Assembly: GCA_027604705.1 (NCBI GenBank)
Contig: JADHYV010000074.1
Location: 1-64,000 of the forward strand
DNA length: 64,000 nucleotides
Reading direction: 5' to 3'
From: Allomyces arbusculus
Lineage: Eukaryota > Blastocladiomycota > Blastocladiomycetes > Blastocladiales > Blastocladiaceae
Below are positions 1-64,000 of the stretch, piece by piece. The position numbers and the translations under genes were made by a program. The notes beneath the pieces are model-generated. The model made no database searches. It had not been told where the DNA came from and saw only the letters and a program-made list of their open reading frames with translations. Numbering within the stretch: position 1 is the stretch's first letter; each line of letters opens with the position of its first letter.

Positions 1-75
1 TCGGGCTTGACGAGCGCGAGCAAATGGCGCACGCGGTCGTAAACCGCCTGCGCCTTCTTCTCGTCGCCCGGGTCG
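1..75 (-). CDS. 3' part of an unidentified leftward gene (partial)
   Basis: On the minus strand this stretch reads as an open, strongly codon-biased segment (D-P-G-D-E-K-K-A-Q-A-V-Y-D-R and onward) that runs off the window edge. Just upstream the minus strand carries a plausible branch site (CTGAC) and acceptor (CCAG), so this looks like the start of an internal or last exon. It is too short to identify. I see no partner exon in the following 300 bases with confidence. Confidence 0.4.
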
Positions 76-1605
76 CTGGCGCAGTGTCAGCGCAGAGGGT
101 TAAGCGCACGAGCAACCATTGCACTCGCGAAGCTCGAAAGCGTTGGTCTTGCCGCGCGTAACGCCTGGGACGCCAGATCATTCGTGTACGACGAGTCCAA
201 TTTCTTGGCCGCTATTCGATTAAAACACACGGTAGGTCATACTGCGTACTGAGCATCTGAGGCATGCTGTGTCAGACATGACGGCGCGACCTAGGATCGC
301 ATCCAGACGGACACAGACGACCAGTGAAACCGAAGCTGCCCACGTCCGCGCGCATCCCGCCAACAGGCCTTGCTCGATTCCGGTGCCATGACGACCGTCG
401 CGCCCATAAAACCCGGCCACCCTCGTGGTCTTGCTGCTGGACATCGGCCCCTCCTTTCGCCCTGCTTCAACCAGCTCCTACCGTCGTCGATGCGTCCGCT
501 CACCAATCCACCGACCCGCCCACGTCCGCTCGGCAATCGGCTTCCTGACGAGTACCAGCACGAGACCGAGACCACGCTCGCGTGGCTGTTCACGCCGCAG
601 CGGGAGCACGCGATGCGGATGCTCATGCGCAGCGCACGCGTGGACGAGCGTGCTGAACCACGAGGTTGTCGAGGTCGAGGAACCAGCGAGCTCGTCACGG
701 TCAAAATCGCCCATCTCGCTGCCGCCGACAACGACACCGACGGCCGCGAACCGGACTCGGTTCCCGACCGTCGTCCTTTCCGTCGAGCTCCCGGCCAAAA
801 GCAGGCGTTCCAACTCGGGCACCATGATCCCGTAGTCGACGACTTGCATGGTGTGATCGCGGCAATCGCGCCGTGACGAGCGCAGTGGTCGTTGATCTCG
901 TCGATACTGAGCGCACCGACGCGTCGCGCTGCCGACCCACACGACGATCCGGGCCCAAGTGGAAACAAGGTTCGCGACGCGGCGTATAATCCCGCCCTGC
1001 CGTGTGTAGACGTGGTTGTTGCAGTTGATGCTCACACGGCGCCGTCCGTCGCGCCGCAGCAGTCTTGAAAACGGCCGTTTTATGCCGCCAGTGATCAGTG
1101 AGCAGTCGGGTCTCGACGTGCAAGGGAGTTGCTGGTGATCGAGTCGTCGTTGGCCGTGGTGCCGTGCGGTTGGGTCCATGATCTGTCGCGGCGTCGTGGA
1201 TTGCAAGTCGGTCCAAGGGGTGGATGCGTTGGCATTGAATGGAATGCGGGACGTTGTGCTGTGAGCAGATTGGCGGGAAACATGGTTATCGCGAACGACG
1301 AAGGCACAGCAGCGCGAGAGCACGGAACAAAAGTGTGTCGGCGCGACCCGGCCTGTGTCGACAGATTTGGCACGATGCGGTAGACCTTCATTTCGGTGGC
1401 CCCGAGAGGCGTGCAGGAACGCCAGCGAAACCACGTTGGAAATCCAGGCGATAACCATGCTCGATGCGGCCAAGTGCATCACCGGCACCAGCGACCCGTG
1501 CCCTCTGGTTCTCAACCCATCGCCAGCTTCTCGCGAGTCTCGCGCGCGTGGTGCCGACTGGACCAGAACGCACCTTCAAGTCCACGCCGCCGCGACGCGC
1601 CACGG
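76..1605. other. 1.5 kb without a confident gene
   Basis: Open frames overlap on both strands, but none has a convincing start, domain or splice structure. The best coding-like patches are around 530-650 on the plus strand and around 680-860 on the minus strand; they face each other and both lack a recognisable family. The last few hundred bases are presumably the promoter of phosphoglycerate kinase. Confidence 0.4.
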
Positions 1606-1612
1606 TATAAAA
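1606..1612 (+). promoter_or_regulatory. TATA box of PGK
   Basis: TATAAAA lies about 80 bases upstream of the PGK start codon in otherwise GC-rich sequence, the expected place for a core promoter element of a highly expressed glycolytic gene. Confidence 0.6.
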
Positions 1613-1690
1613 CGCACGACGCGTCCTGGAGGCCCCACGCTCTTCTCGACGCTGCCGCACCACCGATCTGCAACCTCCACCGACACCGCC

Positions 1691-3108
1691 ATGGCCATCA
1701 AGATCTCGAACAAGCTCGACGTGACCGCCGTCGACGTTGCCGGCAAGCGCGTTCTGATCCGGTCAGTCTTGGATTTGATTCTACGTGCTCGCTCGCAACC
1801 CAACTCGCGCGATGCGGTGCTACCAGCTCGCCAGAATGCCGCGGCGTTGTCGCGTCGGATCAGCTCGATTTGCGCCAGCAATACTGACGCTCGCGCACCT
1901 GCACCATCGACTCTAGCGTCGACTTCAATGTGCCGTTTGCCGGTGGCGAGATCTCCAACAACCAGCGCATCGTCGCGGCGCTGCCGACGATCCAACATGT
2001 TCTCGCGCAGGGCCCCAAGGCCGTGATCCTCATGTCGCACCTTGGCCGCCCGGACGGCAAGGTCGTGGCCAAGTACTCGCTGGCGCCCGTTGCCAAGGAG
2101 CTCGAGCGCCTGCTCGAGAAGCCCGTCACGTTCCTGCACGACTGCGTCGGCGAGGCCGTCGAGACTGCCGTTGCCGAGGCCGAGGAGGGCGCCGTGATCC
2201 TGCTCGAGAACCTGCGCTTCCACATTGAGGAGGAGGGTTCGGCCAAGCAGGCCGATGGCACCAAGGTCAAGGCCGACAAGGCGGCCGTCGCCGAGTTCCG
2301 CGCGTCGCTGACCAAGCTCGGCGACGTCTACATCAACGACGCGTTTGGCACGGCGCACCGCGCGCACTCGTCGATGGTCGGTGTCGACCTGCCCGTGCGT
2401 GCCGCGGGTTTCCTGATGAAGAAGGAGCTCGACTTCTTTGCCAAGGCCCTCGAGTCGCCCGACCGCCCCTTCCTCGCGATTCTCGGCGGCGCCAAGGTCT
2501 CGGACAAGATCCAGCTGATCGACAACTTGCTCGACAAGGTCAACGTCATGATCATTGGCGGCGGCATGGTCTTCACGTTCAAGAAGGTCCTGCAGGGGAT
2601 GGCCATTGGCAACTCGCTCTACGACGCGCCTGGCGCCGAGCTGGTCGAGAAGCTCGTGCAGAAGGCCGAGGCCAACGGCGTCAAGATCGTGTTCCCCGTC
2701 GACTACGTGGCCGCCAACAAGTTTGCCGCTGACGCGGAGACGCAGGTTGTGACCGACGAGGACGGTATTCCCGAGGGCTGGATGGGTCTCGACTGCGGTC
2801 CCGAGTCGGCCAAGCTCTTTGCCGCCACGATTGCCGAGGCCAAGACCGTCCTCTGGAACGGTCCCGCCGGCGTGTTTGAGTTTGAGTCGTTTGCGCACTG
2901 CACCAAGACCATGGTCGATGCGCTCGTCTCCGCGACGGCCGAGGGCACCGTCTCGATTGTCGGTGGTGGTGACTCGGCCACGGCGGCCGCCAAGTTTGGC
3001 GCCGACGACAAGCTGTCGCACATCTCGACGGGTGGCGGTGCGTCGCTCGAGCTGCTCGAGGGCAAGGACCTTCCCGGTGTCGTTGCGCTCTCGGACAAGG
3101 ACGAGTAG
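1691..3108 (+). CDS. PGK1: phosphoglycerate kinase
   Basis: Cytosolic glycolytic enzyme that transfers phosphate from 1,3-bisphosphoglycerate to ADP. Exon 1 is 1691-1761 and exon 2 is 1917-3108, giving 420 residues, close to the family's usual 415-420. Exon 1 supplies the N-terminal strand (ISNKLDV...GKRVLIR), and after the intron the signature DFNVPF follows at once. Further PGK blocks are seen: [36 protein letters not shown], the [12 protein letters not shown] hinge and a C-terminal GGGDSATAA nucleotide site. The donor is GTCAGT and the acceptor CTCTAG; the splice completes an Arg codon. The gene is intact. A TATA box precedes it and an AT-rich 3' flank follows. Confidence 0.98.
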
Positions 3109-3937
3109 AGGGCAGGGAGGATCGTGGATCAGGAGGTTGCGCATTTCATCGCTTGCGCTCGTGTCGCGGCGATAAGTGGGCCGTGGATTCCATTGACTTG
3201 TGCTATACGTATATACATATTTCCGTCCACCGTACCTTGCATTTGTGTGAATGTGGAAAGCGCTGCACGATGAGCTGCACAATGCGGCGCGCGACCTTTT
3301 GCAGAGATTCACTAGACTAGAAGCGCTGCGACTTCGTTGCCACAACTGGCGCCGCACATTATGGTTGGACTCGAGCACCATTCTACCTCCACTTATCCAA
3401 GCTGATTGCATGCTGGTCACGCAGAACTGGCCGAGCAGGACCAGATCGCGCGACGTGCCACAGAAAATACACATTGGAGAGCACACACACTTGAGGGGGG
3501 TCAGGATTGAGGCCAGTTGAAAAGCACGATCAGCGCGCGCGACTTGCTCTTCGGTGGCGGCCAGTGTGGCGAAAAAGAGCGAATGGCCTCGATCAGAGTG
3601 GCCTTGAATTGGCGCGCATCTCGTCAAACGTTGACGTTGGTGATGATGCTCAGCAAAAGGACGCCAAGCATGACACCCCGTTCGAGGCGCGAAGCGGCGC
3701 ACGAGGACCCAGGCACTTCTGTTGCGTGCGTGCCAGCGAGTTCGAGAAGGCAGACAGAGCCTCTTCATGCAATCGACTTTGCCGCACTTTCAAAAAGGCC
3801 TGGTCGCCGGTCGCCGTGCGCAATGCTCGCGAAACCACTTTCCTTCGCTCACATCTCACACCTCGCGCTCCCGCGGGTCAATTTCCACCATCCGATTGCA
3901 TCGACCCGTCAACCAGCTTGCAGCACAACAACCAGCG
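3109..3937. other. intergenic, PGK 3' flank and next promoter
   Basis: No credible gene. Contains the AT-rich stretch (TATACGTATATACATATTT, about 3204-3223) that probably belongs to the PGK 3' end, then the upstream region of the first SPRY membrane gene. Confidence 0.5.
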
Positions 3938-5967
3938 ATGTTCAAAACCACACCACGGCCCCGGAGTGGGTCTGCTCGGCGATCCTTGGCCCGCCGCGCG
4001 CCGCCACGACGGCTGCGCCAACTTCTTCTCGCGTTGGCCGCTGTACTTGTCGTTCTGGCCTTGATTGTGCCCGCCGGCGCCGTACCCAAGGGGGGTGGCG
4101 GCGGGGGCAAGGGCGGCAGCAGCTCGTCGTCGTCCTCGTCCAAGGGCGGCTCGTCGTCAAGTTCGTCGGGCTCGAGCAGTAGCAAGTCGGGCTCGAGCAG
4201 CACCGGTAGCACGAGCAAGTCGGGCAGCAGTAGCAGCTCGAGCCGTTATTATGGTCCGTAGAGTTGAATGAGAGTAGCTGGTCGCGTTGCGGAAATCCAT
4301 CCACGTCAGGAGACTGACGACCGCTTCGCTTCGCCTCACCACGACCAGGCTCGCCGTCGTACCCCATCGTTGGGCCTATGGGCTACTACGGGTACTGGGG
4401 CCCCGTCTACTATGTGCCTGTCTCCGGGTCCTCGAGCCGCATCCGCAACTGCACGTTTATCCGAACAAACCCGGACGGGTCGACGAACACGACGACCTAC
4501 TACACGGGCAACACATGCCCCGACCCGGACGGCGGCGGTCTGAGCGGCGGCGCAATTGCGGGCATCGTGATTGGCTCAATTGTCGGTCTTTGCTGCTGCT
4601 GCGGGCTTGGGTACTGGGCCGCTACGGCCATGGGTTGCATGTGCTGCCACGCCATAAAAAAGAACAAGGAAAAGAAGAAGAACAAGAACAAGTGGGAATC
4701 GCTGTCGAACCCGCCGCACGAGTCGGACGTGCCGGAAGTGGTCGAGGAGGTCGACAACGCGCCGCGGATCGAGGTCACGGCACAAGGATCGCTCGCCAAC
4801 CCGGTGCACGAGGCGTCGGCCGACGCCAACGAGCGCGGTGCTGAATTTGTGCGCCTAAACCCGCCGCTCACGATTGTCTGGTCGCCCGAGTACGTTGCGC
4901 AGCTCATGGACAAGGCGCAAACGGCCAAGATTGTCGTTCCTGCCGACGCGACCAGCAAGGTGCGCGTCGACAATGGCGAAATGAGCAAGATTGTGTTTTT
5001 CCCGGACCTGGCGGTCCCAAGCGCGCCCATAATGCCTGCCGAGCTCGACAAGAAGGACAAGTTTGCGCTCGAGTCGGACCAAATGATGGCCGCGTCGTCG
5101 TCGGCGACCATGGCGCCGCTGGCCGTCCCGCCCGCCGTCGTAGGGCCGCACATGTCCGTGACCGACCCGGACGTGACCGTCTTCACGGCGTTCCCGTTGC
5201 CGTGGCTACCCGCGAATCTGCCCAACGCGCCCGCGAACACGCGCGCTGTCGTCTACTTTGAAGTCTCGATCAAGTCGATGGACCCGCACGCGACGCTCGC
5301 CATCGGGCTGACGCATTACCCATACCCGTCGTTCCGTCTTCCCGGCTGGCACCCGTGGTCGATTGGCTACCACTCGGACGACGGCCGCCTGTTCGTCTCC
5401 GACTCGGACCGCGGCCGTGAGTACGGCAAGCCATACCGCGCTGGGGACGTGGTCGGTGTCGGCGTCGACACGCGCACGTGCAACGTCTTCTTCACGCGCA
5501 ACGGCGTCAAGTTGCCGGACATTACCGACGCGCAGGTACCCGCGCCATTTGTCGGGATTCACCCAGCGATTGGTGCCGACGGCGCGTGCGAGGTGGACGT
5601 GCGCTGGCACGGCGGGTTCCGGTGGGCCGACGCCGACGCCAAGGGGTTCGCATACAGTCTCGACGACGCGGTGCCGGCGTACCCTGCCGTCATGCCACCG
5701 CCGCCGCCGATGGCGATGCCGTCGGCACCCACGTCGTTCCCGGACGCACCGAGCCCGCAGCCTGGCGAGCCCGCGTTGCCAGCGTACACGACGTTTGCAC
5801 GTGGTACCGCGCCTGCGGATCCGGCGGCGACTGTCATGGCACCGATTTCCGCACCAAGGTCGTCGACGCCGGCTGCGGCCGCTGTTCCGACAACGACGGC
5901 TCCTCCCGCAACAACCACGACGGCTCCTCCTCCCGCAGCGACCACAACGACGACGCCGCTGCCATGA
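3938..5967 (+). CDS. single-pass membrane protein with cytosolic SPRY domain (copy 1)
   Basis: Exons 3938-4253 and 4349-5967 give 644 residues. Order: basic N-terminus and signal/anchor helix (about 26-48), Gly/Ser-rich lumenal stretch, a conserved ectodomain block with CTFIRTNPDGSTN and a following CP, transmembrane helix (about 174-197, with CCCC), Lys-rich stop-transfer, then a SPRY domain (about 380-545; FFTRNGVKLPDITDA is diagnostic). The tail is Pro/Thr-rich and has PY-like sites LPAY and VPAY. The layout (N-terminal anchor, SPRY, PY motifs) resembles fungal Ssh4/Ear1 adaptors that recruit the Rsp5/NEDD4 ubiquitin ligase to membrane cargo; that function is inferred. The intron phase (1) and position match both downstream paralogues, which fixes the donor GTCCGT. 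Confidence 0.85.
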
Positions 5968-6672
5968 GCGCGCCCTGCATTAGAAGTGCCATTTGTGCTC
6001 GCGGTTTTGTGTTAGTGCGGCGCAGCGCGGCAAGCATCGATGTTGCATCTGTCTCACAATACATCCGTCTGTCTGTTGCTCGGTGCGGTTTTGGTGCCTG
6101 CGCGCGCGTCCAGAGTACTTGGCTCATTGAGTCCGGTCATGTCCACCTCCACCCGCAAGCGCTCTCGTAATGACCACCATTCAGGCGTGTCCCGACGACC
6201 TCAGACACGCCTCAGACCTGCGGCGTGACGGTCCCTGCGCGTGGCAGCAGCACAAAGCATAAGAACTGCGGATGTGCCGACCCAGGCCGACGTCGCCATC
6301 CGCGCGCCACCAATAACAAGGCAACTCGCTGTCACCATCACAAGCTCTGCAAGGACAGTTTGCACGCAAGCTCGGGTTCGCATCCAGTATGCATGCGCCT
6401 TGGCCAGGTTGCATCGCGCCTCCTCGCACCACGTGGGTGCGCCTTGCACCCAAGCCAGGGAGCAGACAGCAAAACTGCGGAACCACGGGATTGACCCCCG
6501 TTTGGTGTCCACCAACGAGCCCTCTCACCATCGCCATTGCTGTCGCCCGTGCGCACCGTCAAGAAGTACTCGTCCTCCGTACAAATGATTGTCGCGACCA
6601 CGAACCAAACTTGCAACACAACATTCCTCGACTTGCCTCGTCCGTTCGCGCACTCTCCACCCGACGACGACC
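5968..6672. other. intergenic between SPRY copies 1 and 2
   Basis: About 700 bases with only shadow-like frames; no domain, splice structure or repeat seen. Confidence 0.5.
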
Positions 6673-6864
6673 ATGACGAGCCGTGCTCACCGTAATTCTC
6701 GGCCTCGACGCACACGATGGCATCAACTCGTTGACACCGCGGCACACTCCCTCGTCGTGATCGTCGCGTCGTCGCTCGCGCTGGCTCCCGCAAGCGCGTT
6801 GCCGGCGGGCGCAACCACGAGTTCAAGCGTGACCAGCCCGAGCAGCAGCAGTTCCAGCTCAAGC

Positions 6865-6923
<59 letters not shown>

Positions 6924-8715
6924 ACCAAGTACTCCCAGCTCGAGCAGCAGTAGCAGCAGCTCATCAAGCGCGAACAAGCCGACGACGTCGTCGCCATCAT
7001 CGAGTGGGTCCTCCACGTCGACAAACAAGTCTGGCAGCACGTCTTCAACCTCCTCCAGCACAAGCAGTTCCAGCACCCCAAAATCCATTCCGAGCACTGG
7101 ATCGGCGCCGCGCAGCTGGGGTGCGTCTTCGCACTTTGCTTCCTGGTGCACGCACGGCTGACGCTCCTAATCGCAACAATGCATGCGTAAACTGATGCGC
7201 TCCATTCTCCACCCAACAGGTTCATCCACGTCACCCGTCGCTGGGCCCAACGGGTACCAAGGATACTGGCAGCCTTACTACTACTCGGACGACACTATGG
7301 CCGAGTCGTCGAGCGTGGCAACGTGCACGTTTGTCGAGACCAACTTGGACGGGTCGATCAAGTCAACCACCGTCTACTATGGCGACGCGTGCCCAAACAG
7401 CGGCGGGCTCAGCGACTGGGCCATTTTCGGGATCGTGGTGGGCGCGCTTGCCGGGATTTGGAGCCTCGTCGCCCTGTGGAATAGCTGCTGTCGCAAGAAG
7501 AAGAAGAAGGAGGAGGGGGAGGGCGAGAGTCGCAGCCAGCGCCGCCGGCGTCGGAGAAGGGAGAATCAGGCCGCAGGCGGGCAACCGAGTGCGAGCGCCG
7601 CTGCTCCCCTGACCAGTCGGCCATCGCGCCGCGGTAGTCGTCAGAACGACCAGCAGCCAACTGCGAAACCCGTTGCGCCCACTCCACCGGCGCCCGAAGT
7701 CCTGCTCACGCTGCCGCTGCCAAACGAGTCGGTCACCGACGCGCGCAGGCGGGCCGCCGATTTCGTCAAGCAGTACCCGGCGCGCGCCTTCTGCTGGACG
7801 CCCAGCAACATTGCGCAGCTTGTCGACAAGACGCAAGTCGCACACTTGGCCGTGCCCGAGGCGCTCGCCGACACGGTGTGGGTTGCGACGTGCAACGGCG
7901 GTGAGCTCGTGCGCGTCGTGTTTTACCCGAAAACGGCACTTGCGGAACTGACCCCATCGAGTGTGGCACCACCAGCACCGACTGGGCCGCCGCCAGCGTT
8001 CGATGCCAAAGTCCCGTTCCTCGAGAGCGACCTTGGGATGCTGGAACCCGCGTCGTCGTCGTCGACTGCAGTGCAGCCGACTGCGGCCGCGGCCACGACG
8101 ATCCCGCCGGACTACAATACCGAGGTGACCGTGCTGACTGCGCTTTCGCTCCCGTGGCTGCGGCCAACGCTCCCGCCGGGCGTCCCAGAGCCGCACCCAA
8201 CGACCCGTGCCGTGATCTACTTTGAGGTCGCCATCACCAAGCTGGACCCGGCCACGACACTCGCCATTGGTCTCGCCAACTTCCCCGCGCCGTCGTACCA
8301 GCTCCCCGGGCGGCACCCGTGGTCGCTTGCGCTGCACTCGAACACGGGCCAAGTGCTCGTCAACAGCACCCCACGTGGGACCAGCAGTGGCAAGCCTCTG
8401 CGCGAGGGCGACATTATTGGTCTCGGTATCGACACGCGCACGAGCGCCGTCTTCTTCACGCGCAACGGCGTCAAGTTGTCGGATATCACCGACGCGAATT
8501 TACCGGCGCCGTATGTCCCCGTGCACCCGGCGTTTGGTGCCGACGGGCCGTGCGAGATTGAAGTGCGTTGGCACGGGCACGAGTTCCAGTGGTCCGACGC
8601 GAATGCACACAATTACGAGTACCGGTTGGAGGAGGGGATCGCTGTGGACCCGCCTCCGGCGCCCATGGTGTCAATGGCGAGCGATGCCGAGTTGCCGCCG
8701 TACACGCCCGTGTGA
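6673..8715 (+). CDS. single-pass membrane protein with cytosolic SPRY domain (copy 2)
   Basis: Tandem paralogue of the gene at 3938. Exons 6673-7120 and 7220-8715 give 647 residues. Signal sequence near residues 25-43, then a long Ser tract encoded by an AGC repeat, the conserved ectodomain block (CTFVETNLDGSIK, later CP), transmembrane helix about 215-237, a Lys/Arg-rich segment, then SPRY about 450-620 (FFTRNGVKLSDITDA). The protein ends in AELPPYTPV, an LPPY sequence that fits a WW-domain ligand. Donor GTGCGT and phase-1 junction are shared with copies 1 and 3. Likely role: membrane-anchored adaptor, by analogy with Ssh4/Ear1; the ligand of the ectodomain is unknown. Confidence 0.85.
6841..6921 (+). 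repeat. AGC trinucleotide repeat coding polyserine
   Basis: Nearly uninterrupted AGC repeats in frame inside exon 1 of SPRY copy 2. The run sits in the lumenal linker, where the paralogues have Ser-rich but less regular codons, so it is probably a recent slippage expansion. Confidence 0.85.
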
Positions 8716-9449
8716 GCGCCGCTGCTGGCTGCGTAAGATGGTCGGGTGGACGCGATGGAGCTGTGGTTATGATGTTTCTGTGCCATGCATGATGTATACC
8801 ATTTTTCTCGTCGTGATCAGCTCGATTGCTCGTCGAGATTGGAGTCACCGCTTGGCCACTCGCACTGCAGTGGGCAGCACTTACACCTGTGCTTGTTCCA
8901 TGGTCGACCGCATGCCGGGGTTGGGTCTCTGTTGTCACCTCATTGGTCGGGTGATCAGAGCTGCGAGACGCGTCCAGCATCGCGCGGGACACTCACGATG
9001 AGCTTCTGGACGCCACCATCCGACGTTCCCTCTCCAAAACTGCTGCAGAACACTGCCGCTGTGGTGGACAGCGGGTCCAACAGTTTAAAAGCGGGTCCAA
9101 CAGTTTAAAAGCCTGAAATCAGCGTTTACGGCTGACCAATAACTGAAAAAGCAAGACTTGACGTGGCAAACACGTCAAGAACCGACGGAACAGACTGTTT
9201 GGTGTCGCAGTGGACAAGGACAACGGGCCGAGAAGTCGGACCAGGCAGTGCGCCGCTCATGTTCGCGTGGCAACCCACGCGTTTACTGGCTCTCTCCGAG
9301 ATTAAGACATTCTCCAAATCGTTTGACGATGTCTTGGGCGGTGGAGTGTTGGAGGTGGCGAAGCAGGTCTTCTCGCCTCTTTGGAATAGAAATGGGTCCT
9401 CGCTCCCGCGACGCGCCAGCTCCAACAGTTTGTTGAGGACCGAACCACC
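8716..9449. other. intergenic between SPRY copies 2 and 3
   Basis: No gene seen. Contains a perfect 20-base tandem duplication at 9071-9110. Confidence 0.5.
9071..9110 (+). repeat. 20-bp unit repeated twice in tandem
   Basis: The unit GCGGGTCCAACAGTTTAAAA occurs twice back to back without a mismatch, about 340 bases upstream of the third paralogue's start codon. Confidence 0.9.
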
Positions 9450-10430
9450 ATGACCAGCTGCAACCCCAAGGTCAGCTCCCGCACCATGCGCGGTCGCAAG
9501 CATCGACGCATTATTCTCGTTTCCGCCGCCGCGGTTCTGCTCATCGCCGCCATCGCCACGCTCGGCGCATCTCCCGTCACGGCTTTGCCCAAGGCCGGCG
9601 GAGGCGGATCGAAAACAAGCGCGACGAGCACACCCGTGAGCCAACCAACAGCAACCGCATCATCGACTAGTACCAGCTTGCCTTCCAGCACCGTGACGCC
9701 CCAGTCGACCGGCTCGTCGAGCTCCAGCAGTATCAAACCAGCCAAAATCAAGCCGAGTAAGAGTAGTGCAGCACGGTCGGCCGACGTTGGTGCGTTCTTT
9801 GTGGTCCCCGCGTTGTGCGTACTAGCTTGGTTTTTCTTTGTTCAGTGCGGTATCGCATTCCGCAGCTGACCGTGACGATTATTGTTCCATGTAGGCTCGC
9901 CGTTCTCGCCCATTGTCGGCCCGACCGGGTCCTTGGGCTACTGGCAGCGCCCGGCACCCACCAACTCGACCACTACGGCCGCAGCATTGTCGTCAACAGC
10001 GACGCGCAGCTGCACGTTCACGGCGATTAACCCAGACGGTTCGACCAACGCGACGCAAGTCTACGTTGACGCCGCGTGTCCGAGGTTTTTGGACGAGGAC
10101 GACGAAGGCAACGAGGACGATTTTGACGTCAATTTCGACGACGAGGACGAGGACGAGGATTCTGAACTGAGCGATGATGCTGTGATTGCGATCGTGTGTG
10201 GCAGTATTGCGGGTGCGGCGTGCCTGGTCGCGACGTGTTTGTACATTTCGCACCGGAAAAAGCGCCGCCGTTGTTGGGAGCAGGTCCGGTCGCCCGAGTC
10301 TGGCGCAAGCGCTGGTCCTGCTGCATCGGTGACTGCGGGTCGTCCGCCAGCGCCGCTGCCCATGGCAAGTGCGAGCGAGCCAGTGTTCTCCGCGCGCTCG
10401 TCCACGGACAAGCCTGCGTTGCCACAGTAG
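9450..10430 (+). CDS. shortened paralogue of the SPRY membrane proteins, no SPRY domain (copy 3)
   Basis: Exons 9450-9789 and 9895-10430 give 291 residues. The first half matches copies 1 and 2: signal sequence (about 22-46), Thr/Ser-rich linker, the PIVGPTG-LGYW junction block, CTFTAINPDGSTN with a following CP, and one transmembrane helix (about 208-230). Between CP and the helix lies an acidic D/E run absent from the paralogues. After the helix only about 60 residues follow and the frame ends in a clean stop, with no SPRY-coding sequence downstream. It keeps the ectodomain and anchor but has lost the cytosolic effector. A consensus-like donor (GTAAGA at 9757) is also in phase, but GTGCGT at 9790 matches the paralogues' position. 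Confidence 0.75.
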
Positions 10431-10770
10431 GTGGCCGGGTGGAGAAGGTGGACGACGATCGATTCGTGTACATGATCCGCTTTTGTAATGCTCTGTCTGC
10501 ATTTTCTTGTCGGATTTTGCGCTCCAATATACCGACCGTGATGGCCCCGCGTGTCAACATGGCTTCGGGCGCGGCCCTCCCACTCTCGCGCCCCTCCCCC
10601 CCCCCCCCCTACTCGACGCCGCCGACCACAAGAGTGTTGCGTACATACCTAGACGGCTGGAGAATTGACCTGCGAGACGTGTCTTTTTTCGAACAGTTAT
10701 TCCGTCCGCAACTGCACTCTTGTCAGATGATTTGCTGGTCTTCACAAACGACGACGAGCCAACCACAACC
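10431..10770. other. intergenic, with C-tract
   Basis: 340 bases with no gene; a run of C lies near 10599-10610. Presumed promoter of the longin-like gene. Confidence 0.4.
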
Positions 10771-12766
10771 ATGCTCGCACTCCACGACGACCGGCGCCAG
10801 ACTGCCACGTCCAACCGCTCGCAAAATGGTCTGCAACCTCGTACAAGCTCCTCAGCCCCGGTTCCGCGTGCTCAACGTCGGGAATTGCCTGCGATCTTGT
10901 CCCTCACGCTCTGGACCGTCGACGCTACCTGCGATCACGTTCCGTCAAGACATCGCCGTGCCGGCCACGACGTGAGCGATGAAGATGATGCTTCCGACGC
11001 GGACCACGCCGCTGGCATCGAACCCGCCGGGTTGAAGTGTGTTGCTCATTGGCCGCGGTCTGCTGGTGGGACTGGGCGCATGTTTGTTGGTAAGAATGGG
11101 CCCATGGCGCCGACGGTTGCACAGATTGCGGCAACGAGCACGACGCAAGCGGTGGTGGATGTCGTGGACGCGATGGGCACGTCTTGGGTCGCGCGAGTTG
11201 TGGGGGTGGTCAAGGGGTCAGGCGTGCCGATGGTGCTTGTGGCCGAGATTGCGCTTCCGGGGCACGAGACAGGCCGGTCGATGGACGCGAGCGATGCTAT
11301 GCGCAAGGTTGATGCGATTGCCAAACTCATGGGCGGAAACGATGGTATGGTTGAAGATCAATCAACACGGCACGCATCTGCACTGCAGCTAACGGCTGGC
11401 CCTCGAACTGCTCTCGTAGTGTGGGCAAATCGTGCCGCTGCCTCGTCGGAAACCGCAGCCGGGTCGTCATCATCCATATCGTCGTCGCAACTCCGCAAGA
11501 CCACCAAGTGGCTCGACCACCTCGTCTCCAGCCTGCTCGCGTCGTCCATTTCCAGCGACTTGATCAGCATTCTTTTCGGGACCGCTGCGCTGCGGCACCA
11601 CCCGGCCGCGCGTGCCGTCGCGCTCGACGTGGACACGCTGCTCCTGCACGCGCAGGCGCAATCATGGTTTCCATGCACGACCATGGTCCATGACCCGTAC
11701 GCGGGCGTTGCCGACGGTCTGGCCATGGTGCTCTTGGCTGACGACATGGTGCTCGCGAATCAGCTCCCGCCCGAACACGTTGAGACGGTCATTGCGGCTT
11801 GGCGCGTGGTGTCAAAATGCTCGTCGCTCGCGTCCATGTTTTTGGACGACCGATCCGGTACGACCACTTTCCTCTCGATTCACCTTTTCCGCGACGCCGA
11901 GTTGACCGAACTGTTTCAACCGTGATCTAGACCATGCGTGCTTTACCATTCCGCTCGCAGGTCTTGCAGCGCCTGGCACCGCTCCCGGCTCTCTCGTCGT
12001 GCACACCCACCTCGACGTAACGCTCCTGACCGTGCTCGACGCCAGTCCCGTCAACCCCGCCGTCTCCCCAAACTTTTGTGCCCGCATTCAAAAAGTACTC
12101 CAAGATGTGGCCTCGCTAGATCTTCAACGCGTGCGAGTCGCCGTCGACAAAGTGCCTGCTATGGCGAGCCGACGCTCCGCACCCGCATGGCCCAAATCGG
12201 CCGTGACCAAGACCATGGGCGGTGGGCCGAAGCGGTCCTCGACACGAGCCAAAGTGCTCGGAAGTAGCGGAGAACGACAAGCGCCGCCGACAGATCTGAC
12301 TGCCGCTGCGCCGGAAGAGAAGGCGACCGCGCGCGCTGCTCGAGGGCCTGAAATGCGGTACGCGACCGGCAACCACGATCATTGGCGGCCATGAGTTGAA
12401 TGGTTCTGACCGATTGATTGACTGGTAGCTTGACGGCTGGTCTACACAACGCGCTCGCCAACTACACGTACGCACCCGGCGGGTCGGCGACCGCTGAATA
12501 CGTCTCGTCAAGCACAGATCCGGCGTGGTCGCAACGGTGCCAGTCCCTCGCGCATTTGCCGCGCGTGTCGGTGCACTCCCGCCGATTCAAGACCTGGACG
12601 CATCGGTGCGGACGATCCCAGGCTGGTCGCGTGCCACCCATGACCACTCACCGTCACGCACGATAGATGGACTGGCGAGAATGGCAGCGTCTCTGTGACC
12701 GCGGCTCACGACGGGGCGGATCAGGACCCGGCGACACTGCATGAGCAGCTCGCGTGGTTGCTGTGA
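10771..12766 (+). CDS. probable MON1/FUZ/HPS1-type tandem longin protein
   Basis: Proposed exons 10771-11344, 11420-11857, 11961-12357, 12429-12605 and 12667-12766 (561 residues); the first intron (75 nt, in frame) may instead be coding. Identification is by pattern only: about residues 190-340 contain SSQLRKTTKWLDHLVSSLL, like the helix closing the first longin of MON1; then AMVLLADDMVLANQLPPEHV is followed by a SLVVHTHLDVTLLTVLDASP strand pair, as in the second longin; the last exon (ENGSVSVTAAHDGADQ) resembles the third. All junction phases agree and introns are 61-103 nt. MON1 would act in Rab7 activation at endosomes; FUZ would act in cilium assembly. I cannot decide between them. Start ATG chosen for its ACAACC context. 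Confidence 0.45.
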
Positions 12767-13154
12767 AGGGCTCTGCACTGGTTTGACTGCGAAGCGGTGC
12801 CGTTATATTTGCTTTATTGACTGGTGTGGGCCACGGTGGTTGCTCGCGATCCTGAGTGATCCCGAGTCGTACTGTGATGCCAGTTCCCGGATATCAGTGC
12901 CCAGGCGCCCTGGCCAGGCATTTTCGTGGAAGGCAGGCATTTGTTCCATTTTCTAATTTCCAAACACAACCGGCCGATCCAGCACCTGTTCGTGGCGCCT
13001 GCACCTGCCGATCAAATCTCGACGGCTCCTTGTCTCGTCGTCCCGCGTGTGCCCTCCCTCTTTCAAAAGGCCTGGCGGCGCCCACGACCGCTCCCTGCTC
13101 TCGTCAAGTTCACCCGACAACAAGTCGGCGCCGACGGTCATCGTAGCGACCAAG
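12767..13154. other. intergenic
   Basis: Nothing recognised; presumed promoter and 5' leader of the first GDSL lipase gene. Confidence 0.4.
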
Positions 13155-14294
13155 ATGTTCGCCCAGCGCCCGCACTCGGCGGCACTCCTGATCGCGGCGC
13201 TTGTCGCCCTGCTCGCCGCGACCACCGCGCTCGCTGCGCCCGTTGCGATCAACGAGGCCGTGTACGAGCAGATCACGGCCGAAGAGACGCTGGTCTTGAA
13301 GTCCACCGTCGACACACTCCGCGAGCCGCGCCGGTCGCGGTTCGACCGTGTCATTGCGTTTGGGGACTCGTCGACGGATTCGGGCAACGTCTTCAACTTG
13401 ACCAAGGGGGCGTGGCCCGTTCCCGAGTCATACGCGCAGGGCCGCTTTTCCAACGGCCGCACGTGGGTCGAGTACCTCGCGCGCCATGTCGTCTCGAAGC
13501 GCGCGCCCGTCCTGCGCAACTTTGCGTTTGGTGGTGCGACGACGGATTCCAAGATGGTACAGGGGTACACGGGCCCAAATTCCGATATTGCTGTCCCGTC
13601 CGTCATGGAGCAGCTCGTGCTGTTTGCCAAGGACGTAAAGCGTAACCCGCATCTCCTCGAGGGCCGCAACTTGTACGCGATTTGGGCTGGCGGTACGTAC
13701 ATCGTCGTGACCGGAAGGTGCTGGAGGCAGTCAGAGAGAACGAGCTGCTCACTCGCGAATCAATCCACAATGTCGACAGGAAACGATCTCTTTTTCTCAG
13801 ACGCGGCCATTTCGCCCGACACGCTCGCCAACAACCTGATCCGCGCCGTCGAGGCCATTGACGACATCCACGCGCACACCGACCATGCGCGTACGCCGCA
13901 CATTCTGCTCCTCGGCATGTCCGACTTTAACTACATGCCTTACTTTGCCACGCTCGACGACGCGTCGCGTGCAAAGTTTATTGCTGCCAACCAAGCGTTC
14001 AACGCCGCGCTCGCCAAGCACGTCCAGGCCTACCGCACGACCATGACCGCGATGCGCCGCCGCGCCCGGGTCACGTTTGTCCCTACGGTGCACGTTGTTT
14101 CGGATATCTTGGCGAACCCGGAGGGATTCGGGTTCCCGCGCGGGGCTGTCGCGGCCGGGTGCCTCAACGATAACTTGGCCGTGTGCAAGGACCCGGATAA
14201 CCACATCTATTGGGATGCGTTCCATCTTGCGACGAAGACGCACTCCGTCTTGGGTGACGCGGTAGCCAATGTTGTCGAGGGGGGTCGTGCGTAA
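13155..14294 (+). CDS. secreted GDSL lipase/esterase 1 (thermolabile-haemolysin type)
   Basis: Exons 13155-13692 and 13780-14294 give 350 residues. Signal peptide at residues 5-28 (LLIAALVALLAATTALA). Block I is RVIAFGDSSTDSGNVF with the nucleophilic Ser; FSNGRTWVEYLA and FAFGGATTD follow, as in bacterial and fungal phospholipase/lecithinase-like GDSL enzymes; block V is YWDAFHLATKTH with the catalytic Asp and His. The intron (87 nt, donor GTACGT) splits the Gly codon in WAG-GNDLFF, the same place as in the two related genes. Probably hydrolyses ester lipids outside the cell. It is the first of a tandem pair. Confidence 0.9.
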   Translation: MFAQRPHSAALLIAALVALLAATTALAAPVAINEAVYEQITAEETLVLKSTVDTLREPRRSRFDRVIAFGDSSTDSGNVFNLTKGAWPVPESYAQGRFSNGRTWVEYLARHVVSKRAPVLRNFAFGGATTDSKMVQGYTGPNSDIAVPSVMEQLVLFAKDVKRNPHLLEGRNLYAIWAGGTYIVVTGRCWRQSERTSCSLANQSTMSTGNDLFFSDAAISPDTLANNLIRAVEAIDDIHAHTDHARTPHILLLGMSDFNYMPYFATLDDASRAKFIAANQAFNAALAKHVQAYRTTMTAMRRRARVTFVPTVHVVSDILANPEGFGFPRGAVAAGCLNDNLAVCKDPDNHIYWDAFHLATKTHSVLGDAVANVVEGGRA

Positions 14295-14739
14295 GTTGCC
14301 GTTGTCCAGGCGCGATCTTGCTGGTGATCAAGTCGATGTACGATGCGCATTGCAGCACGAGATCTTGTAGCGCAATCCGATCCACAATTTTGCACAGGGT
14401 GGAGAAGCTGGCCGTGCATTCTCTTGAACGAGGGGGGCCAACTTTTCGCAGAAAACGGTGTCGAGCGAAGAGCGAAGATGCGGTGACCACGTTGATCAGT
14501 GTTCATCAGGCAAATTTATCGAAAACATCCTATGAGCACAAGACGCACGAATCACATTCAACTGCCCGCAATATGTTCGACGACGACGACAAGGAAAATA
14601 GTTTCTCGGGCCGGATTTTTCGGCTACCAAAAACAATGGAAAACCAGGTCCCAGCACACGACAGTGACCGGAGCAGGGCACCACTGATCTCGCGACCTGT
14701 CTGATCCCCCAAGTCGGCCATGCATCAGCATTTCTACTC
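14295..14739. other. intergenic
   Basis: No gene seen between the two tandem GDSL lipase genes. Confidence 0.4.
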
Positions 14740-15905
14740 ATGTTGAGATCCGCCACACGTCCTCGTGCGCGTCTTCCGCTCAAGCTCAACCTGCCGCACG
14801 TTAGGCGCCCGTTTATGTTCCCGCACTTCACGCAGCGCCAAGTACTGCGTGCAACGGCAACCAGGCTCGCCAAGTTGACCAGGACAAATAATATTGCCAT
14901 GACCATACCTACAAGTTTCCGTGCACATGCCGCAGTGACGCGTTCCTCGAGCTCCCATTCCCCCACTTTCCCCACATTCGACCGCATCGTCGCGTTCGGC
15001 GACTCCGCCACTGACACGGGCAACGTTTACATGCTGACCAAGGGCGCATGGCCACGACCCGGAACGTACCATAACGGCCGTTTCTCCAATGGGCCAACGT
15101 GGATCGAGTACCTGGTGCAGCTCGTTGGTGCGTGCGAGTTGCACGACTTTGCGCACGGCGGCGCGACCACGGATAATACAATCGTGCAGGGGTGGACGGG
15201 TGCAGAGGGCGATGTGGCGGTGCCGTCGGTCTTGGACCAGATCGGCATGCTTGTGAGCAAGGAGCCAAGGGGTGGGGTTGGGCGGACGCTGTATACGGTG
15301 TGGGCTGGGAGTACGTGTGCTTGTGGTTGGTTGGCACCGGTTTGGATCGTTTGCTGATCCGCGATACCGGCGTAGATAACGACCTCTACTACTCGGACGC
15401 AACGGTCGACACTGACCTGGTCGCCGGCAACATCCTCCGCGCCGTCCAGACCCTCGACGAGCTGCACGCCGCTGATGACCTCGCGTCCAACCACCATATT
15501 CTCGTCATGGGCATGGTGAACCGTGACCACACACCCTACTTTGTCGCACAGCCCGCCGAGGTCCGAAACGCGTTCCAGGCCGCGGCCAACGACTACAACG
15601 CGTCGCTGGCGGCGAAAATCGCGCAGTACAAGGCCATCATCGCACGACGCGCCAGCACATTGACATTTGTTCCAACCGCGCACATTGTGCCGGCCATCTA
15701 TGCGGACCCGGAAGCGTTTGGGTTCCCGCGCGGCACCGACGGCACGCCGTGGTTGGACGTACCCGACGCGGATCCGGATGCGCACGTCTACTTTGACCAG
15801 TTCCATGTGACGACCACGGTGCATAAGCTGTTCGCACAGGAGGCAGCAGCGGCGCTCGCGGGCGCGGCGCGCGGGGTGGAGAAGAACGGGTCATCATCGG
15901 GCTGA
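14740..15905 (+). CDS. GDSL lipase/esterase 2
   Basis: Tandem paralogue of the gene at 13155. Exons 14740-15310 and 15376-15905 give 366 residues. Motifs: RIVAFGDSATDTGNVY, FSNGPTWIEYL, FAHGGATTD, FVPTAHIVP and YFDQFHVTTTVH (catalytic Asp/His). Intron 65 nt, donor GTACGT, same position and phase as the neighbour. The N-terminal 80 residues before the core are basic and lack a clear signal peptide, unlike the paralogues; an internal ATG at 14899 or an unseen upstream exon are alternatives, so the start is uncertain. Confidence 0.8.
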
Positions 15906-15991
15906 TTGCCTTGCAGATTCATTATTTTTCTAATAGCAACCCCTATCTGCCAGCATCGCTCCCGCTAGTCTACTTTCCTCTTGCAAAGTCC

Positions 15992-17272
15992 TCACTTCTC
16001 CACCACCTCGACAATTCGCACCGACGGCATATGTCCGGCCGCTGGCCCGTAATTCGGCTTCAACAAGCTTCCAGGGGCCCGCGTCGCCGTACCACCACCT
16101 GACGACGACTGCCCCCCGCCTTGCGAAGAGGTGGTGATCGACGAGGCCAAGTGACTTTCTGTGTTGTTGGTCGCTGCGGCGGTCGGTGACGTCGGCAGTC
16201 GCTGCACCATGATTTTCGTGAGCAATTGCAGCAACGTGCAGTAGGCGGACATCCGCACGGACTACATGATCGCATCGGTCAGTGGAGCGAGAGGAGGATG
16301 ACGGGCACCAAGCGACCGTACCTGCGAGAGATACACGAGCAACCACAGCGGATCAAACGTCACGTCAAACAAGTGGATCAAGTTGGCCACAGTCAGCGTC
16401 CCGGCCTCGACGAGCAAGAGCGTCTGCGCGCGTAACATGTACTTGTTAAACCCCGTGCGCCGCAAATGGTTGTCGCGCGTCAAGTGCCGCAACCGCACGA
16501 GGAACGCAAGCGAGAGCGCCGTATTGAGTGCTGCGTCAAACAGGTAGCCCGCGGCAAACAACTGGTAGACTTGGTCGTCGCCAAAGTACCCGTTGCGCGC
16601 GACAAAAACCCACCCGTAGACCATGAACGCAAACCAGTAGGCGGAGAAGAGGATCGTCGAAACCCAAAGGGTCGTGGTTACGCGCGGCCATAGCGAGCCG
16701 GCGAGCTGTCGGTATCTAGATACGGCGGCGGACAGCGCCGATGGCCGCAGTCAGGGGGTCAGAATGTTCGAACCGGTGGCCAACGCATTGTGAACTGGCG
16801 AGCCTAGCGTACCGCTGCAAGTTCATGATCGAGAAGAGCACCATGTTGACCATGCATGCAAAGTAATCGAGTACCCAGTTCGCGGCCGGGCAGGTCGGTT
16901 GAAAAAGGCAAAACAGCGTAAAGTTGATATCGTAGAGCTGCATCGCAATGAGGACGAGGATGCCCGCGTAGAACCACGACCGCTTGACGGCAAACAAGTG
17001 CAACGCTCTCCAAGTAGTGCTCGCATAGATCGCGAGCAGCAACGTCCACAAAAATGTCGACGGTGACCATACGAATGTGTCCTGGGTCGCGACAGCAGGG
17101 CGGCGCGTGGAGTGAGCGCACAAAACAGGCACCGACTGACAGTGGCAGAGGGCGAAGTTGGTACCCCGGTGATGCCCCGCGCGACGGCGCCAGCGCGACG
17201 AGCGAGGTCTGGGCCATGGCTGGGTCCCGTTGAAATGAGCCACGGCCACGCGGCATGGCGGCTGAGCCCCAT
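15992..17272 (-). CDS. orphan seven-transmembrane protein
   Basis: Four exons on the minus strand: 17272-17165, 17081-16813, 16715-16322, 16261-15992 (346 residues). All junctions are in phase with canonical GT-AG introns of 83, 97 and 60 nt. Seven hydrophobic segments can be counted: TFLWTLLLAIYASTTW, WFYAGILVLIAMQLYD, LDYFACMVNMVLFSIMNL, LWVSTILFSAYWFAFMVYGW, LFDAALNTALSLAFLVRL, LLLVEAGTLTVANLIHLF, and PLWLLVYLSQ continuing over the last splice. The C-terminal tail of about 70 residues is Ser/Thr/Gly-rich, like receptor tails. No family motif is recognised; a G-protein-coupled receptor is possible but unproven. Exon 1 was chosen because only its frame joins exon 2 in phase. Confidence 0.65.
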
Positions 17273-18661
17273 GGTGCTGAAGGTCGTCACAGAGCGTGGC
17301 TGCGGGTCGGTTGGGATGAAGGACGTTGGCGCGCGCGTTGCGGATCGCAGTGGAGGAGGTCGAACGTTCAGGAGAGCGGGCGTGGGGGTGCGCGGCCCCA
17401 CTCAGAACCGGGGTGCTTTTGAGGCACCGGTGCGGATGAACAATAATTTGCCGTGGTCATTGCAAAATGATCTGCTCTGATGCCGTTTGTTGCCGTCAAA
17501 GGCATGACGATAGGAGACACAACGGTCGCAGCAGCGCGCGGTGCAGAGCTTCCGCTGGGCTTGTAACGGATCGGTGGGGCGTAAAGATGACCCATCGACG
17601 CGATCATGGCAACCGCGTCGACGAAGCTGGCCTCCTGACCTGGGTCGTTTGCGTGTCTCCCAGCGGCTTCTGGGCTTCGTTGGGGGACCTGGTGGAGGCA
17701 TCCTGCGCGGTCACATGCTGAAGCTGTCGCTCATGATGCTGCGGCCACCGCAACCACGTCAAACTCTCCGCCACCACCTCCACCGGCCGCTGTCGCTGCC
17801 CGCAAACGCCGACTCGCAGCAGCGTCAGAAACTTGCTGCAACGACCCCAGATTTATGATTTGTCGGCTTGTTGACCGCCCGCGGCCGACTCGGTCATGTC
17901 ACTCGCGCTTCATCGGCTGTTTGTGCGTGGTCGGCCAACAATCAACGACCTGGGTCTGCCTCGCAGTGCCGATCTGCGGCCAAATCCGGCTCGTTCACCG
18001 CAACAATATTATTTTGGAAAGCATGCTCAGCCGCACAGCTGCACCGCGCGCGCGCCGTGCCGTTGGCCGCCCTCGACTCCAACCCTCGGGCCGTCACGTC
18101 CAGCGCGCCTGTTTGCGATCAGACGCGAACCACGCAATCCGTGCACCGCGGCTCTTGTCCAGCATCAACCCGCGACTTGACACCGACAACAAACGTCCAA
18201 CGCTCTCTGCTGCACGCTCACTCCGTGGAGTGTGGCCGAAAACGAAGCAGGAACTCGCCCGCCAGTCCGCCGCACGACGACGCTAGCGTGATCTGCCAAA
18301 GTTTTTTGGTCGAGCGCCCCCTCTAGAGTCCCCCACTTTGTTCCCGTGCGCCCCTCAGCGCCCGACCGACCGACCCACGACGCTCTTGACACGGCCCGGT
18401 TGTGGCGAGTCTCCGACAAGTCTCGGGCTCTGGCCGCCCCAGAACGATCGTGCTTCCCAGCTCCACGGTCCAAATCACTCAACATCGCGTGCCACTTTGC
18501 TCGGCACTGGGCCGACTGCATTCGGCGCCCAGCTCCATTTTTCGCCCGCTCTCTGCCCTCCTCGCTCTGGCCCGCGCCTCGGCTCGAGCACCTGAGCCCG
18601 TACCGCACGACTCGCACGGCCCTCATTGTTTCGTCGCTGCACTCTGCACAACACACCGGCG
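17273..18661. other. 1.4 kb intergenic
   Basis: Divergent spacer between the leftward seven-helix gene and the receptor array. Several short frames exist on both strands, but none has a family signature or a workable splice pattern. Confidence 0.4.
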
Positions 18662-21600
18662 ATGGTCGCACCAGTCTCGTGGTGGAGGTGGTCGGTGGTC
18701 GTGCTGTTCTTGGAGCTGCTTTCTCTCGCGCCGACCTTGATCACGAGCGTTTCCGCGGCCACGTTCAAGATCACGGCGATTTTGCCGCTGAGCGACCCAA
18801 GTACGCACGCTTAGCTCAAGCCCCGTGCAGTCTCAACGATGGGTTCACGATCTAACACCACGTGTAGGCTCTGTTGCGACCGCATCGGGGATCCGAGACG
18901 CTCTTCTTGCCGCACAGGGGCTCATCGACCAAGCGGCCCTTGGCTCCAACAACACGTTTACGCTCGACGTCAAGGACTCGGCGAGCAACGCGACGATTGC
19001 GATCAAGCATGTGTTTGATGCCGCCAAGGACGGTGCCGTCGCGATCATTGGCGAGATGGGCAGCGCCGTCACGATTCCGATTGCCCTGACCACGTCCAAC
19101 TTTGCCATGCTCACCTGTTCCGGGTCCGTGACGACGCCGGACCTCGCTGCATCCAAGGGGTTCCCCTTGTTCATTCGCACGATTCCCGTACGATCGTTTT
19201 CTGGTTCGCCGTATGGGTTGATTGAGTGCGGCAGCGCAGCGAAAGGCGCCTTGCGTGCTCATCCTTCGAATATGGCGAATCGTTATTTAGGACGATGCAG
19301 CGCAAGGGCAGTTTCTCGCGCGTTTCGTGGCGATGATGCAGTGGCGCAGCGTCGCAGTTCTCTATAGCTCGGATGCGTGCGTTCTTGCTTCATGGTTCGG
19401 TGGTGGCAACGGACAACTGACTAAAGTCCCACTGCGCGGCGCCAATATTTTAGATACGGCGTCGGCCTCATGTCCATGTTCCAGGACGAGGCTGACGCGC
19501 AAAAACTTCAAGTCACTACCATGCAGTCCTTCTCGTCGTCGGACCACAATGGCCACGAGCTGGCCCTCGAGGCCATCAGGGAGTCGGGCACGCGCATCAT
19601 CGTCTATTTCGGCCTCTCGGTCGACTTGATCCACATCGCGCGCGACGCGCGCGACCTCGGCATGATTGGCAACGGCTACGTTTGGATTGGCGCGGACGGG
19701 ATCTCGGATTTGCCCGAAGTCTTGGCCACGGCCAAGTCCAGTGACGTCGACAACTGCAATGGCGTCCTCTTTTCGCTGCCGAACCAGCAAGGCGGCGCGC
19801 AGTACCCGGCGTTTTGGAACACGTTCCACGCGACATACCCGAACCGCACCGACATGCCGCAGTACGCGACGCTCTTTGTCGATTGTTACCAGGCGCTCGC
19901 GCGCGGAATCGTGCGGCTCGCGGCGATTCACGGTGCCGACAAGGTGCTCAAGCGCTCCTACCCGCCCAACTTTTCGGCAAGCGACGTGATCATGCCGTTC
20001 GAGGGCATTTCGGGGCCCGTGACGTGGAATGCCGAGGGCGGCCGGCTTGCGGATTTTACGGTGCACAATGTGTTCAAGGGCAAGGCCGCGACCGTCTACT
20101 CGTACCCGCCTGGCGCAACTGCGCTCAAGTCGACGGGGAACGCCGTGCGGTTCTACGACGGGTCCTCGATCGTGCCGCCCGACCGGCCGGCGCAGATTAT
20201 TGCCTACGTGCAGTGGACGTCGGCTGGTGGGATTGTGATTGAGGCCATTACGGCCGTTCTGATTGCGGTCGTGGTTGCAACCACCTTGTTCCTTCACTCG
20301 CGCCGCACGGACCCGAAAGTCAAGAGCATGAGCTTTGTTTTTCTCGTCCAAATCGCCGTCGGCATTGTGCTTGTGCTGGTTTCGGTGCTCGTGGGCATCG
20401 ACGTGCCCACGAAAGTGACATGCAACCTGCAAACGTGGCTGTTCTTGATAGGGCTTGCCCTCGTGCTCTCGGCCATTGCCGCGAAGTCGTTCCGGTTGTG
20501 GCGCGTCTTCGACAACTACAAGCTCGAAAAGCTGCACCACCTCAGCGACGCGCGACTCCTGCTCTCGTGTCTTGCCGTGGCCGGGATCCAGGCCCTGATT
20601 CTCGTCCTGTGGACAGTGATTGCTCCGCTCGAGCCGGTGCTCACGAGCACGGCCACGTCGGTCTCGTACAAGTGCAAGTCGAACAAGGCGGGCTGGTCGA
20701 TTGCGTTCCACGCGCTGACGTTGCTCTACAATGCGGTTTTGCTCGTCTCGGTCCTCGTTCTCGCATTCAAGACGCGCAAGGCTTTTTCCGCGTTCCGCGA
20801 CTCCAAGTATATTGGCCATGCATGGTACGCTTGCCCTTTTCTCGTTTCTCCCCCATAGTTGAGCGGATGGAAATCGTTGCTGACTCTCTTTCTTCTCCAC
20901 CAATAGCCAAAACCTGTTCATGACCGCCGTGATCACAATTCCGCTACGGTACCTCGCCCCCGACTCGATTGCGCTCACCTCGTACATTATCCGCACGGTG
21001 CTGGTCCTGTACGCGTCGGCGTTCACGTTTGCGACCCTCGTCGGCCGCGTAGCCATGGTCCCGTTCTTAGCTGCGCGGCAGCCCGATCCGGCCACACACC
21101 CGATGTGGGAACGGCCCGGGTCGCGGTGGTCGTCGAGCGATGGGCTCGCGTCCGCGGCCGAGCCAGTTGTCGGGAAACCGACGACCATGAGCGGCAAGTA
21201 CCCGGTGGTGCGTGCATTCCCTCCCTTTCGCTGTTCGTTCCTCGTGGATCTGACCATTCCCGCTCACCGAACCTATAGAAGAAAGGCAACAGCCTCTTTG
21301 CACCATGGCGCACGCACCGACTCACCCTCTTCGCGCTCGAAGGCTGGCTCGCGCTGTCCCGGCTCACGCGCGACTGCGAGCAAGGCCGGCTCTTCAAGCT
21401 CCGCAGCGTGACTTTTGACCCGAACCCGGGCTCGGCGGGGAACAGCACGACCTGTATCGAAATCCGGTGCGACTCGACAAGTTACCTGGTCCAGTGCGCG
21501 TCCGAGGACGACAAGGCGCAGTGGGTCCGCGCGCTGGCCACACACTGCCCCATGTACTCGCGCGCGACGGGCAGTAATCCTGGCGGTGGCGGGGTGCGAA

Positions 21601-21920
21601 TGGTCATGGACGATCCGGCCGCGGCGGTGTATGCGCATACGATGTCGGCGCTCGCAAGGGCTGGGACCGAGTCGGTCGTGCCGGTCGTGGTCGTGCCCCC
21701 GGCGTTGATCCCGCACGAGCATGAGGACGCGCCGCTGATTGGTGGGGGTGGGGTGGGGACAACGGGGGCGAGTGTGGGACCCACGGCGGACGGGAAGGAC
21801 GCGTCGGTGGTCGCGTGTGCCGGTGGGTCGGAGGGCGGGAAGTCGGTGCGCTGGTTGCAGTTTGAGGATACGATTGTAGAGCGGAGTGGGGTTGGGGGTG
21901 GCGGGCTGGGGAAGTCGTGA
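18662..21920 (+). CDS. class C-like seven-helix receptor with PBP ectodomain and C-terminal PH-like module (receptor 1)
   Basis: Six exons: 18662-18800, 18868-19187, 19291-19376, 19454-20824, 20907-21207, 21279-21920 (952 residues). Signal peptide 1-32; periplasmic-binding/ANF-receptor-like ectodomain about 35-420 (SGIRDALLAAQGLIDQ near the start, DGISDLPEVLATA, WNTFHATYPNRTDMP); seven helices about 440-690 with the class C-like long second and third helices; then SLFAPWRTHRLTLFALEGWL and a PH-like core (LFKLRSVTFDPNP ... TTCIEIRCDSTSYLVQCAS) closed by DDKAQWVRALATH, a PH-type C-terminal helix with Trp. Tail Gly-rich. Probably a nutrient or pheromone sensor coupling to G proteins. Closest neighbour: receptor 2, with which it shares a nearly identical 290-bp tract. 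Confidence 0.85.
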
Positions 21921-22814
21921 GCGGACGCAGTCACCTGTGATCAGAATGTGATCAAAGCTGCATGTGAATACAAGCTGTAGCTGTGCCCACGAGTCCACTC
22001 CTGATCGTGCACCGGCGCCATCACGCTGAATCATGCCGGCCGCATCGCCAACGAGGTGCTTGTGGTTGGGGCCCGGTGGATCGTGACGGGTTGCGGCAGT
22101 TGCGGGCGCAGTCTGGGTGGGCGCAGCCATCGACAATACTTGACTATTCGCGCGGTTGGTCATCAGAGCCTCCGGCCCGGTCAGTCGGTCCAAGCGCGAC
22201 AACAGCGACAGCCAGAAACGCGACGCGCCATGAATTCTTGACCGGTGGCGGTCGGTGGCGGTGGCACACATCGTGCGCGTCCGCGCGCACAGAGGTCGCT
22301 CATCGTTCATCGGTCCACCCAAGCGGTGCCGGACTTGCCCAAACGACCATCCTGCCAGTCGCGATCCCAGGCCTGGGTCCGAGAGCTCAGAGAGAGGTGC
22401 TCCAACCGGGCGATGGTGCGGAACAAATGGAAGGGCCGATGTGACCTCGAGGACCGGCCGGAAGCGACTTGCAGACGCCGATGATTTCTACGTAGAACGA
22501 CGCGGACGGCAAAGCGGTCCTTGGCCACCGCGAATTTCTTTAGAGACGACGAGCAAGTGCTGCTCCTCAATAAAGCCGGCTCTCCCCGCGCCCGTGCCTG
22601 TATCGTTCGAGCTGCTGCAACTTGCGCGATCTTGCCCTACCAAACTCATCGCTTCCCAGCTCTGCGGTCCCAGTTCTTGGCACCTCGACGCGCGATGTAT
22701 GAGCTGCAGCGCGCCGCGACGCAAGTCGCATCAGTCATACTGCAGTGGTCGCGGCTGCAAGGCCAACAGCGCGGTCCCGCCTGTCGACGAGCAACCCCGA
22801 TTGCGGTGCAAGCA
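21921..22814. other. intergenic between receptors 1 and 2
   Basis: About 890 bases with no gene recognised; leader of receptor 2 is expected in its last part. Confidence 0.4.
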
Positions 22815-25800
22815 ATGTCCGCGCTGCCGTGGACCGCCGCGGTGGTGGTCGTTCTGGCCGTGCCATTTCTGCTCGTGGCTGGGCCGACAGCCCTTGTCAC
22901 GGCCGCCACGTTCAAGATCACGGCCGTTCTACCACTCACAGACTCTGGTGTGTGCAAGCCCCGCCTCTTCACTCACAGACCCCCAAGTGCCACCATTTGA
23001 TCAGTATGCACTACGACCCCACCCTCTAGGCTCGAGCTTGGTCGCAGCAGGTATCCAGGACGCGCTGCTCGCCGCGCAGGGCATTATTGACCAGGCCGTG
23101 CTTGGCAGCAACCACACGGTCGCACTCAATATTAAGGATTCGGCGGGCAACTTGACGGTCGCGACCAAGCAAGTGTTTGACGCGGCACACGATGGCACCG
23201 TCGCGGTCATTGGCGAGGTGGGCAGCGGCGTCACGATTCCGCTCGCCCTCTCCGCCACGAACTTGGGCCTATGGACGTGTTCCGGGTCAGCGACAGCACC
23301 CGATCTCGCGGCGACCAAGGGATTCCCGTTATTCTTTCGCACAATATCTGTGCGTACGCTTACCCGGCTCTGGTTCGAGCGGATTTGCGGGAAAACTCAA
23401 GCTTCATGGTCGGCTGTAGAGCGATGTGGAGCAAGGCCGATTTCTAGCGCGTTTCGTCCACCTGATGCAGTGGCAATGCGTGGCCGTCCTCTACTGCTCA
23501 GACGCCTACGGTCTCGGTCTCTCCTCCGTGTTCCGCGACGAAGTCGACGCGCAAAACGTGCAAATCCCGGTCATGCAATCATTTTCGTCCATGGACCACA
23601 ACGGGTACACGCCGGCGCTCACGGCCATCAGGGAGTCGGGCACGCGCATCATCGTCTATTTCGGCCTCTCGGTCGACTTGATCCACATCGCGCGCGACGC
23701 GCGCGACCTCGGCATGATTGGCAACGGCTACGTTTGGATTGGTGCGGACGGGATCTCGGATTTGCCCGAAGTCTTGGCCACGGCCAAGTCCAGTGACGTC
23801 GACAACTGCAATGGCGTCCTCTTTTCGCTGCCGAACCAGCAAGGCGGCGCGCAGTACCCGGCGTTTTGGGACACGTTCCACGCGACATACCCGAACCGCA
23901 CCGACATGCCGCCATACGCGACGTTATTTGTCGACTGTTACCAGGCGCTCGCGCGCGGTCTGGTGCACCTCGCGGGTAAGTACGGCGTGGACACGGTGCT
24001 AAAGCATGCATACCCGGCGGGGATTACGATCAGCGACGTCGTGGTGCCGTTCGTGGGCGTGTCGGGACCCGTCACGATTGATCCCAATGGCAATCGCGTC
24101 GCCGATTTCGTTATTCAGAACATGTGGAGTGGAAAAGCGGCGACCGTCTTCACCTACCCGCCCGGCGCGACCGCGCTCAAGTTGACTCTCACGGCGGTGC
24201 AATTCTATGATGGAACCTCGAACGTGCCGTCTGATCGGCCCGAGCAGCACGACGGCTATGTCCGGTGGGCGTCGGCTGGCGGGATCGCGATCGCGGCTGT
24301 AACAGCAGTCCTTTTTGTGGTGGTGGTTGCCACAACGGGCTACTTATTCCTGCGCCGAACGCACCCGGGAGTGCGGAGCCTGTCGTTTGTCTTCTTGGTG
24401 CAAATCGCGGCGGGCGTGGTGCTGGTTTTGGCTTCGGTGCTGACTGGTATTGGTATCCCGACTCGATTGACGTGCAATATGCATTCGTGGTTTCTGCTGA
24501 TGGGCCTCGTGTTGGTGCTCTCAGCGATTGCGGCCAAATCCTACCGAGTCTGGCGGGTGCGCGCGCTTCGCTCTCATTTTAATGTTTTTCAACCTTCTCG
24601 TTCCTCACGACGCTCGTTTCCCAGGTATTCGACTTGAACCACCGCGTCGAAAAGCTGCATCGGCTCAGCGACAAGTGGCTGCTCTTGGCGTGCCTTGCCA
24701 TCGCGCTTGGACAAGTCGTGCTCCTCACCTTGTCCACGGCTCTCGCCCCGCTCGAACCGGTCCTGATCAACACGGCCACATCAGTCTCGTACAAGTGTAC
24801 GGCGGGCAGGTCCGCTTGGTCAATTGTATCGCAGGCGCTTCTTCTGGTTTACAATTTGGCGCTGTTTGTGTCGGTGCTGTATCTTGCGTTCAAGACGCGC
24901 AAGGCGTTTTCCGCGTTCAAGGAGACGACTTACATCGGCTATGCCTGGTACGCCGGCCATTTCGCCACTTCTCTTCACGAGCGCATTGAGATCACTGCTG
25001 ATTCGCTCCTCCACCCAATTACGTAGTCAAAACCTGTTCATTTGCGCGGCCATCATCGTCCCGCTCCGGTACCACGCGCCCGACTCGATCGCGCTCACGG
25101 CCTTTATCATCCGCACGGTGCTGCTCCTCTACGCATCGGTCTTCACGTTCTTGCTGCTGGTCGCGCGCGTCGCACTGGTGCCGTTCCTGGCCAAGCGGCA
25201 ATCGGTGCTTGATATGCAGCGAAAGTGGGGCAACGCGCCGTGGCCGTGGTCGTCAAGTGACGCGGGCGCGTTGGTGTCAGCAACAGCCGAGACGCGCGTC
25301 GGGTTTCCGACGACAATGCAGGGCAAGTATGCCGTGCGAAAAGGCAACAGCCTCTTCGCACCATGGCGCACCCACCGACTCACCCTCTTTGCGCTCGAAG
25401 GCTGGCTCGCGCTCTCGCGCGTCACCAAGGACACCGAGTGCGGCAAACTGTTCAAGCTGCGCACTGTGTCCTTTGATCCGAACCCGGCCGCTGTGGGGGA
25501 GAGCACGACCTGTATCGAATTGCGCGTCGACGCCACCAGTTACTTGGTCGAATGCGCGTCCGAGACGGACAAGGCGCGGTGGGTCAGCGCGCTCGCGACG
25601 CATTGCCCGATGTACACCCGGTCGGGCAAGGCATCGGCAAATACGGACGCGACGGCGAGTGCCCTCACGCCACTGATTGTCGAGGATCCGGCTGCCGCGG
25701 CAGAAATCGGTGGCGGGACGGTGGCACAAACGCTCGCGGCGCTTGGGTACTCGCCGCGGGACCCTGCGGGGGTGCAAGAGGCGAGCGGGGTGGTGCCGCT

Positions 25801-26035
25801 GCGCGCGCAGGAGGAGGTACTGCTGATGGGTCACAGCGGTGTTGCGGCGTTGCGTGCGGCGGGGTCAAGTCCGGTGAAGAGTGGAAGGCGCGGGTCCACG
25901 GCTACGACCACGGCGGCCGCGAGCAGTAGCGGCGTGTCGAGGGGGTCGGATGGGAAGCCGGCGTGGCCGCTGCAGGTCGAGGATCTAGTGCCAGCGGATC
26001 AGGGCAAGCGGGAGTGGGGGCCGTTCAAGACATGA
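22815..26035 (+). CDS. class C-like seven-helix receptor with PBP ectodomain and PH-like module (receptor 2)
   Basis: Five exons: 22815-22947, 23030-23349, 23420-24556, 24625-24947, 25027-26035 (973 residues). Same architecture as receptor 1: signal peptide (VVVVLAVPFLLVAGPTALV), binding-protein-like ectodomain, seven helices, SLFAPWRTHRLTLFALEGWL, PH-like core ending ETDKARWVSALATH, and a longer Ala/Ser/Thr-rich tail. Compared with receptor 1 it lacks the introns after YSSDA and after GKYPV but has an extra one in helix 3-4 (KSYRVWR/VFDL), showing intron turnover within the array. The start ATG precedes the hydrophobic signal directly. Confidence 0.85.
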
Positions 26036-27142
26036 AGAGTACAGTCAACAACAATACAATGGGCCATTTGCGGTTGATAGTGAGGATTTTGATCCATCCG
26101 CGCCAGAGAGCAATGTAATGAGGGCCGCGTCGTCGTGCGGAGCGACGCGGTTCGTGCACGTGCACGAACGGAAGGCGGACCCGAGGTTCCGAGCGTCGCG
26201 ACCGGCCACGAGACCGGTGCGGTGTGGCTACTGGTCGGCAGTTCGTAGTTCTGGGCGACGCGAACACGTTGCGCCACAGCCGTCGGCGCCTGCGACACGG
26301 CCTGCGCCGTGCGGTGAACCGTTAAGCACGCGCGCTTCGAAGCCGCCGACAACACTTGCACGCGCGTTTGCAACGCCTGCAAAGCCTGTGATCTTGGCCA
26401 CCACCACTGTCCAGCAGCACCGACAGCACCGACAGCACCGACAGCGCCGACGACTGCTCGCAAACGGGGTTCTGCAACACGACGTGCAATTGGACGAGCG
26501 CGCCGAGATGGTCAGCCCTCACCGGGTCGGAAGCGGATTGGTGGCGTGCAGGCTTGACCGAAGCCCGCACCACCACCGGCCATCTCGCCGTTGTCCTCGT
26601 CGTCGATGTGTATCGGCCGCCGGAAGCACACGCCACACCACGGTCCCCTACGTTGATTCGGCGCTGGCGTCGTTGCGCGAGAGCTTCAACAACCTTTGGC
26701 TGCCGCGCGCACACTGGCCAGTGCTGTCTGCCGCACGTTTCGAGATGCCTTGTTCGACGAAACGTCGCACAACAGTCACCCCGCCCCGCGCTTCCAATTC
26801 ATCATCATCAAAAACGGTCGATCTTGTGCAGAGAGTGTGCGCACGGTCGCGCTCGTGTGCTCGCTACGCATTTCTCGACCTCGCGGCCTGGGGCAAGTGA
26901 CAATCCATTCTCTCCAACGACGCCTGAACGACGCCTGTGCACCGCACCCTCGACCGCGTCCCCACGCTCTCCCGTGCGCTCGACATCGGCTCTGTGCGCA
27001 CGCGCGCGCTGACAACCGATTGCCGCGCGCTTGGGCAACACCAAGTTCCCACGAGGCCGTTTCCCGTGGTTTACAACGCCCTGCACGCAGGCAATTTCAA
27101 GAGACCCGTCACGCAGCCCATCACCGACCGCGGCTGTCCGTC
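26036..27142. other. intergenic between receptors 2 and 3, with possible gene relic
   Basis: No complete gene. A 9-base repeat (CAGCACCGA) occurs at 26414-26450. Between about 26550 and 26830 three successive plus-strand frames each look coding for 25-40 codons (for example LAVVLVVDVYRPPEAHA, then YVDSALASLRESFNNLW, then CRTFRDALFDETSHN), which would fit a decayed gene; no family is recognised. Confidence 0.3.
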
Positions 27143-30100
27143 ATGATCACCAACCGGCCACGAGCGCCCATTCCGCGGCGGCGAGCGGGCCATCGGCGGC
27201 TCGCGCAAGCCGTCACGGCCGCCCTCGTCGTACTTGGCCTCGCGGTCACGTTTGCGGCGGCAGCGCAGTTCAAGATTGCGGGTGTCTTCCAAAAGGGTAC
27301 GTCACACGACGAGCATTCCATGTCAAAGAGGCCGTCGAATGCCAGATCTGATGACTGCTGCGGTCGGTTGTTTGCAGGTGGAGGGGTAGGGTCATCCACC
27401 ACGAATGTCGTTCAAGAGTCGCTAGCCGTCGCGCAGGACCTCGTCAACGACTATGCATCGGGCACGGGCGGCGGCAACCACTCCTTTGTGTTCGATGTCA
27501 AGGACACGAACGGCACGATCACGGGCGCGTCGCGCGCCATGTTTGACGCCATCAACGACGGCGCCGTAGCCGTGATCGGCGACTTGAACTCGGACAGCAC
27601 GATCCCAATGGCGCTGCAATCCAACAATTTCAAGGTCTGGCAATGCACGGGTTCAGTCACGACGCCGCTCTTGGGCGCCAAGAACGGGTATCCGTACTTT
27701 TTCCGGTACGCACGTTTTTTCCAAACTGTTCGCCTTTGAATTTGGTGCGCTGTTGTTGAACTCATCATGCTCGTCAATGTTCCAGGACAATTCCCGTACG
27801 GTTTGCACTCGTCGTCGCTTTGTATGCGCATCTACCGCACGTGCGCGATTTGACCCGTTTCTCTGCTTGGCTCTGCACCGATAGGACGACGGGGTTCAAG
27901 GCGTCCTTCTTGCGCAATTTGTGCGGCGCATGGGCTGGCGTAGCATTGCCGTGCTCTTCAGTTCGGACGCGTACGTTTGCCCCCTCCCCCCCCCCCTCCC
28001 GGCCCTTGGCCGTGTGCTGAAGCTGACGCGTGGCGCTGACGGGCACAATATTCCCATACAGGTACGGCAACGGTATCCAGAGCACGTTCCAGACTGAGGC
28101 AAACAAACAAGGGATAACGGTCACGACGACGCAGACGTTTGCGCCACGCGGTGGAGCGAGTGCTGACTACAGCATTGCGCTCAACGCCATATTGACTTCC
28201 GGCACGCGTATTGTCTTGTTCGTTGGGTACTCGGCTGACTTTATCGCCATTGCCGCGCGCGCGCGCAAGATGGGCATGATCGGCAACGACTGGGTCTGGA
28301 TCGGGTATGTCCTTTCAAGTCGGCCACGGAATTGTCGTGATGAGTTTCGGTTATTCACTCGTCGTCCCTTTCTTTTTGTTCTTGTGTAGACCCGACGCTA
28401 TTTCCGACCTGCAGGATAGACTTACCGCGCCGGGCAACAGCTACTCATCGACCGACCGCGATAATGCCAATGGCGTCCTGTTTTCGTTCCCGGCCGAAAA
28501 GGGCCCGCAGTTTTCTTTGTTCTGGGACAAGTACCGCGCCAAGTACCCCAGTCGCACCGAAATGGGTCACTACGGCACGCTGTTTGCCGACTGCTACCTG
28601 GCCCTCGCGCGCGGGATCTTGAAAGTCGCGGGCGCGCAAGGTGCTGACGTCGTGATCAAGCGCAGCTACGCATCGGGCACGTCCCTCAAGGACTTTCTCG
28701 ATCCGTTTGACGGCGTCTCGGGCCGTATCGAGTTTGATTCCTCTGGTGACCGAATTGCCGAGATGAACATGTACAATATTTACGGCGGCAAGGCCAACGT
28801 CGTCTACACGTTCCCGCTCGGCGCCACGGCGCTGACGGCCACGTCGACGCCCGTCAAGTTTTATTCGGGCTCGTCGACCCCGCCGTCCGACCGGCCAGCC
28901 TATTTGATTGCTTACGTCACGTACTCGTCCATCGGCGGAATCGTGATTGCCGCCGTCAACGGCCTGCTGATTCTCATCGTCATTGGAACGACGATTTACC
29001 TCTACCGAGAGCGCAACCACGCCTCGGTCAAGCAAATGTCGTGGCCGTTCCTCGTGCAGATTTCTGTTGGCGTGGTCATGACGCTTGGGACCATCTTTTT
29101 GTGGATCGGCGTGCCCACCAAGGTCACATGCAACGTGCAGTCGTGGATCTTTGGCCTGAGTCTTGAAATCACGCTGTCGGCCGTGGCCGCGAAAGCATTC
29201 CGGTACGCTGGACGTTTCCGTTTTGGCTTCGTTTGACATAGCCGCGACTAATCATGCTCTCGCGCCGTCCTTCACCTTTTCACCCATTTTTCTAGCATCT
29301 GGAAAGGTACGTCGGCACACTTTCCCCCCATTTTGCTCACCGCGCGCGGACGCAACCTTATCACCGAAATGCTCCTGACGCGTCCCTGGTCAAAACACCG
29401 CAGTTTTCGACAACAAGGCACTTTTGCGACTGCGCAATCTCAGCAATGCGCGGCTCTTTGCCGGGTGCGGCGCCATTGTCGGCGTGCAGGCTCTCATCCA
29501 GTTGATTTGGACGTTGCTGGCCCCGCTCGAGCCACAAATCGTCGCGTCCCCCACGTCGATCGCCTACAAGTGCGCGTCGAAAGACGCGACCATCGACACC
29601 GTGTTCCGCACGATCAGCATCGTCTACAATACGTTACTCCTGGCCGCCGTGCTGTTCCTTGCCTACAAGACGCGGCGCGCTTTCTCGCAGTACCGCGAGT
29701 CGAAATTGTGCGTGCTTTCGCTCTGATCGTCGGTAAGTCTAGGGTTGAAAACGGAGCTGACCTCGAAACATTCTCCATCACAATAGTATTGCCTACACGA
29801 CGTGCGTGCCGGCCCTGTTCCTTTTTTCTGGCAAAGAATCAAGCACTGACGCACGGCCATGACCCCATTTCCAGCCAAAACATTTTCCTGTGTGGGATCA
29901 TCGTCACGTACGTCGGGCTGAAACCGCTGCGCTTCCATTCCAGTACACCCGCAATCTGACTCAAGCAACCAATAGCCCGCTGCTCTACGTCCCAACCGAC
30001 AGCTGGGCGCTCGGCGCCTTCTACGTGCGCACATGCATTATCATGTACAGTTGCATCTTTTCGTTTGGTGCGCTGGTCGGCCGGATCGCGCTCGTGCCGT

Positions 30101-30966
30101 TCTTGGCGCGCCGCAAGGCCGCCGAGACGGGCGTGCGCATGGTGTTTGAGGGCATGTCGTCGACCGATGGCACGTCCTCGGCCGAGCAAATGGTTGGCAA
30201 GCCCACGACGCTCCAGGGCAAGTATCCCGTCAAGATCGCCAACAAGTTATTTGAGACGTGGAAGTTGCACCGGTTGACGCTGTTTGCGCTTGAAGGGTAC
30301 CTACCGTTTCCGCCGACTTCTTTGACGAACCCCCGTGCCTGACCCGCGCCCCGCTTCTAGTTTTCTGGGCCTGTCGCGGCTGACCACGTCGACCGAGCAG
30401 GGCAAGCTCTTCAAGTTGCGTGCCGTGACCTTCGACCCGGACCCGGCCACACCGCTCTGTCTTGAGTTGCGCGCCGACTCGACGTCGTACCTGGTACAAT
30501 TTTCCACCGATGAGGACAAGCAGACGTGGATCCGCGCGCTGTCCGGTACGTCTCGCCGCTCTCCACCACGTTTCGCACTGGAACGCCTTCGCTCACCCGT
30601 CCTCTCCCACCCCCACATCCCGTAGTCCACTGCAACGTCTTCTCACGCGCGGCGGGCCAATCCTCATCGCACCACCGCACGGTCCAGCCCGCACCGGCGA
30701 TCACGGCCTCGCAATTGATGAGCCAGACGTCGCGGCTATTGGGCCACGCCGAGCACGAAATGACGCTGTCGGCGATCGCGCCGGGTGCGGCCGTGGGCGG
30801 TGGACCTGCGTCGGCCGCGGTGCCGCCCGTCATGTCGCCCGGGACGACGCCTGCGGGGATGGGCGCGTCGGCGGGAGGTCCGAATGGGCCGGGTGGGCAG
30901 GGGACGGGGCACCCGAGCGCCGGGCAATGGGGGAAGATTGGCGATATCGTGCCGAGTTTGAAGTGA
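27143..30966 (+). CDS. class C-like seven-helix receptor with PBP ectodomain and PH-like module, 13 exons (receptor 3)
   Basis: Exons: 27143-27296, 27378-27705, 27786-27795, 27885-27970, 28062-28304, 28390-29202, 29296-29306, 29404-29707, 29787-29801, 29875-29907, 29976-30296, 30361-30545, 30626-30966 (2844 nt, 947 residues). Every junction was placed by phase and by alignment with receptors 1 and 2; three exons are only 10, 11 and 15 nt and supply T-I-P, the IWK part of FR-IWK-VFD, and IAYT. Architecture as in the paralogues: signal peptide, binding-protein-like ectodomain (WVWIG-PDAISDL), seven helices, and a PH-like core (LFKLRAVTFDPDP ... DEDKQTWIRALS), then a Gly/Pro-rich tail of about 110 residues. 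It is the most diverged member. Confidence 0.8.
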
Positions 30967-31090
30967 TGATGATGGTGGTGGTGGAGTGGGCGGGTCTGGT
31001 TTGTACGTGTGTAGCTGTCAAGAATCCATCATCTATTTTTGCGACCAGAGGGCATGTCGGGGAGGAAATCGTATGGAAATTCAAAGAAGG

Positions 31091-31558
31091 ACGCGCAGGC
31101 AACACCGTTGTCGGCAACCTGATTCGCGCTCTCCAAACCATCGACGCTTTGCACACCGCCATCGCGGGCACGCCCACACCGCGCATCCTCGTTTTCGGCA
31201 TGCGCAACCTCGGCGCCGCGCCGTTCCTGACCCCTTACCCGGCCGCCGTCCACGAAGCCTTTCAGACGGCCAGCTACAACTTCAACACGATTCTCTCCGC
31301 GCGCGTGCTAGAGTACGACGCCGGCCAAGGGCGCGTCACGTTCGTCCCGACGGCACACATCATGCCCGATATCCTGGCTAACCCGGCAACATACGGGTTC
31401 CCGATCGGGACTCAGGGCACGTCTTGCCTGTCGGCTCAATTTGAAATGTGCAAGGACCCTGAAATGCATGTGTACTGGGACGTGTTCCATCCGGCGACGG
31501 GCACGCACCGCGCGATTGCGCAGGAGGCGGCCAAGGCGGTGGGCGTGGAAATGTGATG
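31091..31558 (+). pseudogene. 5'-truncated GDSL lipase copy
   Basis: Begins at the intron-exon border of the GDSL lipase at 54494-55584 and continues to its stop, about 93% identical in protein (VVGNLIRALQTIDALHT ... YWDVFHPATGTH ... VGVEM). The exon coding the signal peptide and the nucleophile block FGDS is absent, and about 35 bases after the acceptor are also missing. Catalytic Asp/His block V is still open. It is one end of the inverted duplication and is almost certainly non-functional, being placed only 125 bases after receptor 3. Confidence 0.85.
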
Positions 31559-32137
31559 AGTGGTGTTGTTGTGGACCGTAATATGATCCACGTTTTGGCG
31601 CTGTGCCTGCGAACGGCAGCGGATACCCGGGGCGTTCATGGGAACCCGCCATTTATTGCCTTTCCGCCAGTTTCACGTCTATCGACTCCCTCCATATTTC
31701 GCTCGCTCTCTCGCAGGTGGACCGAGCCTTAGAGATCACTCTAAGATCAGAACAGAAAGATGCCCGCAGCGTTGGCCCCAGGAAGGTCTGCTATTGAAGA
31801 GCGCGACGTGGTGACGCGTGCCACTGCTCAGCTCCTCATTCCTGTTTACATCCGAATCCAGAATGTCCTCTTCGGCACCACCAACTCTGCTCGTCCACTG
31901 TGCACCGGCCCCAGCTGCCATGGCCGCGAGCAGAGCAACCGCGGCGTCTGCAGCCGCGTCGGCATCCGCACTCGTGCTTCAACCCGGCCTACAGGCGCCC
32001 TTAGAAATACATGAAATGCCTCCGCCCACATCCGTCGCCCACACACACACACACACACACACAGGCGTGCCGTCACCCACCCACCCACCCACCATCAGCG
32101 CTGTCAAGCCCTCCCATTCGTATCTCCCTTTTCCTCC
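31559..32137. other. spacer inside duplication arm A, with AC microsatellite
   Basis: No gene seen. An (AC)n run occupies 32041-32063, followed by CACC repeats. The first part is conserved in arm B. Confidence 0.5.
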
Positions 32138-34100
32138 ATGTCGGTGACGCTCACGGCCGCCGCGACCACGGCGCATTCCGGCCCGATTATTCTCGCTGCG
32201 GCTACCACGGCTGTCGCCGCGTTGACAGCCAGTGTCGTGACGACCAACCGGTGCATCGACGAGCCGCGGCACGCCGCAGACACTCCGCTCGACCCGCGCG
32301 ATCCCGTGCACCTTCGCCGCGACGACGTGGCTCGAATTGGCGACCGTCTCGCGACCATGGTGCAGTTCAAGACAATTTCATGGGACGATTTCTCCGGGGA
32401 CCGTGATGCCGCTGAGCACGGGCATGGCCATGCGCATGGAACGCACGAACAACATGACTCGAACCCGCCGACTTCGCGCCCGGAACGTCTCGCCGCATCG
32501 CGCGCGGCACTGCAGGGCATGCTCGAGTACCTGCGCAAAACCTACCCGCTGGTGCACGCGCGGCTGCACGTCGAGCGCGTCAACACCTACTCGCTGCTCA
32601 TCACCTGGCGCGGGTCCGAGGACGGCCGTGCTCCCGTCGACTCGGACGCCTGGCGCGACCCGGCACACGGCGCGACACTATTTATGGCGCACTCGGACGT
32701 GGTGCCCGTCCCGGCAGGGAGCGAAACCAAGTGGAAGTATCCGCCGTTTGCGGGCCATGTCGACGAAGAAGGGTTTGTCTGGGGCCGTGGCGTCGTCGAT
32801 TGCAAGGGGAACATGATCATCCTGTTTGAGGCCGCCGAGCGCCTCCTGGCGGCCGGGTACTGGCCGTCGCGCACGGTCTACATTGCGTGCGGCCACGACG
32901 AGGAAATCGGCGGGTTTGCTGGGTCGGCAAAGATCGCGGCGCAGCTCCGCAAGCGCGGCATCGAGTCGCTGGCCATGGTTGTGGACGAAGGCACCATGGC
33001 CGTGCAAGCCGACGTTGGTGGTCTTGGCTCCGACCCGACCCGGATTGCGCTCATCGCGGTTGCCCAGAAAGGGCTGCTGACGCTCAAGATGATGGCGCAC
33101 CGCAAGAGCGATGGCTCGAGTCACGCGGGGAAGCCGTCGCCCGACGACCCGGTGGTCGTGCTCGCCCGGGGGATCACGGCCATTGAAGAGCGCGAGCGGC
33201 GCGCTATTTTCGACGCGGGAGCCCAGTGGATGGCGCAGTATCTCGTTCCGTCGCTGCCGCCCATGCAACGGCTCCTGATCAACAACAACCCGTCGATTTT
33301 CCGCAAGGCTGTGGCGAAAGTGCTGCAGACCATGAACACCAAGAGCTTGCGGTATGTGATCAAACCGTTCAGTTTCGGCCCCCTGATTTGACCAATGATG
33401 GTGCCTCTGACTCGCGGTTATTTTGTTGGCCGAATCAGAGGCATCGCAACGATGCAGACGACGATCGCGTTCACGATGCTCGAGGGTAGCCCCAAAGTCA
33501 ACGTCATCCCCGACACTGGTACGAATGAACCTCTTTCGCTTCCATGAGGTTTGATCGGCAATCTCCCTTCCTGACGCGGCTCCAACCTTTTTTCCCGCCC
33601 TCTCAATAGCCACGGCCTACATGGACGTGCGCATCGTCGCGGGCGAGACGGTCGCCTCGATCATCGCCGATCTACGCGAGGTTGTCGCGCGCGTCTCCCC
33701 ACAGCTCACCATCACGCAATGGGGTAAAACCACGGCCGACCCGTCGCCCATCTCGACCACGGCCAAGACTGACCCCTACTATTCGGCGCTCACGCGCGTC
33801 TTGCACGGCATGTACCGCACGCACCGCACCGCTCAGGAGCCGGCGTTCGGCCGTGTGGTGGTGGCGCCAACCATACTTTCGGGCACTACTGACACGCGGC
33901 ACTTTCCGACGCTTGCGCGGCGCATTTACCGGACGTCGTTCTTCTTTATGTGGACGCCCGAGCAGATGGCCGGGCTTCATGGTGTGAACGAGCGGCTGCA
34001 GGCCGAGAATATTGCGCGCAGTGTGAGCGGGATGATGGAGCTCATGCGCGTTGTGGGGGACATGCCTGAGTCGGATGCGGTGCTGGTGCCGGTGCCGTGA
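32138..34100 (+). CDS. M20 family metallopeptidase (CPS1/PM20D1-like)
   Basis: Exons 32138-33351, 33439-33518 and 33610-34100 give 594 residues. An N-terminal hydrophobic segment (about 12-33) suggests a membrane anchor or signal, as in vacuolar carboxypeptidase S. Metal-binding set of the M20 family: MAHSDVVP (His), GRGVVDCKGN (bridging Asp), CGHDEEIGG (Glu pair), VDEG (Asp) and TTDTRHF (last His). The insertion between strands includes a His-rich patch (HGHGHAHGTHEQH). Splicing gives KSLR-GIAT and PDT-ATAYMDVR, matching the family's dimerisation domain. Likely releases amino acids from peptides or N-acyl amino acids. Intact, while its copy in arm B is dead. Confidence 0.92.
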
Positions 34101-34729
34101 AGAAGCACAAGTGATGGGTAATAATGCATGACCTGGTTGTTATTGCCATGGTTTATGGCTTTATCGCGGGGATCCACTGCGCCTGTGACGGGAGCTGAAG
34201 CCCAGCATGTTCCAGAGCACATAGTGTGCTTGTAAAGGAACAAAGACACGCTCATGGCCGATCCCTGCAATGGATCAAGTTTGCGTCGGGGCTCGAGTTT
34301 CCGCCAATTCAACGTGACACGATGGGTTTGAGCGATGTTCTGGTAAACACTTTTGCCAGACGCGATGCCCCTTCCACCAGGTCTCTGGCTGGGCTGTGTC
34401 CTGACATTGGACACTTACTTGTCTCTTTTCGGGCAGTGGCCGCACAATTAGCAGCAAATGCGTGATCCAGTTGCAGTGCGGTCAAATACAAGTCGCAATG
34501 AAGTGATTTCGACCTCAAAAAATGCATGTTCGAATTCAAACGAAAAATACAGACGAATGTCTCTCCAGCGGCTCTTTCTGCTCTATCAAACCGCAGCAAC
34601 GGCGCCATCACGCCTCCACTCTCTACCGCTGCTGCTCGTCCTCTTGTTCCTTGACGTTGGGTGAGCGCTTGTGATATTGCATTGCCGCTGGTACTGCTGC
34701 ATCACTCCTCGATAATTCAAGCACTCACG
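34101..34729. other. intergenic, end of duplication arm A
   Basis: No gene. Homology to arm B ends near 34287. The patch at about 34585-34640 resembles 35590-35650 (shared phrase around CTCTACCGCTGCTGC), the 3' flanks of two related small genes. Confidence 0.4.
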
Positions 34730-34947
34730 CTATTCTTCTGCTTCCGGACCGGTGTTGATAGCGGCTGGTGGTGCCGGTGGTTGCTCCATAGCGTTGGGGC
34801 TCACTGCGGATTGCAGGTTCCAATAAAATCTTTCGGCAATGTCCCAGTCAAACTCGCCTGGGTCCCGGTCTCGAGTGGGCGCTGTGTCGTGACGTCATAC
34901 ATGGCAATTTGATTCCAGTCAGGCCGATTTTCTTCGGGGATGCTCAT
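34730..34947 (-). pseudogene. small acidic protein, reading frame interrupted
   Basis: From ATG at 34947 the minus strand reads MSIPEENRPDWNQIAMYDV, and from about 34890 a different frame reads DPGEFDWDIAERFYWNLQ and continues to a stop at 34730 through a Pro-rich end (EQPPAPPAAINTGPEAEE). Both parts look coding and would join if one base were missing near 34890; no intron fits. It may be a frameshifted gene or a sequencing error. Function unknown. Confidence 0.35.
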
Positions 34948-35700
34948 GAATCAGACGGAGAGGGCGATTTCCGCTTGGTCCATGATGGATACTTGCTGGA
35001 GGCGGCGTGTGGAGTTGTCGGCGCTTGACGTGCGAGAGAGTGAATGCGGTTGATCTTTGCGCGTGTCGGAATGTATATGTATCTGGAGAGACAAGAGAGA
35101 GGCGCTGTAGTGGATGTGCGGTGGTGGCAGTGACACTGGCCATCATCAGCACGGCCCGCGTGGGCCGCGATGCAATCGCGGCCATGCTCGGTACAGCGGC
35201 TGTGGTGGCAATAGTCACTGGATTGGTCGTGGCCGAGATGATAGCCGTAGTGATGATGATGGTTGTGGTGGTCAAAAACACGCAAGAATTGTAGTCGGTG
35301 GGGATGGGTGGTGATTTGATGGTTCTGACGTGAATATTGAATGCAGCAGTGTTGTTGATCACTCTGCGGTCATATGTGCATGTTTTGAGGCCCTGTGCGT
35401 TATTGAGATTGCATGTATGGGTGCTTGCCAAAGCAATGATGTTGAAGCGGAAGCAGGCTAAGGACCGCGTCCTTGAGTGACTTTGCGAGTCACGAAAGAA
35501 CGAGGTAGATGCAAATATGTATTGAAACATGAGGAACAGAACTAAAATCCGCACACCTGCTGCCCCGCAGCTCCAACGGATCTGCCTCGCCTCAAACCAG
35601 AGCAGCAGCACCGTCACGCCTCGATCTCTACCGCTGCTGCCCCCGTTGTTGCTTCGTCGATCGTGCCGTCGCGTCACGGACCTTGCGGGCGCTCGGTTTA
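34948..35700. other. intergenic
   Basis: No gene supported. A minus-strand open frame covering much of this interval has biased, low-complexity composition and no homologue that I recognise. Confidence 0.4.
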
Positions 35701-35853
35701 TTGCGTTTCTGGCTCGCCGTTGACATCGGACGTCGATGGCGCCGATGGATGCGCTGGTGCTACTGGAGACGTGGTGGCGAGTGGCGGTACTTTGGACTCC
35801 AATCGTGTTGTCTCGGACGTCCATACACCCATCCTGGCGGGTGGAGAAGTGAT
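35701..35853 (-). CDS. possible last exon of a second small gene
   Basis: Minus strand, after a TAG acceptor, reads NHITSPPARMGVWTSETTRL and continues through a Pro/Thr-rich end (STSDVNGEPETQ) to a stop. Length and Pro-rich ending resemble the interrupted gene at 34730, and the sequences just downstream of both resemble each other, so the two may be old tandem copies. Upstream exons were not found. Confidence 0.25.
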
Positions 35854-36074
35854 GTGGTTCTATTTCCTGAATGCGATTTGCTCGTGATGGTCAGGAGAAA
35901 TACTTTACCATTCAGGAATGCGATTGCTTTTGACGTTCAGTCGTCGATCCTTTGCCCGACCGCGGCGGAGGTCGCCACGGGCTCCTGATTTCCATGACCG
36001 GAGCTCGATGCGGAGCAGGATAACGTCGATAAGAAGCCTGCGCACTCTCAACAATCCCCATTCCAAAATCACGA

Positions 36075-38906
36075 TCACAACGACAACGACCGCCCGTCCA
36101 TCTTGAACTGCAACACGCGGCGCACCTCTGGATCCATGACCACCCACTGCGCCTTGCCCCCCGGCCGATTCGCCATGCCCGCGACCGTCGCCTTCAATTT
36201 CGCCCCAACCGGCACCTTGAGTTGCGAAATCCGCTCCACAACCACGCGCCGCGCCGACTCGGGCTTGCCCACGCGGAAATACGCCTCGACCAACGACGTC
36301 CATACGTTGGGCTCGCGCTTGGCCGCAGCCGAGTCGGGCATATCCACCACAAAATCCTCGAGCGCGCGCAACCGGTCCGCGCGATCGTGGAATCCGAGTA
36401 GGTCGGCCATGGCCGACACCAGCCGCCCCGACGGCTCCAGTCTCTCCCCGTTCGTCCGTACCGTCCACCCGCCCCTGACCATCCCCAGATCCGCTGGTCC
36501 GCCCAACACCACCTGGTCCCAAATCGCGCACGCGACGTCCGGCAAGTCCGCACGGGTCGACGCATCCACGAAAACCGCGAGGTACCCATCATGCCTTATC
36601 GCGTCGCCCTTATACGCGTCCACGACGCGGACGTGCGTCGCGCGCACCATTTCCGCCCTGACCACGGGCGCGGCCGTCCGGAACGCGTCCATGACCGCGT
36701 GCAAGTACTGCGCCCACGCGGCCAAATCCAACGCGGTGGGTCCAAACTGGACACTGATTTGATCGAGCATGCGCCGCGCACGCACGATGCGCGCGTGCGT
36801 GTCGTTGGTCGTCATGCCCGGCGCGACCGATTCGTAGAGGAGCGGCGCGACGGTGGATGCGAATTGCGCAGCCGCGGATTCGCCCTCGAACGACGCCGTC
36901 TCGAATGGGACCGGGGTGATGTGCGCGCCGCGCGACGCGAGTGGGAACCCGGCGTCGCCGAGGTCCGCCGCGACACGCGACAGGTGTGCGACGATCCAAT
37001 CGTTCGGAGACAGCCGCTTCTGCGCCATTTCGTCCAAGTACCGCACACACGACGCGGCCGTGGCCTCGGGGTCCGCCGCGAGCCGGGTGGGCGATGTCGC
37101 GAGCCGGATCACCGTCATGTAGTACGGGATCGTGAGCTTGTGCTTGAGCGCGACCGTACTCGCGTGTACTTGCAAGGCCTCGTCCGTGCGACCCAATTGC
37201 TCGAGCGCGCGGAAGACCGTCTCGTGCAGGTACGCCGTACGGTGCTTGGCGCGCACTCCCTCGAGTGCGGGCCCGGCACGGTCGACGACCGCCTGCGCGT
37301 CGCCGGCGGCCAAGGTCGCGAGCATCCACGCGTGCCATCCCGGCGCGTTCCAGTTGGCGTGGTTCGTGGGGAGTGCAGCGTCGACGAGTTGCTGCGCCTC
37401 GGACGTGTACCGCGCGCGCACGAGCCGGTCGACGGTCACCGCCACGTGTGCGGCCATGACGGGCGTTTTTCCGACCGGGTGTGCGCGCAGGACAGACATG
37501 AGAAAGTCGAATCCGGCAAGCGCGCCGCGGTCACCCAAGAGCGCGCGGAGGATGGTCGCGTTCACGTGCGTATCCGCGTCCATCTTGTGCCGCTGCAGGA
37601 CGGCGAAGACGGGCAAAAGACGGTCGGACGTGGTTGCGGGCGGCGGCGCCGTGGGGACCAAGTCGGTCACGATGGGCCGGTCGAACGTGGGTCGGTCGGT
37701 CGCGATTGTATCCACGATCAGGCGCGCAAATTCAGTGAACAGCGGCACGCACGGCGCCGGGATCGGCACGTCGTTGGGCCCCAACACACCGTAGAACAGC
37801 CGCTGCATGGCCGCTTCATTCTTGGACTTGGCGTGCACGCGCGCGAGCCCGAGCGCCGTGATCGTCCATTGCAGCCGCAGCGACTCGTCCGAGTAGTCGA
37901 GTTGTGGAAGAAGCCGGTCTGCGACCGTCTGCAAGTCGTGCTTGTAGTGGTCGAGCGACGCGTGCTTGAGCGCCATCGTCGGCCACAGCAGAAACGCGAC
38001 CGGGTCGAGCTTCACGAGCACGTCCCACGCGGGCACTTGCAGGATCCCGCGCACGACGGATTCGGCCACGGCCAGGTAGTCGAACATGGTCGATTTGCGC
38101 GCAATTTCGCGCAGGAGAAGCCGGAGCGCGACGGCGTCCGAGTCGGTGGGCCGCGTCTCGTCGAGGATAGAGCGCGTCATGTCAATGGGGATGCGCAGAT
38201 TCGACCACGGGATGCGGTCGAGCGCTTCGACTACCTTGTCGACTTGGCCATGACGGACGGCGCCGTGCGCGGCAAGGAGCATGCGCGTGCCGCGCGGTGC
38301 GATGTGCCGGACGACGACGAGTTCTGGCACGGGTGCTGGTCCGAGCACGTCGTCGAGTCTTGGCAAGGCCGATGGAGGCCGAGTGGACGGCGACAATGAC
38401 GATGAGAAGAAGGGCGTCGGCGACGAGAAGAACGACGTCGGGACCGAGGGCGATGACGACGACGACGACGGCGACGGCCCGGTCTGCTCCTGCCACCACG
38501 ACGCCGACAGCTCGTCAACGAGCCTGCGTCGTGCGCGCGGCGCGGACCGCTTGGTCTTGTCGGTTCGCGACCTTGGTGGCCGCACTGACGGCAAGGCCAC
38601 TGTGACGGGGATCACAGAAACGGGATCGGCTGCATTGGCTGTTGCGTCGAGTGGTGCTGGATCGTCGTTCAAGTCAAAGTTCGTAACGACCGGTGCGGCC
38701 ATGCGCTTGGCCACCGCATCTTGGAGCCGCTCAAAGGAAAAAGTCGCCACTTGCTTGCGCTGCTCCGTGCGCGGCGCGATCGCGGTCTGTCGTGCTCGAT
38801 GCGCCCAGTGGCGGGCCGTGGTGGCCGCGGTGGTCACCAGCATGGTCGTGGTCGGCAGGGCCGGTTTGCCGGTTGTCGCGGGTGATCTATGTTGATTAAG
38901 AATCAC
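36075..38906 (-). CDS. large helical-repeat (PPR-like) protein, probably mitochondrial
   Basis: Single uninterrupted frame of 943 residues; an internal Met at 38843 (MLVTTAATTARHWAHRARQ) would give a basic, Ser/Thr-rich N-terminus typical of a mitochondrial presequence. A disordered, Ser/Pro-rich stretch (to about residue 190) precedes some 700 residues of paired helices, for example HVNATILRALLGDRGALAGF, LHETVFRALEQLGRTDEAL and YMTVIRLATSPTRLA, spaced like pentatricopeptide repeats. Such proteins bind organellar RNA or mitoribosomes. No exact orthologue recognised. It lies 137 bases downstream of ESS2 in the same direction. Confidence 0.6.
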   Translation of the reverse strand: MILNQHRSPATTGKPALPTTTMLVTTAATTARHWAHRARQTAIAPRTEQRKQVATFSFERLQDAVAKRMAAPVVTNFDLNDDPAPLDATANAADPVSVIPVTVALPSVRPPRSRTDKTKRSAPRARRRLVDELSASWWQEQTGPSPSSSSSSPSVPTSFFSSPTPFFSSSLSPSTRPPSALPRLDDVLGPAPVPELVVVRHIAPRGTRMLLAAHGAVRHGQVDKVVEALDRIPWSNLRIPIDMTRSILDETRPTDSDAVALRLLLREIARKSTMFDYLAVAESVVRGILQVPAWDVLVKLDPVAFLLWPTMALKHASLDHYKHDLQTVADRLLPQLDYSDESLRLQWTITALGLARVHAKSKNEAAMQRLFYGVLGPNDVPIPAPCVPLFTEFARLIVDTIATDRPTFDRPIVTDLVPTAPPPATTSDRLLPVFAVLQRHKMDADTHVNATILRALLGDRGALAGFDFLMSVLRAHPVGKTPVMAAHVAVTVDRLVRARYTSEAQQLVDAALPTNHANWNAPGWHAWMLATLAAGDAQAVVDRAGPALEGVRAKHRTAYLHETVFRALEQLGRTDEALQVHASTVALKHKLTIPYYMTVIRLATSPTRLAADPEATAASCVRYLDEMAQKRLSPNDWIVAHLSRVAADLGDAGFPLASRGAHITPVPFETASFEGESAAAQFASTVAPLLYESVAPGMTTNDTHARIVRARRMLDQISVQFGPTALDLAAWAQYLHAVMDAFRTAAPVVRAEMVRATHVRVVDAYKGDAIRHDGYLAVFVDASTRADLPDVACAIWDQVVLGGPADLGMVRGGWTVRTNGERLEPSGRLVSAMADLLGFHDRADRLRALEDFVVDMPDSAAAKREPNVWTSLVEAYFRVGKPESARRVVVERISQLKVPVGAKLKATVAGMANRPGGKAQWVVMDPEVRRVLQFKMDGRSLSL

Positions 38907-39043
38907 GTTTGCTCACCAAATGAAAATCGCTGCCTCTCCGCGGCCCATCAAACCACCAATTTTTGGGAAACTATCTACATAGGAGTAGCACCGCACCGTC
39001 GAATGCGACTGACGGGACGGCACCGGGGCGTCGCGATGGATCG

Positions 39044-40679
39044 CTACGTCGGCTTGGGCGCAGCCAGCGGCGTCAAGTTCGTCGTGGGCCCGACCGGTCT
39101 CGTCCTTGTGGTCGTCAAACTCGCCGCGCGACTTGCCGTGGCCGCTTTCGGCGTCGCAACCCCCTTGGGCGTAAACGAGAACGGCGTCATGACAGACCCA
39201 GCCGTGCGCACGCTCCAGCCCTCTACACACCGTCGACCAAGCCATGGTCAGCGCACCGTGATCGGCAGCGAAAACACACGGAACCCAAACGCGGCGATCT
39301 TGCAACGTACCCGCAGGCCGTTTCCTGACCGCACCGGCCCCACTATAACTCGCGCGCAGCATCGGATCGCCACCTGTCTTGGCCGCCCGCGCTGCTGCCG
39401 CAACCACCCGGCTCGACCCGGCACTCCTACTCCTCGGCGTGCTTCCCGCGGCACTCGCACTCCCCGGGGTCCATCGCGGCGTGCCCGTCGCTCCACTTGC
39501 GCGCGAATTCCCCCGCTTCCGTGCGCGATCACTAAGTGCGATCCCCAACGCATCGCGCTTGGGCGTATCCGGCACGTGGTACCGTCCTGGTACTCGGTCG
39601 GTCACTGTGGTCGACGTGGAAACAACCGACTCGTTGTCGTCGCGCACGGCCATGGGGGTGGCCTCAATCGCGCCCCACGTCAGGTCTGGCGGGATGTCGG
39701 CGGTCGCGCCGTGCGGGACGGGGGTCATGGAGACGAGGGAGTAGAGGGTGGATGGGATCGCGGCCGCGGAAGGTGGGATGGTGGAGGTGGAGGAGCCGGC
39801 GGCAGACGCGGCTTGCGTCAGTTGCGCTAGTGGTGATGGGCCGTGGAACCGGGTCGCGGCGTGGTTGGTCTGCGCGTCGCCGCCCGCGGTCTTGCGGCGA
39901 TTGATGAGCGCGGCAGTGGTGCTCTCGGATGGCGGGAACATGAGCTGGTTGTGTACCTGGGTTGTGAATGTGAGAAAGGTCAGTTTCAGGGGCCCATGAG
40001 TGGAGGTCGCAGTGGCGGGTGATGACGGGCGTACCGTGTACTCCCAGGTCGGCACGACGGCCCTGCGCTCGTCCTTGTTGGGCAGCAACCGGTCGAGCTG
40101 GTCCTCACGCGGATCCGGCCGCGGCGCGTCGGCCATCGTTGCGAGCGCCGTCGACGATGACACGGGAACGAGAGCCATTTTGTTCCCGTCTTGCCGCGGC
40201 GTGTCCGTAATCATACGCGACCCAGCACCACCCGCCCCCACAGCACTCGATGATGCTGGCGGCGCCGCTTCGAACAGCAGAGCGCGCTCATGCTTGGCGC
40301 GTTCCTCGGTATCAAACATCCACTTGAGTTTTCGGCGGACGTCCTGCCTTTCCTGCTCGAGCAAAGAATGGAACGCGGCATTGTCCTCGCTCGTGTACCG
40401 CGCGAGGAACGCGTCGAGCCGCAGCCGCGTATCAATCCCGCCGGCGTGGTGAACTGAGTCGGTATCCGCACTCGAATCGGTGACGGCAGCCGCGTCCATG
40501 GCATCGAGCCGCTGCCGCGCATGGTGGATGCGGTAGGCGTCGCGCGAGGCGAGCGCGTCGAGAAAGGCCGACTCGGCGCGGAGCCGGTCGAGGTCCGGGT
40601 AAAAGTCGCGCTGAATGATTTCCGACAGGGCCTCGATGTAGAGGTCTTCGTCGAGCGGTTGCGGGCGGCGGGCCGTCAT
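39044..40679 (-). CDS. ESS2: ESS2/DGCR14 splicing-factor homologue
   Basis: Nuclear protein of the late spliceosome. Exons 40679-40035, 39956-39311 and 39222-39044 (489 residues). Family blocks: LDEDLYIEALSEIIQRDFYP followed by DLDRLRAE, then DAFLARYTSEDNAAFHSLL, the VHNQLMFPP block right after intron 1, LTWGAIEATP, and YHVPDTPKRDALGIALSDR. The first intron is 78 nt and in frame, so an unspliced reading stays open. The second switches frame to a Ser/Thr/Pro-rich end (GSVMTPFSFTPKGVATPKAA), typical for the family's C-terminus. Start chosen at the CCACCATG context; upstream in-frame ATGs to 40844 are possible. Confidence 0.9.
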
Positions 40680-41625
40680 GGTGGATCGGTGTGCACCAGA
40701 GATGAGAAAGTGCGGGTGCAGTGCGAGTAGTCTGGCCGCCGTGTCGTGCTCGTGGCGGCGACGGTGCTGTCGTCGACGCTGTCGCGAGGTGGTGGTGGTG
40801 GTGGGTGTGGTCATGTCGTTGCTGGTGACGATGGGGTGACGCATCGGCGGAGCGCCGCCACATCATCAAAAGCGTCTGGCGCCTCGTGCGACGCCAGGCT
40901 CGCCGCTTCTCGCTTCGGTCCCCTGGTTCAGCGCCAGGCACACGTGAAGCAACCGCCCTCAGCCGTCATGCTGATCGACCGGCCGTGCAGATGACGGGTG
41001 CGCGACGCCACGCGAGAGGGTTGTGCGCAGCAGGGACGGCGATGGACACGCTCAGCTTGAGCGCTGCGCAACTCTCTTGGACAGGACGATCCCTGCCGCG
41101 CGGCCGCCCAGCCCTCCACCAAGGTTGCGCGCCTCCGTCCCATCCCCCGCACCATCCAACTCTACCCCGCGCCAGCGCACTTATTCGGAAACGGCGGCGA
41201 TCGACGTGCTCGCCGTGGCAGCACGCGCCTGTCGCCATCCCCGCGGTTCCCTGAACTGCGCGAGGCGACCCCACGCGCCGCAACCGTGCCGTCCTCGCCG
41301 TGAACGCCGCCCATCAAAATACGGGTCGCGCAACCCCGCGTCATCCGTCAGGCGAGGTATTTCTTGTCGCCTTCCCCCCGCCTCCTCCGCTCCTGCTCCT
41401 TTCAACCGGCAAAGCGCGGTCCCACACTCTCGCTCTCCCGGCGCGCGCGCTCCCTCTCCTCTCCACCTTCCCGGCCAGCGCGCCCCGTCCCTGCTCGCCT
41501 CTCTCTCGATTACGTGGCCTGCCACGCACGACCCTATCGCCGGCGTGGAGCGCGCTCGCTGTCCCTCTCTTCATTACCTGCACGCACACCCCGACCACTG
41601 AACCGCACCCGCACGCATTGCAGCC
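40680..41625. other. divergent intergenic region
   Basis: Separates the leftward ESS2 gene from the rightward RGS-flavoprotein gene. Pyrimidine-rich toward the right end; no gene or clear core promoter motif seen. Confidence 0.4.
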
Positions 41626-44600
41626 ATGCCCAACTCGTCGACGCTCTTTGCCTCTCTGCTGGGCCGTAGCAGCAGTTCGAACCAGAGCAGCAGTACCAGC
41701 AGCAGCCATGCATCGCACGCGCCCGTCACGACCGTCGCGCCCACGAACCCGCACCGCATCAGCGACACGACGACGCTCTCGACCAAGTCGTCGTCTGTAC
41801 ACGACCAGTACCCGCCGACCTCGCCGCCGCCTGTGCCAATGGTCCCGGTCCAAATCGCCCTCGTCCCAGCCGACAAGTCGACCTCCTCCGACCCACGCGC
41901 GCTTGCCGACAAGGCCGCGGCCCCGACTTCCACGACCGGCGCACGGCCCTCTGCCTCCTCCGCCCCGGTCCCACCACTGACGCTCGAAGACGTGCTCGCT
42001 TCGCCCGTTCTCGCGCGCCACTTCCAGACGCACCTGGTCCGCACGCACGCCGAAGAGAACGCCGTCTTTGTCGCGCGCGTCCGCGAGGCGCGTGCTGCGC
42101 ACACTGCCGCGGACGCACACGCCGCATTCGACCCGCGGGTCGCGCACCACGATGCGCGGACGTTGTTGGACGAGTTTCTCGCGCACACGAGCGCGCTCGA
42201 GTTGAACTTGCCGCAGGCGTTGCGCCGGCGCGTGTTGCGCGCGTTCCGTGCGCGCGACCGCGCGCTGCGAAAGCGCGACCGCGAGGCCAGGCGGTACTTG
42301 GCGGTTCGTGCGCGCGCGGCGTCGCAACTGTCCCTTCCTGCGCTGCTTGCCGTGGACCAGCAGAACATGCAGCCGATGACGGTGCCGTCGACGCCGACAA
42401 CGCCCACGTCGGTGGGCCGGTATGCGGGGAACGCGCCGGCCGCACGCGTGCTGGGGACCGTGAATGTGATGACAGTGCACCCTCCCGCATTGCCATCGAC
42501 GCCCGCGCCCGTGCCCGCATCGATGTTACCGCTTGGCACACTGATTCCGGATAACGTGGCCACGGTGCAGGCGCCGATGCCCGCGTCGTTTGACGATGCA
42601 CGGTCGGTGCGGTCCGTGAGTACCGTGGCCACGACGGCGCGGTTGACCGACTTGGACGAGTCTGGCGACGACGACGATGACGCGGTCCCGCTGCACCAGC
42701 CGCCGGTGGACGCTGTTCGCGCGGCGGAACTGGCTGAGGGCGAGGCGGCGCTCGCGTCGGCGCAGGCCTATTTCGAAATGTTTGACGAGGTTGAGGCGCA
42801 CGTGGTCGATTTGCTGGTGCCGCGGATCAAGTCGTTCCTGACGGAACTGAGCAAGACGGCCGAGTGGTTGGTTCGCGCGCCCGAACGGACGCAGAAACGC
42901 GTCGTGATTATCGGCGGCGGGTTCTGTGGGTCCCTTGTCGCGCGCCTGCTCGACCGGTTTGAGCAATTCCAAGTGTGCTTGATTGACGCGAAGCCGTATT
43001 CCGAGTACACGGCCGCGATCATTCGCATGATTCCGAACCCGATGGCCGACTCGATTACGATCCCGCACGCGTCGTATATTCGCAACGGCCAGTTTGTGCT
43101 CGGGTACGTCGATGCCGTCTACAAAGACCACGTCCTTCTGCAGTCATCGGCACCCGGCGCTGCGGCCGCAGGGACGGCGGCAGCAGCGAACGATGTGTTG
43201 GTGGGCAAGCGCATTCCGTTTGATTACTGCGTGCTCGCAACGGGGTCGTCGTACGCTTCGTCGGTTAAGGTACTTGATTTCTTGTGCCGATTTCGGTCAC
43301 TCACTTGACCAAACTGACCACTTTTGCACCAACCCAGGCGGCCAACATCTCGTCCACCTACCGCGCACGCAAGCTGCAATACGACTACGCCAAGCTCGCC
43401 AAGGCGCGCACCGTGCTCGTCATTGGCGGCGGGTCCGTCGGTGTCGAAATCGCGTCCGAAATCGCGTCCGTCTTTGGCACTCCACGCGTGCCGATCCCGC
43501 CCGAATCTACGTCCTCGACTACGCCCACCTCGTCGTCGGGCGCGCGCAGCACCTCCCCCTCCCCGTTCCGCCGCGGCTCCGCATCGACCACCGCGACCCG
43601 CGCGACTTCCCCACCCGTCGTTAAGCACCCCGTCAAGCGCATCATTCTCGTCGACGCGAACCCGCGCTTACTGAAACGTTGTCCGCCGCGGGCCTCGCAA
43701 AAAGCGCTCGCCTACATGCGCGACGTGCTCGGCATCGACGTGGTTCTTGGGGAACGCATCACGCACCACGACGCGCGCGCCGGCGTTTTTCGCGCGCGGT
43801 CCGGCCGCGAATTCCGCGCCGACGTCGTCTACCTGGCGACCGGTCCGGTCCCGCAGACGCAGTGCATGGAACCGGCGTTTGCGCACTTGTTGACGGGCCC
43901 GAACGCCGCGGTGATGCCGTCGGCGTCGACGGCGCCGCACCACGTGGATGACGCGGCGCGCGCGTCGTCGACGTCGAATTTCTTTGTCGGTGCCGGCGCG
44001 ACCGCGGCTGATGCGGCGGCGGCCGGCCATATGGTCCCGCGCCGGGTCCTGGTCAGAGCGACGCACCAGATCCCGACGCTGCCGCATATCTTTGTCGGCG
44101 GCGATTGTTGCGCGACGGCTGAAGAGAAGATGGCATTGACGGCACAGTGTGCGGCGATCACGATCGCGCGCAATATCGTGCGCTTGGACAAGGGCAAGCC
44201 GCCGATCGAGCGCGGGGCCAAGGGGACCAAACCGTTGATGCCGAACCCGGCGGTCAACCTGATCTCGATGGGGCGGCACTCGGCGCTCGCCATCATCAAC
44301 GGCGTCGTCTTTCTCGGGCCCAAGTACCTGCGTATGAAGTGGGACGAGCTGAAAGTCAAGTACTTCGAGTACCTGCAGTCGCCGTCCGATTCGGTCCCGC
44401 GCGTGTTGAAAATGATGTGGGGTAAAGGACCGACGCCGCCGCGGTCCAAGTCGTCGGCACGGACAGCAATGCTGTCGCCGTACTACGAGTCCGAGGACGC
44501 GGCGAGCGTGCATTCCGGGTCGGAGAACGCGACGCTCGCCGGTACGGTCGGTGCCGGCGCCAATCCGGTCGCGCACGACTTGAAGCGCGAGTCGAGCATG

Positions 44601-44951
44601 TCGACACTCGCGTCGGCGGCAACGCAGCAGTTCGCGGACCATCCGACCATGGTCCTGAAAATGCGCGCACGCGCCGCACAGCAGAGCCAGTATGAGGCGG
44701 AGCTGGCTGCGGCCGCCGCGGCCGAGGGGGGAGAGTGGCACGCAGGTACGCCGTTGCCACCACCGCCGATGCGCGAGGCTCCACCGGTACCGTCCGCACC
44801 CGTGCGGAAACTCGTGCCGCGGATCGCAATGGCCGGTGGCCGTGCGCTGCCGACGGGCGAGGACGTGGCCGCGCTCGAAGAGGTCCTCCGTGCGGTCGGG
44901 CTCGTCGTGCCTGACGTTGGCGGCGCGAGCAAGCTGGCCGCCAAGGAGTGA
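41626..44951 (+). CDS. RGS domain fused to FSP1/AIFM2-like FAD/NAD(P) oxidoreductase
   Basis: Exons 41626-43269 and 43338-44951 (phase-0 junction, donor GTACTT) give 1085 residues. Ser/Thr/Pro-rich N-terminus; about 118-225 an RGS-like domain (LTLEDVLASPVLARHF, HAEENAVFVARVREA, ARTLLDEFLAHTSALELN, LPQALRRRVLRAF); disordered acidic linker; helix about 375-420; then a two-dinucleotide-fold flavoprotein: VVIIGGGFCGSLVARLLDRF (FAD site, about 425), FDYCVLATGSSY, VLVIGGGSVGVEIASEIA (NAD(P) site, about 573), HIFVGGDCC and the FSP1-type end NLISMGRHSALAIINGV. A Ser/Pro insertion interrupts the second fold. Tail about 250 residues, partly coiled. RGS would accelerate G-alpha GTPase; FSP1 proteins reduce quinones. 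The combination is unusual. Confidence 0.8.
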
Positions 44952-45461
44952 GCGAGGATGATGACGCGTGAGGGCTTGACGGCGCGCACCGCGTGCCAGC
45001 GGTGCGGCGCTTGCCCGAGTTGCAGAGAAAAAAGTTGTTGAGGGGAAGTGTGATCGACGGGTGCGCCGCCGTACGGCGGTCCCTGCCTTTCGGATTGGAT
45101 CTTGGATGTGTTTTGCAGAGCTCGGTGTCTTTCGCGGCTTCTGTGCCGCCGTCGTCAAGGGCGGCGTGTGTTTTCGCGGTAATTTCGTCTGTTCATTTTG
45201 CTTGGGCTGTGTCGAGCAGGATTGCGATTATTGAATAAGTAAAGCGTTTCCTTCTGTTGATGCTCTGATTGGCGGTTGTCTGCCGTCACAAGGCTCTGAC
45301 GTGCGCCGTCGTGAGCGTGCGAGTGCAGTGTGCGGGGGCGAGCTGGCGAGAGAACGCCCCAGCTGGAGGTCAAGAAAGGGGGCATCTATCGACAACAAGC
45401 ACAATAAAAAGAATCCTACGTATAGCTAAGGTAAACAAAATCCAGGACAATCCCCATCCAA
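44952..45461. other. tail-to-tail intergenic region
   Basis: 510 bases between two convergent genes; AT-richer than surroundings, consistent with two 3' flanks. No gene seen. Confidence 0.5.
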
Positions 45462-46931
45462 TCACTGTTGCACGAACGTCTCCTCGTCGCTCACCTCGAC
45501 CGGTGCGAGCGGTACCATCTCGCGCGACTTGGCCGTATCGTAAATCTCGACGTGCGCGGCCAAAACGGCCGGCACATTGACACGCTTCGGGACAAAGTAC
45601 TGCCGCCACAACTGCGCCTTGCGCTTCGCCAGCTCCTCCTTGGCCTTGGCCTCCTCCTCCTTCTTTTGCTTCTCGGCCTCCTTGGCCGCCTTTTCCTGCG
45701 CCTTGCGCTCCGCATCCGACAGTTCTGGTACCGCCGGTTCCGCTGACTCGGCCGCAAACTCAGGCGTCGCGGGCGCGTCAATCTGCTGCGTCACATCGCG
45801 CAGCGCGCCGGGCACGGCAAACAGGTCAGCGACGGTCGGTGCGGGGCCGGCAGCAGCAGCCGCCGCAGCGGCGGCACTTGCCGCGGCCATTTCCGCAGCG
45901 GCCTTCTCCGCCGGGTTCTCCTTGGGTTTCGGCGCCGGCCACATTTCCTCGTACTCAGGCACGAGCACGGGTTCGTCGGCGACGCCCTCTGGGACACCGT
46001 TGTCGACGGCGGCACGGTGCACGGACCACTCGTCGATGCCGAGCGCCAAGTCGGTCGGCTCCAATTCGCGCAGAGGACCACGGCGCGCGATCGCGAGCGT
46101 CGCACGGCCCGCATCACGAAAACGTTCCCAGTCGTTGAACCACCGGTAGATGCGGAACGGCCACGTGCGCATGCCCGTCATCCAGTCGACGGGCAGGTAG
46201 GCCACGGGCGGGAGCGCCAGACGGCGTTCGCGCACAGGCGGCGGCGGGGGCGACGCGGCAAACCAGCTCGATTCGGCCGTGGTCCGTGCGCGGTGGTATT
46301 CGGCGAGTTTCGTGGCATGCTCCGCATCCCGCTCCTGCTCAATCTGCCGCAACGCCGAGTCGTATCCGATAAGCACTTCCTCGAACGGTTTCCGGCCCAC
46401 AGCCAGGTACCCATCATAGTCATGCATACGGAACTTGAACTTGACGTCGTCGGCCGCCGTCGTCAGGACGTGCGCGCGCAGGGCGTCGTCGGCGGTCCAT
46501 GCCAGATAGGCCTGTTTCTTGACGAGCGTGCCGCACGTGTGCCGCGCAATCACGCCCGGCTCAAACGCTTCGACGAGGTCGTAGTCGACGGCGGCCGCGT
46601 CGAGGACGGGCTTGATGTACTTGCGGAAGTACTCGCGCGTGGCGCGGATCGATTCATCGGGCGCAGGACGTTGTAGGAAGACGGCGACTTTGCGGACTCG
46701 CTCGCGCGGGTCTTGCGGTTGCGAGGCCAGGTACTTGGCTTCGCCCTCGAGCTCGCGCCGCACTTCGGCGGTCAGGTGCCGGTCGCGGTAGATGAGCAGC
46801 GCGTAGGTGCCGACAATGCTGCCGAAAATGACCATGCCACGCGACGGGCGTGGGATCTTAGAGATCTTGGTGGGGATGAACCGGCGCCATCCAGCGGCGG
46901 GCGCCGCGGAGCCGGCGGTTGCGTCGGCCAT
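45462..46931 (-). CDS. TIM54: mitochondrial inner-membrane translocase subunit Tim54
   Basis: Component of the TIM22 carrier translocase. Intronless, 489 residues from the ATG at 46931 (GCCATGG context; an upstream in-frame ATG at 47039 is less likely). Pro/Arg-rich N-terminus, one membrane span near residues 32-48 (MVIFGSIVGTYALLIYRDR), then the Tim54 signature: VRKVAVFLQRPAPDESIRAT, REYFRKYIKPVLDAAAVDYD, and the ALPPVAYLPVDWMTGMRTWP block followed by RIYRWFNDWE. C-terminal Lys/Glu coiled coil and QYFVPKRVNVP. Ala-rich linker at about 365-385. Confidence 0.9.
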   Translation of the reverse strand: MADATAGSAAPAAGWRRFIPTKISKIPRPSRGMVIFGSIVGTYALLIYRDRHLTAEVRRELEGEAKYLASQPQDPRERVRKVAVFLQRPAPDESIRATREYFRKYIKPVLDAAAVDYDLVEAFEPGVIARHTCGTLVKKQAYLAWTADDALRAHVLTTAADDVKFKFRMHDYDGYLAVGRKPFEEVLIGYDSALRQIEQERDAEHATKLAEYHRARTTAESSWFAASPPPPPVRERRLALPPVAYLPVDWMTGMRTWPFRIYRWFNDWERFRDAGRATLAIARRGPLRELEPTDLALGIDEWSVHRAAVDNGVPEGVADEPVLVPEYEEMWPAPKPKENPAEKAAAEMAAASAAAAAAAAAGPAPTVADLFAVPGALRDVTQQIDAPATPEFAAESAEPAVPELSDAERKAQEKAAKEAEKQKKEEEAKAKEELAKRKAQLWRQYFVPKRVNVPAVLAAHVEIYDTAKSREMVPLAPVEVSDEETFVQQ

Positions 46932-47543
46932 GGCGGGGAAGTGCAGCAAGTTGCAGGAACTTCGAGTTTGGATGAGCGAGCGAGTGGTCGTCGACTTGTC
47001 GTGACTGGCCGTGCTGGATTGGTTTGTCGACGTTGGCAAACGACTCGCATTCTGTGATCAGGTCACGTGTGAATAACCTGCGGGCGAAAGCACAACATCT
47101 GCACCTATGTTCCTTTCGCCAGCGACATCTTTCGAAGGCTCTGATCCAACACGATCCAACACGACCCAACACCAACACCAAAGAGCAAGGATGAACACAA
47201 GTGAGCTGGCACTCGCGCTGGAGTGGCGCGTGAAGCAGGAGGGACTTGGCCCCAATGATGGCGAGGAGCCGCGGCAATGGCGATGAAATGTCCAACAAAA
47301 AATTGAGGCCGATCATTTCTGCTGAGCGCGATAGCCGTGGAGAGCAGAGCCGCAACGTCGCACGGCTGTGGTTATGATGTTGGTGGCCGCAGTGTTGGCG
47401 GCGTGGCCGGGATGCTGGTTGTTCATTTGTTGCCGACGTGAACCTATGTGTAACCACCGTGCGCCACCCATGTCGCGGGTCCGGCCAGGCAAAAACAATC
47501 CACGCTCTCGGCCGTCAAGCCCGCTAGAACCAACCCAACCGTA
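46932..47543. other. divergent promoter region of TIM54 and the paraoxonase-like gene
   Basis: No gene seen. Contains a 10-base unit (GATCCAACAC) repeated about three times at 47143-47172, the last copy with one change. Confidence 0.5.
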
Positions 47544-49001
47544 ATGACCCTGGCAACATCGTGCCTCAAGCTGCTGGCCGCCGTAGTGGCCCTGCTGGTC
47601 GCGCTCGCCGCGACCAACTGGTCAACGCTCGTGCGCAAAAAGGAACTGTGGATGCCGACGCGGATTACGCGCAACCTCGACAAGTGTTCAGTGCTCGACG
47701 CGTCACTCTTTGGATGTGAAGATATCGTCGTGCACGGCGACTATGCGTACCTGGGTCCGTTGCTCTTAAGGAGCCACCGTGAGGAGATATTTCGACCGTG
47801 ACCAATGCGCCATATTTTGTATTCCTCCAGCATGCGGCGACCCCCTTGCGCGTGAAGGATGGTACCCGCCAGCTTTGAAGTTCAATAAGACGACCGATAC
47901 GACCATGAAGGACGCGCTCTTCGCGTACCATTTCGAGGTGCGTCCAACGCATCGCAGCAATCTGTGATCACTCTGCTAACCCACCTGACCAACTGCGCTA
48001 GACCAAGACGATGACGCCGCTCGCGATTCACGGCTACTCGGGCGACATGACGCTGCACGGCCTGAACGTGTTCATGCACCCAATCACCGACGCCAGCGCG
48101 ACCCCGACGCTGAGCGTATTTGTCGTCAACCACAAGCGCACGGGCAGCTGCGTCGACATTTACGACCACGTCGTGTACGCCTTCCGCTCACCCAACGCCC
48201 GCTCCTGCTCCTGCTCCCTCTTTCTAACTCGCCACACACGAACCACCACTCCAGCGGCTCGACCGACCTCCACTTCGTCGAATCCGTGTGCGACCCACTC
48301 ATCCGCACGCCCAATGCCGTGGCCCCGATCTCGCGCAAGGCCTTCTACGTGTCCAACTACCTGTCGGGCCCCGAGGCCGAGCCCAAGACGATTGTGCTCG
48401 ACATGATGCTCGCGCGGCGCACGTCTGATATCGTGTTCCGCGGCGACGACGGCACGACGCGTGTCGTGCGCCAGGGACTGCGGGGCGCCAACGGGCTTGC
48501 CGTCAGTGACGACGGGATGATGCTGTACATGGCCGAGTCGATGAGGTGCGACATTTGCCTTCACGTGCGAATCGCCACGAACCGAACTGACGGCCCGGCC
48601 CGATCCGTAGCGGCGAAATCCACGCCTACCTTCGCAAACCCGACAACTCGCTCGACCTCGCCGCGCCGCCGCTGTGGCTGTCCTTCTTCCCGGACAACCT
48701 GCGTCTCGTGCCCGACGGACTCGCCGTCGCGGGTCCCGGCGCGTTTGTTGCTGACGGGTCCGGCGTGCCGACCGTGGTTGCCGCTATCGCGCAAGGCAAA
48801 GCACGCGAAATGTACGTTGACGCGGACGGCAAATTGATGCATGGCGCGTCGGTCGCGGCCGTGCACTGGCCGTCGCGCACGATCCTGGTCGGTGGGCCTG
48901 TGATGAAGGGGGTTGTGGCGTGTCCGTGGATTGAGGAGGGTGCGGACGAGAAGAAGGTGGGTGGAGAAGGCGCGGGTGAACAAGGGAAGGAGGAGTTGTG
49001 A
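47544..49001 (+). CDS. paraoxonase/arylesterase-like protein
   Basis: Five exons: 47544-47754, 47831-47937, 48002-48174, 48255-48545, 48611-49001 (390 residues). N-terminal hydrophobic anchor (LLAAVVALLVALAATNW), as in animal PONs where the signal is retained. Blocks of the six-bladed PON propeller: GCEDIVVHGDYAYLA, ACGDPLAREGWYPPALKF, LHGLNVFMHPITD (His of the active site region), LSVFVVNHKR, DLHFVESVCDPLIRTPNAVA (calcium-ligand Asn region), GANGLAVSDDGMMLYMAES and LVPDGLAVAGPGAFVADGS. All four introns (65-80 nt) are in phase. Predicted calcium-dependent lactonase/esterase facing the secretory lumen or outside; substrate unknown. Confidence 0.85.
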
Positions 49002-49572
49002 GGAGAGAATTGAGGCGTAGAGGGAGCGTCTTGCTTGGGTGCAAAAGAATGAACGAACAATGAGAACAGCATGGAAGATTGACATCAAACGCCATTCGAG
49101 CGCGAACTGGAGGCGAACATGGATGGTGCAAATCACGGGCGAGATGCACAACGTCGCGCGCAGAATTCGCCCCAATCACAACTCGTGGCCGGTTGCTGGT
49201 CTAAGATCAACATAATGCACCCTCTCCACCTGTTCATGCTCGCTTTGAGGCCAGCGCGGTTTTCGACTTTGGCCGCTTGTCACATCGCGTGCACTTCAAC
49301 CGGTCCGCGCTTCCTTGTTTTGCGGATGGCTGATGAATTTGGTTCAATAATGATTCCGCAAACCTAGATTGCACCTTCGCCCTGAAATATGTGTTCCTCA
49401 AAAGTTGGAAGTATGAGCGGAGCTGCCAGATGCTCACACAGAGTGGCCACGAGCTCATGGATGACAGATTGCGCAAGAATCACTCACAAATAAACCAATG
49501 CCAACGCGAGCGTCGAATAAACGACCCACGTCCAATTAACTCCCTGAAAACCCCGAATCAACACGCTGGGCA
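49002..49572. other. intergenic, convergent
   Basis: Nothing recognised between the paraoxonase-like gene and the leftward small-gene cluster. Confidence 0.4.
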
Positions 49573-50304
49573 TCACATCCCCATCCATAACAGGACGCCA
49601 ACAATGCACAATACGCCAGCATACCAGCCGCCGCCGCCGCCGCCGCCACGGCGCTGCTCCTGCTGCTGCTGCTCCTGCTGCTCCTGTTGCCGTAACATCC
49701 GCTGGACGTCTTCCATCATCGGCCCGAACGCCTGCAACAGATTCGTCAACTCTTCTATGGTCGGACCGAGCCTCACGAGGGCGTCGTGAATTTCATGCAC
49801 ACGGCGCGGGTCGAGGGCCGCTGCCGCGGCCATCAGCGCCGGATCGGCAGCGGCGACGGCATTGATGGGAGCCAGGTCGGCATTGACGAAGACGTCGATG
49901 GGCGCTGGGTCGGGGGCAACGGCGGGCGACGTCGGCGGCGCGTGGACAAACGGTGCAGGCACAAGGCCGGGTGGCGGGGCTGCGGCGGCGCGTACGGCTT
50001 GGTGCACGGGTGCGGGCTGGCGCGGCTCGACAAGCACGGACGGCGGAGCGTGGGTGCGTTGCGGCGGCGGGAGCGATACCGACCCGGTGGGGAAGGACGT
50101 GGACCGGGTGGGAAATGTTGTGCGCTGGATCGATGATGCAGGACCGGCTTGCGGCGCGGGCGAGAGCACGGGCGGAAGATGTGACGGTGGAGAAGGTTGG
50201 GCAGGTTGAGCGGGTGGCGGGGCCGAAGTGCCGGCCGGAAAATGATGCGGCGGGGGCAGGAGTGGCGGCATCAGAGCACGGGGCGACATAACCGATGCAG
50301 GCAT
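49573..50304 (-). CDS. proline-rich tail-anchored protein
   Basis: Single exon, 243 residues. The first 130 residues are Pro/Ala/Ser-rich and presumably disordered; then a helical stretch (RVHEIHDALVRLGPTIEELT and ELTNLLQAFGPMMEDVQRM), a Gln/Glu run, a Gly run and a C-terminal membrane helix WYAGVLCIVGVLLWMGM with no residues beyond it. This is the layout of a tail-anchored protein facing the cytosol. Function unknown. It starts 47 bases after the stop of the next gene upstream. Confidence 0.6.
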   Translation of the reverse strand: MPASVMSPRALMPPLLPPPHHFPAGTSAPPPAQPAQPSPPSHLPPVLSPAPQAGPASSIQRTTFPTRSTSFPTGSVSLPPPQRTHAPPSVLVEPRQPAPVHQAVRAAAAPPPGLVPAPFVHAPPTSPAVAPDPAPIDVFVNADLAPINAVAAADPALMAAAAALDPRRVHEIHDALVRLGPTIEELTNLLQAFGPMMEDVQRMLRQQEQQEQQQQEQRRGGGGGGGWYAGVLCIVGVLLWMGM

Positions 50305-50351
50305 GACGCGGGCGCTCCGCTGCCGCTTCTACGAACGGCTAGTGGAAACTA

Positions 50352-50896
50352 TCAGCGCGCAAGCATGTATTGGATGACAGTTCGAAGAAAGCGGACCGCT
50401 GGAGGAGGCGGGGGTGGGACGTCGAGACCAACATCGTCGTCTTGGTCGTTGAGAGCGACCTCATGCAGGCGCTTCTGCTTGCGCGGCGCTGCCTGCTGTA
50501 GCGGGAGGTCGGACCGCGAGCTCTACAAACAACGGATATGAGTCAGTAATAAGGCAACAGCGCGCAAGAAAGGAGAGTGCTGGACTTCGTCGGGCACATA
50601 CCCGGGGCCGACTGGCAGCAGCCGATGCACGACGCAGCGGCAGGGGGAGCGACGCTTGCGAGGACTGGGGTGACGACGACGACGACGACGACGCTCCCGA
50701 ATGGCGCGGCGAGCGGCGAAGATTTGCGGCCGGCGGCTCTGCGGCCTGGTCGTTGGCCTGCGAAGCATGGCAGTCACCATGTCGAATCGGATCAGCGACC
50801 GCATCAAGATGAAACTCACCGTCCCGAATCTGCGGCAAGCAAAAGTAAAACGCACCGGCGGCTCACAACCGTTCGCGAAAACGTTCTCGTCGTCAT
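50352..50896 (-). CDS. small three-exon protein of unknown function
   Basis: Proposed exons 50896-50867, 50757-50602 and 50522-50352 (118 residues). The last two exons are well supported: ANDQAAEPPAANLRR into a Ser-rich stretch, then SSRSDLPLQQAAPRKQKRL, VALNDQDDDVGLDVPPPPPP and FLRTVIQYMLAR before the stop; donor GTATGT, acceptor TTTGTAG after a CTGAC branch site. The first exon (MTTRTFSRTV, donor GTGAGC) is a guess that fits phase. Basic and Pro-rich patches suggest a nuclear or adaptor protein, no more. Confidence 0.45.
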
Positions 50897-50930
50897 GGCC
50901 TCCGACACCTGCTGGAATCTCCTCGAGACC

Positions 50931-51476
50931 CTATGATAAAGCGATGCGAATCATGTTCAGGTCAGCACACATTATGAGGGCGTGGCCGAGCACCGTGGTG
51001 CTGACCCGGACCTCGATCGCGCTCCAGTCATGCTCCAGGGTCGCCCATTCCACGACGATCCCATGAGACGTGGCGCGGAACGGGATTTCGAGAAATTTCA
51101 CCGCTTTCCACCCAGTCTCGATGAACACGCCTCCGCTCCCCTGCGGCACCGCACGCGCAATCATGGCCGCCACCACCTCCACCGCACGTTCGCGGCCGCC
51201 GCTTTCTCCCAGGACACACTGCCACGCGGCGGCCACTGCTGACGCACTTGTGGTATGCGCGCCCTTGGCATTCACCGTGAACTTCCGCGTCGCCAGCACA
51301 TCACCTCGCGCGTCTTGCGCAAGGGCTTCGATGCTATTGACAATGCGTTGGGCGAGACCGTGCACTGTTGTGTGAGGGCCAGATAGGTCGGTCCGGAGCG
51401 GTTCGGATTTGCGCGCATCGCGCATTGTCACAAGCGTGAGCGCCTGGACGGTTCGTTCGAGAACAAATTCGACCAT
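50931..51476 (-). CDS. hypothetical protein
   Basis: Single exon, 181 residues, from ATG at 51476 (MVEFVLERTVQALTLVTMRD). Strong GC3-biased coding use, alternating strand-like and helix-like segments (GVFIETGWKAVKFLEIPF, SHGIVVEWATLEHDW, TTVLGHALIMCADLNMI) suggest a compact alpha/beta domain. No family recognised. It heads a leftward row of three closely spaced small genes (34- and 47-base gaps). Confidence 0.6.
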   Translation of the reverse strand: MVEFVLERTVQALTLVTMRDARKSEPLRTDLSGPHTTVHGLAQRIVNSIEALAQDARGDVLATRKFTVNAKGAHTTSASAVAAAWQCVLGESGGRERAVEVVAAMIARAVPQGSGGVFIETGWKAVKFLEIPFRATSHGIVVEWATLEHDWSAIEVRVSTTVLGHALIMCADLNMIRIALS

Positions 51477-51836
51477 GATTGATGTGATGAGATTGGGCTG
51501 ATCGCAACTGGTTGTGAGGTGGAGAGAAGGGGTGGGAGCGAGATGTCGGTCGAGAACTGGACTTGTGAAGTAGAATGAGTCGAATACATCCAGCGAGGCA
51601 CCAGAACCTGTTCGCGCATCCACCAGCTTGTGCCAACGCATCCTTCGATGGCTCCACACTTGCCCCCCTTGAATACTACTTGTGCTCCCATCCCAGCTCT
51701 TTCTCCCCACTCATGCTTCTCCAGCACTTCTCCACTTCTCCATGCGGTTCATACAGTTTCTGCTGCTCCAGGCCACACCACCCAGTCTGCTCCCTAGCAT
51801 GATCCTGGTCCAGCTGCCTCTTTTCAACGAGCTCGC
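51477..51836. other. intergenic
   Basis: Nothing recognised; spacer between two leftward genes. Confidence 0.4.
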
Positions 51837-52428
51837 TCAGAAACTAATTGCGGCGACAGCAAGGGACAGCAGGACGGCAAGAGGGATGTGGACCCGGCTC
51901 CAAGTCGACAGCTGTCTCGAACCTGCGACCGAAAAGTTGTCGTGGGCGACAGCGATCAAGGGCGCGGCGTGCGCTTCATCGAAAATTGGTCGTGTCGGCT
52001 GGGTGGGTAAGCTTGCGGCGCGCCCGTCCAGCTCGATCGCATTGGCGAGAAGGGCCGCGAGTTGCTGGAGCGCAGCCGTGGGCGGCACGTCAGCGATGAG
52101 AGGCGTATTCGGGAGCCATCGTCGCCAGAACCAGACTCGCGGCTCTCGTGGCCGGTGCCGGCTCAGTCACGCATGCTGCAGTTGTCGTCGTCGTCCTTGT
52201 CGTTGCACATGCAGATTGCCAATGTTAGCATCTTTCAAAGCAGCCTCGGCATCTGGCGTGGTGGCGGTGCGTGCGTAACTGTCGACGCGAGACCGCGTCT
52301 GCCTTTGAGCGTCGCTTCTTGCGCTCAGGCTTTGCGCTGCTTTGCGGTGGCGAATTCTGCTCCATGCTGCCTAAGTTGCCCTACCATGCGCAAATCACCG
52401 CGTTCCCACTGGCTTCGACGTTTCCCAT
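51837..52428 (-). CDS. small tail-anchored membrane protein, unknown family
   Basis: Proposed exons 52428-52385, 52302-52209 and 52142-51837 (147 residues); all phases agree and introns are 82 and 66 nt. The core reads SRVDSYARTTTPDAEAALKD, then PRVWFWRRWLPNTPLIADVP, TAALQQLAALLANAIELDGR, and ends in a membrane helix (HIPLAVLLSLAVAAISF) at the very C-terminus. The coding-like reading extends upstream of the chosen ATG to about 52500, where sequence derived from the GDSL lipase begins, so the original 5' end may have been lost or replaced. Function unknown. Confidence 0.5.
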
Positions 52429-52504
52429 CGCACCACACGACACGCTACTGATTGCGACTCTTGAATCGCAGTCATGGCTGGGCGTCACCTTCTCCACCAC
52501 CCAG

Positions 52505-52600
52505 CTAGTTTGGGAAAAGTTACAGCCCGCGACCGGCACGTGCCGGGTGATTGCAAAGGAAGCAGCAACGAAGGCAGCGAGTGTGGAAAATGTGATGCAG
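52505..52600 (+). pseudogene. short relic of a GDSL lipase C-terminus
   Basis: Plus-strand reading VWEKLQPATGTCRVIAKEAA matches VYWDTFHPATGTHRVIAQEA of the lipase at 54494-55584, and the following bases still resemble the lipase end. Catalytic Asp and His are replaced. It lies just outside duplication arm B, in opposite orientation to the intact lipase. Confidence 0.6.
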
Positions 52601-52857
52601 TCTGGTTTTGCGAAAAGACACCTCCAAGTTTGTAACACTTACCAAGTTATGGATGGCAAAATAGCCCCAATCATAATTCTGCGACGATGAAATTGCATTG
52701 CCATGATGAAGAGTGTGTGCTACAATGAATGTAAGTAAATGAGCGGAGCCACTAACTGCTGACATGAGAGGGCAGTGTTAGTATGGGAAGCAAAATGATT
52801 CGTCGCAGATTGGCCCTTGAGCATGGTAAAGCATGCTTGTAGGCCGACGGCGAGTGC

Positions 52858-54990
52858 TCAAACTTGATCCATTGCAGTGACCGGCCATGGTCGTGTCTTT
52901 GTTCCTTTACGAGCACGTTATATGCTCTGGAACATGCTGGGCTTCAGCTCCTGTCACAGGCGCAATGGATTCCCGCAATAGAGCCATAAACCATGGCAAT
53001 AACAACCAGGTCATGCATTATTGCCCATCACTTGCGCTTCTTCGCGGCACCAGCACTGTCACAGCATCCAACTCAGGCATCTCACCCACAACGCGCATCA
53101 GCTCCATCATCCCCCTCACGCCGCGCGCAATATTCTCGGCCTGAAGACGCTTTTTCACGCCATAAAGCCCGGTCAAAGAAGAACGACGTCCGGTAAATGT
53201 GCTGTGCAAGCGTCGGAACGTGCCTGTGTCAGTAGTGCTCGAATGTATGGTTGGCGCCACCACCACACGGCCGAACGCCGGCCCCTGAGCGGTGCGGTGC
53301 ATGCGGTACATGCCGTGCAAGACGCGCATGAGCGCCGAATAGTAGGGGTCGGTCTTGACCGTGGTCGAGATGGGCAACGGGTCGGCCGTGGTTTTACCAT
53401 ATTGCATGAAAGTGAGCTGGGGAGACGCGCACGACTATCTCGCGACACCATCGATGATTGAGGCGATCGTCTCGCCCGCGACGATGCGCACGTCCATGTT
53501 GGCCGTGGCTATTGAGAGGGCGGGAGAAAAGGATGGAGCCGCGTCAGGACGGGAGATTGCCGATCGAACCTCATGGAAGCGAAAGAGGTTCGTTCATCCC
53601 AGTGTCGGGGATGGCGTTGACTTTGGGGCTGCCCTCGAGCATCGTGAACGCGATCGTCGTCTGCATTGTTGCGATGCATCTGATTCGGCCAACAAAAAAA
53701 CCGCGAGGTAGAGGCACCATCATCGGTCAAATCATGGGGCCGAAACAACGGTTTGATCACTTACCGCAGGCTCTTGGTGTTCATGGTCTGCGGCACGTTT
53801 GCCACGGCCTTGCGGAACATCGACGGGTTGTTGTTGATCAGGAACCGTTGCATGGGCGGCTGCGGCGGAAAGAGAAACCGCGCCATCTACCGGGACCCCG
53901 CGTCGAAAATGGCGCGCTCGCGCTCTACAATGGCCGTGATCCCCCTGGCGAGCACGACCACCGGGTCGTCTGGCGACGGCTTCCCCGCGTGACTCAAGCC
54001 ATCGTTCTTGCGGTGCGCCATCATCTTGAGCGTCAGCAGCCCTTTCTCGGCAACCGCGACGAGCGCAATCCGGGTCAGGTCGGAGTCAAGACAACCAACG
54101 TCAGCTTGTACGGCCCTGCTCTGCCCGCGGCCATGGCAGCTGGGGCCAGTGCACAGTGGACGAGCAGAGTTGGTGGTGCCGAGGACATTCTGGATTCGGA
54201 TATAAAGAGGAATGCGGAGCCGAGCGGAGGCACGCGTCACCATGGTGTACTGATCAAAAGCAGACCTTTCTGGGGCCAACGCTGCCGGCATCTATCTGTT
54301 CTGATCTTAGAGTAACCTAAGGCTCGGTCCACCTGCGAGAGAGCGAGAGAAGAATGGAGGGAGTCGATAGACGTGAAACTGGCGGAAATGCAAAAAATGG
54401 CGGGTTCCCGTGAATGCCCCGGGTATCAGCTGCTGTTCGCAAGACACAACGCCAAAACATGGATCATATGACGGTCCACAACAACACCACTCATCACATT
54501 TCCACGCCCACCGCCATGGCCGCCTCCTGCGCAATCACGCGGTGCGTGCCCGTCGCCGGATGGAACGTGTCCCAGTACACATGCATTTCAGGGTCCTTGC
54601 ACATTTCAAATTGGGCCGACAGGCACGACGTGCCCTGCGTCCCGCTCGGGAACCCGTACGCTGCCGGACTGGCCAGGATATCGGGCATGATGTGCGCCGT
54701 CGGGACGAACGTGACGCGCCCTTGTCCGGCGTCGTACTCTAGCACGCGCGCGGAGAGAATCGTGTTGAAGTTGTCGCTGGCCGTCTGAAAGGCTTCGTGG
54801 ACGGCGGCCGGGTAAGGGGTCAGGAACGGCGCGGCGCCGAGGTTGCGCATGCCGAAAACGAGGATGCGCGGCGCGGGCGTGCCCGCGGCGGTGGTGTGCA
54901 AAGCGTCGATGGTTTGCAGAGCGCGGATCAGGTTGCCGACAACGGCGTTGAGCGGGACTTGAGTCTTGGAGAAAATGATGTCGTTGCCTG
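52858..54990 (-). repeat. inverted segmental duplication, arm B
   Basis: Reverse-oriented match to 31091-34287. Carries the second exon of an intact GDSL lipase at one end and a decayed M20 peptidase copy at the other, with an internal deletion of about 1.06 kb relative to arm A. Confidence 0.85.
53020..54135 (-). pseudogene. decayed M20 metallopeptidase copy
   Basis: Copy of the peptidase gene at 32138. The upstream spacer runs directly into the codons for VQAD (about residue 288 of the intact protein), so the start, the membrane segment and four of the metal-ligand motifs are deleted. The rest is recognisable (LLTLKMMAHRKNDGLSHAGK, YYSALMRVLHGMYRMHRTAQ) but has frameshifts, a 6-codon loss near the FFFMW segment, and the last ligand His is gone (TDTRHF has become TDTGTF). 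Clearly dead. Confidence 0.9.
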
Positions 54991-55584
54991 CACGCGCCGA
55001 GAATGAGTGAGCATGCGTCATGCAAATAGAAGAAGGCAGCGCGTTGAACAGAAGAGAATAAATGGAAACGCACCACCAAACCACACTGTGTAGAGCGTGC
55101 GGCCCTGAACCGACAACGTGCCCTGCTCCAACTCCTGCTGGAACGTGCGCAACTGGTCGTTCAAGTCGGGCACAAGAAACTCGCTTTTGGCGCCCGTGTA
55201 CCCGGGTACGAGCGCGTTGTCGGTGGTCGCACTGCCGTAGGCGTAGTTGCGCAGAACCGATGCCGATTCGGACACGACGGCGCGAGTGAAGTACTCAATC
55301 CACATGGGCCCGTTGGAGAAGCGGCCACTGTCGTAGAGTGGCGGTGGGAGCGGCCACGTGTGCTGGGAGAGTTCCCAGACGTTGCTCGTGTCGGTCAACG
55401 AGTCGCCAAAGGCGATCACGCGGTCGAACGGGCGGTCGGTCGTCGTCGTGAACTGCTCGTGCTCGGCATGGTGGAGCACGGCGGGCGTGGCGACGGCCGC
55501 CGGGGTCGTGGCAAGGAGGATCGTGCAAAGTACGGCCGCGGCGAGCAGCAGAGCGGCTTTGGGGGTCATGGCAAGTTTGAGCAT
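54494..55584 (-). CDS. secreted GDSL lipase/esterase 3
   Basis: Exons 55584-55074 and 54987-54494 (334 residues). Signal peptide ALLLAAAVLCTILLATTPAA; RVIAFGDSLTDTSNVW with the nucleophile Ser; FS-NGPMWIEYFT; YAYGSATTD; FVPTAHIMPDILA; and YWDTFHPATGTH with Asp/His. The intron (86 nt, donor GTGCGT) lies exactly where it does in the two tandem lipases at 13155 and 14740. Its second exon was duplicated to 31091. Start chosen right before the signal peptide; an upstream in-frame ATG exists. Confidence 0.88.
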
Positions 55585-56180
55585 CGTCGCCAGCGGGGAA
55601 AGGGGGTCGCCAGCAGGTACAAGGGGTCGCCAAGCGGGTCGGTAGAGTCGTCGGCACTTGCGCGTCAAGCAAGACAGCTGCAAGAAAGCAGGGCGGTGGA
55701 GAGCGAGCGTTTCCGGGCCATGGTCGCGCCTGCAGGCCCTGGTCGTGTCGTGGTGGGTGTCATGGGCATGGAAGCAAATGAAGTGTGGAAGCATGCGAGA
55801 AAATGGAAGCGCAAAGCGCTGATCGGCGGCCGTGTTGAGCGTGCGGTGAGCGTGCGGTGTAGAGACACACCGCCACCACGTCAGACCACCCGCCAGGCTT
55901 CCGTCGGCCGATCTGCTTGGCCGATCACCTCCCTCGCCAAGCTCACCACATCATCCGACTGGCAAACAAGCGCTCCAACCCGGTCGCGAGCCCGCAGCAG
56001 CCTCCATCCATTCTCTCGCCGCTGATCAACGACACGAAGAGCGCCCTCAGCCGTGTTCTGCAAGCACTCGACCCACGCAATCGCGGGCCGGCACTGGCCC
56101 TCATCCTGCCAAGTCGTCGGCACTTGCCCATACCTGCCAGCCAAGATTTCGATCTTTTGGACCAACAATCCGGCACCAGC
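55585..56180. other. divergent intergenic region
   Basis: Between the leftward lipase 3 and the rightward ABC1-like kinase. Open frames upstream of 56181 are in frame with the kinase but lack conserved sequence; they may be untranslated leader. Confidence 0.4.
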
Positions 56181-58324
56181 ATGTTCGCCAGGGCACTGCG
56201 CCGGACCGCCGTTGCCTCGTCGGCGCTCTTTGCCGGATCCGTAGCGGGCTCGCTCTACCTGTCGCCCGAAAAGGACCCGCTCTTCCTCGCCAAGGCTACG
56301 TCGCGGTCGCTGCGCACCGTCACGACGGGCGTTGCCGTCGTTGCCGACTACGAATGGTCGCTGCGGTCGTCCGTGACCGAGGGCATATCGCGCGACGAGT
56401 ATGCGGCACTCAAGTCGGAAATCCACTTGCGGTGCGCACAACGCATGCTTCGCGCGATCCAGAAAAACGGCGGGGTCTACGTGAAGCTTGGGCAGCACGT
56501 CTCGGCACTCGAGTACCTCCTGCCGGCCGAATACGTCGAGACAATGCGCGTGCTCCAGGACCAGTGCCCGCCGTCGTCGCTCGAGGATATCAACAAGCTG
56601 TTTGAGACGGATCTCGGCGTGCCGATGAATGACGTGTTTGCCTCGTTTGATGAGGAGCCGATTGGCGTTGCGTCGATTGCGCAGGTGCACCGCGCTCGGC
56701 TTCGGGACGGTCGCGACGTGGCCGTCAAGATCCAGCACCCGGATATTCGCACGTTCTCGATGCTCGATATTGAGCTCACGGCTGGGTTTGTTAAAATGGT
56801 CAAGCGGCTGTTTCCTGACTTCGAATTCGGGTGGCTCGCCGACGAAATGCGTGACAACTTGCCGTGCGAGCTTGAGTACGTTCATTCGACGCTTTGATGA
56901 TGTTTCTGGTGCGGGGCGGGCCGAGAGCTGACAGTCGCGCACAGCTTCAACTACGAGGCTAAGAACGCTGAAATTGTTGAGAGCAACTTCCGCGGGTCGG
57001 ATCGATTGGTCGCGGTCCCGAAAGTATACTGGGTCAAGCCGCGATTGATGTGCATGGAGTGTATGTCGGCATCTCCCGGTCTTTTCCTGTAATCTTGGGC
57101 GTCAATGTTTCTGGATCTCACCCCGGCCTCCCTGTTTCGTAGTTGTCGAGGGCAAGCGCATCGACGATCTCGACTATATGCGGCAGCACCAAATCGACCC
57201 GAGCCAGGTCGCGGTCGAGCTCAACCGCATCTTCTCGGAAATGATCTTTTATCACGGCTTTTGTGCGTCCTTCTTGCTTGCCCTCGACCGGCCACATCCT
57301 GTCCACTCATTTCTATCGTTCGACCTAGTGCATTCCGACCCGCATCCGGGTAACCTCATGATCCAACCGCAGCCGGTCAAGTCGCCCGTGCTCCCGATTT
57401 TCCGGCTGTTCCAGCTGCCGCGCAACTTCAAGATCATTTTGCTCGACCACGGTTCGCCCATTTCACCGGTTCATTTTTTATCACCGAGCGCGAGCCCCTG
57501 ACCGCTGCGGTTATTTTCGAACAGGCCTGTACCGCACGCTCGACAAGCAATTCTGCCACAACTATGCGTGGCTCTGGGAGTCGCTGATTCGCGGCGACGA
57601 GGACAAGATTCGGTACTGGAGCAAGCAAATCGCGCAAGTCGACACGTACGAGCTGTTTGCGTGCATGATCACTGGTACGCTGGCGGGGGGGGCCGCCCCC
57701 CCCCCCCCCCCACACCCCCACACCCCCCCCGCCCCCCGACCAGGCGGAACAAGGCGCAGAAGGAAGAGGCANNNNNNNNNNTTTGGTTTTGGTTTTTCGG
57801 GGGGTATTTGTAAATTTTTGGTTATTGTTCAATCAAATCGGGCAAATATTCACTTACGATCTTTTTTCGTTCATTTTCACTTGTTAGCTCACCCCCCCCC
57901 CCCCCCCCCCCCACTCACTTTCCCCACCTCCCCGTCGCAACAACCAGAAACTGATATCCTTCACCGTCATTAAGGCCGGAACTGGGATACGATCACGTCC
58001 GGCGGCGTCAAGACCGATCGGCACACGTCGGAGCTCGACGAGGTCACGTCCTCGGCCGCATTCTACTTCAAGGAAATCTCGTCGGTGCTCGCACAAGTCC
58101 CGCGCCCGCTGTTGCTCGTGTTCAAGACCAATGACCTGTTGCGCAGTGTCGCGCGGTCTTTGCAGTTGAGCGAGTGGGCGAGCGTAAGCGTCATGAGCAT
58201 GTACGTGCTGGAAAAGTGCGCGTTGTCGGGCGATGTCGAGGGAATAAGCGAGTGGGCGCGGTTTGTGCTCGAGAGGGTCCTGGCAAGAGTCGCAGTGTGG
58301 CTGTATGAACATAATTGGCTGTAA
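56181..58324 (+). CDS. ABC1/UbiB-family atypical kinase, ADCK1/Mcp2-like
   Basis: Six exons: 56181-56875, 56945-57060, 57143-57262, 57329-57451, 57525-57674, 57975-58324 (517 residues). Short N-terminus with one hydrophobic segment (SSALFAGSVAGSLYL), as in mitochondrial ADCK1/Mcp2. Motifs in order: NGGVYVKLGQHVSAL (the family's KxGQ), GVASIAQVHRARLRDG (modified P-loop), VAVKIQHPD (Lys), WLADEMRDNLPCELD, LHSDPHPGNLMI (catalytic and metal loop), ILLDHGLYRTLD and TGRNWDTI. Probably acts in mitochondrial lipid or quinone homeostasis. The last intron contains long C/G runs and a 10-N gap, but both flanking exons join in phase. Confidence 0.9.
57675..57974 (+). other. intron with homopolymer runs and 10-N assembly gap
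   Basis: Last intron of the ABC1-like kinase. N at 57772-57781, preceded by G and C runs (about 57684-57740) and followed by another C run (about 57893-57912). The true length is unknown, and other introns here are under 140 nt. Confidence 0.85.
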
Positions 58325-58867
58325 ACGAGAAGCGAAAAGTGTATGTATTACAGAACCGCTCTTAGGCAGCGGGTATTTAGGTAGAGCCGGGGGCAGTGGA
58401 GGGGAATAGATTTATGTTGTGGAGCTGGCACGCTTCCTCATGGAATGCCGCTTCAGAAACGGGAGCGTGGTCGGCCAGGATTGGGCCAACGGTTAGCAGC
58501 ACGGCCAATGGAATTTTGAAATAATAGGGAGAATTGGAATGATCAAATGAACTTCGTCGCAAACGAGAAAAATTCAGAAGCCGTCGTGATAGTGCATGCA
58601 GCGTGCACGCCGATGAGCAGAAGTGCCCTTGTGTGCCGGCCGGTTGACGTTCAGTTACCGCTGTCCCGTACTCAACATGGGTGGAGAAGCACTATTGAAA
58701 TTTGTTGCCTGAATCATCAATCCCAGTGACTCGCTCGACTCCGTCCCTTGCTTCAAAGCTACGACCGTTCCCCATCTGCCCTGTTCTCAATCCAGTTCCA
58801 ACAATTGCAAACTCCCTACTGGCGTTCCATCTCGCAGTTCACACACCGCCATCACGCCGCGATCACC
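58325..58867. other. intergenic
   Basis: AT-richer spacer after the kinase gene; nothing recognised. Confidence 0.4.
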
Positions 58868-59212
58868 ATGGGCCGACGCTGCTGGAACTGCAAGCACTCG
58901 TTGTCATCCGAGGACGACGATGACGATTCGGCCAGCGACTACGGCACCGACGGCGGCAAAAACGACAGTTTCCGCGAGGACGGCACCGACGTCAATCCGA
59001 TGACCACGACGACCCTATATACCTTGACGGCGTGGCCGAACCACGTCCGCTCCAGACAAGCCTGCCCTGTCCGCGCTGTTGAATCGTCACATTGCTTCAT
59101 TGTCGTGCCTGCACTATGCATGCCCGGCCTGTTATGCTTTGTCTGTTCGGGTCCTCCGGTCATGGTGTTGCAGTTGCAGACAGGTGACCGCGAGCGATTC
59201 CATGTCATCTGA
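58868..59212 (+). CDS. small acidic protein, doubtful
   Basis: Frame of 114 residues from an ATG in ATCACCATGG context: MGRRCWNCKHSLSSEDDDDD, more acidic residues, then a Thr-rich stretch and a Cys-containing hydrophobic end (CMPGLLCFVCSGPPVMVLQL). The N-terminal C-W-N-C and acidic tract look designed; the second half may be intronic or non-coding. Faces another small acidic gene tail to tail. Function unknown. Confidence 0.35.
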   Translation: MGRRCWNCKHSLSSEDDDDDSASDYGTDGGKNDSFREDGTDVNPMTTTTLYTLTAWPNHVRSRQACPVRAVESSHCFIVVPALCMPGLLCFVCSGPPVMVLQLQTGDRERFHVI

Positions 59213-59433
59213 ACCATGAGGGACCGACCGTGCAAGCGAAATAGAATTGAGGACTGTCAGGGGCGGCCATCACATGTCGCACGCGTCACTTTGCGAGACC
59301 ATTCACCCCACTTCCTTGTTAATCCCCGACAAATTTGGCATATTTAGCATAATAATATTATGCTCTTTCCGATGCACGGAACAAATTTCGCATTTTGCCT
59401 CGTCAGGACCCGACCGACTTCAACCCGCGATTT

Positions 59434-59919
59434 CTAAAAAAATGACCGCATTTCGCGCTTTTGTGAATCGTGCACCAGAGAGAACATAACTCCTTTATCC
59501 TCGCCTGGTTGCGGCTTGCCGTGGGCTTGCCGAAGCGTCCGGCCCTGTGCGAGCAGAGGCCATGCATGGTACGGGTTCCCAGACCCGTCGACCGAGTCCC
59601 AGTCAATGTCCGAGTGGTGCACATGGTCTTCGTCTTCGGAAGGTTCGCCGTGGCAGATCACGACTTTTGTGGAGTCGTGGTCGGCGACGGCCCAAGAGCT
59701 GGACTCGCGGTCGTTGTCGCTGCCGTCGGCTTCACTGTCGCTGTTGAACGGGTCCATGCAGCCGCAGGAACAATGGGACAGGGTTGCAGCGGGTTGGTTG
59801 AAGGGCACGGGAGGGAGAGACTCATGAATCTTTGTTCGATAGACGGGACGCAACGGTCTGGCAGGTGGCCACGTCATGGTCTCTGGGTGGCCCGCCGACC
59901 GGCTGATCGGTGCGGCCAT
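59434..59919 (-). CDS. small acidic protein
   Basis: 161 residues from ATG at 59919 (or 147 from 59877). After a Pro-rich start comes CSCGCMDPFNSDSEADGSDN, WAVADHDSTKVVICHGEPSE and DEDHVHHSDIDWDSVDGSGN, an acidic, His/Asp-rich segment. Codon use is strongly biased, so the central part is probably coding. No family recognised. Its start region lies about 280 bases from the start of the next plus-strand gene. Confidence 0.45.
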   Translation of the reverse strand: MAAPISRSAGHPETMTWPPARPLRPVYRTKIHESLPPVPFNQPAATLSHCSCGCMDPFNSDSEADGSDNDRESSSWAVADHDSTKVVICHGEPSEDEDHVHHSDIDWDSVDGSGNPYHAWPLLAQGRTLRQAHGKPQPGEDKGVMFSLVHDSQKREMRSFF

Positions 59920-59988
59920 CACCCGTCCCACCTCCGCCGCCGCGAACGACCAACGCCCGTCGCTCTCCTCGCACCAACGCAGTCCGCC

Positions 59989-60020
<32 letters not shown>

Positions 60021-60197
60021 AACGGCGAGCACTGCGCGCACGACGACGCCGAGGCAAAGCACGACCGCGACGCCCGCGCTCACGCCGACAACCTTGCAGA
60101 CACCGCGTAACTGTCAGGCTCCTGCACCAGCACCGCCCGCACCTGATCGCACGCGCCAGCACGCCACCAGCCGAACGCAACGCCGCGCCCTTCCCGA

Positions 60198-61528
60198 TGC
60201 CGCGCAAGAGCGGGTGGGGCTGGGTGCCCATCGACGCCGACGGCCACGAGAGCGACTCGGCGCCACCGCGCGACAATGACATCTACGACAAGTCGCGCTA
60301 CAACGGCCCGGCGCCCACAAACCCGCAGACGCCGCTCGCCGACATGCTCGCCCTCGTCAAGGAGTCGCTCGTCGACGACGACCGCGCGTTTGCCGTGCGC
60401 AACATGCGGGACACGCTGCCCGTCGTGCCCAGCATCACCATCAATGGCCGGACGGTGACGCTGCCGATCTCGACTGAGGCCGTGGCGGCACAGATTGTCG
60501 CGGCCGCGACGCGCAAGGTCGACCCGCCCGGTAGTTTAGCGTTTGAAGTGGACGCGGATCATGTCGGCGTCCCGCAACAGGACCAGTGGGAGTTCAAGCT
60601 CGCCGACGCGGCGCGCCATGCCGCACGTATCGTCGGGTACGGGACCGTGCCACTGACCATGCAGCTGTTGCACCTACTCATGATCCTGCCTGGCGGGCGC
60701 GTCGTCCGCGCGCCTGCCACGCCGCACAACGCGCGCCATTTCTTGACCGCGGTCGTGCCGCTGCCCTCGACGTGCGTCGGCGGCCAGCTGGTCGTCACGC
60801 ACGACGCGAATTCCGCGCCGATCACGTTCGACCTGACGGCGACGACTGATTTGATGGCCGGGACCCCCTACATCGTCTACCGCAGTACGGGCGCCAATAT
60901 CACGCGCGAGTACTTGCCCGTGACCTCGGGTTACCGCATCGTCCTCGAGTACGCGCTGCTGTGGCCGCAGCAGCGCGGGCCGCCGCCGAAGGGTGACTCA
61001 CTGATCCCGGCGATCACTACCGCCGTCGTGCAACAACTCGCTGCGCTGCACAGCCGCGGCCGCACGTTCCACTACCTCCTGTCCACGAGATCGGCGCCGC
61101 CCGGTGCCGCGCTCACCGCCAAGAAGTACGGCGAGCCCAACATGCCGACGCCTGCCATGGCCGCGACTTACCTGCACGGTACCGACAAGGCGCGAGTCGA
61201 GATGCTGTATGCGGCCAACCAGACGCTACCAGCGAACGCGCGGTACTTGTTCTTCTTTGCGCGCATCACGCGCCACGCGACGCACTCGGTCGTCGACCGG
61301 CAGTACACGCTTGGCCCGACCTGCGAGACCGACACTTGGTCGACTTACGATGGTGCCGACCGGCTGGCCAATGACCCAACCGCGTCCACCTACCACGTGT
61401 CCATGGATACTGCCCTCAACCCGGACCGCAAGTGGTCGCACCAGCTGTGGGCCGGCCGCCACCGCACGCACCAGGCCGGGACCGTCAAGAACCGGCGCAC
61501 CGTGCTCACGATTTACCGCCGGTATTGA
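60198..61528 (+). CDS. 2OG-Fe(II) dioxygenase-like protein, N-terminal part of a broken gene
   Basis: 443 residues from ATG at 60198 (MPRKSGWGWVPIDADG). Residues about 135-265 follow the prolyl-4-hydroxylase-like fold: MQLLHLLMILPGGRVVRAPA, HFLTAVVPLPSTCVGGQLVV, then REYLPVTSGYRIVLEYAL. In active relatives the first strand is followed by an H-x-D pair and VLPVTSG is preceded by a His; here those sites read R-A-P-A-T and T-R-E-Y, so the iron ligands appear lost. The frame stops at 61526; related sequence continues in another frame from 61538, as in long fungal proteins of this type. Confidence 0.65.
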
Positions 61529-61537
61529 CTTGTTGCG

Positions 61538-63580
61538 GTGCCGAATACGAAACTCGTGCGGTTCCTGTTCACGCATGTCGGCGCGAGCTCGGCGCAAACG
61601 TGGTTGTTTGCAAGGCCGTGCAATGACCGGGCATGGTACGCCGAGATCTTGCGCGGGATCAAGCTGGTTGCAAAGAAACTGCCGCCGCACGAGGGCGCCG
61701 CGAAATTGATTGATGTGGCAGCCGGGTTCGGGAACACGGATGCGGTGCTCTCGGTCTTTGCGGGGGTGCCCGACTTGGTCGCGCAAAAGCCGTCCGTTGT
61801 AGCGGCGCTGATGGCGTCTGACGCGGTCTGGCCGGCGGTGCGCGACTTCGTGCTCGCCCAACTCCGTGCGCTGAGACCGGCGGAGACGCAGCTCGCCGCG
61901 ATCGCGCACGTCATGGCCGCCCTACTCGACCGCGGCGTGCCGGACCACAAGTGTGTGTTTCTCCGCGACTGGGCGGCTGACGGGATCCACCTCGTGCCGA
62001 CCTCGACTATGGTCCAGCCCCTCGCCGCACCCGTCGCCGCCGTGATGGCGGCCCTTGCGCGCGCCAATGACACGGACCGCGTGCGTCGCGTCCTGCGGTC
62101 GGCCGCCGTCGACGCGATTCTGCGGGCCGGCATCGACGTCGTCTCCGCCGTCCTCACGTCGTCGCCGACCGTCTGGGCGCATGTAAGGGACGAAGTGGTC
62201 GCGCATCTCGACGCGGTCCCAGCCGCCGCGCGGGTCGGCGTATGTGTTGCAGCCGTGACCGCGGCACGCGCGCGCGGGGTCGACGAGTCCGAGTGGGCGG
62301 CGGTATTGGACCGCGCGCTCGCCGACCTGCCCCCGCTCGCGTCCCCCGAGTTCAAGCAGGTCGCGCAGGCCCTGTGGCGGCTCATTCTCGCCCGGTCCGA
62401 GTCGCCCATGTGAGCCGCGTACCTCGTGGGCGAGTACGCGCGGCAAGGTACGGCGGACGCGGATAAGGCCGCGGTGATCCCGCTCGTCACGCCCCACCTG
62501 CCCGAGACGACACGCGCCGCGCTCGCCCCGCTCGCGCGCGCGCGGTGCCTGCAATTCAAGTCGGTCGCGGACGCCCCGCTGCCTGCGAAATCGTGGGCGA
62601 TCCAGGGCGCGCGGTTCCCGACGAACTTGGCGATCCAGGCGTTTTTACGGTCGAACGACAAGGAGATTACCGTGTCGGGCGATGTTTCCGGGATCGCTGC
62701 GGCGCGGGCTGTGGCGGAACAGGTGAGTAAGTACCGCAAGGGGGTCGAGACCAGGGCGCATGGCACGGGGAAGAAATCCGCGGTGACGATCACGAAGCTG
62801 AATGCCGAATTTGATGAGGGGGCCAAGCGGAAGCGCGAGGCGGCCGAGGAGGTGAGCAGGTTGGAGGGGGTGTTTGGTGCGGAAGTCGGGGGAGCGGAGG
62901 TGGTGGAGGTGCCGCGCGAGGTTGAAGAGGCGAAGAAGGTCGTGGCCGAGGAGCGGGCCAAGAATTTCGAAGTTTATGCGGCGGAACGCACCAAGGTTGT
63001 CGAGACGGAGCGCGCCGCGGCCGAGGCGAGGCGGGGCCGCGAACCAAGTGCGCGTGACGGAGGTGACCGGGGTCGCGACGTCCGTGATGCCGCCCGCGCC
63101 CGCGATTGCCGCCCCTGTGTCTGTGGCCGCCCCCGTCGTCGCGGCACCTGCAATCCCGGCGGTGGCACCAGCACCGGCCGCAGCTGCGCGTCCCGCGACC
63201 GTCACCGCCCCTCCCACCGTCAAGCTCCCCGCGCCAGCACCCGTCCCCGTCTCCGCTGCCGCACCGAGCATCATGACCCCGGCCACCACCACCGCCGCGG
63301 CCGCAGCGCACCCGCGCGTCATTTCCCCGCCCGCGATCCCGGCCTCGCTCATGACTCCGGCTGCCGCGACGACCGCGGCGCCCATGCTGTGGGCCGCGCA
63401 CTACCCGCCGTGGTTCCCACAAATGTACGTCCCGCCCGCGCACCCAGCGGCGGCCGCGCAGTACATGCAGGCCGCTCCGATGGATTCGGCGGCCGCGCAC
63501 CAGTTGGCGATGCAGTACGCGGTTATGTCCGGTGACGTGTATGCGGTGCATGGCGGCGGATTGGCGCCAGGGCAGGGTGG

Positions 63581-63612
<32 letters not shown>

Positions 63613-63617
63613 AGTAG
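61538..63617 (+). pseudogene. C-terminal part of the broken 2OG-dioxygenase-like gene
   Basis: Three coding-quality pieces: 61538-62413 (KLVRFLFTHVGASSAQTWLF on, all-helical), then after an in-frame TGA at 62411 the same frame resumes at 62414 (AAYLVGEYARQG ... KSWAIQGARFPTNLAIQAFL, AVTITKLNAEFDEGAKRKRE), and near 63035 the reading shifts to a Pro/Ala-rich end that stops at 63617 (PPPPPPPPPPQ). Together with the piece at 60198 this looks like one protein of roughly 1,130 residues with about three interruptions, either a host pseudogene or draft-sequence errors. No introns fit the breaks. Confidence 0.55.
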
Positions 63618-64000
63618 GAGAAGCTGGAGGAGTGGATAGGATGGGAATGGCGAGAGGAGGTGGGAGTTAATCGGTGCATTTGACACGCAGTGTTGTGGGT
63701 GTTCTTGTTGATTGGAGTGATGAGCACGAAGTAAGGGATAAACCGTGTTGAGGTCCAGAATTGAGGCTGTTTTAACAGTTGAGTGTTGTTGGTGTGGTTG
63801 TATTGTGATGGTTCTCCGCAGCCTGCAGAGTTCGTGCGTGTGTGACAACACTTCATGCTCAGATGTGACAAGCCAGATGTTTGTGGGCTTTGATGCATGA
63901 GCATGATCGGACATCGTCATGACTGACCGCGACTCACTCGAACACCGACACGGCGTGGTATGTCATCCACGATTTGGCAACAACAGCACCGCTGATAATG
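63618..64000. other. intergenic to window end
   Basis: AT-richer sequence without a recognised gene. Confidence 0.4.

What the first reader, a model, noticed from the sequence alone, without database searches (positions are those of the whole stretch)
41626..44951. RGS domain fused to an FSP1/AIFM2-like quinone-reductase flavoprotein
The N-terminal third carries an RGS-like helical domain (LASPVLARHF ... HAEENAVFVARVREA ... LLDEFLAHTSALELN) and the rest is a two-fold FAD/NAD(P) oxidoreductase with the FSP1-type end NLISMGRHSALAIING. I know of RGS fusions to kinases, PX and DEP domains, but not to an AIFM2-like redox enzyme. It could tie G-alpha deactivation to NAD(P)H/quinone state or place the flavoprotein at the membrane. 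The single intron lies between the FAD and NAD folds, well after the RGS part, so the fusion is inside one exon and not a gene-model join.
Basis: partly seen in the sequence, partly recalled or inferred. Interest (0 to 1): 0.85.

Follow-up and report, generated by a model that had tools for sequence, protein, structure and literature searches.

The report
RGS domain fused to FSP1-like oxidoreductase
This fungal gene joins a G-protein-binding RGS domain to an enzyme related to the ferroptosis suppressor FSP1, and the same pairing occurs in other early-diverging fungi and in a distant marine protist, so it looks like an old link between G-protein signalling and redox chemistry.

The parts
41626..43269 (+). 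exon 1 (codons 1-548): N-terminal tail, split RGS domain, FAD half of the flavoprotein
41971..42261 (+). first helices of the RGS domain (residues 116-212); E144, N145, L180, N194 stand at the RGS4 E87, N88, I114, N128 positions
   Evidence: PF00615 match 120-209; AF2 model and fold match; residues
42262..42747 (+). insert in the RGS domain (residues 213-374 by alignment; the disordered core is 239-355 in the model)
   Evidence: AF2 pLDDT block means 25-49 over model residues 130-246 = protein 239-355; absent in Mucorales and Cafeteria
42748..42861 (+). last helices of the RGS domain (residues 375-412 by profile), directly before the FAD fold
   Evidence: best of 832 tail positions; AF2 helices at model 252-266 and 270-303 = protein 361-375 and 379-412; fold match runs to model residue 303
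42862..43269 (+). first part of the FSP1-like FAD fold (residues 413-548), GGGFCG at residue 430
   Evidence: Pyr_redox_2 425-726; motif position
43270..43337 (+). intron, 68 nt, GT-AG
   Evidence: agrees with P0001 protein alignment
43338..44951 (+). exon 2 (codons 549-1085 and stop): NAD(P) fold, rest of FAD fold, FSP1-like C-terminal part, low-complexity tail
43425..43448 (+). NAD(P)-binding motif GGGSVGVE (residues 578-585)
   Evidence: sequence; aligned to the same motif of FSP1
43482..43628 (+). Ser/Pro/Thr-rich insert inside the NAD(P) fold (about residues 597-645)
   Evidence: sequence; missing from shorter members
44247..44423 (+). FSP1-like C-terminal segment (residues 852-910, NLISMGRHSALAIING...)
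   Evidence: start of it aligned to FSP1 tetrapod-ancestor chain 9ift (weak second stretch, 10.5 bits)

Best explanation
The gene encodes a single protein of an old family, undescribed in the papers searched, in which an RGS domain ends some 13-24 residues before an FSP1-like flavoprotein. Shown here by sequence and predicted structure: the fusion, the split of the RGS domain by a mostly disordered insert in this protein, the FSP1-like fold, and the spread of the fusion. Inferred: the RGS domain binds a GTP-loaded G-alpha and so brings the flavoenzyme to active G proteins at the membrane, in the manner of RGS/RH-effector fusions such as RGS-RhoGEFs and GRKs (recalled). Binding may also speed GTP hydrolysis, since the positions needed for RGS4 GAP activity are kept. 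The flavoenzyme would pass electrons from NAD(P)H to a membrane quinone, as FSP1 does (recalled); NADH may be favoured, from Asp654 at the end of the second strand of the NAD fold (general Rossmann rule, recalled). Which way information flows, G-alpha to redox enzyme or redox state to G-alpha, is not decided by the evidence.
Against: No row of 11 keeps Arg or Lys at the R167-equivalent (E, E, D, D, E, E, A, L, S, T, A), a G-alpha contact of RGS4 (recalled), so GAP activity may be weak or lost. The window RGS is under Pfam's cut-off on the full protein. The split is not equally clear elsewhere: the position scan found no peak at the expected place in the two Sorochytrium proteins and only a weak one in B. 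britannica, whose shuffle test failed (1344 of 2000). The Gly2 used for myristoylation in FSP1 (recalled) is absent (MPNS...), so membrane placement is not shown. No transcript, biochemical or localisation data. The prediction tool returned no measure of how the two domains sit together.
Confidence: 0.6

Rival explanations
1. Redox-sensing RGS: the flavoprotein is mainly a sensor whose NAD(P)H, FAD or quinone state switches G-alpha GAP activity of the attached RGS domain.
For: The end of the RGS domain lies close before the FAD fold in the members aligned, so a change in the flavoprotein could reach the last RGS helix; GAP-critical positions are kept (PMC3434218 passages).
Against: The R167-equivalent is lost in 11 of 11 rows. 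The insert interrupts the RGS domain in the window protein. No structural evidence for coupling.
Confidence: 0.2
2. The RGS-like bundle has lost G-alpha binding and serves only as a scaffold or dimerisation domain for the flavoenzyme.
For: R167-equivalent absent in 11 of 11 rows; the B. britannica RGS scores only 16.5 bits, and P0007-P0009, in the same flavoprotein clade, have RGS-like remnants or none.
Against: E87- and N128-equivalents kept in 11 of 11 and N88 in 10 of 11 rows, from fungi and a stramenopile, which a scaffold would not need.
Confidence: 0.17
3. Two genes joined by a prediction error.
For: The Allomyces macrogynus model AMAG_20413 begins inside the linker and Parasitella P0017 begins in the last RGS helix.
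Against: One open exon in the window; same domain order in nine proteins of eight species and a paralogue. AMAG_20413 still carries the last RGS helices (25.4 bits, with a profile that includes the near-identical window row), so that model looks truncated rather than a separate gene.
Confidence: 0.03

Closest known systems
FSP1 / AIFM2 (human and ancestral; PDB 8wik, 9ift)
   Same: Closest solved sequences of the flavoprotein part and closest fold for P0004; two-fold FAD/NAD(P) oxidoreductase with a similar C-terminal segment
   Different: About 24% identical for P0004; carries an N-terminal RGS domain, long inserts, and in the window protein no N-terminal Gly for myristoylation
RGS-RhoGEFs and GRKs (RGS/RH domain in front of an effector enzyme), e.g. 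Entamoeba EhRGS-RhoGEF 4gou
   Same: RGS fold in front of a catalytic part; 4gou is among the matches
   Different: Partner enzyme is a quinone-type flavoprotein, not a GEF or kinase
Canonical RGS domains (RGS4, RGS5, RGS16)
   Different: Interrupted by a long insert in the window protein and P0001; R167-equivalent replaced in 11 of 11 rows
Type II NADH dehydrogenases and sulfide:quinone reductases
   Different: Rank below FSP1 in the fold list; not among the 11 PDB sequences at E up to 1e-6 for P0004

Membership tests
RGS domain (PF00615) | profile match above the curated cut-off | tested here: inconclusive
   whole protein 20.5 bits < 23.9; first part alone 25.7, halves joined 34.0; orthologue P0001 26.0 on the whole protein
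RGS domain (PF00615) | RGS helical-bundle fold | tested here: met
RGS domain (PF00615) | residues needed for RGS4 GAP activity (E87, N88, I114, N128) | tested here: met
   E144, N145, L180 (conservative), N194 (PMC3434218 passages)
RGS domain (PF00615) | helix-8 Arg (R167) G-alpha contact, common but recalled, not a condition of the fold | tested here: not met
   Ser in the window, no Arg or Lys in 11 of 11 rows
RGS domain (PF00615) | GAP activity on G-alpha | not testable with these tools
   needs an assay
FSP1 / AIFM2 | FSP1-type FAD/NAD(P) fold, FSP1 as nearest solved relative | tested here: met
   sequence; fold: for P0004, not for the window protein itself
FSP1 / AIFM2 | N-terminal Gly2 for myristoylation | tested here: not met
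   window starts MPNS; Cafeteria P0006 starts MGCMTS, P0009 MGCGAS. So FSP1-like, not filed as FSP1
FSP1 / AIFM2 | NAD(P)H:CoQ/vitamin K reductase activity | not testable with these tools
   needs an assay

The most novel reading that the evidence does not exclude
An ancient eukaryotic class of G-protein effector: activated G-alpha binds the RGS part and directly controls an FSP1-like quinone reductase (or is switched off according to its redox state), so that GPCR signals set the membrane's antioxidant quinone pool in zoosporic and mucoralean fungi and in some protists. The fusion would predate the fungal/stramenopile split or have moved between them.
Probability: 0.3. Interest if true: 0.85.

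Novelty: new variant of a known kind. Interest (0 to 1): 0.63.

Why it matters
RGS domains are known on kinases, RhoGEFs, sorting nexins and receptors (recalled); a redox enzyme as partner was not described in any listing of the ten paper searches made here. FSP1 is the CoQ-reducing ferroptosis suppressor of animals (recalled). A fusion kept in distant eukaryotes suggests that G-protein signalling and FSP1-type redox chemistry are functionally linked, which can be tested with purified protein.

Tried and rejected
Gene-model join: rejected (one open exon; nine fusions in eight species; paralogue). No transcripts were available.

Pfam stops at profile position 82 of 117, but the missing helices are at about 375-412. 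One hand-scrambled control tail also extended the match, to position 114, at 27.8 bits.

Shuffled-tail test: 5 of 2000 exact shuffles reached the joined window score and 12 of 2000 that of P0001, but 1344 of 2000 for B. britannica P0003 with the boundaries I chose. The position scan peaked at the expected place for the window and P0001; for P0003 one of two head boundaries gave a best place at 266, holding the last helices, the other at 254; for Sorochytrium P0002 and P0004 there was no peak there.

RGS in P0007-P0009: suggestive by eye, P0007 446-513 E=0.0013 among 85 proteins, but profile comparison gave a probability of 13% for P0007 and 0.4% for P0008/P0009; left open.

Single clade of the fusions alone: the best tree needs two changes; holding the 13 together is not rejected (p-AU 0.19). 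A first tree with 34 rows gave three changes, with the truncated Parasitella model counted as unfused; for the second, P0010 and P0011 (long branches) were dropped and Parasitella was counted as a fusion.

B. britannica P0003 was not among the 11 rows of A5; in the alignment it shows E, N, L and N at the four GAP positions and G at the R167 place. P0016 and P0017, whose models lack the first helices, were not in A5 either.

Papers: the ten searches listed no paper on this fusion; five returned nothing or one unrelated paper. The library holds open-licence PubMed Central papers only. Listed papers were not opened, except passages of PMC3434218. Two papers asked for by DOI are not held.

Full report
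What is there. The exon-1 frame is open from 41602 to 43308. Third-codon G+C is similar through N-tail, RGS first part, insert and FAD part (0.84, 0.85, 0.81, 0.76). The neighbours on the minus strand match Es2 (38913-40862, E=2.1e-43) and Tim54 (45462-47057, E=9e-23). The window lies in contig C74 of a 25.9-Mb, 197-contig genome. The Allomyces macrogynus protein P0016 is 131/136 identical over the FAD part, so the source is most likely an Allomyces (inference).

How widespread. Three protein searches returned 1 and 11 hits at E up to 1e-3 and 78 at E up to 1e-12; only the 7993 or 7997 candidates sharing most words were scored each time, so counts are lower bounds and absence elsewhere is not shown. 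Nine database proteins have both domains with RGS above the Pfam cut-off: P0001 B. emersonii, P0002 and P0004 Sorochytrium milnesiophthora, P0005 Radiomyces spectabilis, P0006 Cafeteria roenbergensis, P0012 Fennellomyces sp., P0013 Rhizopus azygosporus (cluster of 10), P0014 Mucor circinelloides (cluster of 14), P0015 Benjaminiella poitrasii. B. britannica P0003 scores 16.5 bits, under the cut-off, but 59.2 with the family profile. P0016 A. macrogynus and P0017 Parasitella are predicted without the first helices; P0016 still contains the last ones. The other hits carry no precomputed RGS. This genome has a second copy on C36, whose RGS scores 34.0 bits uninterrupted. Taxonomy of four of the species: Blastocladiomycota (two), Mucorales, Stramenopiles. 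A tree of 32 flavoprotein parts places 12 fusions, Parasitella and three unnamed proteins P0007-P0009 on one side of a branch (98/98), apart from unfused relatives P0018-P0028; the fusions by themselves need two changes, one origin not rejected (p-AU 0.19). Whether P0007-P0009 carry decayed RGS domains is open.

How it may work. Changing E87, N88, I114 or N128 cost RGS4 over 90% of its GAP activity (PMC3434218, which cites earlier work; passages read). Those positions are E in 11, N in 10, I/L/M in 11 and N in 11 of 11 rows, while the R167-equivalent is never basic. Part of the G-alpha face is therefore kept and part changed. One search lists 37 G-alpha matches, over the cut-off on their own at eleven separate places by my count, so partners exist. 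By analogy with RGS/RH-effector fusions (established knowledge, recalled), the most likely role is recruitment of the flavoenzyme to GTP-bound G-alpha, with GAP activity possible. Quinone-reductase activity is inferred from FSP1. FSP1's N-terminal Gly is absent here, but Cafeteria (MGCMTS) and P0009 (MGCGAS) begin with a myristoylation-like sequence (recalled motif), which fits a membrane protein in at least some members.

Novelty. Ten paper searches listed no description; the library is open-licence only. Databases carry these proteins as hypothetical, uncharacterized or RGS domain-containing. It is a new partner for a known kind of module, with unusual depth of conservation.

Noticed in passing
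G000:C36:97454-99178 (-), locus L021: Second RGS plus FSP1-like gene in the same genome, with a shorter loop inside the RGS domain and, by matches on separate frames, at least two introns.
   Followed up: partly
P0016 (Allomyces macrogynus AMAG_20413): The public gene model looks truncated: it starts inside the linker and seems to skip an internal block of the flavoprotein.
   Followed up: partly
L008 (G000:C33:194112-194501): Another RGS domain of this genome also seems to have an insert before its last helices but keeps a more classical LLDASYAKF stretch.
   Followed up: no
G000:C3:224266-235205: Three RGS matches lie within 11 kb on one contig, a possible local cluster.
   Followed up: no
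P0007, P0008, P0009: Unnamed proteins with unclassified N-terminal regions in front of the same kind of flavoprotein; P0009 begins MGCGAS. Possible decayed RGS domains.
   Followed up: partly
P0010: A flavoprotein of the same superfamily fused to an erythromycin-esterase domain (PF05139, E=6e-28).
   Followed up: no
window 38913-40862 (-) and 45462-47057 (-): Neighbouring genes match Es2 (E=2.1e-43) and Tim54 (E=9e-23); neither suggests a functional cluster.
   Followed up: yes
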